Positions 1 through 64,000 of a stretch of DNA of 64,000 nucleotides are shown here, in pieces; the stretch's first letter is position 1, and every line of letters starts with the position of its first letter. The notes beneath the pieces are model-generated. The model ran no database searches, was not told the DNA's origin, and saw only the letters and a program-made list of their open reading frames with translations. A program made the translations under genes and the position numbers. The DNA comes from Candidatus Desulfarcum epimagneticum (GTDB lineage: Bacteria > Desulfobacterota > Desulfobacteria > Desulfobacterales > CR-1): assembly GCA_900659855.1 (NCBI GenBank), contig CAACVI010000001.1:425179-489178 (forward strand), read 5' to 3'.

Positions 1-190
1 GCATGGGGCACACGCCGCCCCGGACCCCTTCAAGGCTGTTTAGAACGCCCCGGTAAAATCCGTCGATCACCAGGGAATGAACGTTCGTTTCCTTGCCCGC
101 CCGCTCACGCGGCGCTTCAAAATGGGCGCAGGAAACCAGGCACAGGGCCGCCGCAAGCGCCGGAAAAAAAAGGGAGACGCGCTTTTTCAC
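1..190 (-). CDS. Lipoprotein, N-terminal part only (runs off window)
   Basis: The reverse strand from a GTG at 190 to the window edge reads 63 codons without a stop. The N-terminus is a lipoprotein signal peptide: MKKR, a hydrophobic stretch, then the lipobox LVSC, with the lipidated cysteine at residue 21. The GTG overlaps the TGA of the upstream RACo-like gene (GTGA), so the two are probably translationally coupled. The visible mature part, VIDGFYRGVLNSLEGVRGG then VCPM, faintly resembles the start of YidD-type membrane insertion factors, but too little is present to assign a function. Start and lipobox are seen directly; the family guess is weak. Confidence 0.6.
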   Translation of the reverse strand, partial: MKKRVSLFFPALAAALCLVSCAHFEAPRERAGKETNVHSLVIDGFYRGVLNSLEGVRGGVCPM

Positions 191-1746
191 GCCCGCTCCG
201 ACACCGATGGAAACAGGGACCGGTCCGTGTGGGGGAGAAACCGGGCCGCTGAAAACCGGTTCATGAAGTCCTGGTTGACGTTAAGCTCCATGTAGGCGAT
301 GGAGTCCCGTATGGCGTCGATTTCCTCAAGGGCGTCATGGGACTTCAGGGCCAGGGCCGCCCCGCCCAGGGAGCTGTTTCCGATGGCCTGGTATCTTTCA
401 AGGGGCAGGTCCGGAATCATGCCGATGGAAATGGCCGACTGGGGGTTGATGAAGACCCCGAAGGCCCCGGCCACAAAAAAAGTCTCCAGCTCCGAAAGCC
501 CCACCCCCACCGTGTGGGAGAGGGTTTCCAGGATGGTGTGCATGGCGGCCTTGGACCGGATGAGGCTGTCAAGGTCCGCCTGGGTGATGAAAAGCGCCTT
601 CCCGGTCCCGGATTCTTCGGCCGACGCCACGACAAAACGTGGGACGCCGTCCTTTTCCTGAAGGCGGTTTTTGCATTTTTCTTTCCGGAATTTTCCCTGG
701 ATGTCGATTTTTCCGCTCAGGAAAAGACCGGCCGCCAGATCGATGAGGCCCGAGCCGCATATCCCTTCGGGCTTCAGGTCTCCGATGGTGTGAAGGGTCA
801 AATCGCCATGGCCCGGCGGCGCGTCCGGGTCGATCCGAACATGGTCGATGACGCCCGGGCCCGCCGCCATGCCCATTCGGGTCACCCCGCCCTCCAGGGC
901 CGGGCCGGCGGCCCCGGCGCAGGCCATGAGCCATTCCCGGTTTCCCATGACCACCTCGGCGTTGGTGCCGATGTCCACCAGGATGGCGGGTTTTTCCCGC
1001 CGGGCCAGCCCGGAGAACAGAATTCCGGCGATGAGGTCCCCTCCGAAATAGCTGCCGATATTGGGAAAAATCAGACACCGGGCCGATTCGTTGATTTGGA
1101 TTCCCAGGTCCCGGGCCATGAGCGTCTCCGGGCGGTTGATGACCGGGATGTAGGGCTCCCGGATGATCCAGCGGGGGTCCAGGCCCATGAAAAAATGGGT
1201 CATGACGGTGTTTCCGGCCACGGCCACCATGTGAACGCCGTCCGGGTTCGCGCCGGCCATGCGGCAGATTTCCACGATTTTTTCGTTCAGGCGCTCGATG
1301 AGCATGGCCTTCATCTGCTTGAGCCCGTCGTCGCGGCCCGCGAAGTGAATACGGGTCAGCACGTCCGCGCCCGTCCCGGCCTGGGGATTGCCGAAGGAGA
1401 TTTCCGCCAGATCGGTTTGTTTGTCCATATCCGTCAGGCGCATGGAGATCATGGTGGTGCCCAGATCCACGGCCAGCCCCGTCGAGGGGGAGGGGTCGCC
1501 GGCGGCTTTCACCCCGGCCACCGTCCAGCGCCGGCGGTCTTTGACCATGACGCATTGGATTTCATGGCCGCCCCGCCGCAAAAGATCCGGCAGGCGCTTT
1601 AAAACGGGAAGGCCGATTTCCACAGCGTCGGTCTCCAGCTCTTTTTTCAGCGCGGCCGCCAGGCGGTCCCCGTCCGCCGTGTTGTCCTCAAGGGACGGAG
1701 GGGTCAGGCGAATGACTCGGGTCCGTTTTTGTTTGTTATTCAGCAT
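187..1746 (-). CDS. RACo-like ASKHA-fold protein (DUF4445), no [2Fe-2S] domain
   Basis: A 519-residue protein of the family that includes the reductive activators of corrinoid proteins (RACo). The actin/Hsp70-like ATPase signatures are visible: AVDLGTTMISMRL, VAVAGNTVMTHFFMG, LVDIGTNAEVVMG, GICGSGLIDLAAG and a C-terminal VAGAFGVFINP. Characterised activators start with a [2Fe-2S] ferredoxin domain. Here the roughly 100 residues before the ATPase core hold one cysteine and no cluster motif, so any electron must come from a partner. The ATG at 1746 was preferred over upstream starts because it lies 2 bases past the radical SAM stop and begins right before conserved-looking sequence. It is third in an operon with UDP-glucose dehydrogenase and a radical SAM protein. 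No methyltransferase or corrinoid protein is nearby, so the substrate is open. Confidence 0.8.
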   Translation of the reverse strand: MLNNKQKRTRVIRLTPPSLEDNTADGDRLAAALKKELETDAVEIGLPVLKRLPDLLRRGGHEIQCVMVKDRRRWTVAGVKAAGDPSPSTGLAVDLGTTMISMRLTDMDKQTDLAEISFGNPQAGTGADVLTRIHFAGRDDGLKQMKAMLIERLNEKIVEICRMAGANPDGVHMVAVAGNTVMTHFFMGLDPRWIIREPYIPVINRPETLMARDLGIQINESARCLIFPNIGSYFGGDLIAGILFSGLARREKPAILVDIGTNAEVVMGNREWLMACAGAAGPALEGGVTRMGMAAGPGVIDHVRIDPDAPPGHGDLTLHTIGDLKPEGICGSGLIDLAAGLFLSGKIDIQGKFRKEKCKNRLQEKDGVPRFVVASAEESGTGKALFITQADLDSLIRSKAAMHTILETLSHTVGVGLSELETFFVAGAFGVFINPQSAISIGMIPDLPLERYQAIGNSSLGGAALALKSHDALEEIDAIRDSIAYMELNVNQDFMNRFSAARFLPHTDRSLFPSVSERA

Positions 1747-1748
1747 GT

Positions 1749-3062
1749 TCAGGCTCCGAATTTTTCTTTGGGAGGGTTGAAATAACCGTATTTGATTTTG
1801 GGAAATTGTTTTTTGATATGCGCAAGGGCGTGTTTCATTCCCGCCGGCCTCTCGTCCACGGGGTTTTCGGACCCAAGGGCGCGGCGCATCAGGGCCGGGT
1901 ATCGCCCGGGGTCGAAATTCAGGTTTCGCCACTGGATCATGTGGACGGGAAGGCGGCGGATGAATGAGGCCAGGGCGTTGATTTCCCCGGGCGTGTCGGT
2001 GAAGCCCGGACAGTTGAGATAGTTGATGGACACAAATTTTTTTTGGGCCAAAGCCAGGGCGATGGTGTCCTCCACGTCCGAAAACGTGTAATCAACCGGC
2101 CGGAAATAGGCGTGGTAACAGGCCGGGCGGACGCTGTTCATACTGGCCCGCATGCTGTCCAGGCCCGCGTCAAAAAGCCGGGCCGCCTCTTGGGGCCGGC
2201 TGGCGTTGGTGTTTAAATGGATGGTTCCCCGGCGGGTTTGGGACCGGATCAGCCGGATGGCCCTCTCGATGACATCGGCGTCCATGAGGGGCTCTCCCTC
2301 GCATCCCTGGCCGAAACTCACAACGGCGCGCCGGACGTTTTGGATGTGGGACAGCGCCACCTCGGCGATGTCTTCGGGGGAGGGGGTGAAGGAAATGCGC
2401 TCCTGGCCGCATTTGATCCGGCCCGGGCCCTGGAGGGAAATGCACCCCAGGCATCTGGCGTCGCAGGTCCGGGAAAGGGGCAGGGGGGCCTCAAAGCGTT
2501 TGAGGAAAAAGTTTTTTCCGGCCGGGCATCCGTGCTCCAGGGCGCAGGACTCAAGATGTTTCCTCAGGCGGTTTTTCGGCATTTTCCGTCTCATTTCCCG
2601 GATGCCGGCCACGACTTTTTCCCGGGCCATGAAGCGCAGGTCCTGGCGTTTTTCCCGGTCCACGCACAGGGCGGCGGTGTGAAATCCCCCGTTTCGCCAT
2701 CCCGCGGCGGCGTATGAAAAAAGGGGAAGCTCACAGGCGCCGGGGGCTTCCTCAAAGGCGCAGGCCAGGCGGGCCACATAGCCGGGGGAGTTGAACGCCG
2801 CCACCGGGAATATTTTTTCCCCGGGGCGCCGGGGGTCCTCGTTAAGGGTTTGGAAAATCCCTTTTTCAAGATGATACAAAACCGGGAGGCGGTCCGGCAG
2901 AAACATCAGCTCCCCGCCCCGGGGCATGGGGATGGCGTTGTCCGAAGTCAAGACGGCCCATGATTCCCCGGCCATTCCGACTGCGGCGTATCCCTCCAGC
3001 TCGAAAATTTCGCCGGCGCCGTCCGCCACAAGGGCCGCCGCCGGACGGGCGCGTTTTTTCAT
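1749..3062 (-). CDS. Radical SAM domain protein
   Basis: A 437-residue protein with a central radical SAM domain. The cluster motif CDARCLGC (Cys200, Cys204, Cys207) binds the [4Fe-4S] that cleaves S-adenosylmethionine, and an FGQGCEGEP stretch follows in the SAM-binding region. Other cysteines near residues 100-180 (including ESCALEHGC just upstream) could hold something else but form no clear second cluster motif. The first ~190 residues form an N-terminal domain I do not recognise. The start ATGA overlaps the stop of UDP-glucose dehydrogenase, and the RACo-like ATPase follows after 2 bases, so the three are co-translated. The fold is secure; the reaction is unknown. Confidence 0.8.
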   Translation of the reverse strand: MKKRARPAAALVADGAGEIFELEGYAAVGMAGESWAVLTSDNAIPMPRGGELMFLPDRLPVLYHLEKGIFQTLNEDPRRPGEKIFPVAAFNSPGYVARLACAFEEAPGACELPLFSYAAAGWRNGGFHTAALCVDREKRQDLRFMAREKVVAGIREMRRKMPKNRLRKHLESCALEHGCPAGKNFFLKRFEAPLPLSRTCDARCLGCISLQGPGRIKCGQERISFTPSPEDIAEVALSHIQNVRRAVVSFGQGCEGEPLMDADVIERAIRLIRSQTRRGTIHLNTNASRPQEAARLFDAGLDSMRASMNSVRPACYHAYFRPVDYTFSDVEDTIALALAQKKFVSINYLNCPGFTDTPGEINALASFIRRLPVHMIQWRNLNFDPGRYPALMRRALGSENPVDERPAGMKHALAHIKKQFPKIKYGYFNPPKEKFGA

Positions 3063-4444
3063 GAGAAATGGGAAAGGGCGGGTCTGCCCGTGGGAAACAC
3101 GTTAAAACCCATGTCGTAAAGCGCCCGGTGGTCCGCGATGTTTCGGCCGTCAAAGAAAAAGGCCGGTTTTTCCATGGACTCAAATATTTTCTTGTAATCC
3201 AAGACCCGATACATATCCCATTCCGTGAGAAGGGCGATGGCCGAGGCCCCCTTCGCGGCCTCCATGGGATCTTCCACATAGCGGATGTCCCCGTCCACGT
3301 CCTTGAGGTCGTTTTGGGCGTTTTCCAGCGCCCGGGGATCGCTGATGACCACCCGCGCCTTTTCCTCCGCCAGTTTTTTCACCACCGCGATGGCCGGCGC
3401 CTGACGGGTGTCGCCGGTGTCGGCCTTGAAGGCGAAGCCCAGAACGCAGATTTTCTTCCCGGCCAGGGTGTTGAACATGGCGTTCAGCATTTTGGTCACG
3501 AAACGGTCTTTCTGGACCTCGTTCATGGACACCACGCTCTCCCAGTAGTCGGCCGCGTCATCAAGGCCGTGATGGCGGCACAGGTAAACCAGGCTTAATA
3601 TGTCCTTTTTAAAGCACGATCCCCCGAAACCCACACTGGCGTTTAAAAATTTGTCCCCGATCCGGCTGTCTTTGCCGATGACGGCCGCCACATGGGCCAC
3701 ATCGGCGCCTGTTTCTTCGCAGAACTGGGAGATGGCGTTGATGGAGGAGATTCTTTGGGCCAGAAAGGCGTTGGAGGCCAGCTTTGAAAGCTCGCTGCTC
3801 CACACGTCCACCGTGAGGATGCGGTCCCGGGGCATCCACTGGGCGTAGACGTCCGCCAGCTCATTCATGGCCTTTAAGCCCTCCGGGGTCCGGCGGGACC
3901 CGATGACGATTCGGTCCGGATTTTCCAGGTCCCGCATGGCCGTGCCCTCGGCCAGGAATTCGGGGTTGGACAGCACGTCGAATCGGATTCCCCGGTTTCC
4001 CGAGGACAGGATTCTCTCCATGGCCTGGGCCGTTCTCACGGGAATGGTGCTTTTTTCCACGATGATCTTGGGGGATCGGGCGGTTTCGCGAATCCGGCGC
4101 GCCGTCGCCTCCCAGTATCGCAGATCAGGCGCCATGCCCGCGCCCTGGCCGTATGATTTGGTGGGGGTGTTGACGCTGACGAATATGATGTCGGCGTCCT
4201 CAATGCCTTTGTCGATATCGGCGCTGAAAAAAAGGTTCCGGCCCCGGGCCTTTTGGACGATTTCGTCCAGGCCGGGCTCGTAAATGGGGAGGCGGTCGGA
4301 ATTCCACTGGTCGATTTTTTTCCGGTTGATGTCCACCACCGTGACTTTGTGCATGGGGCATTTGAAGGCGATCATGGCCATGGTGGGCCCGCCCACGTAG
4401 CCGGCCCCGATGCAAAGAATGTGTGTTTTAAATTTTTTTCCCAT
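3059..4444 (-). CDS. ugd: UDP-glucose 6-dehydrogenase, animal/plant-like type
   Basis: Oxidises UDP-glucose to UDP-glucuronate with two NAD+, a cytosolic step feeding polysaccharide and envelope sugar synthesis. At 461 residues it carries the N-terminal Rossmann motif CIGAGYVGGPT, the region YEPGLDEIVQKARGRNLFFS, the VNTPTK motif and the catalytic cysteine at residue 277 in GFGGSCFKKD. These motifs follow the animal/plant enzyme (GAGYVGGPT, YEPGL) more closely than the usual short bacterial Ugd. It heads the minus-strand operon with the radical SAM and RACo-like genes, with a 4-base ATGA overlap. The enzyme call is secure; its link to those two neighbours is unexplained. Confidence 0.93.
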   Translation of the reverse strand: MGKKFKTHILCIGAGYVGGPTMAMIAFKCPMHKVTVVDINRKKIDQWNSDRLPIYEPGLDEIVQKARGRNLFFSADIDKGIEDADIIFVSVNTPTKSYGQGAGMAPDLRYWEATARRIRETARSPKIIVEKSTIPVRTAQAMERILSSGNRGIRFDVLSNPEFLAEGTAMRDLENPDRIVIGSRRTPEGLKAMNELADVYAQWMPRDRILTVDVWSSELSKLASNAFLAQRISSINAISQFCEETGADVAHVAAVIGKDSRIGDKFLNASVGFGGSCFKKDILSLVYLCRHHGLDDAADYWESVVSMNEVQKDRFVTKMLNAMFNTLAGKKICVLGFAFKADTGDTRQAPAIAVVKKLAEEKARVVISDPRALENAQNDLKDVDGDIRYVEDPMEAAKGASAIALLTEWDMYRVLDYKKIFESMEKPAFFFDGRNIADHRALYDMGFNVFPTGRPALSHFS

Positions 4445-4477
4445 CAGTCTCCATTTCGATTGGCTCCGGGGCGGCTT

Positions 4478-4981
4478 TCAAAGGGCCCCCTCCATTTCCA
4501 GCATGGCCTGTTTGAGTTTGGGGCCGCCCCCGTAATGGCCGATGGACCCGTCGCTTTTAATGACCCGGTGGCAGGGAATCAAAACCGGGAAGGGGTTTTT
4601 GGCCATGACGTTTCCCGCAAAACGACAGGCCCCGGCGCGCCCGGCGGCCTCGGCCACCTCTTTGTATGACCGGGTTTTTCCATAGGGAATCTCGGCGGTT
4701 TTAAGCAAAACCCTTTGCTCAAGATCGGTGAGATCGGACAGCGGGGTCCATTCCCATGGAATTTCGATCGGCTTTCCATTGAAGTAATTCTGAAGGCGCG
4801 GGACCATCATGTCCGCGTTTTTGTGACGCCCGGTCTTTCCCCACAGGGCCTTGCCGGCCTGGCGCAAAAGGGTCCGGCGGTCCGGCCGGGGCAGGATGAC
4901 CCGGACCAGGGCAAAGGGATTTTCCTTAAATATCAATCCAGCCGGTCCGAAGCGTGTCTTAAAAATGACATTCAGATTCAT
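4478..4981 (-). CDS. ogt: Methylated-DNA--protein-cysteine methyltransferase
   Basis: A suicide repair protein that moves the alkyl group from O6-alkylguanine in DNA to its own cysteine. The 167-residue protein has the hallmark IPCHRVI with the acceptor Cys137, preceded by the helix-turn-helix-like segment around GKTRSYKEVAEAAG and followed by GSIGHYGGG. There is no Ada-type N-terminal zinc domain, so this is the Ogt/MGMT form. It lies 33 bases downstream of, and probably independent from, the ferredoxin side; the next gene on the same strand is UDP-glucose dehydrogenase. Confidence 0.92.
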   Translation of the reverse strand: MNLNVIFKTRFGPAGLIFKENPFALVRVILPRPDRRTLLRQAGKALWGKTGRHKNADMMVPRLQNYFNGKPIEIPWEWTPLSDLTDLEQRVLLKTAEIPYGKTRSYKEVAEAAGRAGACRFAGNVMAKNPFPVLIPCHRVIKSDGSIGHYGGGPKLKQAMLEMEGAL

Positions 4982-5082
4982 ATTTTGACCTTTTGGTTTT
5001 TTTGAGGGGAGCGGGGGCGGGCGGGGCGGGGGAGGGTCCCCGGCTTTGAGGGGTCAAAGCCGGGGACAAGCGAAAAGAAAGA

Positions 5083-5271
5083 TTATATTTCTTCCACTGT
5101 TATGGCGTCTTCCTCACAAACCTCAACGCAGGTTTCGCAGCCCAGGCATTCCTCTTCGTTAACGATTTTGGATTTCTCATCCTCCATCTCGAAAACGTCC
5201 ACCGGGCAGTTGTCCACGCATTCTTCGCAACCCACGCATTTTTCTTCGTTTACTTCCGGTTTAAAACCCAT
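5083..5271 (-). CDS. 2[4Fe-4S] ferredoxin
   Basis: A small acidic electron carrier of 62 residues. Two complete CxxCxxCxxxC motifs are seen: Cys12, 15, 18, 22 and Cys42, 45, 48, 52. Both are intact, so two [4Fe-4S] clusters are expected. The second motif is followed by glutamates rather than the usual proline after the last cysteine. A strong ribosome-binding site (AAAGGAG) sits just before the ATG. A promoter-like element lies about 60 bases upstream, so it is probably expressed alone. Likely partners in an anaerobe are oxidoreductases and radical enzymes, but none is adjacent. Confidence 0.93.
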   Translation of the reverse strand: MGFKPEVNEEKCVGCEECVDNCPVDVFEMEDEKSKIVNEEECLGCETCVEVCEEDAITVEEI

Positions 5272-5332
5272 TTCTTATATCTCCTTTCATGTTATTGTTT
5301 GTTTCGTCCTGAAAAATCCACGACGCAAATGA

Positions 5333-5361
5333 CCCATATCCCATTTGAAATGTGGAGTCAA
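5333..5361 (-). promoter_or_regulatory. Candidate sigma70 promoter for the ferredoxin gene
   Basis: On the minus strand TTGACT (5361-5356) and TATGGG (5338-5333) are separated by 17 bases, about 60 bases before the ferredoxin start. The -35 is good and the -10 poor. Inferred from sequence only. Confidence 0.4.
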
Positions 5362-5391
5362 GCCCTCTTGATGGTTTTTTTGAAGTTTTTT

Positions 5392-6375
5392 TCATCCGGT
5401 TATGGCAGGGTTTGGGATGGCCCCGATGATGACACGCCGGTTTGGGTCTCGTGTTTTTTTACCCCGTCCCCCGGGGGGATGGCCGGCCAGGCGGGACAGG
5501 AAATCGCGCCGGGAGATCCCCCCTTGCGTGTAAAAAGAGATTTTAAACGGCTCTTTAACCGACGCCGGGGCTTTGCCTGAAGACAGTCCGGCAAACGCCC
5601 TTTCAAGGCGGCGGATGTTTTGTCCCGAATCCGCGGAGGAGGAAGGAACGGGCCAGTCAAAGGCCGGCTCAAAGCCGGGGACGCGCTCCATGACATGGGC
5701 CAGGATCTCCTGACCCGCGGTGACGAAAATCCCGGGCGGGTTTTCGTCCAGCCGGGCCAGCCGGGCCCAGGCCAAAAGTCTTTGGGGGATCATGGGGAAA
5801 CCGGGCGGGTCTTCGGGAAGCGGCGCGCCCCCGGGGCCGATGCCCGCCGCCGGGCGACCTTTGCCGTGCGAGGATAAAAAGCGCGTTTCTTTTTGTTTGA
5901 AGGAGGCCATTTTTCGGCGGCTTTCCGCCTCGTCCGTGTCAAAGGCCTGGGCCAGGCATAAAAAAAGCCGGGCGTTGAAAAGCGTCTGTTTGTCGCCCCG
6001 GGCGTTTTTTTCGTCCGGTTTCCCGGTTTCCGGGTTTCGGGCCGCCGCCAGGACATGGCCCCGGATTTGCCGGGCCGACTCTTTTTGGACAAACGGCGCC
6101 CCGGGGTTTTCCTGCCGGGCCCGGATGCGGGACAGGGAGTGGGCGCTTTGGCCCTCCATGAGGGAAAGTCCTTCGCGCATGGCCCGGTCCAGGCGCGTGT
6201 CGTCCTCCCCGGGGGGAAGGCGCGCGTCGATTTTTCCCAGGCGCGCCGCCTCCCTCATGGATTCGGGAATCCGCCGCCCGGAGGCCGGGTACACGACGAT
6301 CTTTTCAAAACACGACAAAAGCGCCCCCATCTCAGGGTCGTGGATCTGCGTGAAAGGAAAAAAAGCCGCTTTCAT
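5392..6375 (-). CDS. Conserved-looking hypothetical protein downstream of citrate synthase
   Basis: A 327-residue protein I do not recognise. It starts MKAAFFPFTQIHDPEMG, has no signal peptide or membrane segment, and is rich in arginine, proline and charged residues. A stretch near residues 30-36 (VVYPASG) and one near the middle (RLLAWARLARL) look structured, but no catalytic motif or metal site is evident. It begins 50 bases after citrate synthase on the same strand, so the two may be co-transcribed. Base composition matches its neighbours and the frame is open throughout, supporting a real gene. No function is claimed. Confidence 0.65.
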   Translation of the reverse strand: MKAAFFPFTQIHDPEMGALLSCFEKIVVYPASGRRIPESMREAARLGKIDARLPPGEDDTRLDRAMREGLSLMEGQSAHSLSRIRARQENPGAPFVQKESARQIRGHVLAAARNPETGKPDEKNARGDKQTLFNARLFLCLAQAFDTDEAESRRKMASFKQKETRFLSSHGKGRPAAGIGPGGAPLPEDPPGFPMIPQRLLAWARLARLDENPPGIFVTAGQEILAHVMERVPGFEPAFDWPVPSSSADSGQNIRRLERAFAGLSSGKAPASVKEPFKISFYTQGGISRRDFLSRLAGHPPGGRGKKTRDPNRRVIIGAIPNPAITG

Positions 6376-6425
6376 GGCGTTGTCTCCGGTCCCATTTCCC
6401 GCCTCATTTTTTTATTGCTGGTGTT

Positions 6426-7706
<1,281 letters not shown>

Positions 7707-7985
7707 AGCGTTTCCTCTTCTTTTTAGTTGTTTGATTTTAACCCCATACCCTATCACAAACCCGCCGGTTTTTTCAAGATTTTTTTTGGGGCGCTTCGGC
7801 CCCGGTTTTTATGTTGACACGCTATGGGTTTAATTATAGGGATAAAGATCATGCCGAGACAAGCGGGGGCGTTCTTCATTCCTTTCGCCGCCCTGACATG
7901 CCCGGCTGAAGAAAAAGCGTTTCGGCGCGCGGAAAGAGCCCGCCGACATACAACTCATTTCCAATGAAACGGATTAAACGCCATC

Positions 7986-10900
7986 ATGATGCCCAGACGA
8001 CTTGAAATCGCATTGAAGCCGGATCTGTTTGACGCCGCCGGGGAAGGGGTCCGGAAAAAAGCCCTGGATTATTTCGGAATCGTTTTGGACCCGGTCCGGA
8101 CGGTGAATATCCTCACCATTGACGCGGCCTTGACCGACGACCAGTTTGAGCGGATCCGAACCGGGATTTTCACCAATCCGGTCACCCAGGTTTCTTCCTA
8201 CGCGCCCCTTCCCGTTCCCTTTGACTGGATCATCCTGACCTCCTACCGCCCCGGGGTGACGGACGCGCCGGGGAACGCGGCGGCCGAGGCCGTGGAGGCC
8301 CTTTTGAAAATCAGGCTCAAAAAAGGCGAGGCCATCTACACCTCCCGCCGCTATTGCCTTTCGGGGGACGGTCTTCGCCAAAGGGACATGGACAAAATCG
8401 CCGGGGAGCTTCTGGCCAACGACATCATTGAGCGCTGGAGCGCGCGCTCAAAAAAAGACGGGGACGAAATCATCCGGGAGCCGGAGACGGGATGGGCGGT
8501 TCCCAAGGTGATTTTAAAACGCGCGCCCGCCGTGAGGACGGTTCCGGCGGACAGCGACGACTCCCTCATGCGGGTGAGCCGGGAAAGGAACCTGGCGCTG
8601 AATCCAAACGACATCCCGGTGATCCGGGCCTATTTTTCAGATGAAAAGGTCCGGGCCGCCCGCGCCGAAGCGGGCCTTTCCGACCCCACCGACATTGAGC
8701 TGGAATACATTTCCCAGGCCAGGAGCGATCACTGCAACCACAACACGTTCCGGGGATTTTTCCGGTATTCGGAGAAAAACGGCTCTTTTTGTGAAACCAT
8801 CGACAACCTGTTTAAAACCTGCGTGGAAAGGCCCACCCTGGAGCTGAAGGCCAAAAAGCCCTGGGTGGCCTCCGTTTTATGGGACAACGCGGGCGCCGGC
8901 CGTTTCGACGACGGCCATTATTACGTCATCACCGGCGAGACCCACAATTCGCCGTCCAACATGGAGGCCTACGGGGGAGCCATCACCGGCATCGTGGGGG
9001 TTTACCGGGACCCCATGGGAACGGGAAAGGGCTCGCGCCTGATCATGGGGGCCTACGGCTACTGCGTGGGGCCGGCGGATTACGACGGCGACTTGAGGCC
9101 CCGGCTCCATCCCCGGAGGCTTCTGGACGGCGTCATCGAGGGGGTTCGGGACGGGGGGAACAAAAGCGGCGTGCCCACTCCCTTTGGCCAGGTGGTCTTC
9201 GACCCGGGCTATATGGGAAAATGCCTGGTCTTTGTGACCGCCGTGGGGATCATGCCCTCTTTGATCAAAGGAGAGCCCTCGGAGAAAAAGACGACCTCGC
9301 CCGGGGATTTTGTCATCATGTGCGGCGGAAGGGTGGGAAAGGACGGCATCCACGGGGTCACGGCCTCGTCCGAGACCTTTTCGGACAACACCCCGGCGGG
9401 CCATGTTCAGATCGGGGACCCCTACACCCAGAAAAAGATGCACGACTTTCTTTTAGAGGCCCGGGACGAGGGCCTGGTGAGCTTTATCACCGACAACGGC
9501 GGCGGCGGCCTTTCGTCGTCCGTGGGAGAGTCGGCCCTTTTTTCCAACGGCTGCGAGATTGATCTGGAAAAAGTCCCCCTGAAATACGAGGGCCTGGACC
9601 AGTGGGAGATATGGGTCTCCGAATCCCAGGAGCGCATGACCGTGGCCGTGGCGCCGGACCATCTGGAGCGTTTCATGGCCCTTTCCCAAAAGCACGCGGT
9701 GGAAAGCTCGGTCATCGGCGTTTACACCGACTCCGGAAAGCTGCGTATCAAATACAACGGACAGACCTGCGCCTGCGTGGATCTGGATTTTCTGTCATCG
9801 GGTTTTCCCCAGTGGGAATTCGACGCGGAATGGATCTCTCCCCGGGACCGGGGCATGGTCGAGCCGGTTTTGTCCGAGCCGAAAAATTACAGGAATCTGC
9901 TCACGGACATGCTGTCAGGCCCCAACATATGCTCCCGGGAGTGGATCGCCCGGCAGTACGACCATGAGGTCCAGGGAGCCAGCGTCTTAAAGCCCCTGAC
10001 GGGAAAGGATCGGGACATCCCCGGCGACGCCGCCGTGATCCGTCCCATTCCGGATTCCTCGAAGGGGATCGCCTTTTCCCAGGCGCTTTTGCCCTTTTAT
10101 TCGGAAATTGACGCCTACCACATGACCGCGTGCGTCATGGATGAGGCGCTCAGGAGGCTTCTGGCCGTGGGCGGCGATCCGGACCATGTGGGAGGGGTGG
10201 ACAATTTCTGCTGGCCGGACATCGCCTTTGATCCTGTGAAAAATCCCGACGGGACATTCAAGGCCGCCCAGCTGGTCCGGTCGTGCCGGGCGCTCGCGGA
10301 CATGTGCCGGGCCTTTGAGATTCCCCTTTTGTCGGGAAAAGACAGCATGTATGTGGACGGCCACCTCAAGGGCCGCTATGGGGAAACCCGCAAGGTGTCG
10401 GCCCTTTGCACCCTCCAGTTTTCCGGAATCTCGGTTCTGGACGATGTGACCCGATGCGTGTCCATGGATTTTAAAATGCCCGGCGATGTCATTTACGCGG
10501 TCGGGACCGTTCGAAACGAGCTGGGGGCCTCTGAATATTACCAGCGTCTGGGCCACACCGGGCTCAACGTCCCCCAGGTCCGTCCCGAGGCGTTTATTCC
10601 CCTTTACCGGGCCGTTTCTCTGGCCATCCAAAGGGGTCTTGCGGCCTCGGTCCACGGGATTTACCGGGGCGGCTTCGGCGTTCACCTGGCTTTGTCGGCC
10701 ATGGGGGGAAACCTGGGGGCCGATGTGGACTTGTCCCGCCTGACCCGGGACATGGACGCCGCCTTTGAAAGAAACGACGTCCTTCTTTTTTCAGAATCGC
10801 CGGGGCGTTTTATTTTGACGGCGGATAAAAAAAACGCGGCGGATCTGGAGGAAATATTCCAGGGCCTGCCCTTCGCCGCCGCGGGGTCTGTGAAGGAAAA

Positions 10901-11003
10901 ACCGGAAATCAGCGTCACGGGACTGGGCGGAGACGTCATCATGTCGGCCCCGGTGGCGGAGCTTAAGGCCGCGTGGAAAAGGCCCTTTGGGAAACTCATA
11001 TGA
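7986..11003 (+). CDS. purL: Phosphoribosylformylglycinamidine synthase (PurL) with two fused PurS-like modules
   Basis: Converts FGAR to FGAM with ATP and glutamine-derived ammonia in purine synthesis. At 1005 residues it lies between small PurL (about 740) and large PurL (about 1300). Residues 1-75 and about 80-160 each look like a PurS module (LKPDLFDAAGEGV..., then YRPGVTDAPGNAAAEAV...LLANDIIERW). The PurL core follows, with YISQARSDHCNHNTFRG, ETHNSPSNMEAYGGAITG, ITDNGGGGLSSSVGESA and SGKDSMY. There is no glutaminase domain; that is PurQ, whose ATG overlaps this stop. No good ribosome-binding site is seen at 7986, and the next codon is also ATG. A TTGACA at 7814 with an AT-rich block after it may be a promoter, but its spacing is poor. 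Confidence 0.93.
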   Translation: MMPRRLEIALKPDLFDAAGEGVRKKALDYFGIVLDPVRTVNILTIDAALTDDQFERIRTGIFTNPVTQVSSYAPLPVPFDWIILTSYRPGVTDAPGNAAAEAVEALLKIRLKKGEAIYTSRRYCLSGDGLRQRDMDKIAGELLANDIIERWSARSKKDGDEIIREPETGWAVPKVILKRAPAVRTVPADSDDSLMRVSRERNLALNPNDIPVIRAYFSDEKVRAARAEAGLSDPTDIELEYISQARSDHCNHNTFRGFFRYSEKNGSFCETIDNLFKTCVERPTLELKAKKPWVASVLWDNAGAGRFDDGHYYVITGETHNSPSNMEAYGGAITGIVGVYRDPMGTGKGSRLIMGAYGYCVGPADYDGDLRPRLHPRRLLDGVIEGVRDGGNKSGVPTPFGQVVFDPGYMGKCLVFVTAVGIMPSLIKGEPSEKKTTSPGDFVIMCGGRVGKDGIHGVTASSETFSDNTPAGHVQIGDPYTQKKMHDFLLEARDEGLVSFITDNGGGGLSSSVGESALFSNGCEIDLEKVPLKYEGLDQWEIWVSESQERMTVAVAPDHLERFMALSQKHAVESSVIGVYTDSGKLRIKYNGQTCACVDLDFLSSGFPQWEFDAEWISPRDRGMVEPVLSEPKNYRNLLTDMLSGPNICSREWIARQYDHEVQGASVLKPLTGKDRDIPGDAAVIRPIPDSSKGIAFSQALLPFYSEIDAYHMTACVMDEALRRLLAVGGDPDHVGGVDNFCWPDIAFDPVKNPDGTFKAAQLVRSCRALADMCRAFEIPLLSGKDSMYVDGHLKGRYGETRKVSALCTLQFSGISVLDDVTRCVSMDFKMPGDVIYAVGTVRNELGASEYYQRLGHTGLNVPQVRPEAFIPLYRAVSLAIQRGLAASVHGIYRGGFGVHLALSAMGGNLGADVDLSRLTRDMDAAFERNDVLLFSESPGRFILTADKKNAADLEEIFQGLPFAAAGSVKEKPEISVTGLGGDVIMSAPVAELKAAWKRPFGKLI

Positions 11004-11812
11004 AAAAAATAAATGTCTGCGTCCTTTGCGGATACGGCATCAACTGCGACCATGAGACCGCGTTCGCCTTTGAGCGGGCCGGGGCGAGCCCCCGCCGGGT
11101 CCATCTCAACTCGCTTTTCGACGGCTCCGTCCGGCTGGAGGATTTTCAGATCCTGGCCTTCCCGGGGGGATTTGGCTGGGGAGACGACCACGGCGCCGGG
11201 GTGATCCAGGCGGTGGCCATGAAGACCCACATGGGCGCCGGGCTTTTGGAATTTGTGGAGGCCGGGAAACTGGTGATCGGGATATGCAACGGATTCCAGA
11301 CCCTGGTCAACCTGGGGCTTTTGCCCGGTCTGGACCATGATTACTCCCGACGACTGACGGCGCTGACCCACAACGACTGCGGGAATTTCCGCGACGACTG
11401 GACGACGCTTGAGGCCGATGAGAAATCCCCCTGCGTGTTTACCCGGGGAATGGGGAGAATCGAGCTTCCCATCCGTCACGGCGAAGGAAAATTTGTGGCC
11501 GATGAGGCGATTTTAGACCGGCTTGAGGGGGAGCGTCTCATCGCTTTGAGATACGCCCTTCCGGAAGGGGGGCCCGCGAAAGGCCGGTTTCCTGAAAATC
11601 CAAACGGCTCCCTTCGCGACATCGCCGGGATATGCGACCCCACAGGCCGGATATTCGGGCTCATGCCCCATCCCGAGGCGTTCAACCACTGGACCAACCA
11701 TCCTTCCTGGACCCGGATATGGGAGGAGAGGAAACGAAGGGGAGAGCCGTTTTTAAGCGGCATGACCCCGGGCGTCAGGCTGTTTAAAAACGCGGTGGAT
11801 TTTTTTGCCTGA
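11000..11812 (+). CDS. purQ: FGAM synthase glutaminase subunit (PurQ)
   Basis: The class I glutamine amidotransferase that supplies ammonia to PurL. The 270-residue protein has the nucleophile Cys96 in GICNGFQ, a GGFGWGDD segment and the catalytic histidine in MPHPEAFNHW. The start is the ATG at 11000, which overlaps the purL stop (ATGA), the usual sign of coupled synthesis of complex partners. It is longer than the approximately 225-residue PurQ of Bacillus and resembles the amidotransferase end of large PurL. It ends 7 bases from the convergent FAD-linked oxidase. Confidence 0.93.
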   Translation: MKKINVCVLCGYGINCDHETAFAFERAGASPRRVHLNSLFDGSVRLEDFQILAFPGGFGWGDDHGAGVIQAVAMKTHMGAGLLEFVEAGKLVIGICNGFQTLVNLGLLPGLDHDYSRRLTALTHNDCGNFRDDWTTLEADEKSPCVFTRGMGRIELPIRHGEGKFVADEAILDRLEGERLIALRYALPEGGPAKGRFPENPNGSLRDIAGICDPTGRIFGLMPHPEAFNHWTNHPSWTRIWEERKRRGEPFLSGMTPGVRLFKNAVDFFA

Positions 11813-11819
11813 AAAAACG

Positions 11820-13235
11820 TCAGTCCGACCCGCCGCCGGGCTCTTTGCCTTCGGGCTGAAAAATTTTGGACGGGTTCAGGACATTTCGGGGGTCGAACAG
11901 CTTTTTGATGTTTCGCATCAGCGCCCGCTCCGTTGCGCCGATCTCCCTGGGCAGGTGCGACGCCTTGGTCACGCCCACGCCGTGCTCGCCTGAAAGGGTC
12001 CCCCCCAGCGCCAGGGTGTGGTCGAATATGATTTCGATGGTTTTTTCAGCCTTTTTCATCTCATCCCGGTTGTTTTTGTCCAGCATGATGTTGAAATGAA
12101 TGTTGCCGTCTCCCGCGTGGCCGAAGCTGGCCATGAAAAGGCCGGTCTTTTCTCTGAGTTCGTTTATTTTCCGAATCATGTCCGGTATCCGGCTCCTGGG
12201 GACGACGATGTCCTCGTTGATCTTGTGGGAGCCGTAATTGAACAGGGCCGGGGACACGGCTTTGCGGGCCTTCCAGAGTTTTTCGGCCTCGGCCGGGGTT
12301 TCGGCGACCCGGACCGACGACGCGCGGCCCCCGGCCAGGCAGAGACGCTCCAGCTCCCGAACCGCGTTTTCGGCCTCGTCTTTTTTGCCGTCCGTTTCAA
12401 TGATGAGCATGGCCCCGGCCCCGGTGGGCAGGCCGGCCCCGATATGCGCCTCGGCGCAGCGGATGGAGGCGTTGTCCATAAATTCGATGGCCCGGGGGAT
12501 GATTCCTTTTCGAATGACTTCCGAAACCGTCTCGGCGGCGTCCTCCATGGCGTCAAAGACGACGCTCATGGTCCGGATGGTTTCGGGAAGGGGAAGGAGT
12601 TTTAAAACGGCCCGGGTGATCACGCCCAGGGTGCCCTCGGACCCCACAAAAAGCCGGGCCAGGTCATAGCCCGTCACCCCCTTGGCGGTTTTCACCCCGG
12701 TGTGAATGATCTCGCCTGTGGGCAGAACCACCTCAAGACCCAGAACATAATCCCGCGTGACCCCGTATTTCACCGCCCGGGGTCCCCCGGCGCACTCTCC
12801 CAGGTTGCCCCCGATGGTGGAAAAATCCGAGCTGGCGGGGTCCGGGGGATAAAAAAGGCCCTTTTTCTCCGCCGCCCGGTGAAGCCGCCCGGTGACCACG
12901 CCGGTCTCCACATGCGCCGTGAGATTGTCCGTGTCGATTTCCAGGATGCGGCTCATCCGGGTCATCACCAGCGCGACCCCCCCCTCCACAGGAAGGGAGC
13001 CGCCGGTCATCCCGCTGCCGTGCCCCCTGGGGGTGACGCAAAAGCCCTCCTGGTTGGCGAGAATGAGAATTTCGGACACCTGCCGGGCGTTTTTTGGAAA
13101 AACAACGGCGTCCGGCATGTGAAACATGGCCGTGGCGTCGTAGGCGTAGCAGGCCCGGTCTTCTTCCTCCTTAAGGAAATGATCGGGGCCCACAATGGAC
13201 TGAAGTTTTCGGCGGCAGGGGTCTGAAAGGGGCAT
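11820..13235 (-). CDS. glcD: FAD-linked oxidase, GlcD / D-lactate dehydrogenase family
   Basis: Oxidises a 2-hydroxy acid such as glycolate or D-lactate with FAD. The 471-residue protein shows the PCMH-type FAD-binding domain (VTPRGHGSGMTGGSLP, ASSDFSTIGGNLGECAGG, YGVTRDYVLG, GSEGTLGVIT). The C-terminal substrate domain has FGHAGDGNIHFN and the LSGEHGVGVTK motif. The ATG at 13235 was chosen because homologous sequence begins there and a GAG-type site precedes it; the open frame extends 33 unrelated codons upstream into dnaA territory. No iron-sulfur GlcF-like partner is adjacent. The exact substrate cannot be set from sequence. Confidence 0.88.
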   Translation of the reverse strand: MPLSDPCRRKLQSIVGPDHFLKEEEDRACYAYDATAMFHMPDAVVFPKNARQVSEILILANQEGFCVTPRGHGSGMTGGSLPVEGGVALVMTRMSRILEIDTDNLTAHVETGVVTGRLHRAAEKKGLFYPPDPASSDFSTIGGNLGECAGGPRAVKYGVTRDYVLGLEVVLPTGEIIHTGVKTAKGVTGYDLARLFVGSEGTLGVITRAVLKLLPLPETIRTMSVVFDAMEDAAETVSEVIRKGIIPRAIEFMDNASIRCAEAHIGAGLPTGAGAMLIIETDGKKDEAENAVRELERLCLAGGRASSVRVAETPAEAEKLWKARKAVSPALFNYGSHKINEDIVVPRSRIPDMIRKINELREKTGLFMASFGHAGDGNIHFNIMLDKNNRDEMKKAEKTIEIIFDHTLALGGTLSGEHGVGVTKASHLPREIGATERALMRNIKKLFDPRNVLNPSKIFQPEGKEPGGGSD

Positions 13236-13278
13236 GTCGGGCTCTTTTCGTGTGTGTCTTTTTTTAAAGGACGGGCGG

Positions 13279-14622
13279 CTACGCCAGGTCGCCGGACTCC
13301 AGTTTTTCGCAAAGAAACCGGACCTGGCTTCCAAGCGCCCCCCCGGTTTTCACGGCCTGCTCAATGGCGTTGATGGAGTGCAGCGCCGTGGCATGGTAGC
13401 GGTTGTATTTTTTTCCGATGGTTTGAAGGGGCAGGTCCGTGTATTTTCGGGACAGATACATGGCGATCTGCCTGGGCCGGACAATGCTCCGCTTCCGGGA
13501 CTTGGAGACGATGTCCTCCTGGGTAAGGCGGTAATGCCGGCAGACCAGTTTTTTGATGGCGTCCGCCGTTATTTTTTTCTTCTTTTTGGCGATGGTTTTC
13601 ACCACGCTTTCGGCCAGCTTCATGTCCATGGGGGAGCCGAGCAGGGAGGATTTGGTCAAAACCCCGGCCAGGCCGCTTTCCAGCTGTCTCACGTCTTCGG
13701 TCAGCTCTCCGGCCAGGTAGCGGATCACATCTTCGGGCACCCGGCGGACGCCCGAGTCGTGGCCGGACAGCTTTTTTTTCAGTATCCGGGTCCGGGTTCG
13801 GAAATTGGGGGGCTCGATGCTGGAGACAATGCCGTTTGCCAGACGCGAACGCAGGATGTCCGTCAATTTGGGGATGTCGGAAGGCGGGTAGCAGCTGGAA
13901 AAAATGATTTTTTTACCCACGTCCCTGAGCGCGTCGAGTATCAGGGCCAGCTCGGTCTGGGTGCGCTCTTTTCCGCTCAGATAATGCACGTCCTCAAGGA
14001 GCAGCACATCGCAGCCGTTCCGGTACTTTTTTTTGAACGCGTTGATGGAGTTGGACCGAAAGGCGCTGACCATTTCGTTTGAAAAATCGTCGGCCGTGGT
14101 GTAATAGACCCTTTCGGACGGGCTCTGGGCCAGGATGTGGTGGCCGATGGCCTGGGAAAGATGGCTTTTCCCCAGCCCGGTTTTGGAAAGCAGGAAAAGA
14201 AAATTCTGGCTCAAGCATTTCCGGGAGGCCAGGGCCAGGGAGGCCGAGTAGGCGAAATCGTTGGAGCCGCTCACCACGAACTCATCAAAGGTGAATCCCT
14301 TTCTCAAAAAATACCCGTTTTGGGGATGGATGTGGGGGATGTCCAGCTGCGTCTCTTTGGGGGGCGCTTTTTTCGCGTCTTTGGCGTCGGCGATTTCAAT
14401 CCTGACCTTCAGGTTTGCCCGGGACAGATCTTTGAGCCCGTTTTTTATCAGGGCCAGGTAATGGTCATGGACCCGCTTTTTGGAAAACAGGTTGGGGCAC
14501 GTCAGGGCCACAAGCCCGTTGTCGGCGCTCTGATATTCCAGGGGGTCGATCCACATCCGGTAGCTGTGGGCGGGGATCTGTTTTTTAATTGACGATTTGA
14601 CTTTCAGCCAGATTTTTTCCAT
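13279..14622 (-). CDS. dnaA: Chromosomal replication initiator DnaA, with variant motifs
   Basis: A 447-residue AAA+ initiator that would open the replication origin. Domain I begins WLKVKSSIKKQIPAHSYRMW. The AAA+ core follows, with a Walker A-like SKTGLGKSH (Lys152) and Walker B LLLEDVHYLSG. Domain IV has RPRQIAMYLSRKY and a DNA-binding signature NRYHATALHS. Differences from the textbook protein: S-K replaces the usual G-G/V of Walker A, the second Walker B position is Glu rather than Asp, and the box-reading RDHTTV is RYHATA. It is full length with no frame damage. dnaN and recF are not adjacent. It may be the main initiator of this lineage or a diverged paralogue. Confidence 0.85.
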   Translation of the reverse strand: MEKIWLKVKSSIKKQIPAHSYRMWIDPLEYQSADNGLVALTCPNLFSKKRVHDHYLALIKNGLKDLSRANLKVRIEIADAKDAKKAPPKETQLDIPHIHPQNGYFLRKGFTFDEFVVSGSNDFAYSASLALASRKCLSQNFLFLLSKTGLGKSHLSQAIGHHILAQSPSERVYYTTADDFSNEMVSAFRSNSINAFKKKYRNGCDVLLLEDVHYLSGKERTQTELALILDALRDVGKKIIFSSCYPPSDIPKLTDILRSRLANGIVSSIEPPNFRTRTRILKKKLSGHDSGVRRVPEDVIRYLAGELTEDVRQLESGLAGVLTKSSLLGSPMDMKLAESVVKTIAKKKKKITADAIKKLVCRHYRLTQEDIVSKSRKRSIVRPRQIAMYLSRKYTDLPLQTIGKKYNRYHATALHSINAIEQAVKTGGALGSQVRFLCEKLESGDLA

Positions 14623-15150
14623 GTTTATTGACGCTTATTATAAAATTGTGTGCCACGGGGTTTGAAATCGGACGCCCGGGGTCTGTTGAAGGAAGCGGGC
14701 GTTAGGGAAAAATGATCCGCGGCCCTGTTTGGATCGGGCCGTTTGACGCTCAACGGGTTATGGCACATAAAACCCCTTTGGGCAAACCTGAAAATCCGTT
14801 TTTTGGGCCATCGGGGGGGGGAGTTATGAACAATTTTTAAAGACCTGTTTTTACGATCCAATCAAATTGAAGGCCGGACAAACGCCCCCGGACGGGGCGT
14901 TTGAAAAAATGGATGTTTTTTGAAGTATTTTAGGCGGATTCAAGTCCGGCGTCGGTTTTTCGACATTTTGAAGAACTGGGAAAATCTTCTGAAATCGTGT
15001 TTTTTCTTTGATTTTTAAATAAAATGTAAAAAGGGCGCCCGGTCCCGGTCCGGCGGGCTTCCTTTTATTTTTCTTGAATATCGCGGGTCGCGGCGGTATA
15101 TTGGAGAACGTTTCTTAAAACCCCAACTCGTCCGCATTTTAAGGAGGCAT
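14623..15150 (+). other. 528-base intergenic region between dnaA and pdxA
   Basis: A divergent gap with no convincing gene; the one short open frame here (78 codons, minus) has no protein-like features. It holds a TATAAT-like hexamer on the minus strand about 15 bases before dnaA with no clear -35, a perfect 10-bp hairpin with a 5-base loop at 14879-14903 that lacks a T-run, and a good plus-strand promoter before pdxA. It is richer in A/T than its surroundings. I found no exact DnaA box (TTATNCACA); the nearest are TTATGAACA at 14824 and TTATGGCACA. An origin here is neither shown nor excluded. Confidence 0.5.
15074..15102 (+). promoter_or_regulatory. Candidate sigma70 promoter for pdxA-uvrA
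   Basis: TTGAAT (15074-15079) and TATATT (15097-15102) with a 17-base spacer, about 48 bases before the pdxA start and its AAGGAGG site. Close to consensus at both hexamers. Confidence 0.6.
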
Positions 15151-16155
15151 ATGAATCGCTCGCGCCCGATCACGGGAATCACCCTGGGGGATCCGGCGGG
15201 AATCGGCCCGGAAATTATCCTGGCGGCTCTCAAGGATTCCCGGCTCTACGAAATTTGCAGGCCCATTGTGATTGGAGACCCCGGGGTCCTGGCGGCCGTC
15301 GGCCGCTCCCTGGGCCGGCCCCCCAGGCTTTCGACGCCGGGGGAGCCCGGCGCCGGGGTCTTTGAGCCCGGGACCATCGATGTCATGGATGTGAAAAGAC
15401 TGCCCGGCTTTCAACCGGCCTGGGGCCGTCCCACTCCCCGGACCGGCGCCGCCATGGCGGCCTGGATCGAGGCGGCCGCAGACATGGCCATGGAGGGAAA
15501 GATCGCGGCCATGGTCACATGCCCCATCAATAAAAACGCCATGCGGATGGCCGGGCAGGCGTTCACCGGGCACACGGAGCTTCTGGCCGCCCGAACCCGG
15601 GCCGGGCGCCATGTCATGATGATGGCCGGGGACCGGCTGAGGGTGGCTCTGGTCACCATCCACGTGGCCCTGGACAAGGTTCCGGGTCTGCTGTCCGAGT
15701 TTCGGGTGTTTGATGTCATTCGTGTCGTTCATGACGCCTTGAGGCGTCGTTTCGGAATTCGGGACCCTGAAATCGCCGTGGCGGGCCTCAACCCCCATGC
15801 CGGGGAGGAGGGGATGTTCGGGGACCAGGAAAAGACCCTGATCTCACCCGCCGTCCGGCGGGCCCGGGACGAGGGGATGAAGGCGTCCGGGCCGTTTCCG
15901 CCGGACACTCTTTTTTATCACGCGGCCCAAAAACGATGGGACGCGGTGGTGTGCATGTACCACGACCAGGGCCTGATCCCGTTCAAGCTGCTTCATTTTG
16001 AAGACGGCGTCAACACCACCCTGGGCCTTCCCATCATCCGGACCTCGGTGGACCACGGCACGGCCTACGACATCGCGGGCAAGGGCCTGGCAAACCCCCG
16101 CAGCCTCATGGCCGCCGTGAAGATGGCGGCGGATCAGGCGAGGATGGCCTCTTGA
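15151..16155 (+). CDS. pdxA: 4-hydroxythreonine-4-phosphate dehydrogenase
   Basis: Oxidises 4-phosphohydroxy-L-threonine in the DXP-dependent pyridoxal phosphate pathway. The 334-residue protein has the family start [13 protein letters not shown], metal-ligand histidines in TGHTELLA and [13 protein letters not shown], and the GLNPHAGE and [15 protein letters not shown] motifs. A strong AAGGAGG site precedes the ATG. Its stop overlaps the TTG start of uvrA (TTGA), so the two are co-expressed, although their roles are unrelated. Confidence 0.95.
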
Positions 16156-18974
16156 AATCCGACAAAATCATCATACGCGGCGCCCGCCAGCACAACCTGA
16201 AAAATATCGATGTGGACATCCCCCGGAACGCCCTGGTGGTCATGACCGGCCTTTCGGGGTCGGGAAAATCCACCCTCGCCTTTGACACCCTTTACGCCGA
16301 GGGGCAGCGCCGGTACGTGGAGTCTTTGTCCACCTATGCCCGCCAGTTTCTGGAGCGCATGGACAAACCCGACGTGGATTTGATCGAGGGGCTGTCCCCG
16401 GCCATCGCCATTGAGCAGAAAACCGCCAGTCACAATCCCCGATCCACGGTGGGAACGGTGACGGAAATCTACGATTACCTGCGGCTGCTTTTCGCAAGGG
16501 CGGGAGAGCCCGTGTGCTTCCAGTGCCAAAAGCCCATCGCCCCCCAGAGCGTGGATCAGATTATCGACCAGGTCCTGTCTTTGCCGGAAAAAACCCGTTT
16601 CATGGCGCTGGCGCCCCTGGTCTCGGGCCAGAAGGGAACCCACGAAAAGCTTTTCAAACGCCTCAGGAAAGACGGGTTCGCAAGGGTGAAGGTGGACGGG
16701 GAAATATTCTCCATCGACGAGATCCCCAAACTGGACAAAAACAAAAAGCGTGACATTGACGTGGTGGTGGACCGCCTGGTCATCAAAGATGGCATTCGGA
16801 ACCGCCTGGCCGACTCCATTGAGCTGGCGCTGGCCCAGTCCGACGGGCGGGTGGCCATTGAGGTCCCCGGGGAGGCGCCGGTTCTGTTCAGCGAAAAGGC
16901 CGCCTGCGTCACGTGCGGAATCAGCTACCCGGAATTCACCCCGGCCGGCTTTTCCTTCAACTCCCCCCAGGGGGCCTGCCGAAAATGCGACGGCCTGGGC
17001 TCGGCCACGGAATTCGATCCCGGGCTCATCGTGGCCAACCCCAGGCTTTCTTTGAGGGAAGGCGCCGTGGATGTGTGGGCCAACCGAAGCTCGGTGTACT
17101 ACATCGAATTCATCGACGCCCTGACGGCCCATTACGGCGTGGACATCCACACCCCCTTTGAGGAATTTCCGGACTCCTTCAAATCCACTCTCCTGTATGG
17201 GTCCGGGGACGAGAAAATTTCTTTTCATTTTGAGCGAAACGGCCGGAGATACTCCTATCAAAAAACATTTGAGGGGGTGATCCCCGGCCTGCGCCGCCGC
17301 TACCTGGAGACCGATTCCCATTACTCCAGGGAAGAGATCAAAAAATACATGACCTTCACGCCCTGCTCGGAATGCGGCGGCGCCCGTCTCAAACGGGAAA
17401 GCCTGTCCGTGAAGATCGGGGGGCTTTCCATCGCGGACATCACGGCCATGTCCGTGGACCGGGCCCTGGGATTTTTCAAGTCTCTCAAGCCGGCGGGTAA
17501 AAGAGAGATCATCGCCCGGCCCATCGTCAAGGAGATCGCCGAGCGCCTGGGTTTTTTAGAAAGCGTGGGCCTTTCCTACCTGACCCTGGACCGCTCGGCC
17601 CACACCCTTTCGGGCGGGGAAAGCCAGCGGATCCGGCTGGCCACCCAGATCGGCTCCAAGCTCACCGGGGTTTTGTATGTCCTGGACGAGCCCAGCATCG
17701 GCCTTCACCAGCGCGACAACCGCCGCCTTCTGTCCACCCTTTCGAAGATGCGGGATTTGGGCAACACGGTTCTGGTGGTGGAGCATGACGAGGAGACCAT
17801 ACGCGCCGCCGACCATGTCATCGACATGGGGCCCGGGGCCGGGATGAAGGGGGGAGAGGTCACCTTCGCCGGGACCCCCAAAGCCATGCTCAGGTCCGCC
17901 AAATCCCTGACCGGCCGGTATTTGTCCGGCCGGGAAAAAATAGAGGTTCCGGCGTCAAGGCGAAAGGGAAACGGTGAACAAATACGGATCATGGGGGCGT
18001 CGGCCCACAATCTCAAAGACATCGACGTGTCTTTTCCCCTGGGATGTTTCATCGTGGTCACAGGCGTGTCGGGCTCGGGCAAGTCCACGCTGGTTCTGGA
18101 GACCCTGAACAAGGCCATGGCCCAGACCCTGTTCCATTCCAGGATATCGGCGGGCGCCCATCGGGCCATCGACGGCCTGAAGCGCGTGGACAAGGCCATC
18201 AACATCGACCAGTCTCCCATCGGCAGGACCCCCCGGTCCAACCCCGGCACCTACACCGGGGTTTTCACCCACATTCGGGAGCTTTTCGCCAAAACCCCGG
18301 AGTCCCGGATTCGGGGATACAAACCCGGGCGTTTCAGCTTCAATGTCAAGGGAGGGCGATGCGAGGCGTGCAGAGGGGACGGCATCATCAAGATCGAGAT
18401 GCATTTTCTTCCGGATGTGTATGTGTCCTGCGATGTGTGCGAGGGTCGGCGCTACAACCGGGAGACCCTTGAGATCGCGTACAAGGGCAAAAACATCGCC
18501 GACATCCTGGATATGACCGCCAACCAGTGTCTGGCCTTTTTTGAGCCCGTCTCAAACATTCGGAACAAACTCAAAACCCTGGTGGAGGTGGGCCTGGGCT
18601 ACATCAAAATCGGCCAGCAGGCCACCACCCTTTCCGGAGGCGAGGCCCAGCGGGTGAAGCTGGCCCGGGAGCTGAGCAAAAGGGGAACCGGGAAAACCGT
18701 TTATATCCTGGACGAGCCCACCACCGGGCTCCACATGGACGACATCAAGAAGCTTCTGAGCGTTCTCAACCGGCTGGTGGACAACGGGAACACGGTCATT
18801 GTCATTGAGCACAACCTGGATGTGATCAAAACCGCCGATCATATCATTGATCTGGGCCCCGAGGGCGGGGACGGGGGCGGCCGGGTCGTGGCCGCCGGAA
18901 CCCCGGAGCAGGTGAGGGCCGCCAGGGGCTCCCACACCGGCCGGTTTTTGAAAAAGGTTCTGTCCGCCTCTTGA
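16152..18974 (+). CDS. uvrA: UvrABC excinuclease subunit A
   Basis: The damage-sensing ATPase of nucleotide excision repair. The 940-residue length is normal. Two ABC ATPase halves are seen: Walker [16 protein letters not shown] near the N-terminus and [15 protein letters not shown] past residue 630, with signatures [12 protein letters not shown] and [12 protein letters not shown]. The zinc modules are intact: a Cys pair before ISYPEF with CRKCDG after it, and CEACRGDG with [15 protein letters not shown]. Translation begins at a TTG inside the end of pdxA; the second codon onward ([18 protein letters not shown]) matches the usual UvrA N-terminus. Confidence 0.96.
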
Positions 18975-18976
18975 GG

Positions 18977-19777
18977 TCAGGACAGTTTCCGGCGGTGGGG
19001 CAGAAAATAGGCCATGGGGCTGTTTCGCACCGCCCGGAGGTCCTTTGCTTTCAAATCGGCCACCACCAGCCCCTTCGGCTCGGCGGCCCGGGTTTCCAGC
19101 GCCCTTCCAGAGGGCCCGATGACCAGGGCGATTCCCGGGAACCGGACCCCTTTTTTGTATTCCCCGGAGGCGTTCACCGCCGCCACAAAGACGGCGTTGT
19201 CAAAGGCCCTGGCCGGCAGGTGCCGCATCCATGACCGGCGTTTTTCCTTCTCGTCTCCCCGGGGAGAGGCGTGGGGCATGAAAATGACATCCACGCCTTT
19301 TTCCGCCATTTGGGTGGAAAGCCCGGGAAAATGGGCGTCGTAGCATAGCTGGATTCCGAACGCGACCCCGGAGGTCTCAAAAACCGGGACTTTTCGTCCG
19401 GGCGAAAAAACCCCGCGCTCCGGCGGCGCGATGTGCGTTTTCCGGTAAACGCCCAAAGACCCGTCCGGGCAGGCCGCCAAATGGGAGGCGAATATCCGGC
19501 CCTGGGAGCCCTTCTCGGCAAGACCCGCCAGTATGGCCACGCCGCGGCGCCGGGCCATGTCCGCAAGCCTTTGGGACACGTCTCCCGGGACGGGGCGGGC
19601 CGCTTCGGCCATGTCCTTTCCCAGGCTGTATCCAGAGACGCTCAGCTCCGGGAAGCAGATGATTTTTGCCCCGCTGTCCCCGGCGCCTTTCACAAGTGGG
19701 TCCATGCGCTCAATGTTTTCCAGGACCGCGCCTTTTTTTGAGGCGACCGGGGCTAGGGCGATGCGGATGTCTTTCAT
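18977..19777 (-). CDS. Carbon-nitrogen hydrolase (nitrilase superfamily)
   Basis: A 266-residue cytosolic hydrolase of amide or nitrile bonds. The catalytic triad is visible: Glu44 in FPELS, Lys113 in YRKTH and Cys145 in QLCYD. A second glutamate typical of the family is plausible in the APPERG stretch after the lysine. The size fits single-domain amidases such as omega-amidase or carbamoylputrescine amidase, but no specific subfamily is clear. It converges on uvrA with a 2-base gap and starts 41 bases past the siroheme decarboxylase gene on the same strand. Confidence 0.87.
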   Translation of the reverse strand: MKDIRIALAPVASKKGAVLENIERMDPLVKGAGDSGAKIICFPELSVSGYSLGKDMAEAARPVPGDVSQRLADMARRRGVAILAGLAEKGSQGRIFASHLAACPDGSLGVYRKTHIAPPERGVFSPGRKVPVFETSGVAFGIQLCYDAHFPGLSTQMAEKGVDVIFMPHASPRGDEKEKRRSWMRHLPARAFDNAVFVAAVNASGEYKKGVRFPGIALVIGPSGRALETRAAEPKGLVVADLKAKDLRAVRNSPMAYFLPHRRKLS

Positions 19778-19818
19778 GGAGGGTTTTTCTTTCGCTCAGG
19801 CCGGGGCCTGGTCCCGGC

Positions 19819-20277
19819 TCACAGGGTAAAATGGGCTTTGATCTTAAAGACCCGGGTGGCGGGGAGGTTCAGGATGTCCCTGATTCCGGTCTTTTCGGAG
19901 ATGGACTTGAGATTTTGTTCAATATGCGCCATGGACGGGGCGATGAATGTGAACCAGACGTTGTAGTCGTTTTCCCGAAGGTAGTTGTGGGTCACTCCCG
20001 GGTATCGGCTCACCTCACGGGCAAAGGATTCGACTTGCTCCCCGGGCACCCTGGCGGCGCACAGCGTGCTGGAAAAATTGAGCTTTTCGGGAACGAAGTT
20101 CCCCCCGATACGGCGGATGATTCCGTTTTTTTTCAGGCGCCTGATCCGCCGGATGACGTCGTCTTCCTCAAGGCCCAGCTCTTCGGCCACCGCCAGGTAA
20201 GGCCGGGGCGCGATGGGCAGATCCGACTGTATCCGGTTGATGATCCTTTTGTCCGTGTCATCCAATTTGGCTTCCAT
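19819..20277 (-). CDS. Siroheme decarboxylase subunit (AhbA/AhbB, AsnC/Lrp-like)
   Basis: One of the two paralogous subunits that decarboxylate siroheme to didecarboxysiroheme in the alternative heme pathway of sulfate reducers and archaea. The 152-residue protein looks like an Lrp/AsnC regulator: an N-terminal winged-helix segment (DDTDKRIINRIQSD) and a C-terminal alpha/beta domain. It carries the Ahb signatures RRIGGNFVPEKLNF, STLCAARVPGE and GVTHNYLRENDYNVWFTFIAP. The ATG at 20277 fits the family's N-terminus. It follows yjbQ by 5 bases. The second subunit and the later ahbC/ahbD genes are not in the window, so A versus B is undecided. Confidence 0.85.
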   Translation of the reverse strand: MEAKLDDTDKRIINRIQSDLPIAPRPYLAVAEELGLEEDDVIRRIRRLKKNGIIRRIGGNFVPEKLNFSSTLCAARVPGEQVESFAREVSRYPGVTHNYLRENDYNVWFTFIAPSMAHIEQNLKSISEKTGIRDILNLPATRVFKIKAHFTL

Positions 20278-20282
20278 ATTCT

Positions 20283-20669
20283 TCACAGTATTTTGATATT
20301 GAGTGTTCGGGTTCTGGGGCCGTCGAATTCGCAGAAAAACACGCCCTGCCAGGTTCCCAGGACCGGCTGTCCATCGCGAATTTCCAAAAGCTCCGAGGCG
20401 CCCACCAGGACGGACTTGATGTGGGCCGGCGAGTTTCCCTCCAGATGCCGGTATTCGGATTCCCAGGGAATGATTTGATTTAAAATCATCACAATATCTT
20501 TTCGAACGCTGGGATCGGCGCTTTCGTTGATGGTCACGGCCGCCGTGGTGTGGGGAACATAGAGCATGCATATGCCCCCGGACGCCCCGGATTCGGCGAC
20601 GGCTCGCCGGACCTTTTGGGTGATGTCGATCATCTGGGTTCGGGCCTGGGTTTCAACCGTCAGGATCAT
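20283..20669 (-). CDS. yjbQ: YjbQ / UPF0047 family protein
   Basis: A 128-residue protein of the YjbQ family, members of which are described as having secondary thiamine-phosphate synthase activity; the true physiological role is uncertain. Signatures seen are HTTAAVTINESADPSVRKDI with its metal-type histidine, the middle HLEGNSPAHIKS, and GTWQGVFFCEFDGPRTR. The ATG at 20669 has an AAAAGGAAA site; the upstream extension is repeat sequence and not protein-like. It is followed after 5 bases by the siroheme decarboxylase gene. Confidence 0.87.
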   Translation of the reverse strand: MILTVETQARTQMIDITQKVRRAVAESGASGGICMLYVPHTTAAVTINESADPSVRKDIVMILNQIIPWESEYRHLEGNSPAHIKSVLVGASELLEIRDGQPVLGTWQGVFFCEFDGPRTRTLNIKIL

Positions 20670-20700
20670 GGGTCGTTTCCTTTTCGCCGCGACGCATTTT

Positions 20701-20740
20701 TTGATAAACTTGTAATAAATCACGGGACAGCGTCGTCAAA
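20701..20740 (+). repeat. Dispersed intergenic repeat, family A (copy 1)
   Basis: Contains TGATAAACTTG and CACGGGACAGCGTCGT, shared with copies near 32.3 kb and 37.6 kb (and, inverted, 31.2 kb). It sits between yjbQ and the dsrC terminator. Confidence 0.7.
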
Positions 20741-20775
20741 AAAAAAAGCCCCGCCTTATGGATATAAGGCGGGGC
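20738..20775 (-). terminator. Rho-independent terminator of dsrC
   Basis: A perfect 12-bp stem (GCCCCGCCTTAT with ATAAGGCGGGGC, 4-base loop) at 20748-20775. On the minus strand it is followed by a run of ten T. It lies 50 bases past the dsrC stop. Confidence 0.88.
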
Positions 20776-20827
20776 TTTGATGATTTTTTAATCACGCGAA
20801 AAAAACGCGCTCATTTAAAAAAACGAT

Positions 20828-21148
20828 CTATACACATCCGGTGGGTTTGGGAAGCCCGGCCATTTTACAGGCCCCTTTGCCCGGTCCTGAGGGGAACAGC
20901 TCATAGATGTGTTTCAGTTTAAAGCCGGTCAATTTGGAAAGCACCCGAACCATGGGCGCGATCTGGTTCTGCTCGTAGTACTCCTGAAGAATCTGGATGA
21001 CCTTGGTGTGCTCCTCGGTCAATTCCTCAATGCCTTCCTGCTCTTTGACGTAATTCATCCATTCATCGCACTTGCCGTCTTCGTAGTTTCCGATGAAACC
21101 GTCTTCATCCACTTCAAACGTTTTGCCATCAAACTCAACTGTCGCCAT
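20828..21148 (-). CDS. dsrC: Sulfur relay protein DsrC
   Basis: The small substrate protein of dissimilatory sulfite reductase; it carries sulfur as a trisulfide between two cysteines, which is then reduced by a membrane or cytosolic disulfide reductase. The 106-residue protein ends CKMAGLPKPTGCV: the penultimate Cys105 and Cys94 (ten residues between) are both present, marking true DsrC rather than a TusE or RspA-like relative. An AAGGAGG site precedes the ATG. It has its own promoter and terminator but lies just downstream of the Hdr/Flx operon, the type of complex proposed to act on DsrC or an equivalent disulfide. Confidence 0.95.
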   Translation of the reverse strand: MATVEFDGKTFEVDEDGFIGNYEDGKCDEWMNYVKEQEGIEELTEEHTKVIQILQEYYEQNQIAPMVRVLSKLTGFKLKHIYELFPSGPGKGACKMAGLPKPTGCV

Positions 21149-21254
21149 GTGACTTATCCTCCTTGATTTTTAAATGTCTTTCGTTTTGCTTCCTTTATTT
21201 CTATTTCCGTTTCAGGCGAGTCGCCTTTTATCTTTTATTTTTTATAAAGCATGT

Positions 21255-21283
21255 TTTCTACCAAACCGCCGGATTTTTGTCAA
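21255..21283 (-). promoter_or_regulatory. Candidate promoter of dsrC
   Basis: Minus strand TTGACA (21283-21278) and TAGAAA (21260-21255), 17-base spacer, about 105 bases before the dsrC start and downstream of the flxA terminator. Confidence 0.55.
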
Positions 21284-21305
21284 CATGAAAAAAAGTTAAT
21301 TTTTT

Positions 21306-21338
21306 CAAAAAAGCCGGGTTCATTGCGCCCAAACCCGG
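21306..21338 (-). terminator. Terminator at the end of the Hdr/Flx operon
   Basis: Stem CCGGGTT/AACCCGG with an 11-base loop, followed on the minus strand by CTTTTTTG, 24 bases past the flxA stop. It separates this operon from dsrC. Confidence 0.7.
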
Positions 21339-21361
21339 AAAACGCCGTTTGGATGGCGTCG

Positions 21362-22207
21362 TCAATATTCCCGGGGGGTGGTTTTCAGCTGCTCCAGGGT
21401 GAACACCGGTCCGTCCTTGCACACCAGCTCTTTTCCGATGCCGCAGCGTCCGCACAGCCCGATCCCGCATTTCATCCGGTTTTCCAGGGACATGATGATA
21501 TGGTCGTGCATGTAGCCCAGTTTGTCCAGAACCGGCTGGGTGAATTTGATCATGATGGGGGGGCCGCATATGATGGCGTAGGTGTCTTCCCCGGCCGGGG
21601 GGGCTTTCTGCTCGGTGATGGTCGGGACAAAGCCCGTGTTGTATTTCCAGTCCGGATCGTCGGTGGCGTCCACCGTGATGTGCATATGGATGTCGTCCCG
21701 GGCCTCCCACTCCATCAGCTCCTCCTTGTACAAAAGCATCCCCGGGCTCCTGGCCCCGTAAACCACATGGATGTCTTTAAATTTGGAACGGTTGGCGGGG
21801 TCCAGCATATAGACAATGGAGGATCGGAGGGTGGTGAAAGCAAAACCGCCGCCGATGATCAGCACGTTTTTTCCCTCCAGCATGTCCCAGGGATACCAGT
21901 TTCCCAAAGGGCCCCGGATTCCCATAATGTCGCCCTCTTTCATGGCGTGCAGATGGGCCGTCACCTTGCCGGTCTTAAAGACCGTGAACATCACAAAACC
22001 CTTTTCCGTGGGCGATGAGGCGATCCCGATGGGAATTTCTCCGACCCCGGCGACGGACAGCTCGGCGAACTGGCCGGCCGCGTAGGCGAATTTTTCCTCG
22101 TCCCCGGGATTTAAAAAAACAAATTTGAATGTTTTAAGGCTTTTGTCCTCAACCGCGTCGATGATCTGATCGATTCGAACCGGGTAAGGCTCATATGGAT
22201 TTCGCAC
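21362..22207 (-). CDS. FAD/NAD(P)-binding, [2Fe-2S] oxidoreductase subunit (FlxA / hydrogenase-gamma-like)
   Basis: A 281-residue flavoprotein of the ferredoxin-NADP reductase/PyrK type. The FAD domain (residues 1-105) has FAYAAGQFAELS and PIGIASSP; the NAD-binding domain has VLIIGGGFAFTTLRS and YAIICGPPIMI. The C-terminal GIGLCGRCGIG with surrounding cysteines binds a [2Fe-2S] cluster, as in PyrK and AsrB. It is last in the operon hdrA-mvhD-flxC-flxB-flxA, where it probably takes electrons from NAD(P)H. In known Flx-Hdr complexes such a subunit works with HdrABC in electron bifurcation. The letter is by analogy; the fold is secure. Confidence 0.85.
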   Translation of the reverse strand: MRNPYEPYPVRIDQIIDAVEDKSLKTFKFVFLNPGDEEKFAYAAGQFAELSVAGVGEIPIGIASSPTEKGFVMFTVFKTGKVTAHLHAMKEGDIMGIRGPLGNWYPWDMLEGKNVLIIGGGFAFTTLRSSIVYMLDPANRSKFKDIHVVYGARSPGMLLYKEELMEWEARDDIHMHITVDATDDPDWKYNTGFVPTITEQKAPPAGEDTYAIICGPPIMIKFTQPVLDKLGYMHDHIIMSLENRMKCGIGLCGRCGIGKELVCKDGPVFTLEQLKTTPREY

Positions 22208-22219
22208 CGCTTACCTCCC

Positions 22220-23296
22220 TTACCGCGCCTGTTTCGCGTCTTCGGCCGGCTGATGACTGTTCATTCTTTCACAGACCTTCCGGATGTCTATGTTCACCGG
22301 GCAGAGGCGGACGCATCGGCCGCAGCCCACGCACATCACGCCGTCGTTGTATTTGTCCGGGTAATATTTCAGTTTGTGCATGAATCGCTGGCGCGCTCTC
22401 ATGGTTTTGGAGCTTCTCGGGTTGTGGCCCGAGGCGTGAACGCTGAAAAGGGGAAACATGCACGCGTCCCACAGTTTGTTCCTTTGGCCCGAATGGCCGC
22501 GGGTCTCATCCTGGATGTCGAAGCACCAGCATGTGGGGCACACATAGGCGCATGTGCCGCAGTTGAGGCAGGCAAAGGCCGCATCGTCCCAGAAGTCGGC
22601 GTCGTAAAGGTCCAGGATGGACTGGTCCAGGATCCGGTCAAAGGATATGGCGGAGGATATCTTTTTTTCCGCCCCGGCCTTCATGTCCTCCAGCTGTTTG
22701 GCGGCCTCCGGGCCGGCGTCGGTCTCCCATCCCGCGGCCTTTAAATAGGCCTCCCCTTTGTCGGTGATGACTTTGGCCAGGAAAAAATCCCCGCCGTTCG
22801 CCAGAAGAACATCCAGCCCGGATTCGTCAAAGGGGCCGGAGCCCACGCTTGGGCTGAAGTCCTCGGGAAGCGGGTCGTCGGCCGCCAGGCCGATGAACAC
22901 GCACGACTCGTAGGCGTCCGCCCAGTAGGGGTCTCGATACTCTTTGGTGTCGAAATTCTTTTTAAGGATCAGAAAAGAGGCCGCGTCGCAGGGTCGGATG
23001 CCGATGACGGCGGTTGGGGAATAGTCCCTTTCGGGCCTTTTCAAAATATCGCGATCATCGCTTGTTTCGTCCGTGGTGTATTCGAACATGGTCTCGGACT
23101 GGGGAAAGGCGATGGATTTGGGGGAAAGGACGGTGTCCGCCACGCTCAAATCGGGAAGCTCTCCTTTGTCCAGCTCCCGGAATTTTGAGGCGAACCGGCC
23201 CCCGGCGTCCATGACGGGACCGATGAGGCGGTATGCGCCCCTGGATTTTTCCAGTCCGGCGGGCCAGTCTTTTTTGTCTATTTTGATGATTTTCAT
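22220..23296 (-). CDS. 4Fe-4S subunit, AsrA / FlxB-like
   Basis: A 358-residue iron-sulfur protein resembling anaerobic sulfite reductase subunit A and hydrogenase beta-type subunits. Two C-terminal clusters are seen: CLNCGTCAYVCPTCWCFD and CVGCGRCVRLCPVNIDIRK. An IGIRPCDAASFLILKKNF segment is typical of this family. The N-terminal ~220 residues form the non-cluster domain. It starts 16 bases after flxC and precedes flxA by 12, so it should bridge flavoprotein FlxA and the remaining iron-sulfur subunits. Confidence 0.83.
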   Translation of the reverse strand: MKIIKIDKKDWPAGLEKSRGAYRLIGPVMDAGGRFASKFRELDKGELPDLSVADTVLSPKSIAFPQSETMFEYTTDETSDDRDILKRPERDYSPTAVIGIRPCDAASFLILKKNFDTKEYRDPYWADAYESCVFIGLAADDPLPEDFSPSVGSGPFDESGLDVLLANGGDFFLAKVITDKGEAYLKAAGWETDAGPEAAKQLEDMKAGAEKKISSAISFDRILDQSILDLYDADFWDDAAFACLNCGTCAYVCPTCWCFDIQDETRGHSGQRNKLWDACMFPLFSVHASGHNPRSSKTMRARQRFMHKLKYYPDKYNDGVMCVGCGRCVRLCPVNIDIRKVCERMNSHQPAEDAKQAR

Positions 23297-23312
23297 GTCA
23301 GTCCACCTTCAT

Positions 23313-24263
23313 TTATTTGATAAAATCATCCGGGTCTTCCGGCGCGAAGGCGTCCAGGGCCGGACGTTTTTCCGGAGAGAGGCCGGCTTCCCACCCAAAA
23401 AGATCAAAGCAGTCCTTTTCAAGCTTTTTGGTCAAAAGTCGCATATTGATTCCCACAGGGCACGACTGCTGGCAGGCGCCGCAGTCCGTGCAGCGGCCGG
23501 CGCAGTGATACGCCCGCAGAATGTGGAATGTTTTCACGTCCGCCGGATTTTCGGTTTTTCCCACCCACTGGGGCGCGGATTCATCCACAAAACACTCGGG
23601 GCAGTAGCACAGGGGGCAGGCGTTCCGGCAGGCGTAGCAGCGGATGCACGGGGCGAAGAGATTGTCGAAAAATTCCTGTCTCCCGGCCGAATCCATCTCC
23701 TCGATCTCCCGGATCTCCTCCCATCGGTCCACGCCGGTCTGTTCCTGAACGGGCTCGCCCGCCATTTCGTCATGGATCACGGGATTTTGGTGGGCGCACG
23801 CCGCGCAGTTTTTCCGGAGAACCTCTTTTTTGTCCAGGGTCTTTTCAAAACCGGCGCCTTTGACCGTCACCTTGTCCCCGTCCTCAACAGCCTCGACGAT
23901 CTCGGCCGGGCACATTTCGACGACTTTGCGCCTGTCGATCATGCCTTCGCACGGAACCCCGATGACAAAGAGGTTGTCCCTTTTGACTTTGTTCTCCACA
24001 ATGTGGGTGACCAGGTTTCTGGAGTCGCATCCTTTGGCGATGACGGCCGCTTTTTTGTCCCCGATCCCGGTGAGGTAGTTGGCCAGGTTGATCCCGCAGG
24101 AGCCGTCCCACACCAGGGTCTCGACGTCCTCGGGCTTTGTGATCATGCACGGCTCGTTTGACAGGGGCATGGTCCCTTTCCGAAAGCCGATGACCATGTC
24201 CGCCTCGCCGTCCGCCAGAATCCGTTTTGATATCTCTTTGATCTTGTCGATATATCCTGTCAT
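23313..24263 (-). CDS. 4Fe-4S subunit, FlxC / F420-dehydrogenase-beta-like
   Basis: A 316-residue cytosolic iron-sulfur protein. A middle cysteine cluster (ACAHQNP region) and two C-terminal motifs, CIRCYACRNACPLCYCPEC and CTDCGACQQSCPVGINMR, are present. The N-terminal portion (DMVIGFRKGTM, KGCDSRNLVTHIVEN) resembles FrhB/FdhB-type subunits. Its ATG comes 1 base after the mvhD TAA, so the two are coupled. It probably passes electrons within an Flx-type complex. The individual role is by analogy with operon position. Confidence 0.78.
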   Translation of the reverse strand: MTGYIDKIKEISKRILADGEADMVIGFRKGTMPLSNEPCMITKPEDVETLVWDGSCGINLANYLTGIGDKKAAVIAKGCDSRNLVTHIVENKVKRDNLFVIGVPCEGMIDRRKVVEMCPAEIVEAVEDGDKVTVKGAGFEKTLDKKEVLRKNCAACAHQNPVIHDEMAGEPVQEQTGVDRWEEIREIEEMDSAGRQEFFDNLFAPCIRCYACRNACPLCYCPECFVDESAPQWVGKTENPADVKTFHILRAYHCAGRCTDCGACQQSCPVGINMRLLTKKLEKDCFDLFGWEAGLSPEKRPALDAFAPEDPDDFIK

Positions 24264-24264
24264 A

Positions 24265-24702
24265 TTAAGCCACCTCGCCCCGGTCGCGGTTGTTTAAAAA
24301 CGTTTTGCCGGGGCCCAGTTTTTTGATGGACTCCGTGACGTCGTTGACCACATCGATGAACTTGGTCGATTCGGCTGAGGATATCCATGAGAATTGCAGG
24401 CGATCGGGCTCAAGCCCCATGTATTCCATCAGGTTTTTGAAAAGGGCGAACTTTCTTCTTGCGTAATAATTACCTTCCAGGTAATGGCATTCGCCGGGAT
24501 GTCACCCGGACACCCACACGCCGTCCGCGCCTTCCCTGAGCGCGGCCAGAAAAAATTTCGGACTCATGCGCCCGGTGCAGGGAATGCGGATGACCCGGAT
24601 GTTCGGGGGATATTCCATCCGGCTGACGCCGGCCAGATCGGCGGCGCCGTAGCTGCACCAGCTGCATAGAAAACTGGTGATTTTGGGTTCCCAATCAGAC
24701 AT
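24265..24702 (-). CDS. mvhD: MvhD/FlxD-like iron-sulfur subunit, selenoprotein
   Basis: A 145-residue subunit that links HdrA to its electron donor in Mvh-Hdr and Flx-Hdr complexes. Read through the in-frame TGA at 24502-24504, the protein is continuous: [15 protein letters not shown], then IPCTGRM, then GADGVWVSG-Sec67-HPGDCHYLEGN and on to a TAA. In cysteine homologues the same position is Cys in GCHPGDCHY, so selenocysteine is the simple reading. A hairpin begins 16 bases after the TGA. An AAGGAG site precedes the ATG. Calling the gene from start to first stop would give a useless 66-residue piece. It follows hdrA by 63 bases and is coupled to flxC. Confidence 0.9.
24469..24485 (-). promoter_or_regulatory. 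SECIS-like hairpin of mvhD
   Basis: On the mRNA a perfect 6-bp stem AUUACC/GGUAAU with loop UGGAA starts 16 bases after the UGA. Spacing fits bacterial SECIS elements; the sequence also encodes HYLEGN, so coding constraint contributes. Confidence 0.55.
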
Positions 24703-24728
24703 GTTTTTCTCCTTATCTTATTTAAACG

Positions 24729-24745
24729 GCCCGTTTCAAACGGGC
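24729..24745 (-). other. Intercistronic hairpin between hdrA and mvhD
   Basis: A perfect inverted repeat GCCCGTTT / AAACGGGC with one base between, with no T-run after it, in the 63-base gap. Too tight to be a simple terminator; it may stabilise or process the mRNA. Confidence 0.4.
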
Positions 24746-24765
24746 TGTTTTAAGCGAGCCGCAGT

Positions 24766-27700
24766 TTAAGCGGACTGGTTCATGGCGCTGATCTGGGCCA
24801 TGATCTGGTCGTTGTCGAATCCTTTGAGATGAATGGCTCCGGAGCGGCACGAGGCCACGCACAGTCCGCATCCTTTGCACAGAACGGGATTGACCTGGGC
24901 CTTTCCTGTAAACGGCCCCTCCTCCAGGAAGCTCGGCGCGGAATAGGGGCACAGGGACACGCAGACCCCGCACTCGGCGCATTTGGCCGGCTCGGTTTCG
25001 GCGATGGCCCCGCTGGTGAAAATGTTTTTCCGGGAAAGAAGGGTCAGCGCCCGGGAGGCCGCCGCCTGGGCCTGGGCCACGGCTTCGTCCATCGGTTTGG
25101 GGTAATGGGCCAGGCCGCATAAAAACACCCCGTCCGTGGCGAACTCCGACGGCCCCAGTTTGGCGTGCCGCTCCACAAAGAACCCATCCTCGTTTATGGG
25201 CACCTTGAAAAACTGGGCCAGCTCCTCGTTGTCCCCGGGCACAATGGCCGAGGCCAGGGACAACAGTCCGGCGCCTTTCAGGGTCAGGATTTTTCCCAGG
25301 ATGGGGTTTTTCACCGACACCTGGATTTTCCCGTCCACGATATCCACTTTGGGCTTGTCCTCCGGGGTATAGCGGATAAAGCGGACCCCTTTGGCCCGGG
25401 CCTCTTTGTACAGCGACTCCCGCTCCCCGTATGTGCGGATGTCCCGGTAAAGAATGTATATGTTCATTTCCGGGTTGAGCTTTAAAAGCTCCAGGGCGTT
25501 TGTGAGGGAGTGGGCGCAGCAGACACGGGAGCAGTAGGGCCGCTCTTTTTCCCGGGAGCCCACGCACTGGATGAACACCGCCGATTTCATGTCTTTGAGC
25601 GACGGGTCCTCCTCCATCAGCTTCCGGTCCAGCTCCAGGCTGGTCACAATCCGGGGATCCTCTCCGTAATGGTATTCGGAGGGTTTCAGGGCTGAGCCGC
25701 CGGTGGCGATGATGGTCACGCCGTGCTCAATGACCTCCTGGGACCCTTCGGAGGCGTCCACGGTGGATTTGAAGTTGCCCACAAACCCCTCCACGCCCGT
25801 GAGCCGGGAGTTGAGATGGACATGAATTTTGTCGTTTCCGGACACGTCGTTTGTCAGCCGGGAGAGATTTTCCCCCACATCCTCTCCCAGGGCCGTGCGG
25901 CGCAGACTCAGCGCCTGGCCGCCCAGGCGGTCCGAACTCTCAATGATGTGGGTGTCATACCCCTGGGCTGAGAGGCTTTTGGCGACGGTCATGCCCGCGG
26001 CCCCGCCGCCCACGATGAGGGCGGTCTGATTCACCGTCAGCTCCGTCTCCGCCAAAGGCCCCATGAGGGCGGCCTTGGACACGGCCATGCGCACCAGGTC
26101 CCTGGCCTTTTCCGTGGCCATTTCCGGGTTGTTTTTGTGAACCCAGGAGTCCTGGTTCCGGATGTTGCACATTTCAAACAGGTACTTGTTCAGGCCCGCG
26201 TTCACCAGGGTCTCCTGGAACAGGGGCTCATGGGTCTTCGGGGTGCACGCCGCCACCACCACCCGGTTGAGCTTTTTCTCCCGGATGATTTCCGACAGCG
26301 CGTCCTGGGTGTCCTGGGAGCATGAGTACAGGTTGTCCGCCGCGTATTCCACGTACGGCAGGGTGGCCGCGTATTCCGCCACCGACGGCACGTCCACCAC
26401 GCCGGCGATGTTGATGCCGCACTTGCACACAAACACCCCGACCCGGGGCCGCTGCCCTGAGATGTCGGTTTCCGCGATTTTTTCAGGCGCGTGGGTCAGT
26501 GAGTTCCGGGCCGGCGCCAGTATTTCCCCGGCGGCCATGGCCGCGGCGCTGGAATCCACCACGGACTGGGGGATGTCTCTGGGGCCCAGAAAGGCCCCGC
26601 ACGCGAACACGCCCTTCCGGGACGTCTGGGTGGGGGCGAAGGAGGTCGCTTTGCAGAAATTCCCCTTTGTCAGCTCAACGCCCATATCCCCGGCCAGATT
26701 CGCCACCTCGGGCGGCGTCTCGAAGCCCACGGACAGAACCGCCAGGCTGAAGCGCTCCTTTTTCACGGCGCCGTCGGGCTCGGAGTAATGAATGATCACA
26801 TCCTGGGTTTCGGGGTCCTCGGTGATTTTGGAGACCCGGGTCCGGACAAAGCGGACTCCCTCGTCCTGGGCCCGGTTGTAGTATTTTTCAAAATCCTTTC
26901 CGTGGGTCCGGATGTCCATGAAAAATATCGAGGCGTCCATATCGGAGGCGGCGTGCTCCTTGGCGATGATGGCCTCTTTGATGGCGTACATGCAGCACAC
27001 CGACGAGCAGTATTCGTGGTCGCAGTGGTGGATGTCCCGGGACCCCACGCACTGGAGGAACGCGATTTTTTCAGGCTCGGCCTGGTCCGAGGGCCGGACC
27101 AGGTGGCCATGAAAGGGCCCGGTGGCGCTGAGGATCCGCTCGAACTCCATGGCGGTCACCACGTTGTCGCAGTCTTTATAATGGTAGTAGTCTTCCAGCT
27201 TCGAGGGGTCAAACGCCTTAAAGCCCGGGGACAGAACCACCGCGCCCACATGAACGTCCTCTTCGACTTCCTTTTGATCAAAATCCACAGCCTCGGTGGG
27301 GCAGATTTTTTTGCAGGCGCCGCATTTTCCATTTTTGTTCAGGTAGATGCAGTTCTCCCCGTCGATTCGGTACTTGAGGGGAACCGCCTGGGCGTACTCC
27401 ACGTAGGCGGCTTTTCGCTGGGCCAGGCCCTCGTTGTACGTGTCCACGACTTTTTTCGGGCATTTTTCGGCGCACGCCCCGCAGCCGATGCATTTGGACT
27501 CGTCAATGTACCGGGGGCTTTTCAGGACCTTCACCGTGAAGTTTCCTTCTTCGCCCTCTATGCTTTTGATTTCGCTTAACGTTCTCAGCTCTATGTTCAG
27601 ATGCCGGCCGACCTCGACCAGTTTAGGAGAGATAATTCACATTGCGCAGTCGTTGGTCGGGAACGTCTTGTCCAGCTGGGCCATGACCCCGCCGATGGAA

Positions 27701-27816
27701 GGACCCTTTTCGACCAGATGCACATAATATCCCGAATCGGCGAGGTCCAGGGCCGCCTGCATGCCCGTGATCCCCCCCCCGACCACCATGACGGATCCGA
27801 TTGTATCTTTTGACAT
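24766..27816 (-). CDS. hdrA: HdrA, heterodisulfide reductase flavoprotein subunit, selenoprotein
   Basis: The FAD- and [4Fe-4S]-bearing hub of heterodisulfide reductase complexes, site of flavin-based electron bifurcation. The ATG at 27816 follows an AGGAG site and begins [20 protein letters not shown], a dinucleotide-binding start. An in-frame TGA at 27637-27639 is codon 60, in the context NDCAM[15 protein letters not shown]; other HdrA proteins have Cys or Sec there. Reading continues for 1016 residues: ferredoxin motif [12 protein letters not shown] near 110, a first thioredoxin-reductase-like part, a second FAD module ([16 protein letters not shown]), and C-terminal clusters [12 protein letters not shown] and [11 protein letters not shown]. 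The doubled length is as in many Desulfobacterota HdrA. HdrB and HdrC are not in this operon. Confidence 0.93.
27604..27621 (-). promoter_or_regulatory. SECIS-like hairpin of hdrA
   Basis: On the mRNA a 6-bp stem CUGGUC/GGCCGG (two G-U pairs) encloses loop GAGGUC, beginning 15 bases after the UGA. The GGUC in the apical loop matches the fdhF SECIS loop recognised by SelB. Confidence 0.7.
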
Positions 27817-27907
27817 CAGTTTCTGCTCCTAAGTTATATAATAGTAAACATTATGGGATGGAGGCAAAGACAGGCCCCGCCTCTTTTTTTCATTGAAACA
27901 AACTGTA

Positions 27908-27936
27908 TAAATATAAACTGGGAAAGGGGTTGTCAA
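27908..27936 (-). promoter_or_regulatory. Candidate promoter of the hdrA operon
   Basis: Minus strand TTGACA (27936-27931) and TATTTA (27913-27908), 17-base spacer, about 90 bases before hdrA. Its -35 overlaps the -35 of a plus-strand promoter. Confidence 0.6.
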
Positions 27937-27958
27937 CAGAAAATCTTCATATTATACA
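27930..27958 (+). promoter_or_regulatory. Candidate promoter of miaA
   Basis: TTGTCA (27930-27935) and TATACA (27953-27958), 17-base spacer. Transcription would begin only a few bases before the first miaA ATG. Confidence 0.5.
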
Positions 27959-27967
27959 TAGACGATT

Positions 27968-28924
27968 ATGAAAGATGAGCCCATGATTTCCCCCGGAACA
28001 GAAAAAAAACCGCCCCGGATCATTGTGGTGTGCGGCCCCACCGGGGTGGGAAAAACATCCGACGCCATTGAGATGGCGGAAAGAATCGGCGGCGAGATCA
28101 TCGGCGCCGACTCCATGCAGATCTATAAATTCATGAATATCGGGACCGCCAAGCCGACTCCGGAGGAGCGGGCCCGGGTCCGGCACCACATGGTGGATAT
28201 CGTGTTTCCGGATGGGGATTTTGACGCCGCGCGTTTCGCCCGTCAGGCGGACCGGGCGGCAAAGGCCGTTTTGGAAAAAAACCGGGTCCCCATCGTGGCC
28301 GGGGGAACCGGGTTTTATATCAAGGCCCTTTTGTCCGGCCTGTTTGACGCGGGGCCCGCCGACCCCGGCGCGCGGGACGCGGTCAAAAGGGAGCTTCGGG
28401 AAAACGGGCCCGGGTTTCTTCATGACAAACTGGCCCGCGTCGATCCCGAGGCCGCGAAACGGATTCATCCCAACGACGTGTTTCGAACCTCCCGGGCTCT
28501 GGAGGTGTTTTACGCCTCGGGCCGGCCCATCACCGAAAGACAAAAGGCCCACGCCTTCGGGGACCGGCGTTTTGACGCGCTGAAGATCGGCCTGAATATG
28601 GACCGGGAAAAGCTCTACGACCGGATCAACCGCCGGGTGGACGCCATGATGGCGTCTGGGTTTCCCGAAGAGGTCCGGGGTCTTTTCGACATGGGCTACC
28701 GGGAGGACCTTAAATCCATGCGCGCCATCGGGTACCGCCACATGGCCGATTTCATCGCCGGGCGCGTCTCCGAATCCGAGGCTGTGGAGACCATGAAAAG
28801 GGACACAAGGCGATACGCCAAAACCCAGCTCACCTGGTTTAAAAAGGACCCCGGCGTCATCTGGACCGGGCCCGGGGGCGTGGCGGGTCTGGAGACGGCT
28901 GTTCGGCGGCATCTGGACCGGTAG
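27968..28924 (+). CDS. miaA: tRNA dimethylallyltransferase
   Basis: Adds the isopentenyl group to A37 of tRNAs that read codons starting with U. The 318-residue protein has the P-loop GPTGVGKT (22-29), GADSMQIYKFMNIGTAKP, HHMVDI and GGTGFYIKALL, and the C-terminal GYRHMADFIAG, with the closing KRDTRRYAKTQLTWFKKD. It is transcribed away from hdrA. The ATG at 27968 would be nearly leaderless from the best promoter; the ATG at 27983 (MISPG) follows a GATGAG and is an equally good start, losing five residues. Confidence 0.94.
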   Translation: MKDEPMISPGTEKKPPRIIVVCGPTGVGKTSDAIEMAERIGGEIIGADSMQIYKFMNIGTAKPTPEERARVRHHMVDIVFPDGDFDAARFARQADRAAKAVLEKNRVPIVAGGTGFYIKALLSGLFDAGPADPGARDAVKRELRENGPGFLHDKLARVDPEAAKRIHPNDVFRTSRALEVFYASGRPITERQKAHAFGDRRFDALKIGLNMDREKLYDRINRRVDAMMASGFPEEVRGLFDMGYREDLKSMRAIGYRHMADFIAGRVSESEAVETMKRDTRRYAKTQLTWFKKDPGVIWTGPGGVAGLETAVRRHLDR

Positions 28925-29035
28925 GGGGCCGGGGGCTCAAGCCTTTTTTTTTGCGGTTTTTTTCTTTTTTATCCTTACAGATTTATTCGTCTTGTCAAAT
29001 TTTTTTCTGTTTTTTTATCATGCTGTCAATTTGGA

Positions 29036-29305
29036 TCAAGGGAAATAGCGGTAAATCTCGCTTCGGTGCAGACATCTGACAAAGCAGACGGTATCATCCT
29101 CAATAATAAGGCCCAGGCGATAAGCGCCGACCCTGATTCGGTAGTGGTTGCCCTGGGCCTTTAGTTTTTTGAGGTTCCGGATGGCGCGGATATCACGGGC
29201 CGCCTCAACTGCTTGGATAACCTGTCTTGCCCGTTTCATTAACTGTTTGTCGGTTTTACGTTTTTTTAAATCTTTCGCAAAACTTTTTTTAAAATCGAGA
29301 ATCAC
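29036..29305 (-). CDS. RelE/ParE-family toxin
   Basis: An 89-residue basic protein with the RelE-fold layout: FKKSFAKDLKKRK at the start, LKKLKAQGNHYRIRVGAYRLGLI in the middle and CLHRSEIYRYFP at the end. Toxins of this fold either cleave mRNA on the ribosome or act on gyrase; the tyrosine and arginines near the end favour ribonuclease action, but this is inference. It overlaps the antitoxin stop by 4 bases (ATGA), the normal antitoxin-first order. Confidence 0.85.
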   Translation of the reverse strand: MILDFKKSFAKDLKKRKTDKQLMKRARQVIQAVEAARDIRAIRNLKKLKAQGNHYRIRVGAYRLGLIIEDDTVCFVRCLHRSEIYRYFP

Positions 29306-29508
29306 GACCGGCCTTCCAGTATGTCAAAGACTTCCTGCCGGGTCGCTTTTCCAGATCCCCGGCCTTCCCGGATGGCGAGATTTAAGGCAATGTCTTCTAT
29401 GGCTTCCACGACAATATCATGGAACAGGCTTTGCTTTTCTTCGATCATTTCCGCAAGCGCTTCTTTAAAGACTTGTTTAAGGCGGCCTTCATCCATTACG
29501 GTTTGCAT
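29302..29508 (-). CDS. Antitoxin partner of the RelE-like toxin
   Basis: A 68-residue acidic protein (MQTVMDEGRLKQVFKEALAE...) lying directly ahead of the toxin. No clear DNA-binding domain is seen at the start; the C-terminal half (GSGKATRQEVFDILEG) should wrap the toxin. The ATG at 29508 has an AAAGGAGAG site at good spacing. An in-frame ATG seven codons upstream overlaps the stop of the truncated YafQ-like fragment, and could be used by coupling. Confidence 0.75.
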   Translation of the reverse strand: MQTVMDEGRLKQVFKEALAEMIEEKQSLFHDIVVEAIEDIALNLAIREGRGSGKATRQEVFDILEGRS

Positions 29509-29525
29509 GGTCTCTCCTTTTTTTA

Positions 29526-29588
29526 TCATTCCCTCAATCTCTTGACATCTTTTTGAAATTGCCTGGTTCTGCGAAGCGGATATTTCAC
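29526..29588 (-). pseudogene. Truncated YafQ-like toxin remnant
   Basis: From a GTG at 29588 overlapping the stop of the antitoxin remnant, 20 codons read MKYPLRRTRQFQKDVKRLRE then TGA. This matches only the first helix region of YafQ/RelE toxins (the xxxFKKDxKR pattern). The rest of the toxin is missing and the working antitoxin-toxin pair begins right after it. Confidence 0.55.
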
Positions 29589-29755
29589 TTCAGCAAATCC
29601 TCTCGCAACTCATCCATCGTATTAAAAACCGGCATATCTTTTTTGTTTTCCGAAAGCGCGTCTAAAGTGATTTTATTCGGGATTTTCAAATAATGCCGTA
29701 TTTCTTCATCCATGAAGCGGAGATCACACGTGTTCAGACCGCCGGATTTCATCAT
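29585..29755 (-). pseudogene. DinJ/RelB-like antitoxin remnant
   Basis: A 56-codon frame whose C-terminal part (LKIPNKITLDALSENKKDM then PVFNTMDELREDLLK) looks like the toxin-binding tail of DinJ/RelB antitoxins. The ribbon-helix-helix N-terminus is absent; the first codons (MMKSGGLNTCDLRF) are not family-like. The ATG overlaps the nupC stop, so it may still be translated. I read it as the surviving tail of a lost toxin-antitoxin pair. Confidence 0.55.
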
Positions 29756-31059
29756 CCCCCCAGAAGAATGGAGCCGTCGTTTGTGTAAAAAAGCCCGGCC
29801 ATGCATCCGGTCATCAGGCAGGCCAGGGTGGCGGCGGCCAGCGCCCGCAGGCCCGCCGCGCTGATGTCCCGGGTCCGCTCCGGGGCCAGGGCCGCGGCCC
29901 CGCCCACGAATATGGACATGGAGGCGATGTGGGAAAACCCGCACAGGGCGTAGGCGGCGATGACGGCCGAGCGGGGATGGACGATGGCGTTTTCGCGGAT
30001 GGCCCCGGCCAGGTCCCCGTAGGCGGCCAGCTCGGTGATGATGGTCCGGCTTCCCACGATTTTCGACACCGCCAGGGCGTCTTCAGGGGGAACCCCCATG
30101 ATCAGAACAAAGGGGTAGGCGACCCATCCCATGATGGTTTTCAGCGACAGCTCGCCCCCCATGCCCAGCCATCCGCCCGCGTGTCCCCATCCCCAGCCGA
30201 GAAGGCTGTCCGCCAGGGCCGCCAGACCCAGAACGGCGACGAGAAGCGCCACGATGCCCACGACGAGCCTCACCCCCGAGTTCGCGCCGGAGATGACGGC
30301 GGCGAACACATTGTCCTCTTTTTCCGCGTGAATCCGGGCCGCTTTTCCCAGGGTTTCGGGCGTTTCGGTTTCGGGCATGAGAATTTTGGACATGACCACG
30401 GCCGCCGGGGCCGAGAGGATGGACGCCGATATCAGGTGACCGGCGATGGCGGGGAACACGTCTCGCAGAAACAGAACGTATATTAAAAGGACGTTGGAGG
30501 CCACGGTGGCCATGCCCGCCGTCAGAACCAGGCACAGCTCGGAGCGGGTCATCCGGCGGATGTGGGGGCGGATGGCCAGCATGGACTCCACGCCCACAAA
30601 GATGTTGCTGGAAACCGCCACAGCCTCGGCGCCGGAGATTTTCATGAGCCGGGAAAACAGGCGTCCGAAAAGGCGGATGACGGCCTGCATGATTCCGTAA
30701 AAATAAAGGATCGAGATCAGGGCCGAAAAGAACAGGATCGTGGGAAGGCCCTGGAAGGCCAGGATAAAGCCGAACTGGGGTTTGGACGCCTCGAAGGGCG
30801 CGGGGCCGCCGCTTAGGTACCCGAAACAGAACCGGGCCCCGGCCATGGCCGAGGCGAGCAGGCTGTTGGTGATGTCGTTTAACGTCAGAAACAGGCCCCG
30901 GCTGGCCGGCGCCAGGAAGACCACGGCGGCCAGGGCCGCCTGAAGGCCGACCCCCCAGGCGATGGTTTTGAAATTCAGGCGTCGGGGATGGGTGGAAAAA
31001 AGCCATGCGACGCCCATCAGGGCGAACGCGCCGGCCAGACTGATGAGATGATAAGTCAT
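29752..31059 (-). CDS. nupC: Concentrative nucleoside transporter (CNT/NupC family)
   Basis: A 435-residue inner-membrane protein that imports nucleosides with a cation. Many hydrophobic segments are visible; family motifs include GLPTILFFSALISILYFYGIMQ as a transmembrane-loop region split around residues 104-125, GVESMLAIRPH, and GSRTIITELAAY and CGFSHIASMSIFVGG in the second half, equivalent to the CNT core. It precedes, and its stop overlaps, the antitoxin remnant. It is transcribed towards miaA, apart from the ribosomal protein genes. Confidence 0.9.
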   Translation of the reverse strand: MTYHLISLAGAFALMGVAWLFSTHPRRLNFKTIAWGVGLQAALAAVVFLAPASRGLFLTLNDITNSLLASAMAGARFCFGYLSGGPAPFEASKPQFGFILAFQGLPTILFFSALISILYFYGIMQAVIRLFGRLFSRLMKISGAEAVAVSSNIFVGVESMLAIRPHIRRMTRSELCLVLTAGMATVASNVLLIYVLFLRDVFPAIAGHLISASILSAPAAVVMSKILMPETETPETLGKAARIHAEKEDNVFAAVISGANSGVRLVVGIVALLVAVLGLAALADSLLGWGWGHAGGWLGMGGELSLKTIMGWVAYPFVLIMGVPPEDALAVSKIVGSRTIITELAAYGDLAGAIRENAIVHPRSAVIAAYALCGFSHIASMSIFVGGAAALAPERTRDISAAGLRALAAATLACLMTGCMAGLFYTNDGSILLGG

Positions 31060-31182
31060 GGTTTTGGCCCTCCCTTTTTTGACCGGACCCGGCCCCGCCG
31101 CTGTTTCGGGCGGGCCGGGTTTGGAATGGTTTCAGTCAATGGTTTAAAATGGCGCCTGGGCGCGCTCAAGTCAATTATAAAG

Positions 31183-31275
31183 TTGATGGCGTCGTAAAAA
31201 ATCCGATCTACTGCGTTCCGGGACTTTTTTACGAGTTTATCAAAGTGGACGGCGCCGTAAAAAATGCGTCGCAGC
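31183..31275 (-). repeat. Dispersed intergenic repeat, family A (copy 2)
   Basis: Inverted relative to the other copies: GGCGTCGTAAAAAATCC, GATCTACTGCGTTCCGGGAC and TTTTTTACGAGTTTATCA, followed by a second partial unit GGCGCCGTAAAAAATGCG. The GATCTACTG segment recurs at 37.7 kb. Confidence 0.7.
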
Positions 31276-31286
31276 GGTTTTTGATG

Positions 31287-31331
31287 AACTCAACAAACCC
31301 TATAAACCCAACGAACTCTACAAACTCAAAA
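31287..31331 (+). repeat. 9-base tandem repeat, five units
   Basis: Five imperfect units of the form AACYCWAYA (AACTCAACA, AACCCTATA, AACCCAACG, AACTCTACA, AACTCAAAA) just before the rplM promoter. They lie outside any likely coding frame. Confidence 0.75.
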
Positions 31332-31340
31332 AACTTTTTC

Positions 31341-31369
31341 TTGACAGGGAGCGGTTTTTTCATTACAAA
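31341..31369 (+). promoter_or_regulatory. Candidate promoter of rplM-rpsI
   Basis: TTGACA (31341-31346) and TACAAA (31364-31369) with a 17-base spacer, 35 bases before the rplM start. The remaining part of the 344-base gap back to nupC holds only the two repeats listed here. Confidence 0.6.
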
Positions 31370-31403
31370 TAGCCTTTTTATAAAAACACATGAGGTTAAC
31401 CAC

Positions 31404-31841
31404 ATGAAAAAACAGACATACAGCGCGAAAAAATCCGACAACCCCAACGTGTGGCGCATGGTGGACGCGGACGGGGCCGTCCTGGGAAGGCTCGCCTCCC
31501 AGGTGGCGGCCCGTTTGAGGGGGAAACACAACCCCCTTTTTACCCCCCATGTGGACACAGGCGACAGCGTGGTGGTGATCAACGCCGAAAAGATTGTGCT
31601 GACCGGCGGAAAATGGGATAAAAAACAGTACCACCGGCACAGCGGATATATCGGCGGGCTTAAAACCATCACGGCGAAAAAACTGATGGAGAAGCGGCCC
31701 GAAGACCTCATCCGTTCCGCTGTAAAGGGCATGCTGCCGAAAAACAGGCTCGGCCGGAAGCTGTTTAAAAAGCTCAAGGTTTACGCCGGAAGCGAGCATC
31801 CCCACGAAGCCCAGCGGCCCGAGCCGCTTTCGCTGTCTTAA
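31404..31841 (+). CDS. rplM: 50S ribosomal protein L13
   Basis: A 145-residue large-subunit protein. It shows the family pattern: a [16 protein letters not shown] start, [22 protein letters not shown], the [12 protein letters not shown] segment and the [20 protein letters not shown] region before the end. The ATG at 31404 follows a GAGG site and gives the normal length; the open frame upstream is repeat-derived. It forms the usual pair with rpsI 49 bases on. Confidence 0.97.
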
Positions 31842-31890
31842 CCCGGAAACCTTAAAAAATCGATTGGACGACATCTTAAAGGATTTCAAA

Positions 31891-32283
31891 GTGACCGAAA
31901 ACGTTTACTACGCCACCGGCAAAAGAAAGAACGCAGTGGCCCGGACCTGGCTGACCCCGGGCGATGGAAAAATTATCATCAACGACATGCCCGCCGAGGA
32001 GTATTTCAGGGTCCAGACCGCCTCCATGATCATGACCCAGCCCATGACCCTGACTCACACGCTGGGTAAATTCGACATCCGGGCCACCGTGCGGGGCGGG
32101 GGCGTCTCCGGCCAGGCCGGGGCCCTTCGGCACGGCATCACCAAGGCTCTGATCCTGTGGGACCCCGATCTCAGACAGGCCCTTAAAAAAGCGGGTTTTG
32201 TCAAGCGCGACCCCCGGGTCAAGGAAAGAAAAAAATACGGTCAGAAGGGCGCGCGGGCCCATTTCCAGTTCTCGAAACGATAG
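31891..32283 (+). CDS. rpsI: 30S ribosomal protein S9
   Basis: A 130-residue small-subunit protein ending in the invariant arginine, whose tail reaches the P-site tRNA. Motifs seen: [31 protein letters not shown] and [24 protein letters not shown] in the C-terminal part. The start is taken as the GTG at 31891 because an AAAGGA site stands at correct spacing and the length becomes exactly that of typical S9; a TTG at 31864 in the same frame would add nine residues. Confidence 0.95.
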
Positions 32284-32300
32284 ACCGGCTTTTTTTAATA

Positions 32301-32346
32301 TTGATAAACTCGTAGAAAAGCACGGGACAGCGTCGTAAAAAATTCC
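32301..32346 (+). repeat. Dispersed intergenic repeat, family A (copy 3)
   Basis: TTGATAAACTCGTAGAAAAG then CACGGGACAGCGTCGTAAAA and AATTCC. The cleanest copy of the family, between rpsI and tatA. Confidence 0.75.
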
Positions 32347-32365
32347 GCCCGAAAGGACGTCCACT

Positions 32366-32731
32366 ATGTTCGGCATCGGCATGCCTGAAATGATTATGAT
32401 CCTTGTGATCGCGCTGATTGTCATCGGGCCGAAAAAACTGCCCGATCTGGCAAAATCCCTGGGACGCGCCATGGGAGAGTTTAAACGGGCCACAAGCGAT
32501 TTAAAAGCGTCCATTGATCTGGAGGGGGATATCAAAGGCGTTGAGGACGGCCCCGGGTTCCCGGACGGCTCCCCGAAATCTCCGGACTCCGAACCCCTGG
32601 AAAATGAGGACGGGGACGACGCCGAAGAGGATTCCGGAGCCGCGGGCGAAGACGAGGCGAAAACTCCCCCTGAAACGGCCCCCCGCAAAACCGGCGGGGC
32701 CGATCCCGGAAGCATGACCGGCAATGGATGA
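32366..32731 (+). CDS. tatA: Twin-arginine translocase subunit TatA/TatB
   Basis: A 121-residue inner-membrane component of the Tat exporter for folded proteins. One N-terminal membrane segment (EMIMILVIALIVIG), the hinge, and an amphipathic helix (KKLPDLAKSLGRAMGEFKRA) are seen, then a long acidic, proline-rich tail (residues 50-121). The GPKKLPDLAKSLG motif is shared by TatA and TatB, and the long tail leans towards TatB; sequence alone does not decide. It overlaps tatC by 8 bases. Tat clients in this window include the phosphoesterase at 57-58 kb. Confidence 0.88.
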   Translation: MFGIGMPEMIMILVIALIVIGPKKLPDLAKSLGRAMGEFKRATSDLKASIDLEGDIKGVEDGPGFPDGSPKSPDSEPLENEDGDDAEEDSGAAGEDEAKTPPETAPRKTGGADPGSMTGNG

Positions 32732-33509
32732 AGAATCGAAACTTCCTTTCACCTCCCACCTGGATGAGCTGAGAAAAAGGCTCATCGTGTGCTTTGTCGC
32801 GGTGGGCGTGGGCTTTGCCGCCTCCTATTTCTTCAAAGAGATCCTTTTCGAGATTCTCATGACGCCTCTCAAAGAGGCCCTCAACCCCGGGGACACCCTG
32901 ATTTTCACCGGCCTTCCCGAGGCGTTTTTCACCTACCTGAAAGTGGCTTTCCTGTCGGGCCTGATCCTGGCCGCCCCCGTCATTTTGTACGAATTCTGGA
33001 TGTTTGTGGCGCCCGGCCTGTACAAAAACGAGCGGCGCGCCCTGATCCCCATCGTGATCCTGTCGTCCTTTTTTTTCGTGGGCGGCGCCCTGTTCGGCTA
33101 TTTCGTGGTGTTTCCCTTCGGCTTTCGGTTTTTCCTGGGATTCGCCACTGAAATCATCCGGCCCATGCCGTCCATGCGGGAATATTTAAGCTTCGCATCC
33201 CGGCTCCTTCTGGCCTTCGGCCTGGTGTTTGAGCTTCCCCTCGTCCTGACGTTCTTTGTCCGAATGGGCATTGTGTCCATCGACTTTTTAAAGCGAAACC
33301 GGAAATACGCCCTGCTGATTTTTTTCGCCGGCGCGGCCATTCTGACGCCTCCTGACGTGGTCACCCAGGTCATGATGGCCGGCCCCCTCATGGCGCTGTA
33401 CGAAATCAGCATCATCGGCGCGAAGGTGTTCGGGGGGAAAAAAGGAGCCGGAAAGGACGAAAAAAAAGAAAAAAGCGATGACGGAGGAGAAAAAGAGCCC
33501 CCGGATTAA
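32724..33509 (+). CDS. tatC: Twin-arginine translocase subunit TatC
   Basis: The multispan receptor of the Tat system that reads the twin-arginine signal. The 261-residue protein starts with the conserved SHLDELRKRL and has several hydrophobic spans, with FTGLPEAFFTYLKVAF and LYEFWMFVAPGLYKNERR. The C-terminus (after MALYEISIIGAK) is a lysine-rich cytoplasmic tail. The ATG lies inside the end of tatA. Confidence 0.95.
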   Translation: MDEESKLPFTSHLDELRKRLIVCFVAVGVGFAASYFFKEILFEILMTPLKEALNPGDTLIFTGLPEAFFTYLKVAFLSGLILAAPVILYEFWMFVAPGLYKNERRALIPIVILSSFFFVGGALFGYFVVFPFGFRFFLGFATEIIRPMPSMREYLSFASRLLLAFGLVFELPLVLTFFVRMGIVSIDFLKRNRKYALLIFFAGAAILTPPDVVTQVMMAGPLMALYEISIIGAKVFGGKKGAGKDEKKEKSDDGGEKEPPD

Positions 33510-33703
33510 AAAACCCCGGTTTTGCCATTGACAGAACCATTTTCGCCTGTTAAGAGAGACGATGGCGCCTGACAGGTTTGTCTGATTTGGCCGGGCTTGG
33601 AATGGGCCTGCCGGAACGGACTTGCGCCGGCGGGAAAAAAATTAGCGGGTTTTGAATTTTTTTAAAACAAAGGTTCATGAAAAAAAGGAGGGAATCACAA
33701 TCC

Positions 33704-34156
33704 ATGGAAAAAAAATCTTTACTGCTGATAATGATGATCGCGGGCATGGCCACCCTGTTCGCGGCGGCCGGAATCATGGCCGGGACCACGGCTCCGGACG
33801 TGATAGAGCTGAACAGCCCGGAGTACGCCAAGCATAAGAAAGGCATCGTCAAGCTCACTCACAAAAAACACGTCGAGGAATACAAGGCCGGATGCGGCGA
33901 GTGCCACCACGACGACAAGGGCAAACCCCTGGCTTTAAAGGCGGGCGACGATGTTCAGCGTTGCATTGAGTGCCACAAAATACCCAGCGAAAGACCCAAG
34001 GGGAAAGGCGCGCCCAAGCTGTCCAAAAAGCAGAGGCTGGAATACCACGCCGAGGCGTTGCATTACAACTGCAAGGGCTGCCATAAGAATTTTAACAGGA
34101 GAACCAAAACCAAGGCCGCGCCCACGACCTGCGCCAAATGCCATCCCAAGAAATAA
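33704..34156 (+). CDS. Tetraheme cytochrome c3-type protein
   Basis: A 150-residue periplasmic electron carrier typical of sulfate reducers. A signal peptide (MEKKSLLLIMMIAGMATLFA...) is followed by four CxxCH heme sites: Cys64-His68, Cys87-His91, Cys123-His127 and Cys143-His147. Extra histidines (HKKH near 53-56 and H115, H120) can serve as second axial ligands, as in class III cytochromes. Such proteins pass electrons from periplasmic hydrogenase or formate dehydrogenase to membrane complexes. The ATG at 33704 follows GGAGGG; an upstream in-frame ATG lacks a site. Confidence 0.9.
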   Translation: MEKKSLLLIMMIAGMATLFAAAGIMAGTTAPDVIELNSPEYAKHKKGIVKLTHKKHVEEYKAGCGECHHDDKGKPLALKAGDDVQRCIECHKIPSERPKGKGAPKLSKKQRLEYHAEALHYNCKGCHKNFNRRTKTKAAPTTCAKCHPKK

Positions 34157-34166
34157 CAATAATTTC

Positions 34167-34195
34167 TTGACAAACCGGCGAAACGGTAATAAAGT
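34167..34195 (+). promoter_or_regulatory. Candidate promoter of the porin gene
   Basis: TTGACA (34167-34172) and TAAAGT (34190-34195), 17-base spacer, followed by a leader of about 90 bases. The -10 is weak. Confidence 0.35.
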
Positions 34196-34290
34196 CGTCG
34201 TTGCGTTTGGTTTATTGAAGAATAATGGACGAAACGAAAAAGGGAAATGGACGGAAAAAAACAGATAAACAAACTTTAGGAGGAAAACAG

Positions 34291-35523
34291 ATGAAAAAAT
34301 TTTTAGTTTCACTTGTGGCTGTTTGCTTCGCTCTTCTGCTTGCCGCGCCTTCAATGGCGGTGGATTTAAGCGGACACATGAGAGCGCGCGGGTTTTCAAT
34401 GGCCAATCCGGGCCTGAACGCCGATGACCAGGATTCAAACGCTTACTATGACACCCGGGTGCGTATGCAGGCTGTTGTCAAACCCACGGACAAGATTTCT
34501 CTGACCTTCCAGGCGGATATCTTTGATGGGTATAAGCTGGGAACAGTCGGTCCGTATGCCGCCGCCACCGACTCCATTGACATGGACCGGGCGTATATCA
34601 CCATTCTCTCCGATTACGGAAAATTTGACATCGGCCGCATGAAGGGCGGGGCCTGGGGAACTGCCTTCGGCGATTACGAGGGAGATTTTGATCGAATTAA
34701 ATACACCCTTCCCTACAGCGACAAACTGACCCTCGTGGGCATCGCTCAGAAATCGACTGAAGGCGACGCCAACACGGTCAAAGGCTCCGATCAGGATGAT
34801 GATATCATTTATCTTGCTGGTATTTACAAGCTTGAAAATGGCGTTGCCGGTTTGCTGGGCGCTTATGCCAACTACAGATCCACCGGAACGACAGATATCA
34901 ATAAAAGAGTGCTTGTCCCCTATTACAAGGGAAAATTCGGTGATCTTGGGATCCAGGCCGAGTTGATTTATGAGTTTGGCGATATTGACAGACCGGAGGG
35001 AACCAAGGATGGCGACATAAGCGGTTTGTCATACAACATTGAGGCCACCTATGACATTCCCGGGCCCTTCAGCTTTGAGGCCGGTTATGCCTTTGCCAGC
35101 GGTGACGACACAACCGACGCTAACTCAGAGGCGGGGAACACCTTCTACGGCGGAATCGGGGCGGACTGGGACAAATTTGTGATATTCTCCGACGCCGACT
35201 GCCTGTTGAATAGCACTGGAACAACCCCTGTGACCCAGTATGGCGTGAAACTGTGGTACCTGGGCGCCAAATACGCGCTGACCGAAGACATCAGCCTGTG
35301 GGGGAATATCGGCGGGGCCACCGCTGATCAGGCCGGGGATGCTGAAAGCGACGACTACGGAATTGAGTTTGACGTCAACATGTCCTGGAATCTTATGGAC
35401 AACCTGACCTACACCATGCGTCTGGGCTTCCTGAATGCAGGAGATCTCTGGAAGAAAATCAACACGGTCAACGAAGTGGACGACACCTTCACCATCTATC
35501 ACAAACTGCAGGTGGATTTCTAA
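34291..35523 (+). CDS. Outer-membrane porin-like beta-barrel protein
   Basis: A 410-residue exported protein. The signal peptide ends at SMA before VDLSG (residue 23/24). The mature part has alternating hydrophobic strands rich in Gly, Tyr and Asp, and ends LQVDF with the terminal phenylalanine that outer-membrane barrels present to BamA. A long acidic stretch near residue 165 (KGSDQDDDI) looks like an external loop. Codon use is less G/C-biased than in neighbouring genes, as is common for highly expressed porins. The solute is unknown. A strong TAGGAGG site precedes the ATG. Confidence 0.8.
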   Translation: MKKFLVSLVAVCFALLLAAPSMAVDLSGHMRARGFSMANPGLNADDQDSNAYYDTRVRMQAVVKPTDKISLTFQADIFDGYKLGTVGPYAAATDSIDMDRAYITILSDYGKFDIGRMKGGAWGTAFGDYEGDFDRIKYTLPYSDKLTLVGIAQKSTEGDANTVKGSDQDDDIIYLAGIYKLENGVAGLLGAYANYRSTGTTDINKRVLVPYYKGKFGDLGIQAELIYEFGDIDRPEGTKDGDISGLSYNIEATYDIPGPFSFEAGYAFASGDDTTDANSEAGNTFYGGIGADWDKFVIFSDADCLLNSTGTTPVTQYGVKLWYLGAKYALTEDISLWGNIGGATADQAGDAESDDYGIEFDVNMSWNLMDNLTYTMRLGFLNAGDLWKKINTVNEVDDTFTIYHKLQVDF

Positions 35524-35558
35524 TCTCGATTTGAAATCAGTCCATATTGGATAATCAA

Positions 35559-35595
35559 AACCCGGCGGGGCGTTCAAAGCCCGTCGGGTTTTTTT
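35559..35595 (+). terminator. Rho-independent terminator of the porin gene
   Basis: An 11-bp stem (AACCCGGCGGG with CCCGTCGGGTT, one G-U pair) followed by seven T, 36 bases past the porin stop. Confidence 0.88.
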
Positions 35596-35630
35596 ATGGC
35601 CGTTTTTTAAAACGCGACGGATTGGATATT

Positions 35631-37508
35631 TTACGACGCGGTCAGGGATTCGAGTCGCCCGTCAAAACGCCTCTCCTCTTCTTCAAACTCATCGGCGGCC
35701 TTCTCCAGGCGGTCATACAGCCCGTCGATGGATGCCCGGCATTCGTGGGCCTTTTTGGAAAGGGCGGCGATTTTCTCCCCCCGATTTTCGGAGCAGGACG
35801 CCGCCAGGTCGAGGTTGATCTGTTCCAGGTTTTCTTCCTTTTTTTCGATCTCGGTCTCAAGGGCGTCCATTCGTTTCCGGATGGGCGCCAGGACGCCGGC
35901 TTTTTCCGCGATGAGGCCGGAGCGCAGGCGTCTCATCTCTTTTTTTCCCATGGTTTTTCCAGCGTTGTCTTTTTCTTTCGGGGCCGCCGGGCCCGGGGCG
36001 CCGGGCATGGCCTTTGGGTCCTTTTCTTCTCCCCACCCCTTTTTTTCCAGAAATTCCGGGTAGCCACCCTCGAAGAATTCCACCCGGCCATCCTGAAAGA
36101 CGATGAGGCGGCGGGCGAGGGCGTTTAAAAACATTTCATTGTGGGTGACCATGACCACGGCCCCATTGAAGCGGTCAAGGGCGGCCAGAAGCGCGTCGCA
36201 GGACTCCATGTCCAGGTGGTGGGTGGGCTCGTCCAGGACCAGGAGATTCGCGGGCGAGGCCAGGATTTTTCCCAGCATCACCCGGCTTTTTTCCCCGCCG
36301 GACAGGATTTCTATTTTTTTCAGCGCGTCGTCTCCGGAAAACATCATGGCGCCGCAGATGTCCCGGGCCAGACGGCGGTCTCCCCCGGCCTGGGCGGACA
36401 GAATCTCATCCTCCACCGTCCGTGAAGGCGCCAGGCTCTCCACATGGGTCTGCTCAAAAACCCCGGCCTTTGCGGCGGCGTGGAAGGAGACCTTTCCCCG
36501 GGTGGGGGCGAGGGTTCCGCCCAGAATTTTGACCAGGGTGGTTTTGCCCTTGCCGTTTTTCCCGATCACGCATATCCGGTCCCGGGCGCCGATGGCAAAG
36601 CCCAAATCGGAGAAAAGCGGCGGCTGGGAGCTGTATGAAAAGGCCAGGTCCTCGACGGTCCCCATGCGTTTGGCGAAAAAAGGTGTTTCGGTGAATCGAA
36701 ACTCCAGGCTTTGGATTTTTTCCAGCTGGTTTTTTTTCTCCATTTTGTCAAGGGTTTTCACCCGGGACTGAACCATGCCGGCCAGCCGGGCCTTGGCCCG
36801 GAAACGGGTGATGAAGCGCTCCATTTCTTTTCGCTTGTTTTCGTCATTGATCCGGGTTTTTTCGTAAATTTCTTCGTCCGACGCCAGGCGTTCATAGTAT
36901 TTCCGGGTGTCGCCTTTGATTTTTCGGGCCTTTCCCCGGTGAATGCCCACGATATGGGTGGCCACCTGATCCATAAATCCCCTGTCGTGGGTGATGAGCA
37001 TCAGCTCCCGGGGCCAGTCCTGAAGGAAACGGATGATCCAGCGAATGGAGGCGATGTCCAGGTAATTGGTGGGCTCGTCTAAAAGAAGCATGTCCGGCTC
37101 TGAGACCATGGCTTTTGCCAGGTTCAGCCGCGCCTGGAATCCTCCGGAAAATTCATCGGGCCGCCGCTCCATGTCGGCTTCGGAAAAGCCCAGTCCGGAC
37201 AGAATCCGGGCCGCCTTCCAGGAATGATCCGAGTCGCTTTCGGGAAGACCCCGCATGCACTCGTCTAGGATGGTGGGTCCCGCGAACTCAATGCGCTGGC
37301 GCGCGTGTCCGATCCGGTAGTTCCCGGGCGCCGTCACGCATCCCCGGTCGGGCTCTTCGTCGCCGACGATGATTTTAAAAAGGGTGGTCTTGCCGTGGCC
37401 GTTTCGCCCCACGACCCCCACGCGCTCTCCCTTGTTGACCCGGAAGCGGACCCCGTCAAACAGGGTCCGGCCCCCGAAGGCTTTTTCCAGATTCTCAACG
37501 CTTAACAT
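35631..37508 (-). CDS. ABC-F family ATPase (Uup/EttA type)
   Basis: A soluble, ribosome-associated ATPase with two ABC domains and no membrane part. The 625-residue protein has Walker A GRNGHGKTTLFKII and GKNGKGKTTLVKIL, signatures FSGGFQARLNLAKA and LSGGEKSRVMLGKI, and Walker B LLLDEPTNYLD and LVLDEPTHHLD. The charged linker between the halves (about 205-270) is the ABC-F family's P-site interaction domain. The C-terminal ~110 residues are a charged coiled coil as in Uup. It may resolve stalled ribosomes; it is not clearly a resistance protein. Confidence 0.92.
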   Translation of the reverse strand: MLSVENLEKAFGGRTLFDGVRFRVNKGERVGVVGRNGHGKTTLFKIIVGDEEPDRGCVTAPGNYRIGHARQRIEFAGPTILDECMRGLPESDSDHSWKAARILSGLGFSEADMERRPDEFSGGFQARLNLAKAMVSEPDMLLLDEPTNYLDIASIRWIIRFLQDWPRELMLITHDRGFMDQVATHIVGIHRGKARKIKGDTRKYYERLASDEEIYEKTRINDENKRKEMERFITRFRAKARLAGMVQSRVKTLDKMEKKNQLEKIQSLEFRFTETPFFAKRMGTVEDLAFSYSSQPPLFSDLGFAIGARDRICVIGKNGKGKTTLVKILGGTLAPTRGKVSFHAAAKAGVFEQTHVESLAPSRTVEDEILSAQAGGDRRLARDICGAMMFSGDDALKKIEILSGGEKSRVMLGKILASPANLLVLDEPTHHLDMESCDALLAALDRFNGAVVMVTHNEMFLNALARRLIVFQDGRVEFFEGGYPEFLEKKGWGEEKDPKAMPGAPGPAAPKEKDNAGKTMGKKEMRRLRSGLIAEKAGVLAPIRKRMDALETEIEKKEENLEQINLDLAASCSENRGEKIAALSKKAHECRASIDGLYDRLEKAADEFEEEERRFDGRLESLTAS

Positions 37509-37619
37509 GGGAAATGCCAGAAAAGCGCGGTTTCGGGTTTCAAAATTTTGTTTTTTTTGCGTTGCATTTTTTTGTTTGTCCTGATTTATATATAGGGTTA
37601 AGGCTCATTTTTACAAGTA

Positions 37620-37722
37620 TGATAACCTCGCAAAAAAATCACGGAACAGCGTCGTAAAAAATTCCATATTATAAAATTTAAGCTACAACACAGTAGATCG
37701 GATTTTTTACGATGCTGTCAAA
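37620..37722 (+). repeat. Dispersed intergenic repeat, family A (copy 4, two arms)
   Basis: Left arm GATAACCTCGCAAAAAAATC then ACGGAACAGCGTCGTAAAAA; right arm ACAGTAGATCGGATTTTTTA then CGATGCTGTCA, which is the inverse complement of the same unit. The arms can fold into a hairpin with a short AT-rich centre. It covers the first possible hrpA start. Confidence 0.7.
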
Positions 37723-37735
37723 TATAGAGCTTGGA

Positions 37736-40700
37736 ATGACTCAAAGCAACCCCAAAAAATCAAATAAAAAAAACACGGGCCGCCCGGACGCCCCCCGGCT
37801 CCCCATTCTTGACAAAAAAAAGGAGATCATCGCCGCCATTCAAAACAGCCCGGCGACGATCATCTCCGGGGCCACCGGCTCGGGCAAGTCCACCCGGCTG
37901 CCCGGGCTGTGCCTGGAGGCCGGGCTGGGCGCGGAGAAAATGATCGGTTGCACACAGCCCCGGCGAATCGCGGCGGTGTCCATCGCGGCCCGGATCGCCT
38001 CGGAGATGGGTCAAAAACCCGGGGGCTTCGTGGGCCACAAGATCCGTTTTGAGAACAAAACCCGCAAAGAGACCCGGATTAAAATTATGACCGACGGCGT
38101 CCTGCTGGCCGAAACCCAAAGCGACCCCCGTCTTTCCCGGTACGACGCCATCATCGTGGACGAGGCCCACGAGCGAAGCTTAAACATTGATTTCATCCTG
38201 GGGTTTTTAAGGGGTCTTCTGGACCAAAGGCCCGATCTCAGGGTCGTCATCGCCTCGGCCACCATTGACGCTGAGAAATTTTCAAAGGCCTTTGACGACG
38301 CCCCGGTCATTGAGATCCCGGGCCGGATGTTTCCGGTGGAGACCCTTTACTTTCCCATTGAAAAAAAATCAGGGCCCAGTGAAAAAGACACGGGCGAGCT
38401 TCATTATGTGGAGGCCGCGGCGGACGCTGTGGAATGGCTCTATCGCAAAAACCCCCGGGGGGATATTCTGATTTTTATGCCCACGGAGCGGGACATCCAT
38501 GAAACCTTTGAAATCCTCAAAGGCCGGGACTGCCGAAACGCGGCCCTGTTTCCCCTGTACGCCCGTCTGCCCGGGGCGGCCCAGGCAAAGGTGTTCAAAC
38601 CCCTTTCCCGAAATAAAATCGTCATCGCCACCAATGTGGCGGAGACCTCCCTGACCATACCCGGGATCAAATATGTCATCGACTCGGGCCTGGCCCGGAT
38701 ATCGCGCTACTCCCCGGCGCTTCGGGCCACCTCCCTTCCGGTGGATCCCATCTCCCAGAGCAGCGCGAACCAGCGCCTGGGCCGGTGCGGTCGCGTGGAA
38801 AAAGGGGTGTGCGTCCGGCTTTATTCGAAAGAGGACTTCGAAAAACGCCCGGTTTTCACGCCCCCGGAGATTCTTCGCGCCAACCTCGCCGAGGTTATTT
38901 TACGAATGATCGCGCTTAAGCTGGGAAATGTGGCGGATTTTCCCTTCATTGACATTCCGGCCCCCAGGAGCGTCCGGGACGGGTTTAAGCTTCTTCTGGA
39001 GCTGGGGGCCATCGCCCGCAAATCCGGCTCTTTTGTCCTCACCGGAATGGGACGCCTCATGGCCCGGCTCCCGGCGGACCCGAGGCTGTCGCGGATTCTC
39101 ATGGAGGCCAAAAAAGAGGGATGCGTGGAGGCGGCCCTTGTCATTGTCTCGGTTCTGAGCATCCGGGACCCCCGGCAGCGGCCCCCGGGGAAAAGCGAGG
39201 AGGCCGAAAACGCCCGATTGGTTTTTACCCATCCCCTGTCGGATTTCATGACGTGTCTCAACCTGTGGCGCGGGTATCGGGAAATCGGGGAAAAGGGCCG
39301 GAAGGCCGGGGAGACCCAAAGCCGGATTCGGAAAAAAGAGGCGGCGTTTTGCCGGCGTTTTTTCCTGTCGCACGCCCGGATGCGGGAATGGCGCGACATT
39401 TTTTTCCAGCTTTCAAAGGCCCTGGGAGAGTCGGGGTTTTATAAGAAAAACCAGGGGAAGAAAAAACGCCCCGCAGACCCGGCCCCGGGTCCGAATTCAG
39501 AGGGAGGCCGGGGAATCGACGATCCCCTCTACGGCGCCGTCCATCGCTCCATTTTAAGCGGGTTTTTGTCCAACATCGCCGTTAAAAAAGACAAAAACCT
39601 GTATCTCGGGGCAAAGGGGAAGGAGCCCATGCTGTTTCCGGGATCGGTTTTGTTCAACCGGGAAAAACCCTGGATCGTGGCCTCTGAAATGGTCCGGACC
39701 TCCCGCCTGTTCGCCAGAACGGCGGGCGCCGTTGATCCCGCCTGGCTGGAGAAACTGGGGGGCGATCTGTGCCGTTATTCTTATTCCAATCCCCGGTGGG
39801 AAAAAAATCGGGGCGAGGTGGTGGCGGACGAGCAGGCCGCCCTTTTCGGCCTGGTGATTCTTTCGGGCCGCAAGGCCCCCTACGGCCCCATTGATCCGGA
39901 GACCGCCCATGATATTTTTATCCAAAAGGCCCTGGTGGAGGGCGATATCCGGGGGAAGTTCGGATTTCTGGCGCGCAACCGAAAAATGGCCGAAGATGCC
40001 CTGGACGTGGAAAGCCGCCTGCGAAAAAGGGGGGTGGCGGCCCCGGATGAGGCCATCGCGGATTTTTACAAAGCGCGTCTGCCGGGCGTGGTCGACGCCC
40101 GGGGCCTTGCCCGGATTATCCGTAGAAAAAAGGGCGACGGCTTTTTGCGCATGAGCCCGGACCACTTTTTCTTAAGCGAGCCCGATGAAAAGGAGCTGTC
40201 CCAGTACCCGGACGCCCTTTGCATCGGCCGGGACTCATACCCGTGCGCCTATGACTTCAAACCCGGGAAGGAAAAGGACGGCCTCACCGTGACGACCCCG
40301 GCGGCAAAGGCATCCCCGGCCATGGCCGAGCCCCTGGCCTGGCTGGTCCCCGGGTTGCTGAAGGAAAAAATCGCGCTGATGATCAAAAACCTTCCCAAAG
40401 CCGGCCGAAAGGCCCTGGCGCCGGCGGCCCAAACGGCGGAGATCATCGCCCGCGAGATGCCCCGGGAGGAAAAATCCCTTAAAACCGCTCTCTCGGCCTT
40501 TGCGCTCAAGCGGTTCAATATCTCCATTCCCGCCTCCCAGTGGTCGGAAGAGGGCCTGCCCGACCACCTCAGGGCCCGGGTGTCCATCACAGGGCCGGGA
40601 GGAGGGGAAATCGCGGCGGGCCGGGATCTTTCCCTCCTGGGCCGCGTGGGCGCCCGGGAGGCCGGGGACCCCGATTCATGGCCGGAAATCCGGGCGGAAA

Positions 40701-41590
40701 AAGCCAAATGGGAACGGACCGGGATTGTGAAATGGGACTTTCCGGACCTGCCCCCGTTTATCGAGGTTCGTTTGAAAAACGGGTCCGACTGGCGTCTTTT
40801 CCCGGGCCTTGAAAGCCGGGAGGGGCGGGTCCGCCTGCGGCTTTTTTCAAACTCAGGAAAGGCGCTGGCCTCCCACAGGGAGGGGGCGCTTTCCCTGTGC
40901 GCCGCTGTTTTCTCAAAAGACTTGAAATTTTTAAAAAAGTCCCTTTCCCTGCCCCCGAAAGCCCGGAAATGGGCCGCGTGCTTCGGGGGGGTGGCAAAGG
41001 TGGAAAAACGCCTGTTTGACCAGGCGCTTCGATGGGCCTTTTTCAAAGACATCCGAACCCGGCGGGTCTTCGAGGATTTAAGGGGCTCGGTTTTTCCGGC
41101 CATTCCAGACCAGTCCCGAAAAATCCAGGACGGGGCGCTGGCGGTCATGGAGGCCCATTACAACGCCCTTGGGGCGATCCTTTCCCTTGAGACGACAAAG
41201 GGGGCGGCCCCGGATTTTTTTCAAATGATGAAAAAAGAGCTGGAATGTCTGGCGCCGGTCCATTTTATGGAGATCTATGACACCGGCCGGCTCAGGGACA
41301 TCGCCCGCTACATCAGCGCGCTGGCCGTCCGGACCCGGCGGGGCCCGGAAAATCCCGAAAAGGACCGGGCCAGGCAGGAAAAGATCAACATTCATTCCGA
41401 CCGGCTGAGCGGCTATCTCAAAAGCCTGGCGTCCGGCGCCGGCAGGGAGCGGAAAACGGCTGTGGAGTCGTTTTACTGGCTTTTGGAGGAATACAAGGTG
41501 TCGCTTTTTGCCCAGGAGCTGAAAACCGCCGTCCCGGTTTCGGAAAAGCGGCTGAAGAAAAAAGCCGACGAGATCGACCGGATGGCATAA
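37736..41590 (+). CDS. hrpA: ATP-dependent RNA helicase HrpA
   Basis: A large DEAH-box helicase of 1284 residues that remodels RNA and is linked to ribosome collisions in other bacteria. N-terminal helicase motifs: GATGSGKSTRLPG, TQPRRIAAVS, DEAHERSLNIDF, SATIDAEKF, and the second RecA part TNVAETSLTIPGI and QRLGRCGR. Then follow the winged-helix/ratchet region and the long C-terminal extension typical of HrpA. An ATG at 37712 falls inside repeat DNA, so the ATG at 37736 (MTQSNPKK) is preferred. lnt follows after 15 bases. Confidence 0.93.
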   Translation: MTQSNPKKSNKKNTGRPDAPRLPILDKKKEIIAAIQNSPATIISGATGSGKSTRLPGLCLEAGLGAEKMIGCTQPRRIAAVSIAARIASEMGQKPGGFVGHKIRFENKTRKETRIKIMTDGVLLAETQSDPRLSRYDAIIVDEAHERSLNIDFILGFLRGLLDQRPDLRVVIASATIDAEKFSKAFDDAPVIEIPGRMFPVETLYFPIEKKSGPSEKDTGELHYVEAAADAVEWLYRKNPRGDILIFMPTERDIHETFEILKGRDCRNAALFPLYARLPGAAQAKVFKPLSRNKIVIATNVAETSLTIPGIKYVIDSGLARISRYSPALRATSLPVDPISQSSANQRLGRCGRVEKGVCVRLYSKEDFEKRPVFTPPEILRANLAEVILRMIALKLGNVADFPFIDIPAPRSVRDGFKLLLELGAIARKSGSFVLTGMGRLMARLPADPRLSRILMEAKKEGCVEAALVIVSVLSIRDPRQRPPGKSEEAENARLVFTHPLSDFMTCLNLWRGYREIGEKGRKAGETQSRIRKKEAAFCRRFFLSHARMREWRDIFFQLSKALGESGFYKKNQGKKKRPADPAPGPNSEGGRGIDDPLYGAVHRSILSGFLSNIAVKKDKNLYLGAKGKEPMLFPGSVLFNREKPWIVASEMVRTSRLFARTAGAVDPAWLEKLGGDLCRYSYSNPRWEKNRGEVVADEQAALFGLVILSGRKAPYGPIDPETAHDIFIQKALVEGDIRGKFGFLARNRKMAEDALDVESRLRKRGVAAPDEAIADFYKARLPGVVDARGLARIIRRKKGDGFLRMSPDHFFLSEPDEKELSQYPDALCIGRDSYPCAYDFKPGKEKDGLTVTTPAAKASPAMAEPLAWLVPGLLKEKIALMIKNLPKAGRKALAPAAQTAEIIAREMPREEKSLKTALSAFALKRFNISIPASQWSEEGLPDHLRARVSITGPGGGEIAAGRDLSLLGRVGAREAGDPDSWPEIRAEKAKWERTGIVKWDFPDLPPFIEVRLKNGSDWRLFPGLESREGRVRLRLFSNSGKALASHREGALSLCAAVFSKDLKFLKKSLSLPPKARKWAACFGGVAKVEKRLFDQALRWAFFKDIRTRRVFEDLRGSVFPAIPDQSRKIQDGALAVMEAHYNALGAILSLETTKGAAPDFFQMMKKELECLAPVHFMEIYDTGRLRDIARYISALAVRTRRGPENPEKDRARQEKINIHSDRLSGYLKSLASGAGRERKTAVESFYWLLEEYKVSLFAQELKTAVPVSEKRLKKKADEIDRMA

Positions 41591-41605
41591 GAAAAAAAAC
41601 CCATT

Positions 41606-43255
41606 ATGAATATGACTTTGATTCAAAAATACGTTCGCGATGAAAAAATCGTTCCCGCCGCGCTGACGGGCCTCCTTCTCACCGCCTCGTTTCCCGAGGC
41701 CGGTTTTTCCGGTCTGGCCTGCGTGGCCCTGGTTCCTTTGCTGGCGGCGGTGGAAGGCGCCTCGCCGGGAAAGAGTTTTCGCGTGGGGTTTATGGCCGGT
41801 TTGATCCATTTCCTGTCCCTGCTTTACTGGGTGGTCCACTCCATGCAGGTGTACGGGAATCTTGGCCCGGCTGTGTCCGCGGCCATTTTGTTTCTTCTGG
41901 CGGCGTACCTGGCCTGCTACCCCGGGCTTTTCGCCATGCTCGCCGCTTCTTTGCCGAAAAACCGCTTTTCAGGCCTTTTTTTGATTCCGGCGTTCTGGGT
42001 GGCCTGCGAATACGCCCGTTTCCGGGTCATGGCCGGATTTCCCTGGGAATTTTTGGGCTGCTCGCAGTATCAGAATCTGGCTTTTATCCAGATCGCCGAT
42101 CTTTTCGGGGTTTATGGCGTGTCGTTCTGGATCGTTTTTTCAAACGCCTGTGTCTGGATGATTTTTGGGTTTTTTTCCTTCAAAAACGCTCGCGCCAAAA
42201 CCATTTCCCGGGCCCGGGCCGCGGGCGCGCTGGGGCTTCTTTTCGCCGCTTCCGCCGCTGTTTTTTCCTACGGAAAATGGCGCATGATATCCGTGGACGC
42301 GCTCATGGCGTCGGCCCCCAAAAAAACCGTGGCCTTTGTCCAGGGAAACATCCCCCAGGAAAAAAAATGGGACCCGAATTTTTCGTCCCAAATCATTCAA
42401 AAATACCTGGATCTCTCCCTGTCCGTTCAAGACCGGGAGCCGGACCTGGTGGTGTGGCCGGAGACAGCCACGCCGTTTTATTTTCTCCAGGAAAGACGCC
42501 GGACCCCCAAACTCCTCGCGGGTCTGGCCGGGATGGACGCGGATTTTGTCATCGGCTCGCCCCAGGGACGGCGGACCGCGGCCGGGGTCGAGTATCTCAA
42601 CAGCGCTTACCTTTTGAGCGGGAAAGGGAAAGTATTCGGCCGCTACGACAAGTCCCGCCTGGTGCCCTATGGCGAATACATTCCCCTTAAGCGCTTCATG
42701 CCCTTTTTGGGGAAAATTGTGGCCCAGGCCGGGGATTTTGTCCCGGGCCCTGTGGGCCGGACCCTTGAGTGGAAAGAAAGCCGGGTCGGGATTCAGATAT
42801 GCTATGAGATCATATTTCCGGATATCTCCCGGCTCATGGCCCAAAACGGCGCCGGTCTTTTGATCAATATCACCAACGACGCCTGGTTCGGAAAAACATC
42901 CGCCGCGCGCCAGCATTTTTCAATGGCGGTCTTAAGGGCCGTTGAAAACCGGCGCGCCGTGGTCCGGGCCGCCAACACCGGGATCAGCGCCTTTATCGAC
43001 CCCGTCGGCAGGATCACAGGCGAGACCGGGCTTTTTAAGGAAGCGGCGATAGCTGCGGCCATGCCCGTTTACGAGGGAGAAACCTTTTACACCCGGCGCG
43101 GGGATCTCTTCGCCCTGGCGTGCGTTTTCGTCTCTTTGTTTTTTGTCTTGATGAAACGGCTTCGAAGGGCTATAAAAGGGGCGGAATCTGAAAACAAACG
43201 AAAAAAAGAATCACGGAGGCGACAAAATGTCCATGGAACTCAAACAGGCCCTTAA
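41606..43255 (+). CDS. lnt: Apolipoprotein N-acyltransferase
   Basis: Adds the third acyl chain to outer-membrane lipoproteins at the periplasmic face of the inner membrane. The 549-residue protein has N-terminal membrane spans (about 1-220) and a nitrilase-like domain with the Glu in VWPETATPF, the Lys in RYDKSRLVPYGEY and the Cys in IGIQICYEIIFP. A last hydrophobic span is followed by a lysine/arginine-rich tail. The end overlaps the start of prfB by 29 bases. Confidence 0.93.
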   Translation: MNMTLIQKYVRDEKIVPAALTGLLLTASFPEAGFSGLACVALVPLLAAVEGASPGKSFRVGFMAGLIHFLSLLYWVVHSMQVYGNLGPAVSAAILFLLAAYLACYPGLFAMLAASLPKNRFSGLFLIPAFWVACEYARFRVMAGFPWEFLGCSQYQNLAFIQIADLFGVYGVSFWIVFSNACVWMIFGFFSFKNARAKTISRARAAGALGLLFAASAAVFSYGKWRMISVDALMASAPKKTVAFVQGNIPQEKKWDPNFSSQIIQKYLDLSLSVQDREPDLVVWPETATPFYFLQERRRTPKLLAGLAGMDADFVIGSPQGRRTAAGVEYLNSAYLLSGKGKVFGRYDKSRLVPYGEYIPLKRFMPFLGKIVAQAGDFVPGPVGRTLEWKESRVGIQICYEIIFPDISRLMAQNGAGLLINITNDAWFGKTSAARQHFSMAVLRAVENRRAVVRAANTGISAFIDPVGRITGETGLFKEAAIAAAMPVYEGETFYTRRGDLFALACVFVSLFFVLMKRLRRAIKGAESENKRKKESRRRQNVHGTQTGP

Positions 43256-44340
43256 GAATCTGGACGCGAAACTCATTCAGTTCAGAGGTTATCTTTGACC
43301 TGCCGGACAAGGAAAAAAGACTGGCGGACATCGAAAAAATCATCGCCGAAAAAACATTTTGGGACAACCCGGAAAAAACCACATCGGTTTTAAAGGAGCG
43401 GACCTTTCTTTCCGGGGTCATTGACACATTCAACGCCCTGTCCGGCGACCTGGAGGAGAGCGGCATTCTCCTGGAGCTGGCGCTGGAGGAATCGGACGAC
43501 GACGCCCTTTCCGAGGTGTCCGAAGGGGTCCGGTCTGTGGAAGAGCGGCTCCGCCGCCTTTCCCTGGAGTATATGCTGGACGGAGAGGACGATTCCAAAA
43601 ACGCCATTGTCTCCATCAACGCCGGCGCCGGGGGGACCGAGGCCCAGGACTGGGCGGAGATGCTTTTTCGGATGTACATGCGCTGGATGGAGAGAAAGGG
43701 CTTCAGCGGCGACGTCATCGACTACCAGCCCGGGGAGGAGGCGGGCGTCAAAAGCGTCACCTTCACGGCGTCCGGGGACTTCGCCTACGGCTATGTGAAA
43801 ACCGAGACCGGGGTGCACCGCCTGGTGAGGATCTCGCCGTTTAACGCCAGCCGGAAGCGCCACACCTCATTCGCCTCGGTGTTTGTCTATCCCGAGCTGG
43901 ACAACGCCATTGTGGTGGATGTGGACGAGAAAGACATTCGCCTGGATGTCTTCAGGGCCAGCGGCGCGGGCGGCCAGCACGTGAACAAAACCAGCAGCGC
44001 GGTCCGGATTTCCCATCTGCCCACCGGCATCATTGTCCAGTGCCAGCAGGAAAAATCCCAGCACCGGAACAAAGAAATGGCCATGAAGGTGCTTAAAGCC
44101 CGCCTGTACCAGCTGGAAAAAGACAAACAGGATCAAAAGATTAAAAACCTTCACGACGGCAAGGACGGGATTTCCTGGGGCAACCAGATCCGGTCCTATG
44201 TGCTGCATCCCTACCAGATGGCCAAGGATCACAGGACCGGCGTGGAAGTCGGGAATGTGAACGGGGTTTTAGACGGCGACCTGGATTCTTTCATTGAAGA
44301 GGCGCTTTTGACTTCCAAAAAATCAGGCGCCGGGAAATGA
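43227..44340 (+). CDS. prfB: Peptide chain release factor 2 with programmed +1 frameshift
   Basis: Recognises UGA and UAA stop codons and frees the finished peptide. The gene reads join 43227-43295 and 43297-44340, giving 370 residues. The first 23 codons (MSMELKQALKNL...FRGYL) meet an in-frame UGA at 43296; a +1 shift continues DLPDKEKRLADIEK. This is the classical autoregulation of RF2: low RF2 lets the ribosome pause and shift. The GGQ loop (GAGGQHVNKTSSAVRI) is intact. A GGAGG site precedes the ATG. A start-to-stop scan would see only the distal part from 43516. Confidence 0.95.
43281..43299 (+). promoter_or_regulatory. RF2 frameshift site
   Basis: TTC AGA GGT TAT CTT TGA C: the slippery CTT followed by UGA and C, with an internal AGAGG just upstream that can pair with 16S rRNA. 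It follows the layout known for prfB, with AGAGG in place of the stronger AGGGGG. Confidence 0.92.
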
Positions 44341-44879
44341 GCCCCTATGAGGTCATCGACAAATATTACCGGCCCGGATCAAAGCTGCGCGACATCCTGG
44401 TCCGGCACAGCGAGCGCGTGGCCGAAAAGGCCCTGGCGGTCGCGGAGAGGGCGGCCCATTTAAATCCCGACCGCCGCTTCATCCGGGAGGCGGCCCTGCT
44501 TCATGACATCGGGATTTTTCTGACCCGAAAACCCGAGATCGCCTGCCGGGGGACCCGCCGGTATATCCTGCACGGGCTTTTGGGAAGACGGATTCTGGAA
44601 AAAGAGGGCCTGCCGGCCCACGCCCGGGTCTGCGAGCGGCACGTGGGGGCCGGCATCACGGCAAAGGAGGCCCGGGAGCATGGCTTTCCGGTCCCCTGGC
44701 GGGACATGGCCCCGGTGTCTCTGGAGGAGAAAATCATCTGCTACGCGGACAAGTTTTTTTCCAAAAGCCCGGGGAAAAACGACCGGGAAGAAAAGATGGA
44801 CGATATCGTGAAAGAGCTGAAAGGCCATGGCCCGGGCAAGGCCGAGCGGTTTTTAGAGTGGGCTCAAATATTTGAATAG
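44337..44879 (+). CDS. HD-domain protein (metal-dependent phosphohydrolase fold)
   Basis: A 180-residue protein with an HD metal-binding pattern: His24 in VRHSERV and His56-Asp57 in LLHDIGIF, with downstream ICYADKF giving a further aspartate. Such small HD proteins hydrolyse nucleotides or phosphate esters; no signalling domain is attached. Its ATG overlaps the prfB stop (ATGA), so it is co-translated. The substrate is unknown. Confidence 0.82.
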   Translation: MSPYEVIDKYYRPGSKLRDILVRHSERVAEKALAVAERAAHLNPDRRFIREAALLHDIGIFLTRKPEIACRGTRRYILHGLLGRRILEKEGLPAHARVCERHVGAGITAKEAREHGFPVPWRDMAPVSLEEKIICYADKFFSKSPGKNDREEKMDDIVKELKGHGPGKAERFLEWAQIFE

Positions 44880-44950
44880 AGGTTTGGACAGAGTGAGGAA
44901 GGGTTTTTCGCCGAATATTCGGGGGAAAACGGGCCGAAATCATAATGTTT

Positions 44951-44979
44951 TTGACAACCGCTCCCATAAGCTATATAAT
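44951..44979 (+). promoter_or_regulatory. Consensus sigma70 promoter of icmF
   Basis: TTGACA (44951-44956) and TATAAT (44974-44979) with a 17-base spacer, both hexamers perfect. Predicted transcription start is near 44986, about 68 bases before the icmF start. Confidence 0.85.
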
Positions 44980-45053
44980 AGCTGGATTTCATTTAAAACC
45001 GGGTGTCAGCGCCCATGACGGAACAGACGCAAACACGCAGCGGGAGGAGATAT

Positions 45054-48000
45054 ATGAACGATAACGCCAGGACCCAGAAAAACAAGCGCTTCATACGGGT
45101 GGTCACCGCCACGTCTCTTTTTGACGGCCATGACGCGTCCATCAACATCATGCGCCGGATACTTCAGGATCATGGCGTGGAGGTCATTCACCTGGGCCAC
45201 AACCGGTCCGTGAAGGAAATTGTGGACGCCGCCGTTGAGGAGGATGTCCAGGGGATCGCGGTGTCGAGCTACCAGGGCGGCCACATTGAGTTTTTCAAGT
45301 ACATGGTCGATCTGCTCAAGGAAAACAACGCGTCCCATATTCGAATTTTCGGCGGCGGAGGCGGGGTGATCGTCCCGGACGAGATCCGGGAGCTGGAGGA
45401 ATACGGCGTGGCCAGGATTTATTCCCCGGAAGACGGGGCGCGGCTGGGCCTTCCGGGCATCATCGGCGACATGATCGACAAGATGAGCGAATTTGTTCTT
45501 TCCGCGTTTCCCCCCGACCTCGGGGACCTTGGGCCTGAAAACAAACGGCTCACGGCCAATTTGATCACCGCTTTGGAAAACGAGACGGTTCTGGATGAGC
45601 CGGACCGGACCGCCTTGAGCGCCGTCCGGGAGGAACTCCGCAAAAAAAGCGCCGCGTCCGGCATTCCCGTGGTGGGAATCACCGGGACCGGGGGCGCGGG
45701 AAAATCCTCCCTCACCGATGAGCTGATTCTAAGAATCCTTCGGGACATCCCGGACATCCACATCGCCATCATCAGCTGCGATCCGTCCCGGCGAAAAACC
45801 GGGGGCGCGCTTCTGGGAGACCGGATACGCATGAACGCCATCGGAAGCGACCGGGTCCACCTGCGCTCTTTAGGGACGCGTTTTTCCGATTCGGAGACGC
45901 CGGAGTGTCTTCCCGACGCCATTGACGTGGCCAGGGCGGCGGGGTTTGATCTGGTCATTGTGGAAACGGCGGGCATCGGCCAGGGGGATTCGCGCATTAT
46001 CGACCTCACGGATGTCTCCGTTTACGTCATGACCAGCGAGTTCGGGTCCGCCTCCCAGCTGGAAAAGATCGATATGCTGGATTTCGCCGACATCGTGGTC
46101 ATCAACAAGTTTGAAAAACGCGGCGGCGAGGACGCGCTTCGGGATGTGCGAAAACAGGTGCAGCGCAATCATGGGCTCTTTGACCGGGCCCCGAAGGACA
46201 TGCCGGTGTACGGAACCATCGCCTCCAAATTCAACGACGACGGGGTGACGGGGCTCTACCAGGGCCTGTTTGATATCATCGCCGAAAAGACCGGGGTCGC
46301 CTTTGAACGCAGGGCCGCGGATGTGGGGACCATGACCTCCACCTCCAAGACCATCATCATCCCGCCGGAGAGGGTCCGCTACCTTTCGGAAATCGCGGAC
46401 ACGGTGAGGGCCTATCATGAGGAGACCCGCATTCAGGCCGGCGCGCTCAGAAGACTGTGGCGCATAGAGGAGGTCATGAAGGAGATCGGGGAAGACGCGG
46501 CGGACGACGGCGCCTCCCAGGCGCTGGAGCGTCTGGGCCGGGAGGCTGAAAAGGCCCGGAAGGCCGTTTCGGCGGAAACCGCCGCTCTCGCGGGGTCGTG
46601 GGAAAAAACCCGCGAGACTTACGCCGCCGACGAGTTTGTGTACAAAGTGCGGGACCGGGAAATCCGGATGCCTTTGACCTCCCGCTCCCTTTCCGGAACC
46701 CGGATTCCCAAAATCGTCCTTCCCGGCTTCGCGGACCCCGGGGAAACCTACCGGTGGATGCGGCAGGAAAACATTCCCGGGGAGTTTCCCTACACCGCCG
46801 GGGTGTTCCCTCTGAAACGGGCGGATGAGGACCCCACCCGGATGTTCGCCGGAGAGGGGGGGCCCAAACGGACCAACTCCCGTTTTAAAATGCTGTCGGC
46901 CAATTACGAGGCCAAACGGCTCTCCACCGCCTTTGACTCCGTGACCCTTTACGGGTACGATCCGGACAAACGCCCGGATATTTACGGCAAGATCGGCAAT
47001 TCCGGGGTGAGCATCTGCACGCTGGACGATGTCCGGGACATGTACGACGGCTTTGACCTGTGCCTGCCCTCCACATCGGTGTCCATGACCATCAACGGCC
47101 CGGCGCCCATCATGCTGGCCATGTTTTTAAACGCGGCCATCGACCAGCGGATGGAGGCGTTTCGCAAAGACAGTCAAAGGGAGCCGGACGAAAAGGAAAG
47201 CGCGGAAATCAAATCCCGGGTTCTTCAAAATGTCCGGGGAACGGTCCAGGCCGACATCCTGAAGGAAGACCAGGGCCAGAACACCTGCATCTTTTCCATC
47301 GAGTTCGCCCTGAAGATGATGGGGGACATCCAGTCGTACTTTATCGAAAACAATGTCCGGAATTTTTATTCCGTGTCCATATCCGGATACCACATCGCCG
47401 AGGCCGGCGCCAATCCCATCACCCAGCTGGCGCTGACCCTGGCCAACGGATTCACCTATGTGGAGTATTACCTGTCCCGGGGCATGTCCATCGACGATTT
47501 CGGGCCCAACCTTTCCTTTTTCTTCTCCAATGGGATGGACCCCGAGTACACCGTCATCGGAAGGGTGGCCCGGCGCATATGGGCCATCGCCATGCGCGAC
47601 AAATACAAGGCCTCCCCGCGCTCCCGGATGCTCAAATACCACATCCAGACATCGGGCCGGTCCCTTCACAGCCAGGAGATTCAGTTCAACGACATCCGCA
47701 CCACCCTCCAGGCCCTTTGCGCGGTGTATGACAACTGCAACAGCCTGCACACCAACGCCTTTGACGAGGCCATCACCACCCCCACCAATGAGTCGGTGCG
47801 CCGGGCGCTGGCCATTCAGCTCATCATCAACCGGGAGTGGGGCGTCTCCAAAAGCGAGAATTTCATCCAGGGCAGCTTTGTGGTGGAGGAGCTGACCCGT
47901 CTGGTGGAGGAGGCCGTTTTGATGGAGTTCGACCGCATCTCCGAGCGGGGCGGGGTTCTGGGCGCCATGGAAACCGGCTACCAGAGAAGCCGGATTCAGG

Positions 48001-48341
48001 AAGAGTCCCTGTATTATGAGACGCTCAAAGACACGGGCGACCTGCCGGTGATCGGGGTGAACACCTTCCGGGACCCGGACGCCGACCCGGACGCCCTGGT
48101 GGAATCCGTGGAGCTGGCCCGGTCCACCGATGATGAGAAAGACTCCCAGCTCAAGCGTCTGGACGATTTCCAGACCCGGCATCGGGACGAGGCGCCGGCG
48201 GCCCTTGAAAAACTCACTGAAACCGCGCTTTCCGGGGGCAATATGTTCGCCTCCCTCATGGAGGCCGCCCGGGTGTGCAGCCTGGGACAGATCACCGGGG
48301 CGCTGTATGAGGTGGGGGGAAAATACAGGCGAAACATGTAG
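45054..48341 (+). CDS. icmF: Fused isobutyryl-CoA mutase (IcmF)
   Basis: An adenosylcobalamin enzyme that interconverts isobutyryl-CoA and n-butyryl-CoA, with its own GTPase chaperone built in. The 1095-residue protein is ordered as in IcmF: B12-binding domain with [15 protein letters not shown] (cobalt-ligand histidine of DGHD about residue 26) and [14 protein letters not shown]; the MeaI-like GTPase with P-loop GTGGAGKSS and an [17 protein letters not shown] segment; then the TIM-barrel mutase ([18 protein letters not shown]). The ATG at 45054 follows GGGAGGAG; an upstream in-frame ATG lacks such a site. Related mutases act on pivalyl- or isovaleryl-CoA, so the substrate is probable, not certain. 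Confidence 0.92.
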
Positions 48342-48373
48342 TCAACATGAAAATAATGAAAGGAGAAAACGAT

Positions 48374-49549
48374 ATGAAAGAAGCGGTCATCGTCAGCGCC
48401 GTCAGAACCCCTCTTGGAAGTTTCAACGGCTCGTTAAGCGGAGTGGGCGCCACGGACCTGGGCGCCCGGGTCATTGAGGAGGCGGTCAAAAGGGCCGGGA
48501 TTGAAAAAAAGGACGTGAACGAGGTCATCATGGGCCAGGTGCTTCCGTGCGGCTACGGGCAGAACCCGGCCAAACAGGCGGCCATCAAGGCCGGGATGCC
48601 CCCCGAGGCGGAGTGCTTCACCGTGAACAAGGTGTGCGGCTCTGCCCTGAAAACGGTGATGCTCGCGGCCCAGGCCATCCAGCTCGGGGACGCGGACGTG
48701 GTGGTGGCCGGCGGCATGGAAAACATGTCCATGGCCCCCTATTACCTGGAAAAGGCCCGTTTCGGCTATCGAATGGGGCCGGGCAAGCTTCAGGACCACA
48801 TGATCCATGACGGACTGTGGGACATTGTGAACGACTTTCACATGGGCGTGTCCAACGAGCTGTGCTCCGAGAAATACGGAATCAGCAAGAAAGACCAGGA
48901 CCTTTACGCGGCGGAGTCCTATAAAAGGACCCTGGACGCCATTGAAAAAGGCAAATTCAAGGATGAGATCGTTCCGGTGGCCATCCCCTCCCGAAAGGGC
49001 GATCCCGTGATTTTTGACACGGACGAATGCCCCCGGCCCACCTCCTATGAGTCGCTTGAAAAAATGAAAGGCGCCTTTAAAAAAGGCGGCGTGGGCACGG
49101 CCGGAAACGCGTCGGTGATCAGCGACGGGGCCGCGGCCGTGACGGTCATGTCCCGGGAAAAGGCCCGGGAGCTGGGCTGCGAAATCATGGCCACCGTGGG
49201 CGCCCAGGCGTCCAGCGGCATTGAGTTGAAATACGTGCTGGTGGCGCCCATCCTGGCGGTTCCCAAATGCCTGAAAAAAGAGGGCATCGGCAAAGACGAT
49301 GTGGACCTCTTTGAAATCAACGAGGCGTTCAGCGGCTCCACGGCCGCTGTGCTGAAGGACCTGGAGCTGGACCCTTCCAAGGTGAATGTCAACGGCGGGA
49401 GCGTGGCCATCGGCCATCCCATCGGCGCCAGCGGATGCCGGGTGCTGGTCACCCTGATTCATGAAATGATCAAACAGGACAAAAAAACCGGCCTGGCCTC
49501 GCTGTGCCTGGGGGGCGGGGAAGCGGTGGCCTTGGTGGTGAAAAGGTGA
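48374..49549 (+). CDS. Acetyl-CoA acetyltransferase (thiolase)
   Basis: Joins two acetyl-CoA to acetoacetyl-CoA or runs the cleavage. The 391-residue protein has the acyl-carrying Cys88 in NKVCGSAL, His348 in GHPIGASG and Cys378 in CLGGGE, all three catalytic. It starts with AAAGGAG and lies 32 bases after icmF. With the downstream dehydrogenases it supports C4 acyl-CoA turnover. The length and motifs fit biosynthetic/degradative thiolase II (AtoB type). Confidence 0.93.
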   Translation: MKEAVIVSAVRTPLGSFNGSLSGVGATDLGARVIEEAVKRAGIEKKDVNEVIMGQVLPCGYGQNPAKQAAIKAGMPPEAECFTVNKVCGSALKTVMLAAQAIQLGDADVVVAGGMENMSMAPYYLEKARFGYRMGPGKLQDHMIHDGLWDIVNDFHMGVSNELCSEKYGISKKDQDLYAAESYKRTLDAIEKGKFKDEIVPVAIPSRKGDPVIFDTDECPRPTSYESLEKMKGAFKKGGVGTAGNASVISDGAAAVTVMSREKARELGCEIMATVGAQASSGIELKYVLVAPILAVPKCLKKEGIGKDDVDLFEINEAFSGSTAAVLKDLELDPSKVNVNGGSVAIGHPIGASGCRVLVTLIHEMIKQDKKTGLASLCLGGGEAVALVVKR

Positions 49550-49550
49550 C

Positions 49551-49671
49551 GACACCGTAAAAAGTCAGATATGCCGCGTTCCGGCGCTTTTTTGTTCATT
49601 CGGCATACTTGCATGTGTGGCCTCATTCTCAAAAAAGCGCCGCGCCTTGCATATCGAATTTTTACGATGTC
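49551..49671 (+). repeat. Family A-related inverted repeat (copy 5)
   Basis: Arms 49551-49593 and 49629-49671 are imperfect inverse complements: GACACCGTAAAAAGTC...ATATGC...GGCGCTTTTTTG against CAAAAAAGCGCC...GCATAT...TTTTTACGATGTC. The loop is about 35 bases. It lies between thiolase and hbd and could fold in the mRNA. Confidence 0.7.
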
Positions 49672-49724
49672 TTTTAAGGGGCTGAGAGTTTTTTAAAATA
49701 TAAAAAAACGTGGGGAGAATCAAC

Positions 49725-50576
49725 ATGACGATCAAAACATTCGGAGTGATCGGCTCCGGTCAGATGGGAAACGGAATCGCCCAGGTGGCGGCGGCCGCCG
49801 GCCTGGATGTCATTATGAACGACATCAAACAGGAGTTTGTGGAAAAGGGCGTGGCGGTGATTGAAAAGAACCTGGGCCGGGCCGTGAAAAAAGGCAAAAT
49901 GTCCGAAGACGACCAAAAGGCCGTTTTGGGACGGATTCGGACCAGTGTGGACATCCAGGACATGGCGGCGGCGGATTTTGTGGTGGAGGCGGCCACGGAG
50001 AACGAGACGCTCAAATTCAAGATTTTTGAGGACCTGGACGCCATCTGCCCGCCGGACGCCATTTTGTCCACCAACACCTCCTCCATTCCCATCGGCCGCA
50101 TCGCGGCGGTCACGAACCGCCGGGACAAGGTCATCGGCATGCATTTCATGAACCCGGTTCCGGTGATGAAGCTGGTGGAGATCATCCGGGGGCTGGCCAC
50201 GTCCGACGAGACCTTTGAAATCACCCGGGAGCTGGCCGTGTCATTCGGCAAAACCCCGGCCGAGTCCAACGATTATCCCGGCTTTATCGCCAACCGGATC
50301 CTCATGCCCATGATCAACGAGGCAGTGTATTGCCTGTATCACAACGTCGGGACCCGGGAGGACATCGACACGGTGATGAAGCTGGGGATGAACCATCCCA
50401 TGGGGCCCCTGGCCCTGGCCGACCTCATCGGCATCGACACCTGCCTGGCCATCATGGAAACCCTGTTCGACGGTTTTAAGGATTCCAAATACCGCCCGTG
50501 CCCGCTTTTGAAAAAGTACGCGGAGGCCGGGTGGCTGGGAAGAAAAACCGGCCGGGGGTTTTATGAATACGAATAG
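49725..50576 (+). CDS. hbd: 3-hydroxybutyryl-CoA dehydrogenase
   Basis: Reduces acetoacetyl-CoA to 3-hydroxybutyryl-CoA or the reverse with NAD(P). The 283-residue protein has the GSGQMG nucleotide loop (10-15), the TNTSSIPI stretch and the catalytic GMHFMNPVPVMKLVEIIRG histidine. It ends GRGFYEYE as usual for the family. The ATG at 49725 follows GGGGAG; a GTG 15 bases up is less likely. It continues the icmF-thiolase gene set. Confidence 0.94.
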   Translation: MTIKTFGVIGSGQMGNGIAQVAAAAGLDVIMNDIKQEFVEKGVAVIEKNLGRAVKKGKMSEDDQKAVLGRIRTSVDIQDMAAADFVVEAATENETLKFKIFEDLDAICPPDAILSTNTSSIPIGRIAAVTNRRDKVIGMHFMNPVPVMKLVEIIRGLATSDETFEITRELAVSFGKTPAESNDYPGFIANRILMPMINEAVYCLYHNVGTREDIDTVMKLGMNHPMGPLALADLIGIDTCLAIMETLFDGFKDSKYRPCPLLKKYAEAGWLGRKTGRGFYEYE

Positions 50577-50592
50577 TTTCTAAGGAGGGCAT

Positions 50593-51141
50593 ATGCCAAA
50601 AAAAAAGGAAACCCTTGTTCCGGTGGGAAAACGAATCAAAAAGATACGGACGGAAAAAAGTATCTCTTTTGAGCGGCTGGCCAATGACACCGGTTTTTCC
50701 GTGGAATACCTCAAACGAATGGAAAAGGGCGAGGAAACCCCGTCTGTGGGCGCGCTTTTGCAGATCGCCCGGTCCCTGGAGATGGACTCCGCCGAGTTTT
50801 TGAGGTCGCAGGAAAACCGGCAGGAAAACCGGGTCCGGGAATACGCCATGAGGACGGACAACTACGCCTACAAAACCCTGACGCCGGGCGCGGAAAACAA
50901 GCACCTGAAGTCGTTTCTGGTGGAGGTGGACCCCATGCGGGACCACACGGGGCTCAACTACCAGCACGAGGGCGAGGAGTTCGCCTATCTTCTGTCCGGG
51001 AGCGTGGAGATTATTGTGGGAGAAAATGTGAACAGACTGGAGGCCGGGGAATCGCTTCATTTCAACTCCGGCATCCGCCACCAGCTTAAAAATGTCGGGG
51101 ATGAGAAAGCCGAGCTGCTGGTGGTGATTTACTCGCCTTAA
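50593..51141 (+). CDS. HTH-cupin transcriptional regulator
   Basis: A 182-residue cytosolic regulator. Residues about 10-65 form an XRE-type helix-turn-helix (GKRIKKIRTEKSISFERLA...); residues about 105-180 form a cupin fold (NYQHEGEEFAYLLSGSVEI, FNSGIRHQLKN) with possible metal histidines. Such proteins often sense a small ligand and control the nearby pathway. Lying between hbd and acyl-CoA dehydrogenase with short gaps (16 and 12 bases), it probably controls this acyl-CoA cluster, which is inference. Confidence 0.85.
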   Translation: MPKKKETLVPVGKRIKKIRTEKSISFERLANDTGFSVEYLKRMEKGEETPSVGALLQIARSLEMDSAEFLRSQENRQENRVREYAMRTDNYAYKTLTPGAENKHLKSFLVEVDPMRDHTGLNYQHEGEEFAYLLSGSVEIIVGENVNRLEAGESLHFNSGIRHQLKNVGDEKAELLVVIYSP

Positions 51142-51153
51142 AGGAGTCGGGAA

Positions 51154-52305
51154 ATGAGTGTGCATCTGACAGACGAACAAATCATGATTCAGACAATGGT
51201 CCGGGAGTTTTCCCGGAAAGTGGTGGCGGAAACGGCCATGGAGCGGGACCGGACCAAGGAGTTTCCGGCCGACAATTTAAAGCAGATGGCCGAGCTGGGT
51301 CTGATGGGCATGATGATTCCGTTCGATTACGAAGGCTCCGGCGCCGACACCGTCAGCTATGTCCTGGCCCTTTCGGAAATCGCCTATTCGTGCGCGTCCA
51401 CGGCCGTGGTGATGTCCGTTCACAACTCCATTGTCTGCGAAAGCGTGTATAAATACGGAACCGATGAGCAAAAAGAGAAGTATTTAAAAGACCTGGCGTC
51501 GGGAACATACATCGGCGCCTTTGCCCTGACCGAGCCCCACGCCGGCTCCGACCCGGTCATGCAGAACACGACGGCGGAGCGGGACGGGGATTTTTATGTG
51601 ATCAACGGAACCAAGCGCTTTATCACCACCGGGCAGAATTCGGGCCTGGTCATCGTGACGGCCAAAACCAACCCGGAAAAGCGCCACAAGGGGATCAGCG
51701 CCTTTCTGGTCACCAAGGACAACCCGGGCCTGAAGGTGGGGCATGTGGAGGACAAGCTGGGGCTTCGGGCCTCGGACACGGTGGATCTCATCTTTGAGGA
51801 CTGCCGGGTCCCGGCGTCGGACATGCTGGGGGAAGAGGGCGACGGCTTTAAAATCGCCATGACCGGTCTGGACTGCGGGCGCATCGGCATCGCGGCCCAG
51901 TCCATCGGCCTGGCCCAGGCGGCCCTGGACGCCTCGGTGGATTACGCCAAGAGCCGTCGGCAGTTCGGCCAGGCCATTTCCAAGTTCCAGGGGCTGCGCT
52001 GGACCATCGCGGACATGGCCACCGAGCTTGAGGCCGCCCGCCAGCTCACCTTTTCGGCGGCCATGATGAAGGACCGGGGGGAGAAGTTCACCTCCCAGGC
52101 GTCCATGGCCAAGCTTTTCGCCTCTGAGACGGTGAACCGGATCACGGCCAAGGCCATCCAGATTCACGGGGGCTACGGCTACACCAAGGAATACCCGGTG
52201 GAGCGCTTTTACCGGGACGCCCGCGTGTTCACCATTTACGAGGGAACATCCGAAATCCAGCGGGTGGTGATTTCGAATCATATTTTTAAAGACAAGCGGA
52301 AATAG
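51154..52305 (+). CDS. Acyl-CoA dehydrogenase, short-chain type
   Basis: An FAD enzyme that introduces or removes the C2-C3 double bond of an acyl-CoA. The 383-residue protein has AFALTEPHAGSD, RFITTGQNSGLVIV, GLRASDTVDLIFEDCRVP, and the catalytic base Glu363 in YEGTSEIQR. The position of the base favours butyryl-CoA-like substrates. An AAGGAG site precedes the ATG. etfA/etfB, needed as electron acceptor, are not in the window. Confidence 0.93.
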   Translation: MSVHLTDEQIMIQTMVREFSRKVVAETAMERDRTKEFPADNLKQMAELGLMGMMIPFDYEGSGADTVSYVLALSEIAYSCASTAVVMSVHNSIVCESVYKYGTDEQKEKYLKDLASGTYIGAFALTEPHAGSDPVMQNTTAERDGDFYVINGTKRFITTGQNSGLVIVTAKTNPEKRHKGISAFLVTKDNPGLKVGHVEDKLGLRASDTVDLIFEDCRVPASDMLGEEGDGFKIAMTGLDCGRIGIAAQSIGLAQAALDASVDYAKSRRQFGQAISKFQGLRWTIADMATELEAARQLTFSAAMMKDRGEKFTSQASMAKLFASETVNRITAKAIQIHGGYGYTKEYPVERFYRDARVFTIYEGTSEIQRVVISNHIFKDKRK

Positions 52306-52311
52306 AGCATT

Positions 52312-52470
52312 AGGGCTCGCTCAAAAATAACTTTACATTTTGGAAGCCAATTCATCCTGCCTGACTGCGTTATGAAAACTCGGCATATCCTGATATGCCT
52401 CAAGTTTTCACGCCTTGTCAGACAGGCGACTTAACTCCCAAAATTGTAAACTAATTTTTGAGCGAACCCT
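52312..52470 (+). repeat. MITE-like long inverted repeat, family B (full copy)
   Basis: A 159-base element whose ends are AGGGCTCGCTCAAAAAT and ATTTTTGAGCGAACCCT, near-perfect inverse complements. Inner segments also pair: GCCTGACTGCG...GAAAACTCGGCATATC against GATATGCC...GTTTTCACGCCTTGTC. Its last base is the end of the stop codon of the neighbouring ABC ATPase gene. No transposase is encoded. Confidence 0.8.
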
Positions 52471-53519
52471 TATGGCGCCACGATCCAGATTTCGCTTTTG
52501 ACAAGGGCGGCCCGCGCCGTTTCTCCCTCGGGAGGGGGCGAGGCCAGGTCAAAGTAAAGGCGGGTTTTGTTTTGTGTCTCCAGGCATGTCTGGAAATGCC
52601 CTCCTTTGAAGACGCGCTCCCGCGCGATCCCGGACACCACCATGGCGGCGTCCGGGGGAGGTGGGTTTTTTGCGTCCACGAGTCGGGCCGCCCGCGGGCG
52701 AATGACCGCCATGACCCGGGCGCCGGGCGCCTGTTTTTTTGGCGGCTCCAGCGTCCCGACACGGGTTTCAATCCGGCCGTTTTCATCGGCCCGGCCCTTT
52801 AGAATGTTTTTGAATCCCAAAAAGCGGGCCACGCCTTCCGAGGCCGGACGCCGGTAGAGATTTTCCGGCGAGTCCTGCTGACGGATCTCCCCCATGTCCA
52901 TGACGGCCACGCTGTCGGACACGGCGAACGCCTCGGCCTGGTCGTGGGTCACAAACACCGTAGTGGTTCCCACGGCCTTGATGATGCGTTTTAAATCCAT
53001 CATCAAACGCTCCCGAAGCGCCCGGTCCAGGGCGCCCATGGGCTCGTCCAGAAGCAGAAGTCTCGGGCGGGGCGCCAGACTCCGGGCCAGCGCCGTCCGC
53101 TGGCGCTCCCCGCCGGAGAGGTCGGCCACATCCCTTTTTTCAAATCCTTCCAGCCCCGTTAGGGCCAGCATCTCCCGGACCCGTTTTTCAATCTCCGGTT
53201 TGGCCCTGTTTTCCATTTCCAGGCCAAAGGCGATGTTGTCAAACACGTTTTTATGGGGAAACAGGGCGAACTCCTGGAACATCATGCCGAAGCGGCGGCG
53301 ATGGGTTTTCACCCCGGCCATGTCCCGGCCGTCAAAGCAAACCGCGCCCCGGTCCGCCTTCTCAAGACCCGCGATGATTCGAAGAAGGGTGGTTTTCCCC
53401 GATCCCGAGGGGCCCAAAAGGCACAGGATGCCGCCTTTTTCATGAGAAAGGGAGACGCTTTTCAAAACCGTTTTTCCGGCCAGCTTTTTTTCCACATGGG
53501 ATATTTCAAGGATGGGCAT
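52470..53519 (-). CDS. thiQ: ABC transporter ATPase, probable thiamine importer
   Basis: The cytosolic ATPase of the importer encoded with the next two genes. The 349-residue protein has Walker A GPSGSGKTT (36-44), signature LSGGERQRTALARS and LLLLDEPMGALD. ThiQ of enteric bacteria is near 230 residues; here about 110 C-terminal residues form a regulatory TOBE-like domain, as in PotA or FbpC. It starts on the stop of the permease gene (TGATG). The TPP riboswitch ahead of the operon favours thiamine. It ends at the boundary of the family B repeat. Confidence 0.82.
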   Translation of the reverse strand: MPILEISHVEKKLAGKTVLKSVSLSHEKGGILCLLGPSGSGKTTLLRIIAGLEKADRGAVCFDGRDMAGVKTHRRRFGMMFQEFALFPHKNVFDNIAFGLEMENRAKPEIEKRVREMLALTGLEGFEKRDVADLSGGERQRTALARSLAPRPRLLLLDEPMGALDRALRERLMMDLKRIIKAVGTTTVFVTHDQAEAFAVSDSVAVMDMGEIRQQDSPENLYRRPASEGVARFLGFKNILKGRADENGRIETRVGTLEPPKKQAPGARVMAVIRPRAARLVDAKNPPPPDAAMVVSGIARERVFKGGHFQTCLETQNKTRLYFDLASPPPEGETARAALVKSEIWIVAP

Positions 53520-55147
53520 CAGATGTCTCCTGTCCAGCCGGCCCCGGCCCGGTCCATCAGCAGGAACCCGGCGGCGGAAAAGGCCATGAGAAGACAGCTC
53601 ATGGCCATGGCCTGGCCGTGGTTGAGCGCCCCGGGTTGGCCCAGGAAGCGGTAGATGGCCACCGGGAGGGTGGGGGCGTCCGGCCGGGCCACAAAGGCGG
53701 CGGCCCCGAATTCCCCCATGCTGATGGTGAAGGCGAACACCCCCGCCGCCACCATGGCCCGGGACACGGCCGGAAGATCCACCGCGCGCCAGACGCGAAA
53801 GGACGACGCGCCCAGAACCGCCGCGGCGTCCCTCAGGATTTGGGGAACGCCCCGCATGGCCGGCAGGAGAATTCGCGTGGCGAAGGGAAAGGCCACCAGC
53901 GCGTGGGCGATGGGAATGAGCATGACCCCGGCCCTTAAGTTCAAAGGCGGCCGGTCCAGCGCGATGATAAATCCAAACCCCAGGGTCACGGCGGAGGTGG
54001 ACAGGGGAAGCATGAAAACCGGGTCAAAAAAGGCGGACCAAAGGCCCTTTGCCCGGCTCAAAAAAAGGGCCGCCGGCAAAGCCAGGCCCGCCGCCATGAC
54101 CATGGCGGCGGCGGCGAATTGAAAGGAAAGGAGCGCCGATTCCAGGGGAGGGGCGAAAAAGACCGAATCGGCCGGGTTTTGGGTCAGCGCCCGGTAAAAG
54201 ACAAAAGACAGGCCGTCCGGACCTGAGACCGAGGCCGCCGCCAGCGCCGCGAGGGGGGCGCCCAAAAACAGCGAGGCCAAACCAAGGGGCAGCGCCGCCG
54301 TGATTTTCTCCCGAACGCCCGCGGGCCTTCGCCGGGCCGCCGGGCCGGGGGTCAAAGGGACGGCGCTTCGCCGCTGGATTCCGGCGTGGACCCACATCAC
54401 CGGGAAAGTGAAAAGAATTTGAACCAGGGAAAGGGCGGCGGCGGCGGGCAGGTTGAAAATATGGGCCGCCTGGCGGTATATTTCCACCTCAATGGTGGAA
54501 AATCGCGTCCCCCCGAGGACCAGAATCACCCCGAAACTGGAAAAGCAGAACACAAAGACCAAAAGCCCCGCCGCCGCCAGCACGGGCCTGAGAAGGGGCA
54601 GGGTGATTTTCACAAAGGCTTTCACAGGCGAGGCGCCCAGAGTCCGGGCCGCCTCCGCCGCGCCGGGCGCGATGTTTTTCCAGAACCCCTCCACCATTCT
54701 TAAAACCACCGCATAGTTGTAAAACACATGGGCCGCAAGGATCATCCAGATGGAGCCCTCCCCGGGGGCTGAAAAACCCCAGAACGCACCAAGGGCGCGG
54801 AACCCGGCGGCCACCGCCACGGTGGGCAGGACGAATGGAATGGTGAAAAAGGATTTCAGCGCGTTTTTTCCCCAAAAATCGTATCGGCAAAACACATAGG
54901 CCCCGGGCAGGGCCAGGGCAAAGGTGAGAAGGGTGGACACGGCGGCCTGCCAGGTGGTGAACCACAGGATTTTGAAGAAAAAAGGCGCTGTCAGAAGTTT
55001 TGTTAAGGGGGCCGTCCCCCAGTCCCCGGCTGAAAAAAAACTCAGCTTGAAAATTTGGGACAGGGGATAGAAATAGAAGGCCCCCAAAAAAACAAGGGGC
55101 GGGATTAAAAACAAAAGCTCCCGGCGGAAAGGCGCGAGCGGCTTCAT
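53519..55147 (-). CDS. thiP: ABC transporter permease, ThiP-like double permease
   Basis: A 542-residue inner-membrane permease with two copies of the six-span permease domain in one chain, as in ThiP and FbpB. EAA-type loops are seen in both halves (EAARTLGASPVKAFVKITLP, and RDAAAVLGASSFRVWRAVDLP). The ATG at 55147 follows the ThiB-like stop after one base, with a GGGAG site inside that gene; the open frame upstream of it is shadow sequence. It works with the ATPase and binding protein beside it. Confidence 0.85.
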   Translation of the reverse strand: MKPLAPFRRELLFLIPPLVFLGAFYFYPLSQIFKLSFFSAGDWGTAPLTKLLTAPFFFKILWFTTWQAAVSTLLTFALALPGAYVFCRYDFWGKNALKSFFTIPFVLPTVAVAAGFRALGAFWGFSAPGEGSIWMILAAHVFYNYAVVLRMVEGFWKNIAPGAAEAARTLGASPVKAFVKITLPLLRPVLAAAGLLVFVFCFSSFGVILVLGGTRFSTIEVEIYRQAAHIFNLPAAAALSLVQILFTFPVMWVHAGIQRRSAVPLTPGPAARRRPAGVREKITAALPLGLASLFLGAPLAALAAASVSGPDGLSFVFYRALTQNPADSVFFAPPLESALLSFQFAAAAMVMAAGLALPAALFLSRAKGLWSAFFDPVFMLPLSTSAVTLGFGFIIALDRPPLNLRAGVMLIPIAHALVAFPFATRILLPAMRGVPQILRDAAAVLGASSFRVWRAVDLPAVSRAMVAAGVFAFTISMGEFGAAAFVARPDAPTLPVAIYRFLGQPGALNHGQAMAMSCLLMAFSAAGFLLMDRAGAGWTGDI

Positions 55148-55148
55148 G

Positions 55149-56222
55149 TCAGCGCAGCATCTCCCGGGTCCATGCCTCGATCCATTCCATGCGCTTTTCC
55201 GCGATTCTTTCATAGGGGATGAATCCCGGTTGTTCAGCCATCCGGGCGTATTTTTCAAAAACTTCCGGAAGCGCGGCCCCGGGATGGGTCGGGAAGACGA
55301 ACATGCTCAGCGGAATGTTTTCCTGGAAGGTTTTTGCGAGCATAAAGTCGATGAGCGCCCCGGCTTTTTTGGGATTTCGGGCCCCTTTCAGGATTCCGGC
55401 GAATTCGATCTGGCGAAAGCAGTCCCCCGGCCCGGTCAGGGCCGCCGTGGGGGGCGGCCCCTTCTTTCCAGGGGAAAAGTGGACCTCGGCCGCCGGGCTG
55501 GTGGCGTAGCTCACCACGATGGGCCGGCTCCCTTTTGAGGCGGCGGTGAAATGGCCCCAGTAGGCGTCGTTCCAGCCGTTGGTGGCCAGGACTTTGTTTT
55601 TTTTGAGTTTTTTCCAGAAATCCAGATATCCCGACTCCCCGAAACGGCTGATGGTGGCCAAAAGAAAGGCCAGGCCCGGCGAGGACGTGGCGGGGTTTTG
55701 AACCACCACAAGGCCCTTGTATTCGGGCTTGATCAGATCGGCCATTTGGGCGGGCGGGGGGATGTTCCGGCCGGCGAGCCACCGGATGTCGTAGTTGAGG
55801 CACACGTCGCCGAAATCAATGGGCAAAAGCCGGTTTTGTTTGTCCAGCCTGAATGTCTCCGGGATTTTTTCCAGCGCCGGCGAGTGGTGGGGCTCGAACA
55901 GGCCGGCATCCAGGGCCCGGCTCAGAAAGGTGTTGTCCACCCCGAAAAAAACATCGGCCATGGGATTGTTTTTGGAAAGTATGGCCTGGTTCAGCGCCGC
56001 GCCCGCGTCCCCGGCCTTTAAAAATTTCACTTTCACATGGTTTCGCGCCTCAAAGGCGTCCATGACCTTCCGGCTGATGTTGAAACTGTCATGGGTCATG
56101 ACCACAAGGACGCCGGCGTCCCCGCCTGTCTTGTGTCCGGATCCCCAGACGCCCGCCGGAAAAACGACGGCCCCAAGGCCGGTTAAAATAAGCGCGCGCA
56201 AAAAAAGCCCTTTGAATGTCAT
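55149..56222 (-). CDS. thiB: Periplasmic substrate-binding protein, ThiB-like
   Basis: A 357-residue binding protein of the ABC importer. A signal peptide (MTFKGLFLRALILTGLGAVV...) is followed by VLVVMTHDSFNISRKVMDAFEARN, the family's characteristic opening. The middle holds FFGVDNTFLSRALDAGLF and LPIDFGDVCLNYD, as in thiamine-binding proteins. The gene lies directly behind a TPP riboswitch, which supports thiamine, or a thiamine breakdown product, as the ligand. Iron-binding relatives share the fold. Confidence 0.88.
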   Translation of the reverse strand: MTFKGLFLRALILTGLGAVVFPAGVWGSGHKTGGDAGVLVVMTHDSFNISRKVMDAFEARNHVKVKFLKAGDAGAALNQAILSKNNPMADVFFGVDNTFLSRALDAGLFEPHHSPALEKIPETFRLDKQNRLLPIDFGDVCLNYDIRWLAGRNIPPPAQMADLIKPEYKGLVVVQNPATSSPGLAFLLATISRFGESGYLDFWKKLKKNKVLATNGWNDAYWGHFTAASKGSRPIVVSYATSPAAEVHFSPGKKGPPPTAALTGPGDCFRQIEFAGILKGARNPKKAGALIDFMLAKTFQENIPLSMFVFPTHPGAALPEVFEKYARMAEQPGFIPYERIAEKRMEWIEAWTREMLR

Positions 56223-56240
56223 GTCGCCTGTCCTCCTCGC

Positions 56241-56263
56241 GTCAGGCTTTAAAAAAGCCTGAC
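56241..56263 (-). other. Hairpin between riboswitch terminator and thiB
   Basis: A perfect inverted repeat GTCAGGCTTT / AAAGCCTGAC with a 3-base loop, just 5' of the thiB GAGGAGG site on the mRNA. It could act on translation or mRNA stability. Confidence 0.5.
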
Positions 56264-56267
56264 GTCA

Positions 56268-56305
56268 AAAAAATAAAAGCCGCCCGGGCAATACACACAG
56301 GCGGC
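56268..56305 (-). terminator. Riboswitch expression-platform terminator
   Basis: Stem GCCGCC/GGGCGGC at 56279-56305 followed on the minus strand by TTTTATTTTTTT. It is directly after the TPP aptamer and ahead of thiB, so it is probably formed when TPP is bound. Confidence 0.75.
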
Positions 56306-56313
56306 CTTTTAGT

Positions 56314-56412
56314 CATGGGTTTTCCTCCGCCGGCATTGTCCGGATCAGGTTAAACGGTCGGGCCTGAGTTAAAAAGGCCCCTCTCAGCCCGGTTTTCCCG
56401 GGCTCCCGAAAT
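56314..56412 (-). promoter_or_regulatory. TPP (THI-box) riboswitch
   Basis: The minus strand carries the TPP aptamer cores: GGGAGCCCG at the 5' side, GCTGAGAGGGG, then ACCTGATCCGGACAATGCC and GGCGGAGGAAAA. These match the CUGAGA and ACCUGAUCUGGAUAAUGCC pattern of the family. A terminator follows within about 10 bases, so TPP should shut off the thiBPQ operon. Confidence 0.92.
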
Positions 56413-56525
56413 GGTGAATGATTTGAGGGATTATTTTAGGGGGTTTTCATTCGTTTGTCAATTTTCCATTCTTTTTCGCAGCGTCTCACCGGGCTTTTTC
56501 AAAAAAGGCCGCCGACTTCTTAAAC

Positions 56526-56575
56526 AAAAAAGGGACGCCCGGCAGGCGGCCATGCCCGCCGGGGCGTCCCTTTTT
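56526..56575. terminator. Bidirectional terminator hairpin
   Basis: A GC-rich stem AGGGACGCCC(C) / GGGCGTCCCT with A-run on one side and T-run on the other, 20 bases past the cytochrome stop. It serves the minus-strand cytochrome operon. Confidence 0.8.
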
Positions 56576-56595
56576 GTCTGGTGGGGCATTATAAA

Positions 56596-57009
56596 TCAGT
56601 GTTTGCCCGGCGCCAGCGGGACTCCCCGGCGCTCGTGGGCGATGTAGGCCTCCATGGCCACCATTCGGGGATCATCCAGCGCCAGGGGTTTGCCCTCCAG
56701 GGGGTGCTGCAGGCACCAGTTGATCATTTCCCGAAGGGGGATCACCTTTCCGATCTGTTTCTGGAATTTGGGGTACGTTTCCGGGTGGGTGTTGGCCGCG
56801 TTGGGGTGGCACTGGGCGCAGGCCACGCCGTTTGTCCCGAGTTTGGGGCTCACCCAGAGGTTTCGGCCTTTTTTCACCACGCTTAAGTATTCTTCCTGCC
56901 AGCGCGCCATATCTTTTTCGGTGAACTCATCCGCAAATGCGATTCCCACGGCGACCATGACCGACACAAGCGCGACGATGAGGCGTCTTGATGTGTTTGA
57001 CATTGACAT
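56596..57009 (-). CDS. Monoheme c-type cytochrome
   Basis: A 137-residue periplasmic cytochrome. A signal peptide (RRLIVALVSVMVAVGIAFA) precedes one CxxCH heme site, Cys64-Cys67-His68 in VACAQCHPN. A methionine in DDPRMVAMEAY is a likely second axial ligand. It follows the phosphoesterase by 13 bases in an operon with the diheme peroxidase, for which it could be the electron donor; that role is inference. An AAAGGAGG site precedes the ATG at 57009. I cannot place it in a named cytochrome family. Confidence 0.83.
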   Translation of the reverse strand: MSMSNTSRRLIVALVSVMVAVGIAFADEFTEKDMARWQEEYLSVVKKGRNLWVSPKLGTNGVACAQCHPNAANTHPETYPKFQKQIGKVIPLREMINWCLQHPLEGKPLALDDPRMVAMEAYIAHERRGVPLAPGKH

Positions 57010-57022
57010 GTGCTTCCTCCTT

Positions 57023-58099
57023 TTAATAATGCGTTTGCGGGGCGATTCGTCTGCCGGGAGACTGGTGGGACACATCCTCCGGACGGCCGGTCGCGGCGTT
57101 GTAGGCCACCGTGCGCTCGGCGTTGTTGTAGAGGTTGTAGGTCATGTCCACGCGCCCTGTTTTGAGGTTGACAAACTGCCAGCCGGTGGCGTCGCGCTCA
57201 AAGAACGGGTCGGCCCGGTTCATGGGAACCGTGAGTTTGGGCAGATGCGTTTCGGCCTGGGAATAGCTCTGGGGATAGGGCCACGGCCAGGCGGTGGCCA
57301 TCACCGCGTGAAAGCTGATGTTGCCGATCTGGTTGTACTGAATCTGATGCACGTGGCCGTAAACCACCGTCACGTCGTCAAAGGGCCTTAAAAGGGCCTG
57401 AACCTCCTCCGCGTCTTCGGTCCAGAAATTCCATCCCTTGTAAATTTTCTGGATGGGGGAATGAGAAAACACCACCACCGGCGTGTTTTTCGGGAGCCCG
57501 GCGAGGTCTTTTTTGAGCCATTTTCGCTGCTTTTCCCCCACCATGAACGGCGATCCGTTGGGATTGTCCAGACCGGCCATTTCATCCATGCGGCGCTTCG
57601 CTGTGGGCCACCGGTCATAGGTCCACTCGTCGTGGGTCAGGATGCTGTTCAACGTGACAAAATGAACCCCCTTGTGGTTCCAGCTGTAATAATGGGGGCC
57701 GAAAAGCTCGGACCAGTATTCGCCCAGATCCAGGTAATAATCATGCTCCCCCATGACACAGTAATATTTGTAGTTGAGTTTGGCCAGCATCTCGGCGCCG
57801 TGATCCAGCTCCGGCTTTGTCCCGAGCTGGGCCAGGTCGCCCCCGAACACCACAAAATCGGGTCTGGGGCGAAGCATGTTGGTCTCGGCCACGGAGCGGA
57901 TCAGTCCCCGGTCCCAGTTTCGAACGAATTGGGAGCCCTTGATGTGCTGGATATGGGAGTCGGAAATATAGGCGAACGTGAAATTTTGAGACGAATCCGC
58001 GAAGGCGACTTCCACAAGACTCATGGGCAGGCCGGCCGCCACCGCGGCGGCGCCCATTCCTTTGAGAAAACCCCGGCGGGTGATGGGTCTGGTTTTCAT
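57023..58099 (-). CDS. Tat-exported calcineurin-like metallophosphoesterase
   Basis: A 358-residue periplasmic hydrolase. The N-terminus has a twin-arginine signal TRRGFLKGMGAAAVA. The two-metal site is visible: SDSHI, GGDLAQLG, MGEHDYY, FSHSP and GHVHQIQ, where the GNH of many relatives is GEH. It lies between the peroxidase (17 bases up) and the monoheme cytochrome (13 bases down). Members hydrolyse phosphodiesters or monoesters; why one is encoded with a cytochrome peroxidase is not known to me. The Tat machinery is in this window at 32-33 kb. Confidence 0.87.
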   Translation of the reverse strand: MKTRPITRRGFLKGMGAAAVAAGLPMSLVEVAFADSSQNFTFAYISDSHIQHIKGSQFVRNWDRGLIRSVAETNMLRPRPDFVVFGGDLAQLGTKPELDHGAEMLAKLNYKYYCVMGEHDYYLDLGEYWSELFGPHYYSWNHKGVHFVTLNSILTHDEWTYDRWPTAKRRMDEMAGLDNPNGSPFMVGEKQRKWLKKDLAGLPKNTPVVVFSHSPIQKIYKGWNFWTEDAEEVQALLRPFDDVTVVYGHVHQIQYNQIGNISFHAVMATAWPWPYPQSYSQAETHLPKLTVPMNRADPFFERDATGWQFVNLKTGRVDMTYNLYNNAERTVAYNAATGRPEDVSHQSPGRRIAPQTHY

Positions 58100-58116
58100 G
58101 ATTGTCTCCTTTTCTT

Positions 58117-59244
58117 TTATTTTTGGGCGAATTCAGGGCTGGTCAGGGCTTTCATGAAAGCCGTCAGGTCGCTGATCTGGCGCTCCGTCAGGTTGAGGGG
58201 ACGGATGCCGCCGCTCAGAAAGTCATTGACCCGGTCGCCTTTTTCCGTCACGCCTCCGTGGTTGTAGTGCTTGACCACCTCCCGCAGCTCCGTGATGCTG
58301 CCGTCATGCATGTAAGGCCCCGTGACCTCGATATTGCGCAGTGTGGGGGTTTTAAAGGCGCCCAGATCGTCAAATTTCCGGGTCACCGCAAAGCGCCCCA
58401 GCTCAGAGGTCCGCATGTCGGTCAAAACTCTCACATCCACCTCGGAGCCTGTGAGATCGGCCTTGATGAACTCATCCGCCAGCGCGGGCACATCCTCCTG
58501 AATATCGTTGATGCCCACGCCCACATTGTGAAAGCGGTTGTCCGTGAAAATCGCCTGGGTCTCTTCGATGACATGGCACGAGACGCAGCGCCCCTGGTTG
58601 ACGAACAGCTCAAATCCCCTTTTCTGCCTGGGAGTCAGCGCGTCTTCTTCTCCGCCGTAGCGCCAGCGGTCGAAGGGGGAATTTCCCGAAATTCGGGTCC
58701 GCTCAAAGGCGGCGATGGCCTGGGTCACCTCTTTCATGGTGATGGAGGCCGGGCCTTTGCCGAACACCTTTCGGAACTCGTTCCGATATTCCGGGTCCGC
58801 CCGGACGATGTTCAGGATGGGCTCGTGGGTTTTCAGCCCCATCTCAACGGGGTTGGTGAAGGGATGCAGGGCCTGATCCTCCAGGTCCGGGGACCGGCCG
58901 TCCCAGAAGAGTTTTTCGAAATAGGCGGAATTGACGACCGTGGGCGCGTTTCGGGTTCCGGTCAGCTTTTCGATGCCCTCCGACACCCTCAAGGGGCTGT
59001 CCGTGAAGGCTTTGGCTGCGTCGTGGCAGGTGGCGCAGCTGACCTCCCCGGTTGAGCTGAACCGTTTGTCGTGAAAGAGTTTTTCCCCCAGAATGATTTT
59101 TTCCGGGGTCTGCGGATTGTCCGCGGGATACTCCACGCCGGGAAGACCCAGCGGAGGCGCGGGCTCCGCCGAATCAGCGGGCATGGCGCCGATGAGGCAT
59201 ATCCATGCCGCGAAGAGAATGAGCCGGAAGTGACGATTTTTCAT
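58117..59244 (-). CDS. Diheme cytochrome c peroxidase (CcpA/MauG family)
   Basis: Reduces hydrogen peroxide in the periplasm with electrons from a cytochrome. The 375-residue protein has a signal peptide and two heme sites: Cys70-Cys73-His74 (CATCH) and Cys220-Cys223-His224 (CVSCH). Further family signs are GTRNAPTVVNSAYFEKLFWDGR as the region around 97-118, NPVEMG, and the C-terminal FKTPTLRNIEVTGPYMHDG. The first gene of a three-gene operon. MauG-type enzymes that modify proteins share this layout, so peroxidase is the best but not the only reading. Confidence 0.9.
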   Translation of the reverse strand: MKNRHFRLILFAAWICLIGAMPADSAEPAPPLGLPGVEYPADNPQTPEKIILGEKLFHDKRFSSTGEVSCATCHDAAKAFTDSPLRVSEGIEKLTGTRNAPTVVNSAYFEKLFWDGRSPDLEDQALHPFTNPVEMGLKTHEPILNIVRADPEYRNEFRKVFGKGPASITMKEVTQAIAAFERTRISGNSPFDRWRYGGEEDALTPRQKRGFELFVNQGRCVSCHVIEETQAIFTDNRFHNVGVGINDIQEDVPALADEFIKADLTGSEVDVRVLTDMRTSELGRFAVTRKFDDLGAFKTPTLRNIEVTGPYMHDGSITELREVVKHYNHGGVTEKGDRVNDFLSGGIRPLNLTERQISDLTAFMKALTSPEFAQK

Positions 59245-59278
59245 AAAACCTCCTTTCCTTGTTTGAATGAATGACTAT

Positions 59279-59315
59279 GGGTTCGCTCAAAAATCAGTTA
59301 TTTTTGAGCGAACCC
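59279..59315 (+). repeat. Family B repeat, minimal palindrome
   Basis: GGGTTCGCTCAAAAAT and its exact inverse complement separated by 5 bases. It equals the two ends of the full element at 52.3 kb joined with the inside lost. It lies upstream of the peroxidase gene. Confidence 0.8.
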
Positions 59316-59505
59316 TATGGTCTGCCAGTCAGGATGGCTGGTCGGTGGTCTCATGAGCGGGTCCGCCCCCGCGTTCGCCCTCTTTTTTTCTTCACAGGCC
59401 GGGGACGGTCTGATCAAAAATAATGAAATGAATCATAGTCCAAAAAAAAAATCAAAGCAAGAAAGTTTTGAGGCGCCGGCGCGTCAAGACCCGGGGAGCG
59501 AGGGC

Positions 59506-61647
59506 TCACCCCCGCATCCAGGAATGGTAGCGCGCCACCCATTTTAACAGTTTTTCCGGTTTATGGGCTTTTTTCCACTCTCCGGCCGCGTATTTGTTGG
59601 CCTCGGCCATGGTGGGGTAAATATGGATGGCCCCCATGATTTTGTTCAGCCCCAGCCCGTGGGTCATGGCCAGGATGTATTCGGAAATCATGTCGCCGGC
59701 ATGGGCCCCCACGATGGTGACGCCCAGAATTTTGTCCGAGCCCGGCGCCGTGAGGACCTTGACGAATCCGCGATCCTCGGAATCCGCGATGGCCCGGTCC
59801 AGATCGTCGATCCGGTAAACGGTTTTTTCACAGGCGATGTCTTTCTCGGCGGCCTCCAGCTCATTCAATCCCACCCGGGCGACCTCCGGATCGGTGTAGG
59901 AGCACCAGGGGATGGCGCTGTAATTGACTTTAAAGGTTTTGAATTTTCCGAACAGGGCGTTGACCGCCGCGTGCCACGCCTGGTGGGCGGCGATGTGCGT
60001 GAACTGGTACGGCCCGGCCACATCTCCGGCGCAGTAGATGTTGGGAAAATTCGTCTGGAGCAGCTCATTGGTCCGGGGGGTCCGGCGCTTTGAAATCTCA
60101 ACGCCGATGTCCTCAAGGCCGAATCCCGTCACATTGGGCGCGCGCCCCACGGCCACGAGTATCTCATCAAAGGGCGCCCGAACCTCCCGGCCCTCATGCT
60201 CGCAGACCAGAATCTTTTCGTCCCCCTCGATCCGGACCTCTTTGGCCTGATGCCCGACCAGGACCCGGACGCCTTCGGATATGAACGCGTCTTTCACCAG
60301 CTCCGAAACCTCAGGGTCTTCGCGGCCCATGATTCGTGGCGCCATTTCCACCTGGGTCACTTCTGATCCCAGTCGGGCGAAGGCCTGGGCCAGCTCGCAC
60401 CCGATGGGACCGCCGCCCAGAACCGTCAGGCGTTTCGGGAGCTTTCGAAGCTCCCAGACATTGTCCGAGGTCAGGCAGGAGACCGAGTCCAGGCCCGGGA
60501 TGGGCGGGACAAAGGGACGGGCGCCGGTGGCCACGATGATGTTCCGGGCGGTCAGGGTCCGGCTCCCGACCTCCACTTCAAAGGGGGACACGATCCGGGC
60601 ATGGCCGCTGACGCATTCCACTCCCAGGGAGGAGTAGCGCTCCACGGAATCGTGGGGCGCCACCTTGTCGATGACCCGGCCCACCCTTTCCATCACCTTC
60701 GCAAAGTCAAACTCCACCTCGCTTTTGTCAAACCCGAAGTCTTCGGCCCGTTTGGCGTATGACAGCATTTTGGCGGAGCGGATGAGCGCCTTGCTGGGCA
60801 CGCAGCCGGTGTTTAAGCAGTCGCCGCCCATTTTATGGGCTTCGATCAGGACCACTTTGGCTTTCACCATGGCGGCCACGTAAGACGAGACCAGGCCGGC
60901 CGAGCCCGCGCCGATCACCGCCAGATTGTAGTCAAACTTTTTGGGTTTTGAAAAAGGCTTGTACACCCGCCGGGCTTTGACAATCGAGATGATTTTTTTG
61001 GCGATCAAAGGAAATATCCCCAGAAGGACGAATGAAAAAAGTAGCTCCGGCGACACGATCCCCTTTAACGATTCCAGTCTGCCGATCTGGGTCCCGGCGT
61101 TGACATACACAAAGGCGCCCGGGAGCATGCCGATCTGGCTCACCAGGTAGAAAGAAAGGGTTTTGATGGGCGTGAGCCCCATGGCCAGGTTGATGATGAA
61201 AAAGGGAAAAATCGGAACCAGCCTTAAGGTGAACAGGTAAAACGCCCCGTCTTTTTCAACGCCCTGGTTGATGGCTTTGAGCCTGTCCCCGGATTTTTTC
61301 TGGACATATTCCCGCAAAAGAAAACGGGAGACCAGAAACGCCAGGGTCGCGCCGATGGAGCTGGCGAATGACGCCGCCAAAAGGCCCGTCCACACCCCGA
61401 AAAGGGCGCCCCCGGCAAGGGTCATCACGGCCGCGCCGGGAAGGGAGAGCGCGGCCATAGTGATGTAGGCGCCCACATAGACGGCCAGGGTGAAAAACCG
61501 GTTGACGGCGTAAAAATCCTGAAACGCCTTCTGGGTCTCCTTGAAATAGTCCAGGGTGAAATAGCGCTGGGCGCCTGAGGCGAAAAAAACAGTCACCAGG
61601 ACCACAATCAAAAGAAAAATGATGATTTTGGCTTTTTTGCTTTTCAT
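59506..61647 (-). CDS. TVP38/DedA-like membrane domain fused to a disulfide oxidoreductase-type flavoprotein
   Basis: A 713-residue fusion. Residues 1-225 are a VTT/TVP38-type membrane domain with several spans (PGAAVMTLAGGALFG, VPIFPFFIINLAMGL). Residues about 240-713 are a pyridine nucleotide-disulfide oxidoreductase like mercuric reductase or lipoamide dehydrogenase: FAD loop VIGAGSAGLVSSYVAA, redox pair in GGDCLNTGCVPSKAL, NAD loop VLGGGPIGCELAQAF, and the C-terminal HIYPTMAEANKY acid-base site. There is no N-terminal metal-binding domain or vicinal C-terminal cysteine pair, so mercury is unlikely. A membrane-bound thiol or quinone reductase is a guess. Confidence 0.88.
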   Translation of the reverse strand: MKSKKAKIIIFLLIVVLVTVFFASGAQRYFTLDYFKETQKAFQDFYAVNRFFTLAVYVGAYITMAALSLPGAAVMTLAGGALFGVWTGLLAASFASSIGATLAFLVSRFLLREYVQKKSGDRLKAINQGVEKDGAFYLFTLRLVPIFPFFIINLAMGLTPIKTLSFYLVSQIGMLPGAFVYVNAGTQIGRLESLKGIVSPELLFSFVLLGIFPLIAKKIISIVKARRVYKPFSKPKKFDYNLAVIGAGSAGLVSSYVAAMVKAKVVLIEAHKMGGDCLNTGCVPSKALIRSAKMLSYAKRAEDFGFDKSEVEFDFAKVMERVGRVIDKVAPHDSVERYSSLGVECVSGHARIVSPFEVEVGSRTLTARNIIVATGARPFVPPIPGLDSVSCLTSDNVWELRKLPKRLTVLGGGPIGCELAQAFARLGSEVTQVEMAPRIMGREDPEVSELVKDAFISEGVRVLVGHQAKEVRIEGDEKILVCEHEGREVRAPFDEILVAVGRAPNVTGFGLEDIGVEISKRRTPRTNELLQTNFPNIYCAGDVAGPYQFTHIAAHQAWHAAVNALFGKFKTFKVNYSAIPWCSYTDPEVARVGLNELEAAEKDIACEKTVYRIDDLDRAIADSEDRGFVKVLTAPGSDKILGVTIVGAHAGDMISEYILAMTHGLGLNKIMGAIHIYPTMAEANKYAAGEWKKAHKPEKLLKWVARYHSWMRG

Positions 61648-61772
61648 GGAGGACTCCTTTTTTTTGATATTTCCAGCCCGGGACCCTGGCGTGAGAAACG
61701 AGCGGCGCGGGGCGCCGGGATATATTTTTGGGAGGCGGCGTTGGGTTTCGTTTTTTGATTCAGCCTGCCCGG

Positions 61773-62429
61773 CTAATCCAGCCGGCGCTCATTCCATGAA
61801 GCCCTTTGGGCTTCAAAAATCAGAAGACGATCTGAGGTTCGGACCATCGCTTTTCCGGACGCGGTTTTGATGGACCCGATGGTTTCCCGAAGCCCGAGCC
61901 GGATTTTAGAAAAAGACGAATTTCCGGTGGCCAGCGCCAGCGCCCGGCTGGATGTGACCGCCACGGCGATGTGTGTGTCGGCTTTGGCCGCGATCCGCTC
62001 ATCGTGAAGCGGAATCGGGGTTTCAACAAATCGGCTGGAGGCGGCGTCAAAGGCCGCCACGCGGTTTCGGGTGGACAACAAAGCGATGTCGGAAGACAGG
62101 GACGCCGACGCCTCTTTTGATTCCTCGAGTTTCAAAGGCAGGGACCGCCAGCCGTTGGATGAAGGGGATATGGTCAGAAAACGCGACGGGGTCAGCGCCG
62201 CGCCCAGATCGCCCTTTGAGCCGCTCCACAGAACCTTCTCGTCTGTTTGAAGATCAATAGAAACGGTTTTTTTCCCCTGGATGATGGCGATGATTTCGCT
62301 TTTCGATTCCACGATGTCAATCAAGTCTTCCATGTCTTCGCCGGCGTGTGAGGACAGGGCGAATCGCAGCGCGGCCAGGCAGATCAGAATGACCGGGATT
62401 TTTCGGCTTTTCGAAATGGCGGGTCGCAT
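61773..62429 (-). CDS. Exported hypothetical protein
   Basis: A 218-residue protein with a signal peptide (KIPVILICLAALRFALSSHA) and a mature part of repeated short beta-like segments, such as VSIDLQTDEKVLWSG, ALLSTRNRVAAFDAAS and AVTSSRALALATG. This resembles blades of a small propeller, but no motif allows a family. No partner is evident. Codon use is like the rest of the window. Confidence 0.6.
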   Translation of the reverse strand: MRPAISKSRKIPVILICLAALRFALSSHAGEDMEDLIDIVESKSEIIAIIQGKKTVSIDLQTDEKVLWSGSKGDLGAALTPSRFLTISPSSNGWRSLPLKLEESKEASASLSSDIALLSTRNRVAAFDAASSRFVETPIPLHDERIAAKADTHIAVAVTSSRALALATGNSSFSKIRLGLRETIGSIKTASGKAMVRTSDRLLIFEAQRASWNERRLD

Positions 62430-62452
62430 CTTTACGCTCCGGAATTATTCGT

Positions 62453-62869
62453 TTATGTTATTTGGGGGCTGATTAACTGGACTGTCGGGAAATATGCGCG
62501 GTATCTTGAAAGATCACGTGTTATTAAAGGCAGTTGAAAGATAGCGGCTTGCGCGCCGATATAAAAGTCGGGCAATGGAGATCGTTTCGCGCCTTTATTT
62601 TTTCGATACCTCAAAAAAGCTTTTCCGGCTAAAAACAATGCTTCTTTTGGAATTTGAAGCATCTGGAAGCCCGCTTGTTTTAAAGCGGACTCCAGCTCTT
62701 CAATTCTCTTAAAATCGACGGACACTTCAGAATATACAATTGGATTGATAAACAATTCTCCGACCGAGCTGAACTCCACCAGTCTGGATTCCGACCATTC
62801 GGCCCAGTTTGGATCATCCAGGAAAACGTCCAGGATAATGTTGGAATCAACCAGAACGCCTTTCATCAA
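62453..62869 (-). CDS. vapC: PIN-domain ribonuclease toxin (VapC-like)
   Basis: A 138-residue toxin of the PIN fold, usually a tRNA- or rRNA-cutting nuclease. The first catalytic aspartate is in VLVDSNIILD (Asp8), a glutamate follows in IVYSEVSVDF, and another aspartate lies in SPLPDFYIGAQA. It overlaps the AbrB-type antitoxin by 4 bases (ATGA). Antitoxin-first order is as usual. Base composition is lower in G/C than the core genes around it, fitting a mobile accessory pair. Confidence 0.87.
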   Translation of the reverse strand: MMKGVLVDSNIILDVFLDDPNWAEWSESRLVEFSSVGELFINPIVYSEVSVDFKRIEELESALKQAGFQMLQIPKEALFLAGKAFLRYRKNKGAKRSPLPDFYIGAQAAIFQLPLITRDLSRYRAYFPTVQLISPQIT

Positions 62870-63090
62870 TCTTTCCTCGTCAAAGCCATTATCTCATCAG
62901 TAGTCATTTTGACAGTCGCGACGCCCCTCAATTTTCTGAATGTGCTGTTTCGGCTTCCCGCTTCTTCCTTTTTCACAATATAGACACGATTTTTTTCCTC
63001 AACAAATTCGACTTCTGCAGCGGGAAGGATTCCCAGTTTTTTGCGAATATGATGGGGGATGGTGACTTGTCCTTTTGTTGTGACACGCAT
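62866..63090 (-). CDS. vapB: AbrB/SpoVT-type antitoxin
   Basis: A 74-residue DNA-binding antitoxin. The N-terminal swapped-hairpin motif is seen as MRVTTKGQVTIPHHIRKKLG and the rest should bind the PIN toxin. A GGAGG site precedes the ATG. A perfect 7-bp inverted repeat sits 35 bases upstream and is the likely operator for self-repression. Confidence 0.88.
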   Translation of the reverse strand: MRVTTKGQVTIPHHIRKKLGILPAAEVEFVEEKNRVYIVKKEEAGSRNSTFRKLRGVATVKMTTDEIMALTRKD

Positions 63091-63124
63091 GGAGAGCCTC
63101 CGGTATGTTAAACATTAAAATTTC

Positions 63125-63145
63125 ATCCGGACCACAAATCCGGAT
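63125..63145. promoter_or_regulatory. Candidate operator of the AbrB/PIN pair
   Basis: ATCCGGA and TCCGGAT separated by 7 bases, a perfect inverted repeat ending 35 bases before the antitoxin start. Function inferred from position. Confidence 0.45.
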
Positions 63146-63330
63146 ATCATCAAAAACAGGGTATTGTTTTCAATCCTGCCGAAATTGGATATTCGGCAAG
63201 TAGCGCCTTTTTTTTAGACATGGCCGGACTCCCCTGTCGGGTTTGATTAAGCGGATCGGGTCACGCGCGACGGATGTGAAGCCATAACATATCGCAAAAG
63301 AAACAAGGACGCAAGGGGCGTTTAATTTTA

Positions 63331-63359
63331 TTGACATCATTGGCAAATGTTTATATTTT
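63331..63359 (+). promoter_or_regulatory. Candidate promoter of the MNT-HEPN pair
   Basis: TTGACA (63331-63336) and TATTTT (63354-63359) with a 17-base spacer, about 95 bases before the MNT start. Confidence 0.55.
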
Positions 63360-63454
63360 TTAAAATCGACATGTTGAGCTTGGCTTTGTTCAAAATTTAA
63401 AATTTTAACGCATGGCGCGCATGGGGTAAAAACCATAAAGAAGGATCGGGGAAA

Positions 63455-63745
63455 ATGGGAGAGATCGAAGCGATCAGAAACAGACGAAATGATATTATCG
63501 AAATTTCAAGAAGGCGCGGCGCCACCAATATCCGGGTGATCGGATCAACGGCAAGGGGAGAGTCCGGTCAAAGCAGCGATTTTGATTTCCTTGTTGATTT
63601 GGAGCCCGGGCGAAGTCTTCTGGACCACGCGTCCCTGGTTCTTGATCTGGAAAAGCTTCTTGGCCGGAAGGTGGATATAGCGGTCTCCAGCGGATTGCGC
63701 CAAAAAGTAAAGGAAAGGGTTCTAAAAGAGGCTGTTCCTTTATGA
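63455..63745 (+). CDS. mntA: MNT-type nucleotidyltransferase antitoxin
   Basis: A 96-residue minimal nucleotidyltransferase. The active site GSTARGESGQSSDFDFLVD (residues 30-48) is intact, with metal aspartates Asp42 and Asp44. In characterised pairs this enzyme adds AMP to a tyrosine of the HEPN toxin and so disarms it. It overlaps the HEPN gene by 4 bases (ATGA). Confidence 0.9.
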   Translation: MGEIEAIRNRRNDIIEISRRRGATNIRVIGSTARGESGQSSDFDFLVDLEPGRSLLDHASLVLDLEKLLGRKVDIAVSSGLRQKVKERVLKEAVPL

Positions 63746-64000
63746 AGAAAGACAAAGAGCGGATTGAGGATATACTTGAGGCCATTGACCGAATAGAGCG
63801 TTATTTTTTAAAGGGCCGCGAGGCGTTTGACGCCGACGAGCTGATCCAAATCTGGATGACACATCATATCCAGACCATCGGCGAAGCGGCGAGCCGCCTT
63901 TCCCGGGAGTTGCGAGACCATCATCCTGATATCCCCTGGTCCGCGATCATAGGCATGAGAAATATATTGGTCCATGATTATTTTGGAGTCGACCTTGAAG
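63742..64000 (+). CDS. hepT: HEPN-domain toxin (HepT/DUF86), cut by the window end
   Basis: The first 86 residues of a HEPN ribonuclease, partner of the MNT protein. The RNase motif R-x4-H is present as RNILVH (Arg73, His78), followed by Asp79-Tyr80 of the usual HDYF, the tyrosine being the AMP-modified site in homologues. The N-terminal helices (RIEDILEAIDRIERYF) fit. Only the last part is missing. Confidence 0.88.
   Translation, partial: MKKDKERIEDILEAIDRIERYFLKGREAFDADELIQIWMTHHIQTIGEAASRLSRELRDHHPDIPWSAIIGMRNILVHDYFGVDLE

Follow-up and report, generated by a model that had tools for sequence, protein, structure and literature searches.

A conserved three-gene cassette built around an altered metallophosphoesterase as a possible periplasmic redox unit

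The window considered here, a stretch of 64,000 nucleotides of DNA from Candidatus Desulfarcum epimagneticum, carries an operon whose three products may form one periplasmic redox unit. A metallophosphoesterase (MPE) would exchange electrons with cytochromes, and a diheme protein (CCP) would couple the exchange to peroxide. This is the best explanation that we can draw from the sequences, and it is held tentatively, its chances being a little short of even. The families of the components are known; their combination, the GEHD motif of MPE and the clade of MPEs with changing electron carriers appear to be new.

The operon and its distribution

The operon lies on the minus strand, from 59244 to 56596, in the order CCP–MPE–CYT, and all three open reading frames are intact. 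CCP (58117..59244, 375 aa), a MauG/MbnH-like diheme protein, comes first. After a gap of 17 bases it is followed by MPE (57023..58099, 358 aa), a calcineurin-like metallophosphoesterase, and after a further 13 bases by CYT (56596..57009, 137 aa), a SoxA/TsdA-type monoheme cytochrome. Each of the three genes is preceded by a Shine-Dalgarno-like site of its own. For CYT, the start was placed at an ATG with a GGAGG site, which gives the 137 residues; the mechanical open reading frame begins further upstream. Export is predicted for all three proteins, by the Tat pathway in the case of MPE, whose signal matches PF10518, and by the Sec pathway for CCP and CYT, whose signals are Sec-like by inspection. 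An intrinsic-terminator-like hairpin with a T-rich tail is found 3′ of CYT on the same strand (56563-56538; 10 pairs, 9 of them G-C). The original prediction of a three-gene operon, with gaps of exactly these lengths, a single terminator and three exported products, is therefore confirmed by this layout. Downstream of CYT a new operon opens with a TPP riboswitch (56419-56305) and has a thiamine-type ABC transporter binding protein as its first product; CYT may therefore be taken as the end of the cassette. The gene upstream of CCP encodes an unrelated-looking, membrane-fused pyridine-nucleotide-disulfide reductase. A promoter scan of the window returned 2 matches, against 1.0 expected from shuffles, and neither is in front of CCP.

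Scanning a genome collection with MPE gave 217 relatives, 80 of which were fetched (70-82% MPE identity). In 79 of these 80 loci CCP is directly upstream of MPE, and in 79 of 80 CYT is directly downstream, the exceptions being a locus at a contig edge (L032) and one with an odd reading frame (L023). A search for the conserved order had been proposed with the original prediction, which would have been refuted by an order unique to one genome. The order turns out to be widespread, since the 80 loci, judged by record titles, span at least 12 phyla: Desulfobacterota, Gemmatimonadota, Latescibacterota, Acidobacteriota, Hydrogenedentota, Omnitrophota, Pseudomonadota, Planctomycetota, Verrucomicrobiota, Zixibacteria, Bdellovibrionota and Armatimonadota. 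The hosts in Pseudomonadota include many methanotrophs as well as Nitrosomonas, Steroidobacter and Competibacter. The distribution is patchy. A close relative occurs in 10 of 247 genomes of the window's phylum, its own genome counted, and none was found in 95 other sampled genomes of its order. This patchiness and the high identity between phyla, taken together, suggest horizontal transfer of the cassette. The distance matrices of CCP, MPE and CYT correlate (r 0.55-0.68, Mantel p 0.001), as expected if the three travel together, and a diverged second subtype (L092, L100-L102), with MPEs that are 45-49% identical, shows all three genes in unchanged order. Neither a constant fourth gene nor a wider conserved neighbourhood was found among the 80 loci; regulators recur in a minority of them. 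Two long reading frames were considered as possible MPE fusions and set aside: that of L023 (1729 residues) has the appearance of a chimera or an assembly error in which the C-terminus of MPE, together with CYT, is replaced, and that of L100 (843 residues) is simply a long GC-rich frame.

The two cytochromes and the regulators

CCP matches PF03150, of the bCCP/MauG superfamily, at 1.6e-56, and no second PF03150 protein was found in the genome of the window. Its two CxxCH motifs (C70xxCH and C220xxCH) and Y327 are conserved in 78 of 78 relatives, E134 in 77 of 77, and W114, a Trp of the bridging type, in 75 of 77. According to one study, the six-coordinate heme of MauG has Tyr-His ligation, in place of the Met-His ligation of canonical enzymes (PMC6405878). 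In CCP, Y327 aligns with the Tyr of the di-heme enzyme 6e1c and is thereby predicted to be the MauG-type axial Tyr that replaces Met at the sixth-ligand position of the C-terminal heme. Thus, CCP resembles the diheme enzymes of the MauG-preMADH and MbnH-MbnP pairs in its superfamily, in having Tyr where bCCP has Met and in keeping the bridging-type Trp. It differs from them in staying below the curated cut-offs, the closest NCBIfam model being that of the MbnH family (TIGR04039, 260.7 bits, cut-off 362.9), with 215.5 bits for the MauG model (TIGR03791, cut-off 443.9). Its partners are also different: an MbnP-type partner gene is absent next to CCP, and the constant neighbours are a metallophosphoesterase and a Cys-type cytochrome. 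The superfamily, the Tyr and the nearest model all agree with the MauG-like nature that had been proposed for CCP from the window.

The closest published case is BthA of Burkholderia, a MauG-like diheme enzyme with a Tyr axial ligand. In the account of Rizzolo et al. (2019; PMC6405878), its gene is always beside that of a putative phosphatase, phosA, and the authors suggest that the two form a functional pair. However, phosA is described there as a putative purple acid phosphatase of the outer membrane, and the pair is described from Burkholderia, whereas the cassette encodes a GEHD MPE with predicted Tat export and is spread over the phyla listed above. Furthermore, the cassette has CYT as a third gene, and no SoxA-type cytochrome is mentioned in the accessible part of that account.

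CYT matches PF21342 at 3e-16 and has one CxxCH motif. Its AlphaFold model (pLDDT 91) matches the folds of TsdA (4wq7) and SoxA (1h31) with a probability of 1.00. In the alignment, the Cys of its 'MINWC' element, present in 80 of 80 relatives, coincides with the Cys that ligates the heme in TsdA and SoxA. PF21342, the fold, CxxCH and the position of the Cys ligand are therefore common to CYT and these enzymes. On the other hand, CYT has a single heme domain, and the thiosulfate-binding Arg/Arg/Ser are replaced by invariant Gln/Met/Pro. Arg119 (TsdA numbering) is invariant in TsdA and SoxA (PMC4423706); CYT has Met at this position in 80 of 80 relatives, and Gln and Pro at those of Arg109 and Ser127. 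Moreover, the profile of CYT fits the N-terminal domain of SoxA (45 bits) better than the catalytic domain (15 bits), and the SoxA model TIGR04484 is matched at 52.6 bits, below its cut-off of 110. Judged by these residues and profiles, CYT is a Cys-ligand-type cytochrome and not a standard thiosulfate enzyme; a standard thiosulfate dehydrogenase was rejected because the active-site Arg is replaced by the invariant Met.

A sulfur-oxidation module may nevertheless be envisaged, where CYT would bind sulfur species on its heme Cys, like TsdA and SoxA, and MPE would hydrolyse the product, like SoxB. The membership of CYT in the SoxA/TsdA family and its conserved Cys are in line with such a role. 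In S. meliloti pSymA, MPE-CYT adjoins soxYZ and a flavocytochrome c-like protein, and rhodanese or DsrE-like neighbours occur at some loci. The substitutions at the three thiosulfate-binding positions and the better fit to the non-catalytic domain of SoxA argue against this module, which we regard as improbable. It also departs from the Sox system in that the cassette has no SoxX and that SoxY, present in 12 of 40 cassette genomes, was not found in the other 28, including that of the window. The Sox multienzyme system was rejected on this last count.

At 16 of the 80 loci a Fur-family gene adjoins the cassette; all those found have Asp at what we take to be the Asp104 position of PerR, where Fur would have Glu. 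OxyR-like genes are divergently oriented at 5 of 80 loci, and in four of them a second Cys comes after a GHCLRD motif. Seven further loci encode a LysR-type DNA-binding domain that stands alone and is some 105 residues long. When examples of the regulators were compared with NCBIfam, the OxyR and most PerR models scored best, below their curated cut-offs. In the window itself, no PerR or OxyR gene is adjacent to the cassette. The PerR-type and OxyR-like regulators beside its relatives make peroxide the likely theme of the cassette. The cytochrome-peroxidase pair of the original prediction is thus supported as regards peroxide; the generic electron donor that it implied does not fit a cytochrome of the SoxA/TsdA type with a conserved Cys. 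CCP might simply scavenge peroxide with electrons from CYT, MPE being an unrelated hydrolase of the same operon; this would accord with these regulators and with the family of CCP. However, MPE shows the highest conservation among the three proteins (median identity 0.72, versus 0.61 and 0.63 for the other two), it stays with CYT where CCP is absent, and the clade to which it belongs retains carriers without CCP. Such a mechanism is therefore very improbable.

The altered metal site of MPE and the GEHD clade

MPE matches PF00149 with 53.4 bits (cut-off 21.5), and its nearest solved relative, by sequence and by fold, is GpdQ (3d03). A weak profile match links it to a purple acid phosphatase, and it scores 33 bits against the model of the cyclic-nucleotide phosphodiesterase CpdA (NF008359), below the cut-off of 225. 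Seven metal-ligand positions (D47, H49, D88, E118, H213, H249 and H251) are invariant in its relatives. The fold and six of these seven positions are shared with calcineurin-like phosphoesterases of the GpdQ/CpdA type. The remaining one is different: the metal ligand Asn80 of GpdQ aligns with Glu118, so that GNHD becomes GEHD. The structure model of MPE being of middling confidence (pLDDT 66), the assignment of E118 as a metal ligand rests on this alignment. Other differences are the Tat signal, Trp-rich elements (NFW, WPWPYP) and the redox partners. G117-E118-H119-D120 is kept in 81 of 81 cassette MPEs; in the window, the codons of the GEHDYYLDLG motif (residues 117-126) are at 57722..57751 on the minus strand. 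GNH[DE] is found in nine unrelated MPEs from genomes of the same order, and two further MPEs encoded in the window's genome have GNHD and GNHE.

A GEHD profile was run over the genomes of 398 Pseudomonadota, 247 Acidobacteriota and 241 members of a third phylum. The scores split into two groups with a clear gap, the upper group being above 250 bits. GEHD is present in 56 of 56 fetched upper-group loci; in the lower-scoring group, GNH[DE] was found where the motif was read, with GDHD in two cases. The GEHD sequences form one clade (72 rows, SH-aLRT 97) in a quick tree with long outgroup branches, from which a misread row (L201) and four long outgroup rows had been removed. Partners have changed at least five times on this tree. 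In 49 of the 56 loci, the gene directly after MPE encodes an electron carrier: a cupredoxin-type protein (24), a SoxA-like cytochrome (9), a cytochrome c (9) or a Rieske protein (7). These classes are per-locus assignments made by the analyst and agree with the Pfam counts for 68 downstream ORFs (Cupredoxin_1 22, Haem_bd 9, SoxA-TsdA 8, Rieske 7, DUF2231 6, COX2 6). The other seven loci have a DUF2231 membrane protein (5, with a cytochrome c gene near in at least two) or none of these classes (2). As for the lower-group controls, no redox family is found among the 25 families listed of the 27 beside them (28 ORFs; five loci had no downstream ORF and one was unassigned), and no CCP, CYT or cupredoxin was seen at the control loci. 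The two GDHD controls, which are unrelated, likewise had no redox neighbour that could be found.

Several members of the clade illustrate the variety of the carriers. In Gemmatirosa, the reading frame of MPE continues into a cupredoxin domain, giving a fusion. In Burkholderia and Cupriavidus, the GEHD MPE is followed by a cupredoxin or a CuA-like protein. Plasmids of Phyllobacterium and Sinorhizobium carry MPE-CYT without CCP, preceded by genes for an SCO protein and a small exported protein, in which cupredoxin-like His, Cys, His and Met are recognised by inspection. In Phyllobacterium and two further genomes, cbb3-type oxidase-like genes come after MPE-CYT. Most loci of the clade have no adjacent diheme CCP. 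Judged from its gene neighbourhoods, MPE is the constant element across the clade and the carrier an interchangeable one. The phosphoesterase, which had at first seemed the odd one out in the operon, thus belongs to a clade partnered with electron carriers.

Ten Trp are invariant in MPE among the cassette relatives. It may be imagined that CCP oxidises Trp or Tyr residues of MPE post-translationally, as MauG and MbnH do on their partners, with CYT supplying or removing electrons. The Trp themselves, the axial-type Tyr of the MauG/MbnH-like CCP and the suggested partnership of BthA with its neighbouring phosphatase are consistent with this possibility. Yet a rhizobial member with CYT and without CCP keeps most of the conserved Trp, most members of the GEHD clade have no diheme CCP beside them, and, among nine aligned members, no Trp is both confined to and common to all CCP-bearing ones. 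A MauG-type modification of MPE was discarded for this last reason, and we give this idea little chance. In the same alignment, Trp 129, 159, 226, 271 and 273 are present in CYT-bearing MPEs and absent from CYT-less ones; they are also found in a CCP-less, CYT-bearing member. These five residues do not look like targets of CCP and may be used for docking of CYT or as an electron path to it.

Possible mechanism and significance

A constant MPE next to copper, iron-sulfur or heme carriers that replace one another, with one fusion, is most simply read as electron exchange between MPE and the carrier, and the change from Asn to Glu suggests that it would take place at the two-metal site. In the redox unit that we favour, MPE would not be a free-standing phosphoesterase. 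It would be a redox-active or redox-coupled two-metal protein of calcineurin-like fold, and it may carry out oxidation-reduction chemistry instead of ordinary phosphate-ester cleavage. CYT, with its Cys/His-type heme, would accept or deliver single electrons at the two-metal site, and CCP, with its MauG-type diheme centre, would couple this exchange to H2O2, probably the terminal electron acceptor. In other members of the GEHD clade, a cupredoxin, a Rieske protein or an ordinary cytochrome c would take the role of the carrier. The operon, its conservation, the motif, the exchange of partners, the fusion and the neighbouring regulators can be read from the sequences; from these we infer the electron flow and its direction, the identity of the metals and peroxide as the acceptor. 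Three points weigh against the redox unit: gene neighbourhoods are indirect evidence for a redox-active metal site, GDHD is present in two unrelated controls for which no redox neighbour was found, and in the window neither PerR nor OxyR adjoins the cassette.

Hydrolysis by MPE is possible, because all the other metal-ligand positions of the hydrolases are kept. The main rival to the redox unit builds on this: MPE would be a hydrolase, of phosphodiesters or similar compounds, resembling purple acid phosphatases and active in one oxidation state, and the carriers would set this state, as a peroxide or redox switch. Metal-binding residues at all hydrolase ligand positions, the kinship with GpdQ, a glycerophosphodiesterase, the weak match to a purple acid phosphatase and regulators of the peroxide-sensor type are all compatible with it. 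Nevertheless, phosphate or lipid genes do not recur as constant neighbours in the flanks of the cassette, it is unusual in a hydrolase to see Asn invariably replaced by Glu as a catalytic metal ligand, and a three-protein apparatus would be elaborate just for setting a metal valence. A switched hydrolase is therefore rather unlikely. From the 'undescribed redox-linked phosphoester system' of the original prediction, the redox link is retained, owing to the carrier partners, and the phosphoester part is not, as no finding shows phosphoester chemistry.

Hydrolase folds have been turned to redox chemistry elsewhere, examples being flavodiiron proteins (metallo-beta-lactamase fold) and PhnZ/MIOX (HD fold). 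In a broader view, which we find possible and on balance doubtful, the whole GEHD clade would consist of periplasmic two-metal oxidoreductases derived from calcineurin-like phosphoesterases via the Asn-to-Glu change, the cassette being their peroxide-linked branch. In the open-access literature, outside which most subscription papers lie, no description of the cassette or of the GEHD clade was found, nor any metallophosphoesterase paired in a relevant sense with MauG, a cupredoxin or a methanotroph peroxidase. The novelty of both is thus provisional. The copper-repressible CorA/CorB of methanotrophs was considered and is a different pair. An MPE gene is also named in the arsenic gene-cluster figure of a Thioalkalivibrio paper.

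If the redox unit is real, many genes labelled 'metallophosphoesterase' would belong to a redox family, marked by GEHD and a neighbouring electron carrier. The comparison of GEHD with GNHD members, with or without a carrier, can easily be applied to other collections of genomes. The cassette would also open an experimental approach to those MauG-like diheme enzymes that still lack a known partner, and it would link methanotrophs, nitrifiers, acidobacteria and anaerobes through a common periplasmic response to peroxide.

Surroundings of the cassette in the window

On the minus strand, at 59506-61647, a single fusion joins a VTT-domain membrane protein to a flavoprotein resembling mercuric reductase and dihydrolipoamide dehydrogenase. 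A perfect inverted repeat, GGGTTCGCTCAAAAAT, lies at 59279-59315, between the gene of the MauG/MbnH-like diheme protein (CCP) and its upstream gene. Further copies lie at 52313 and 52454, within 52313-52469. Four matches stand against 0.1 expected. The repeat probably belongs to a family of short palindromic repeats. Also near the cassette is an operon for a thiamine-type ABC transporter, preceded on its 5′ side by a TPP riboswitch (56305-56419, minus strand) and encoding a solute-binding protein (55149-56222), a permease (53519-55258) and an ATPase (52470-53519).

Variation at related loci

Upstream of CCP, seven loci (L021, L040, L046, L051, L053, L065 and L069) carry, adjoining the cassette, a LysR-type DNA-binding domain that is encoded on its own, is about 105 residues long and lacks an effector domain. 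On a Methylocystis bryophila plasmid, the metallophosphoesterase (MPE; L091:5935-7011, 65% identity, W273 lost) is an orphan with neither CCP nor the monoheme cytochrome CYT, and transposase genes are close by. At L023:8001-13187, where CYT is missing, a beta-helix-like repeat protein is continuous with the MPE frame, possibly through an assembly chimera.

GEHD phosphoesterases with other carriers

In the wider clade of GEHD phosphoesterases, a Gemmatirosa plasmid protein (L136:4977-6242) carries a C-terminal amicyanin-like cupredoxin domain in the same frame. At acidobacterial loci L190-L196, a Rieske protein is encoded 3′ of the phosphoesterase, and several of them also show an ECF sigma factor-like frame downstream. 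On Sinorhizobium meliloti pSymA (L094:5088-10229), genes for a cupredoxin-like protein, a GEHD phosphoesterase and a SoxA-like cytochrome adjoin soxYZ and the genes of a cytochrome and of a protein resembling flavocytochrome c; this set could be a sulfur-linked branch.
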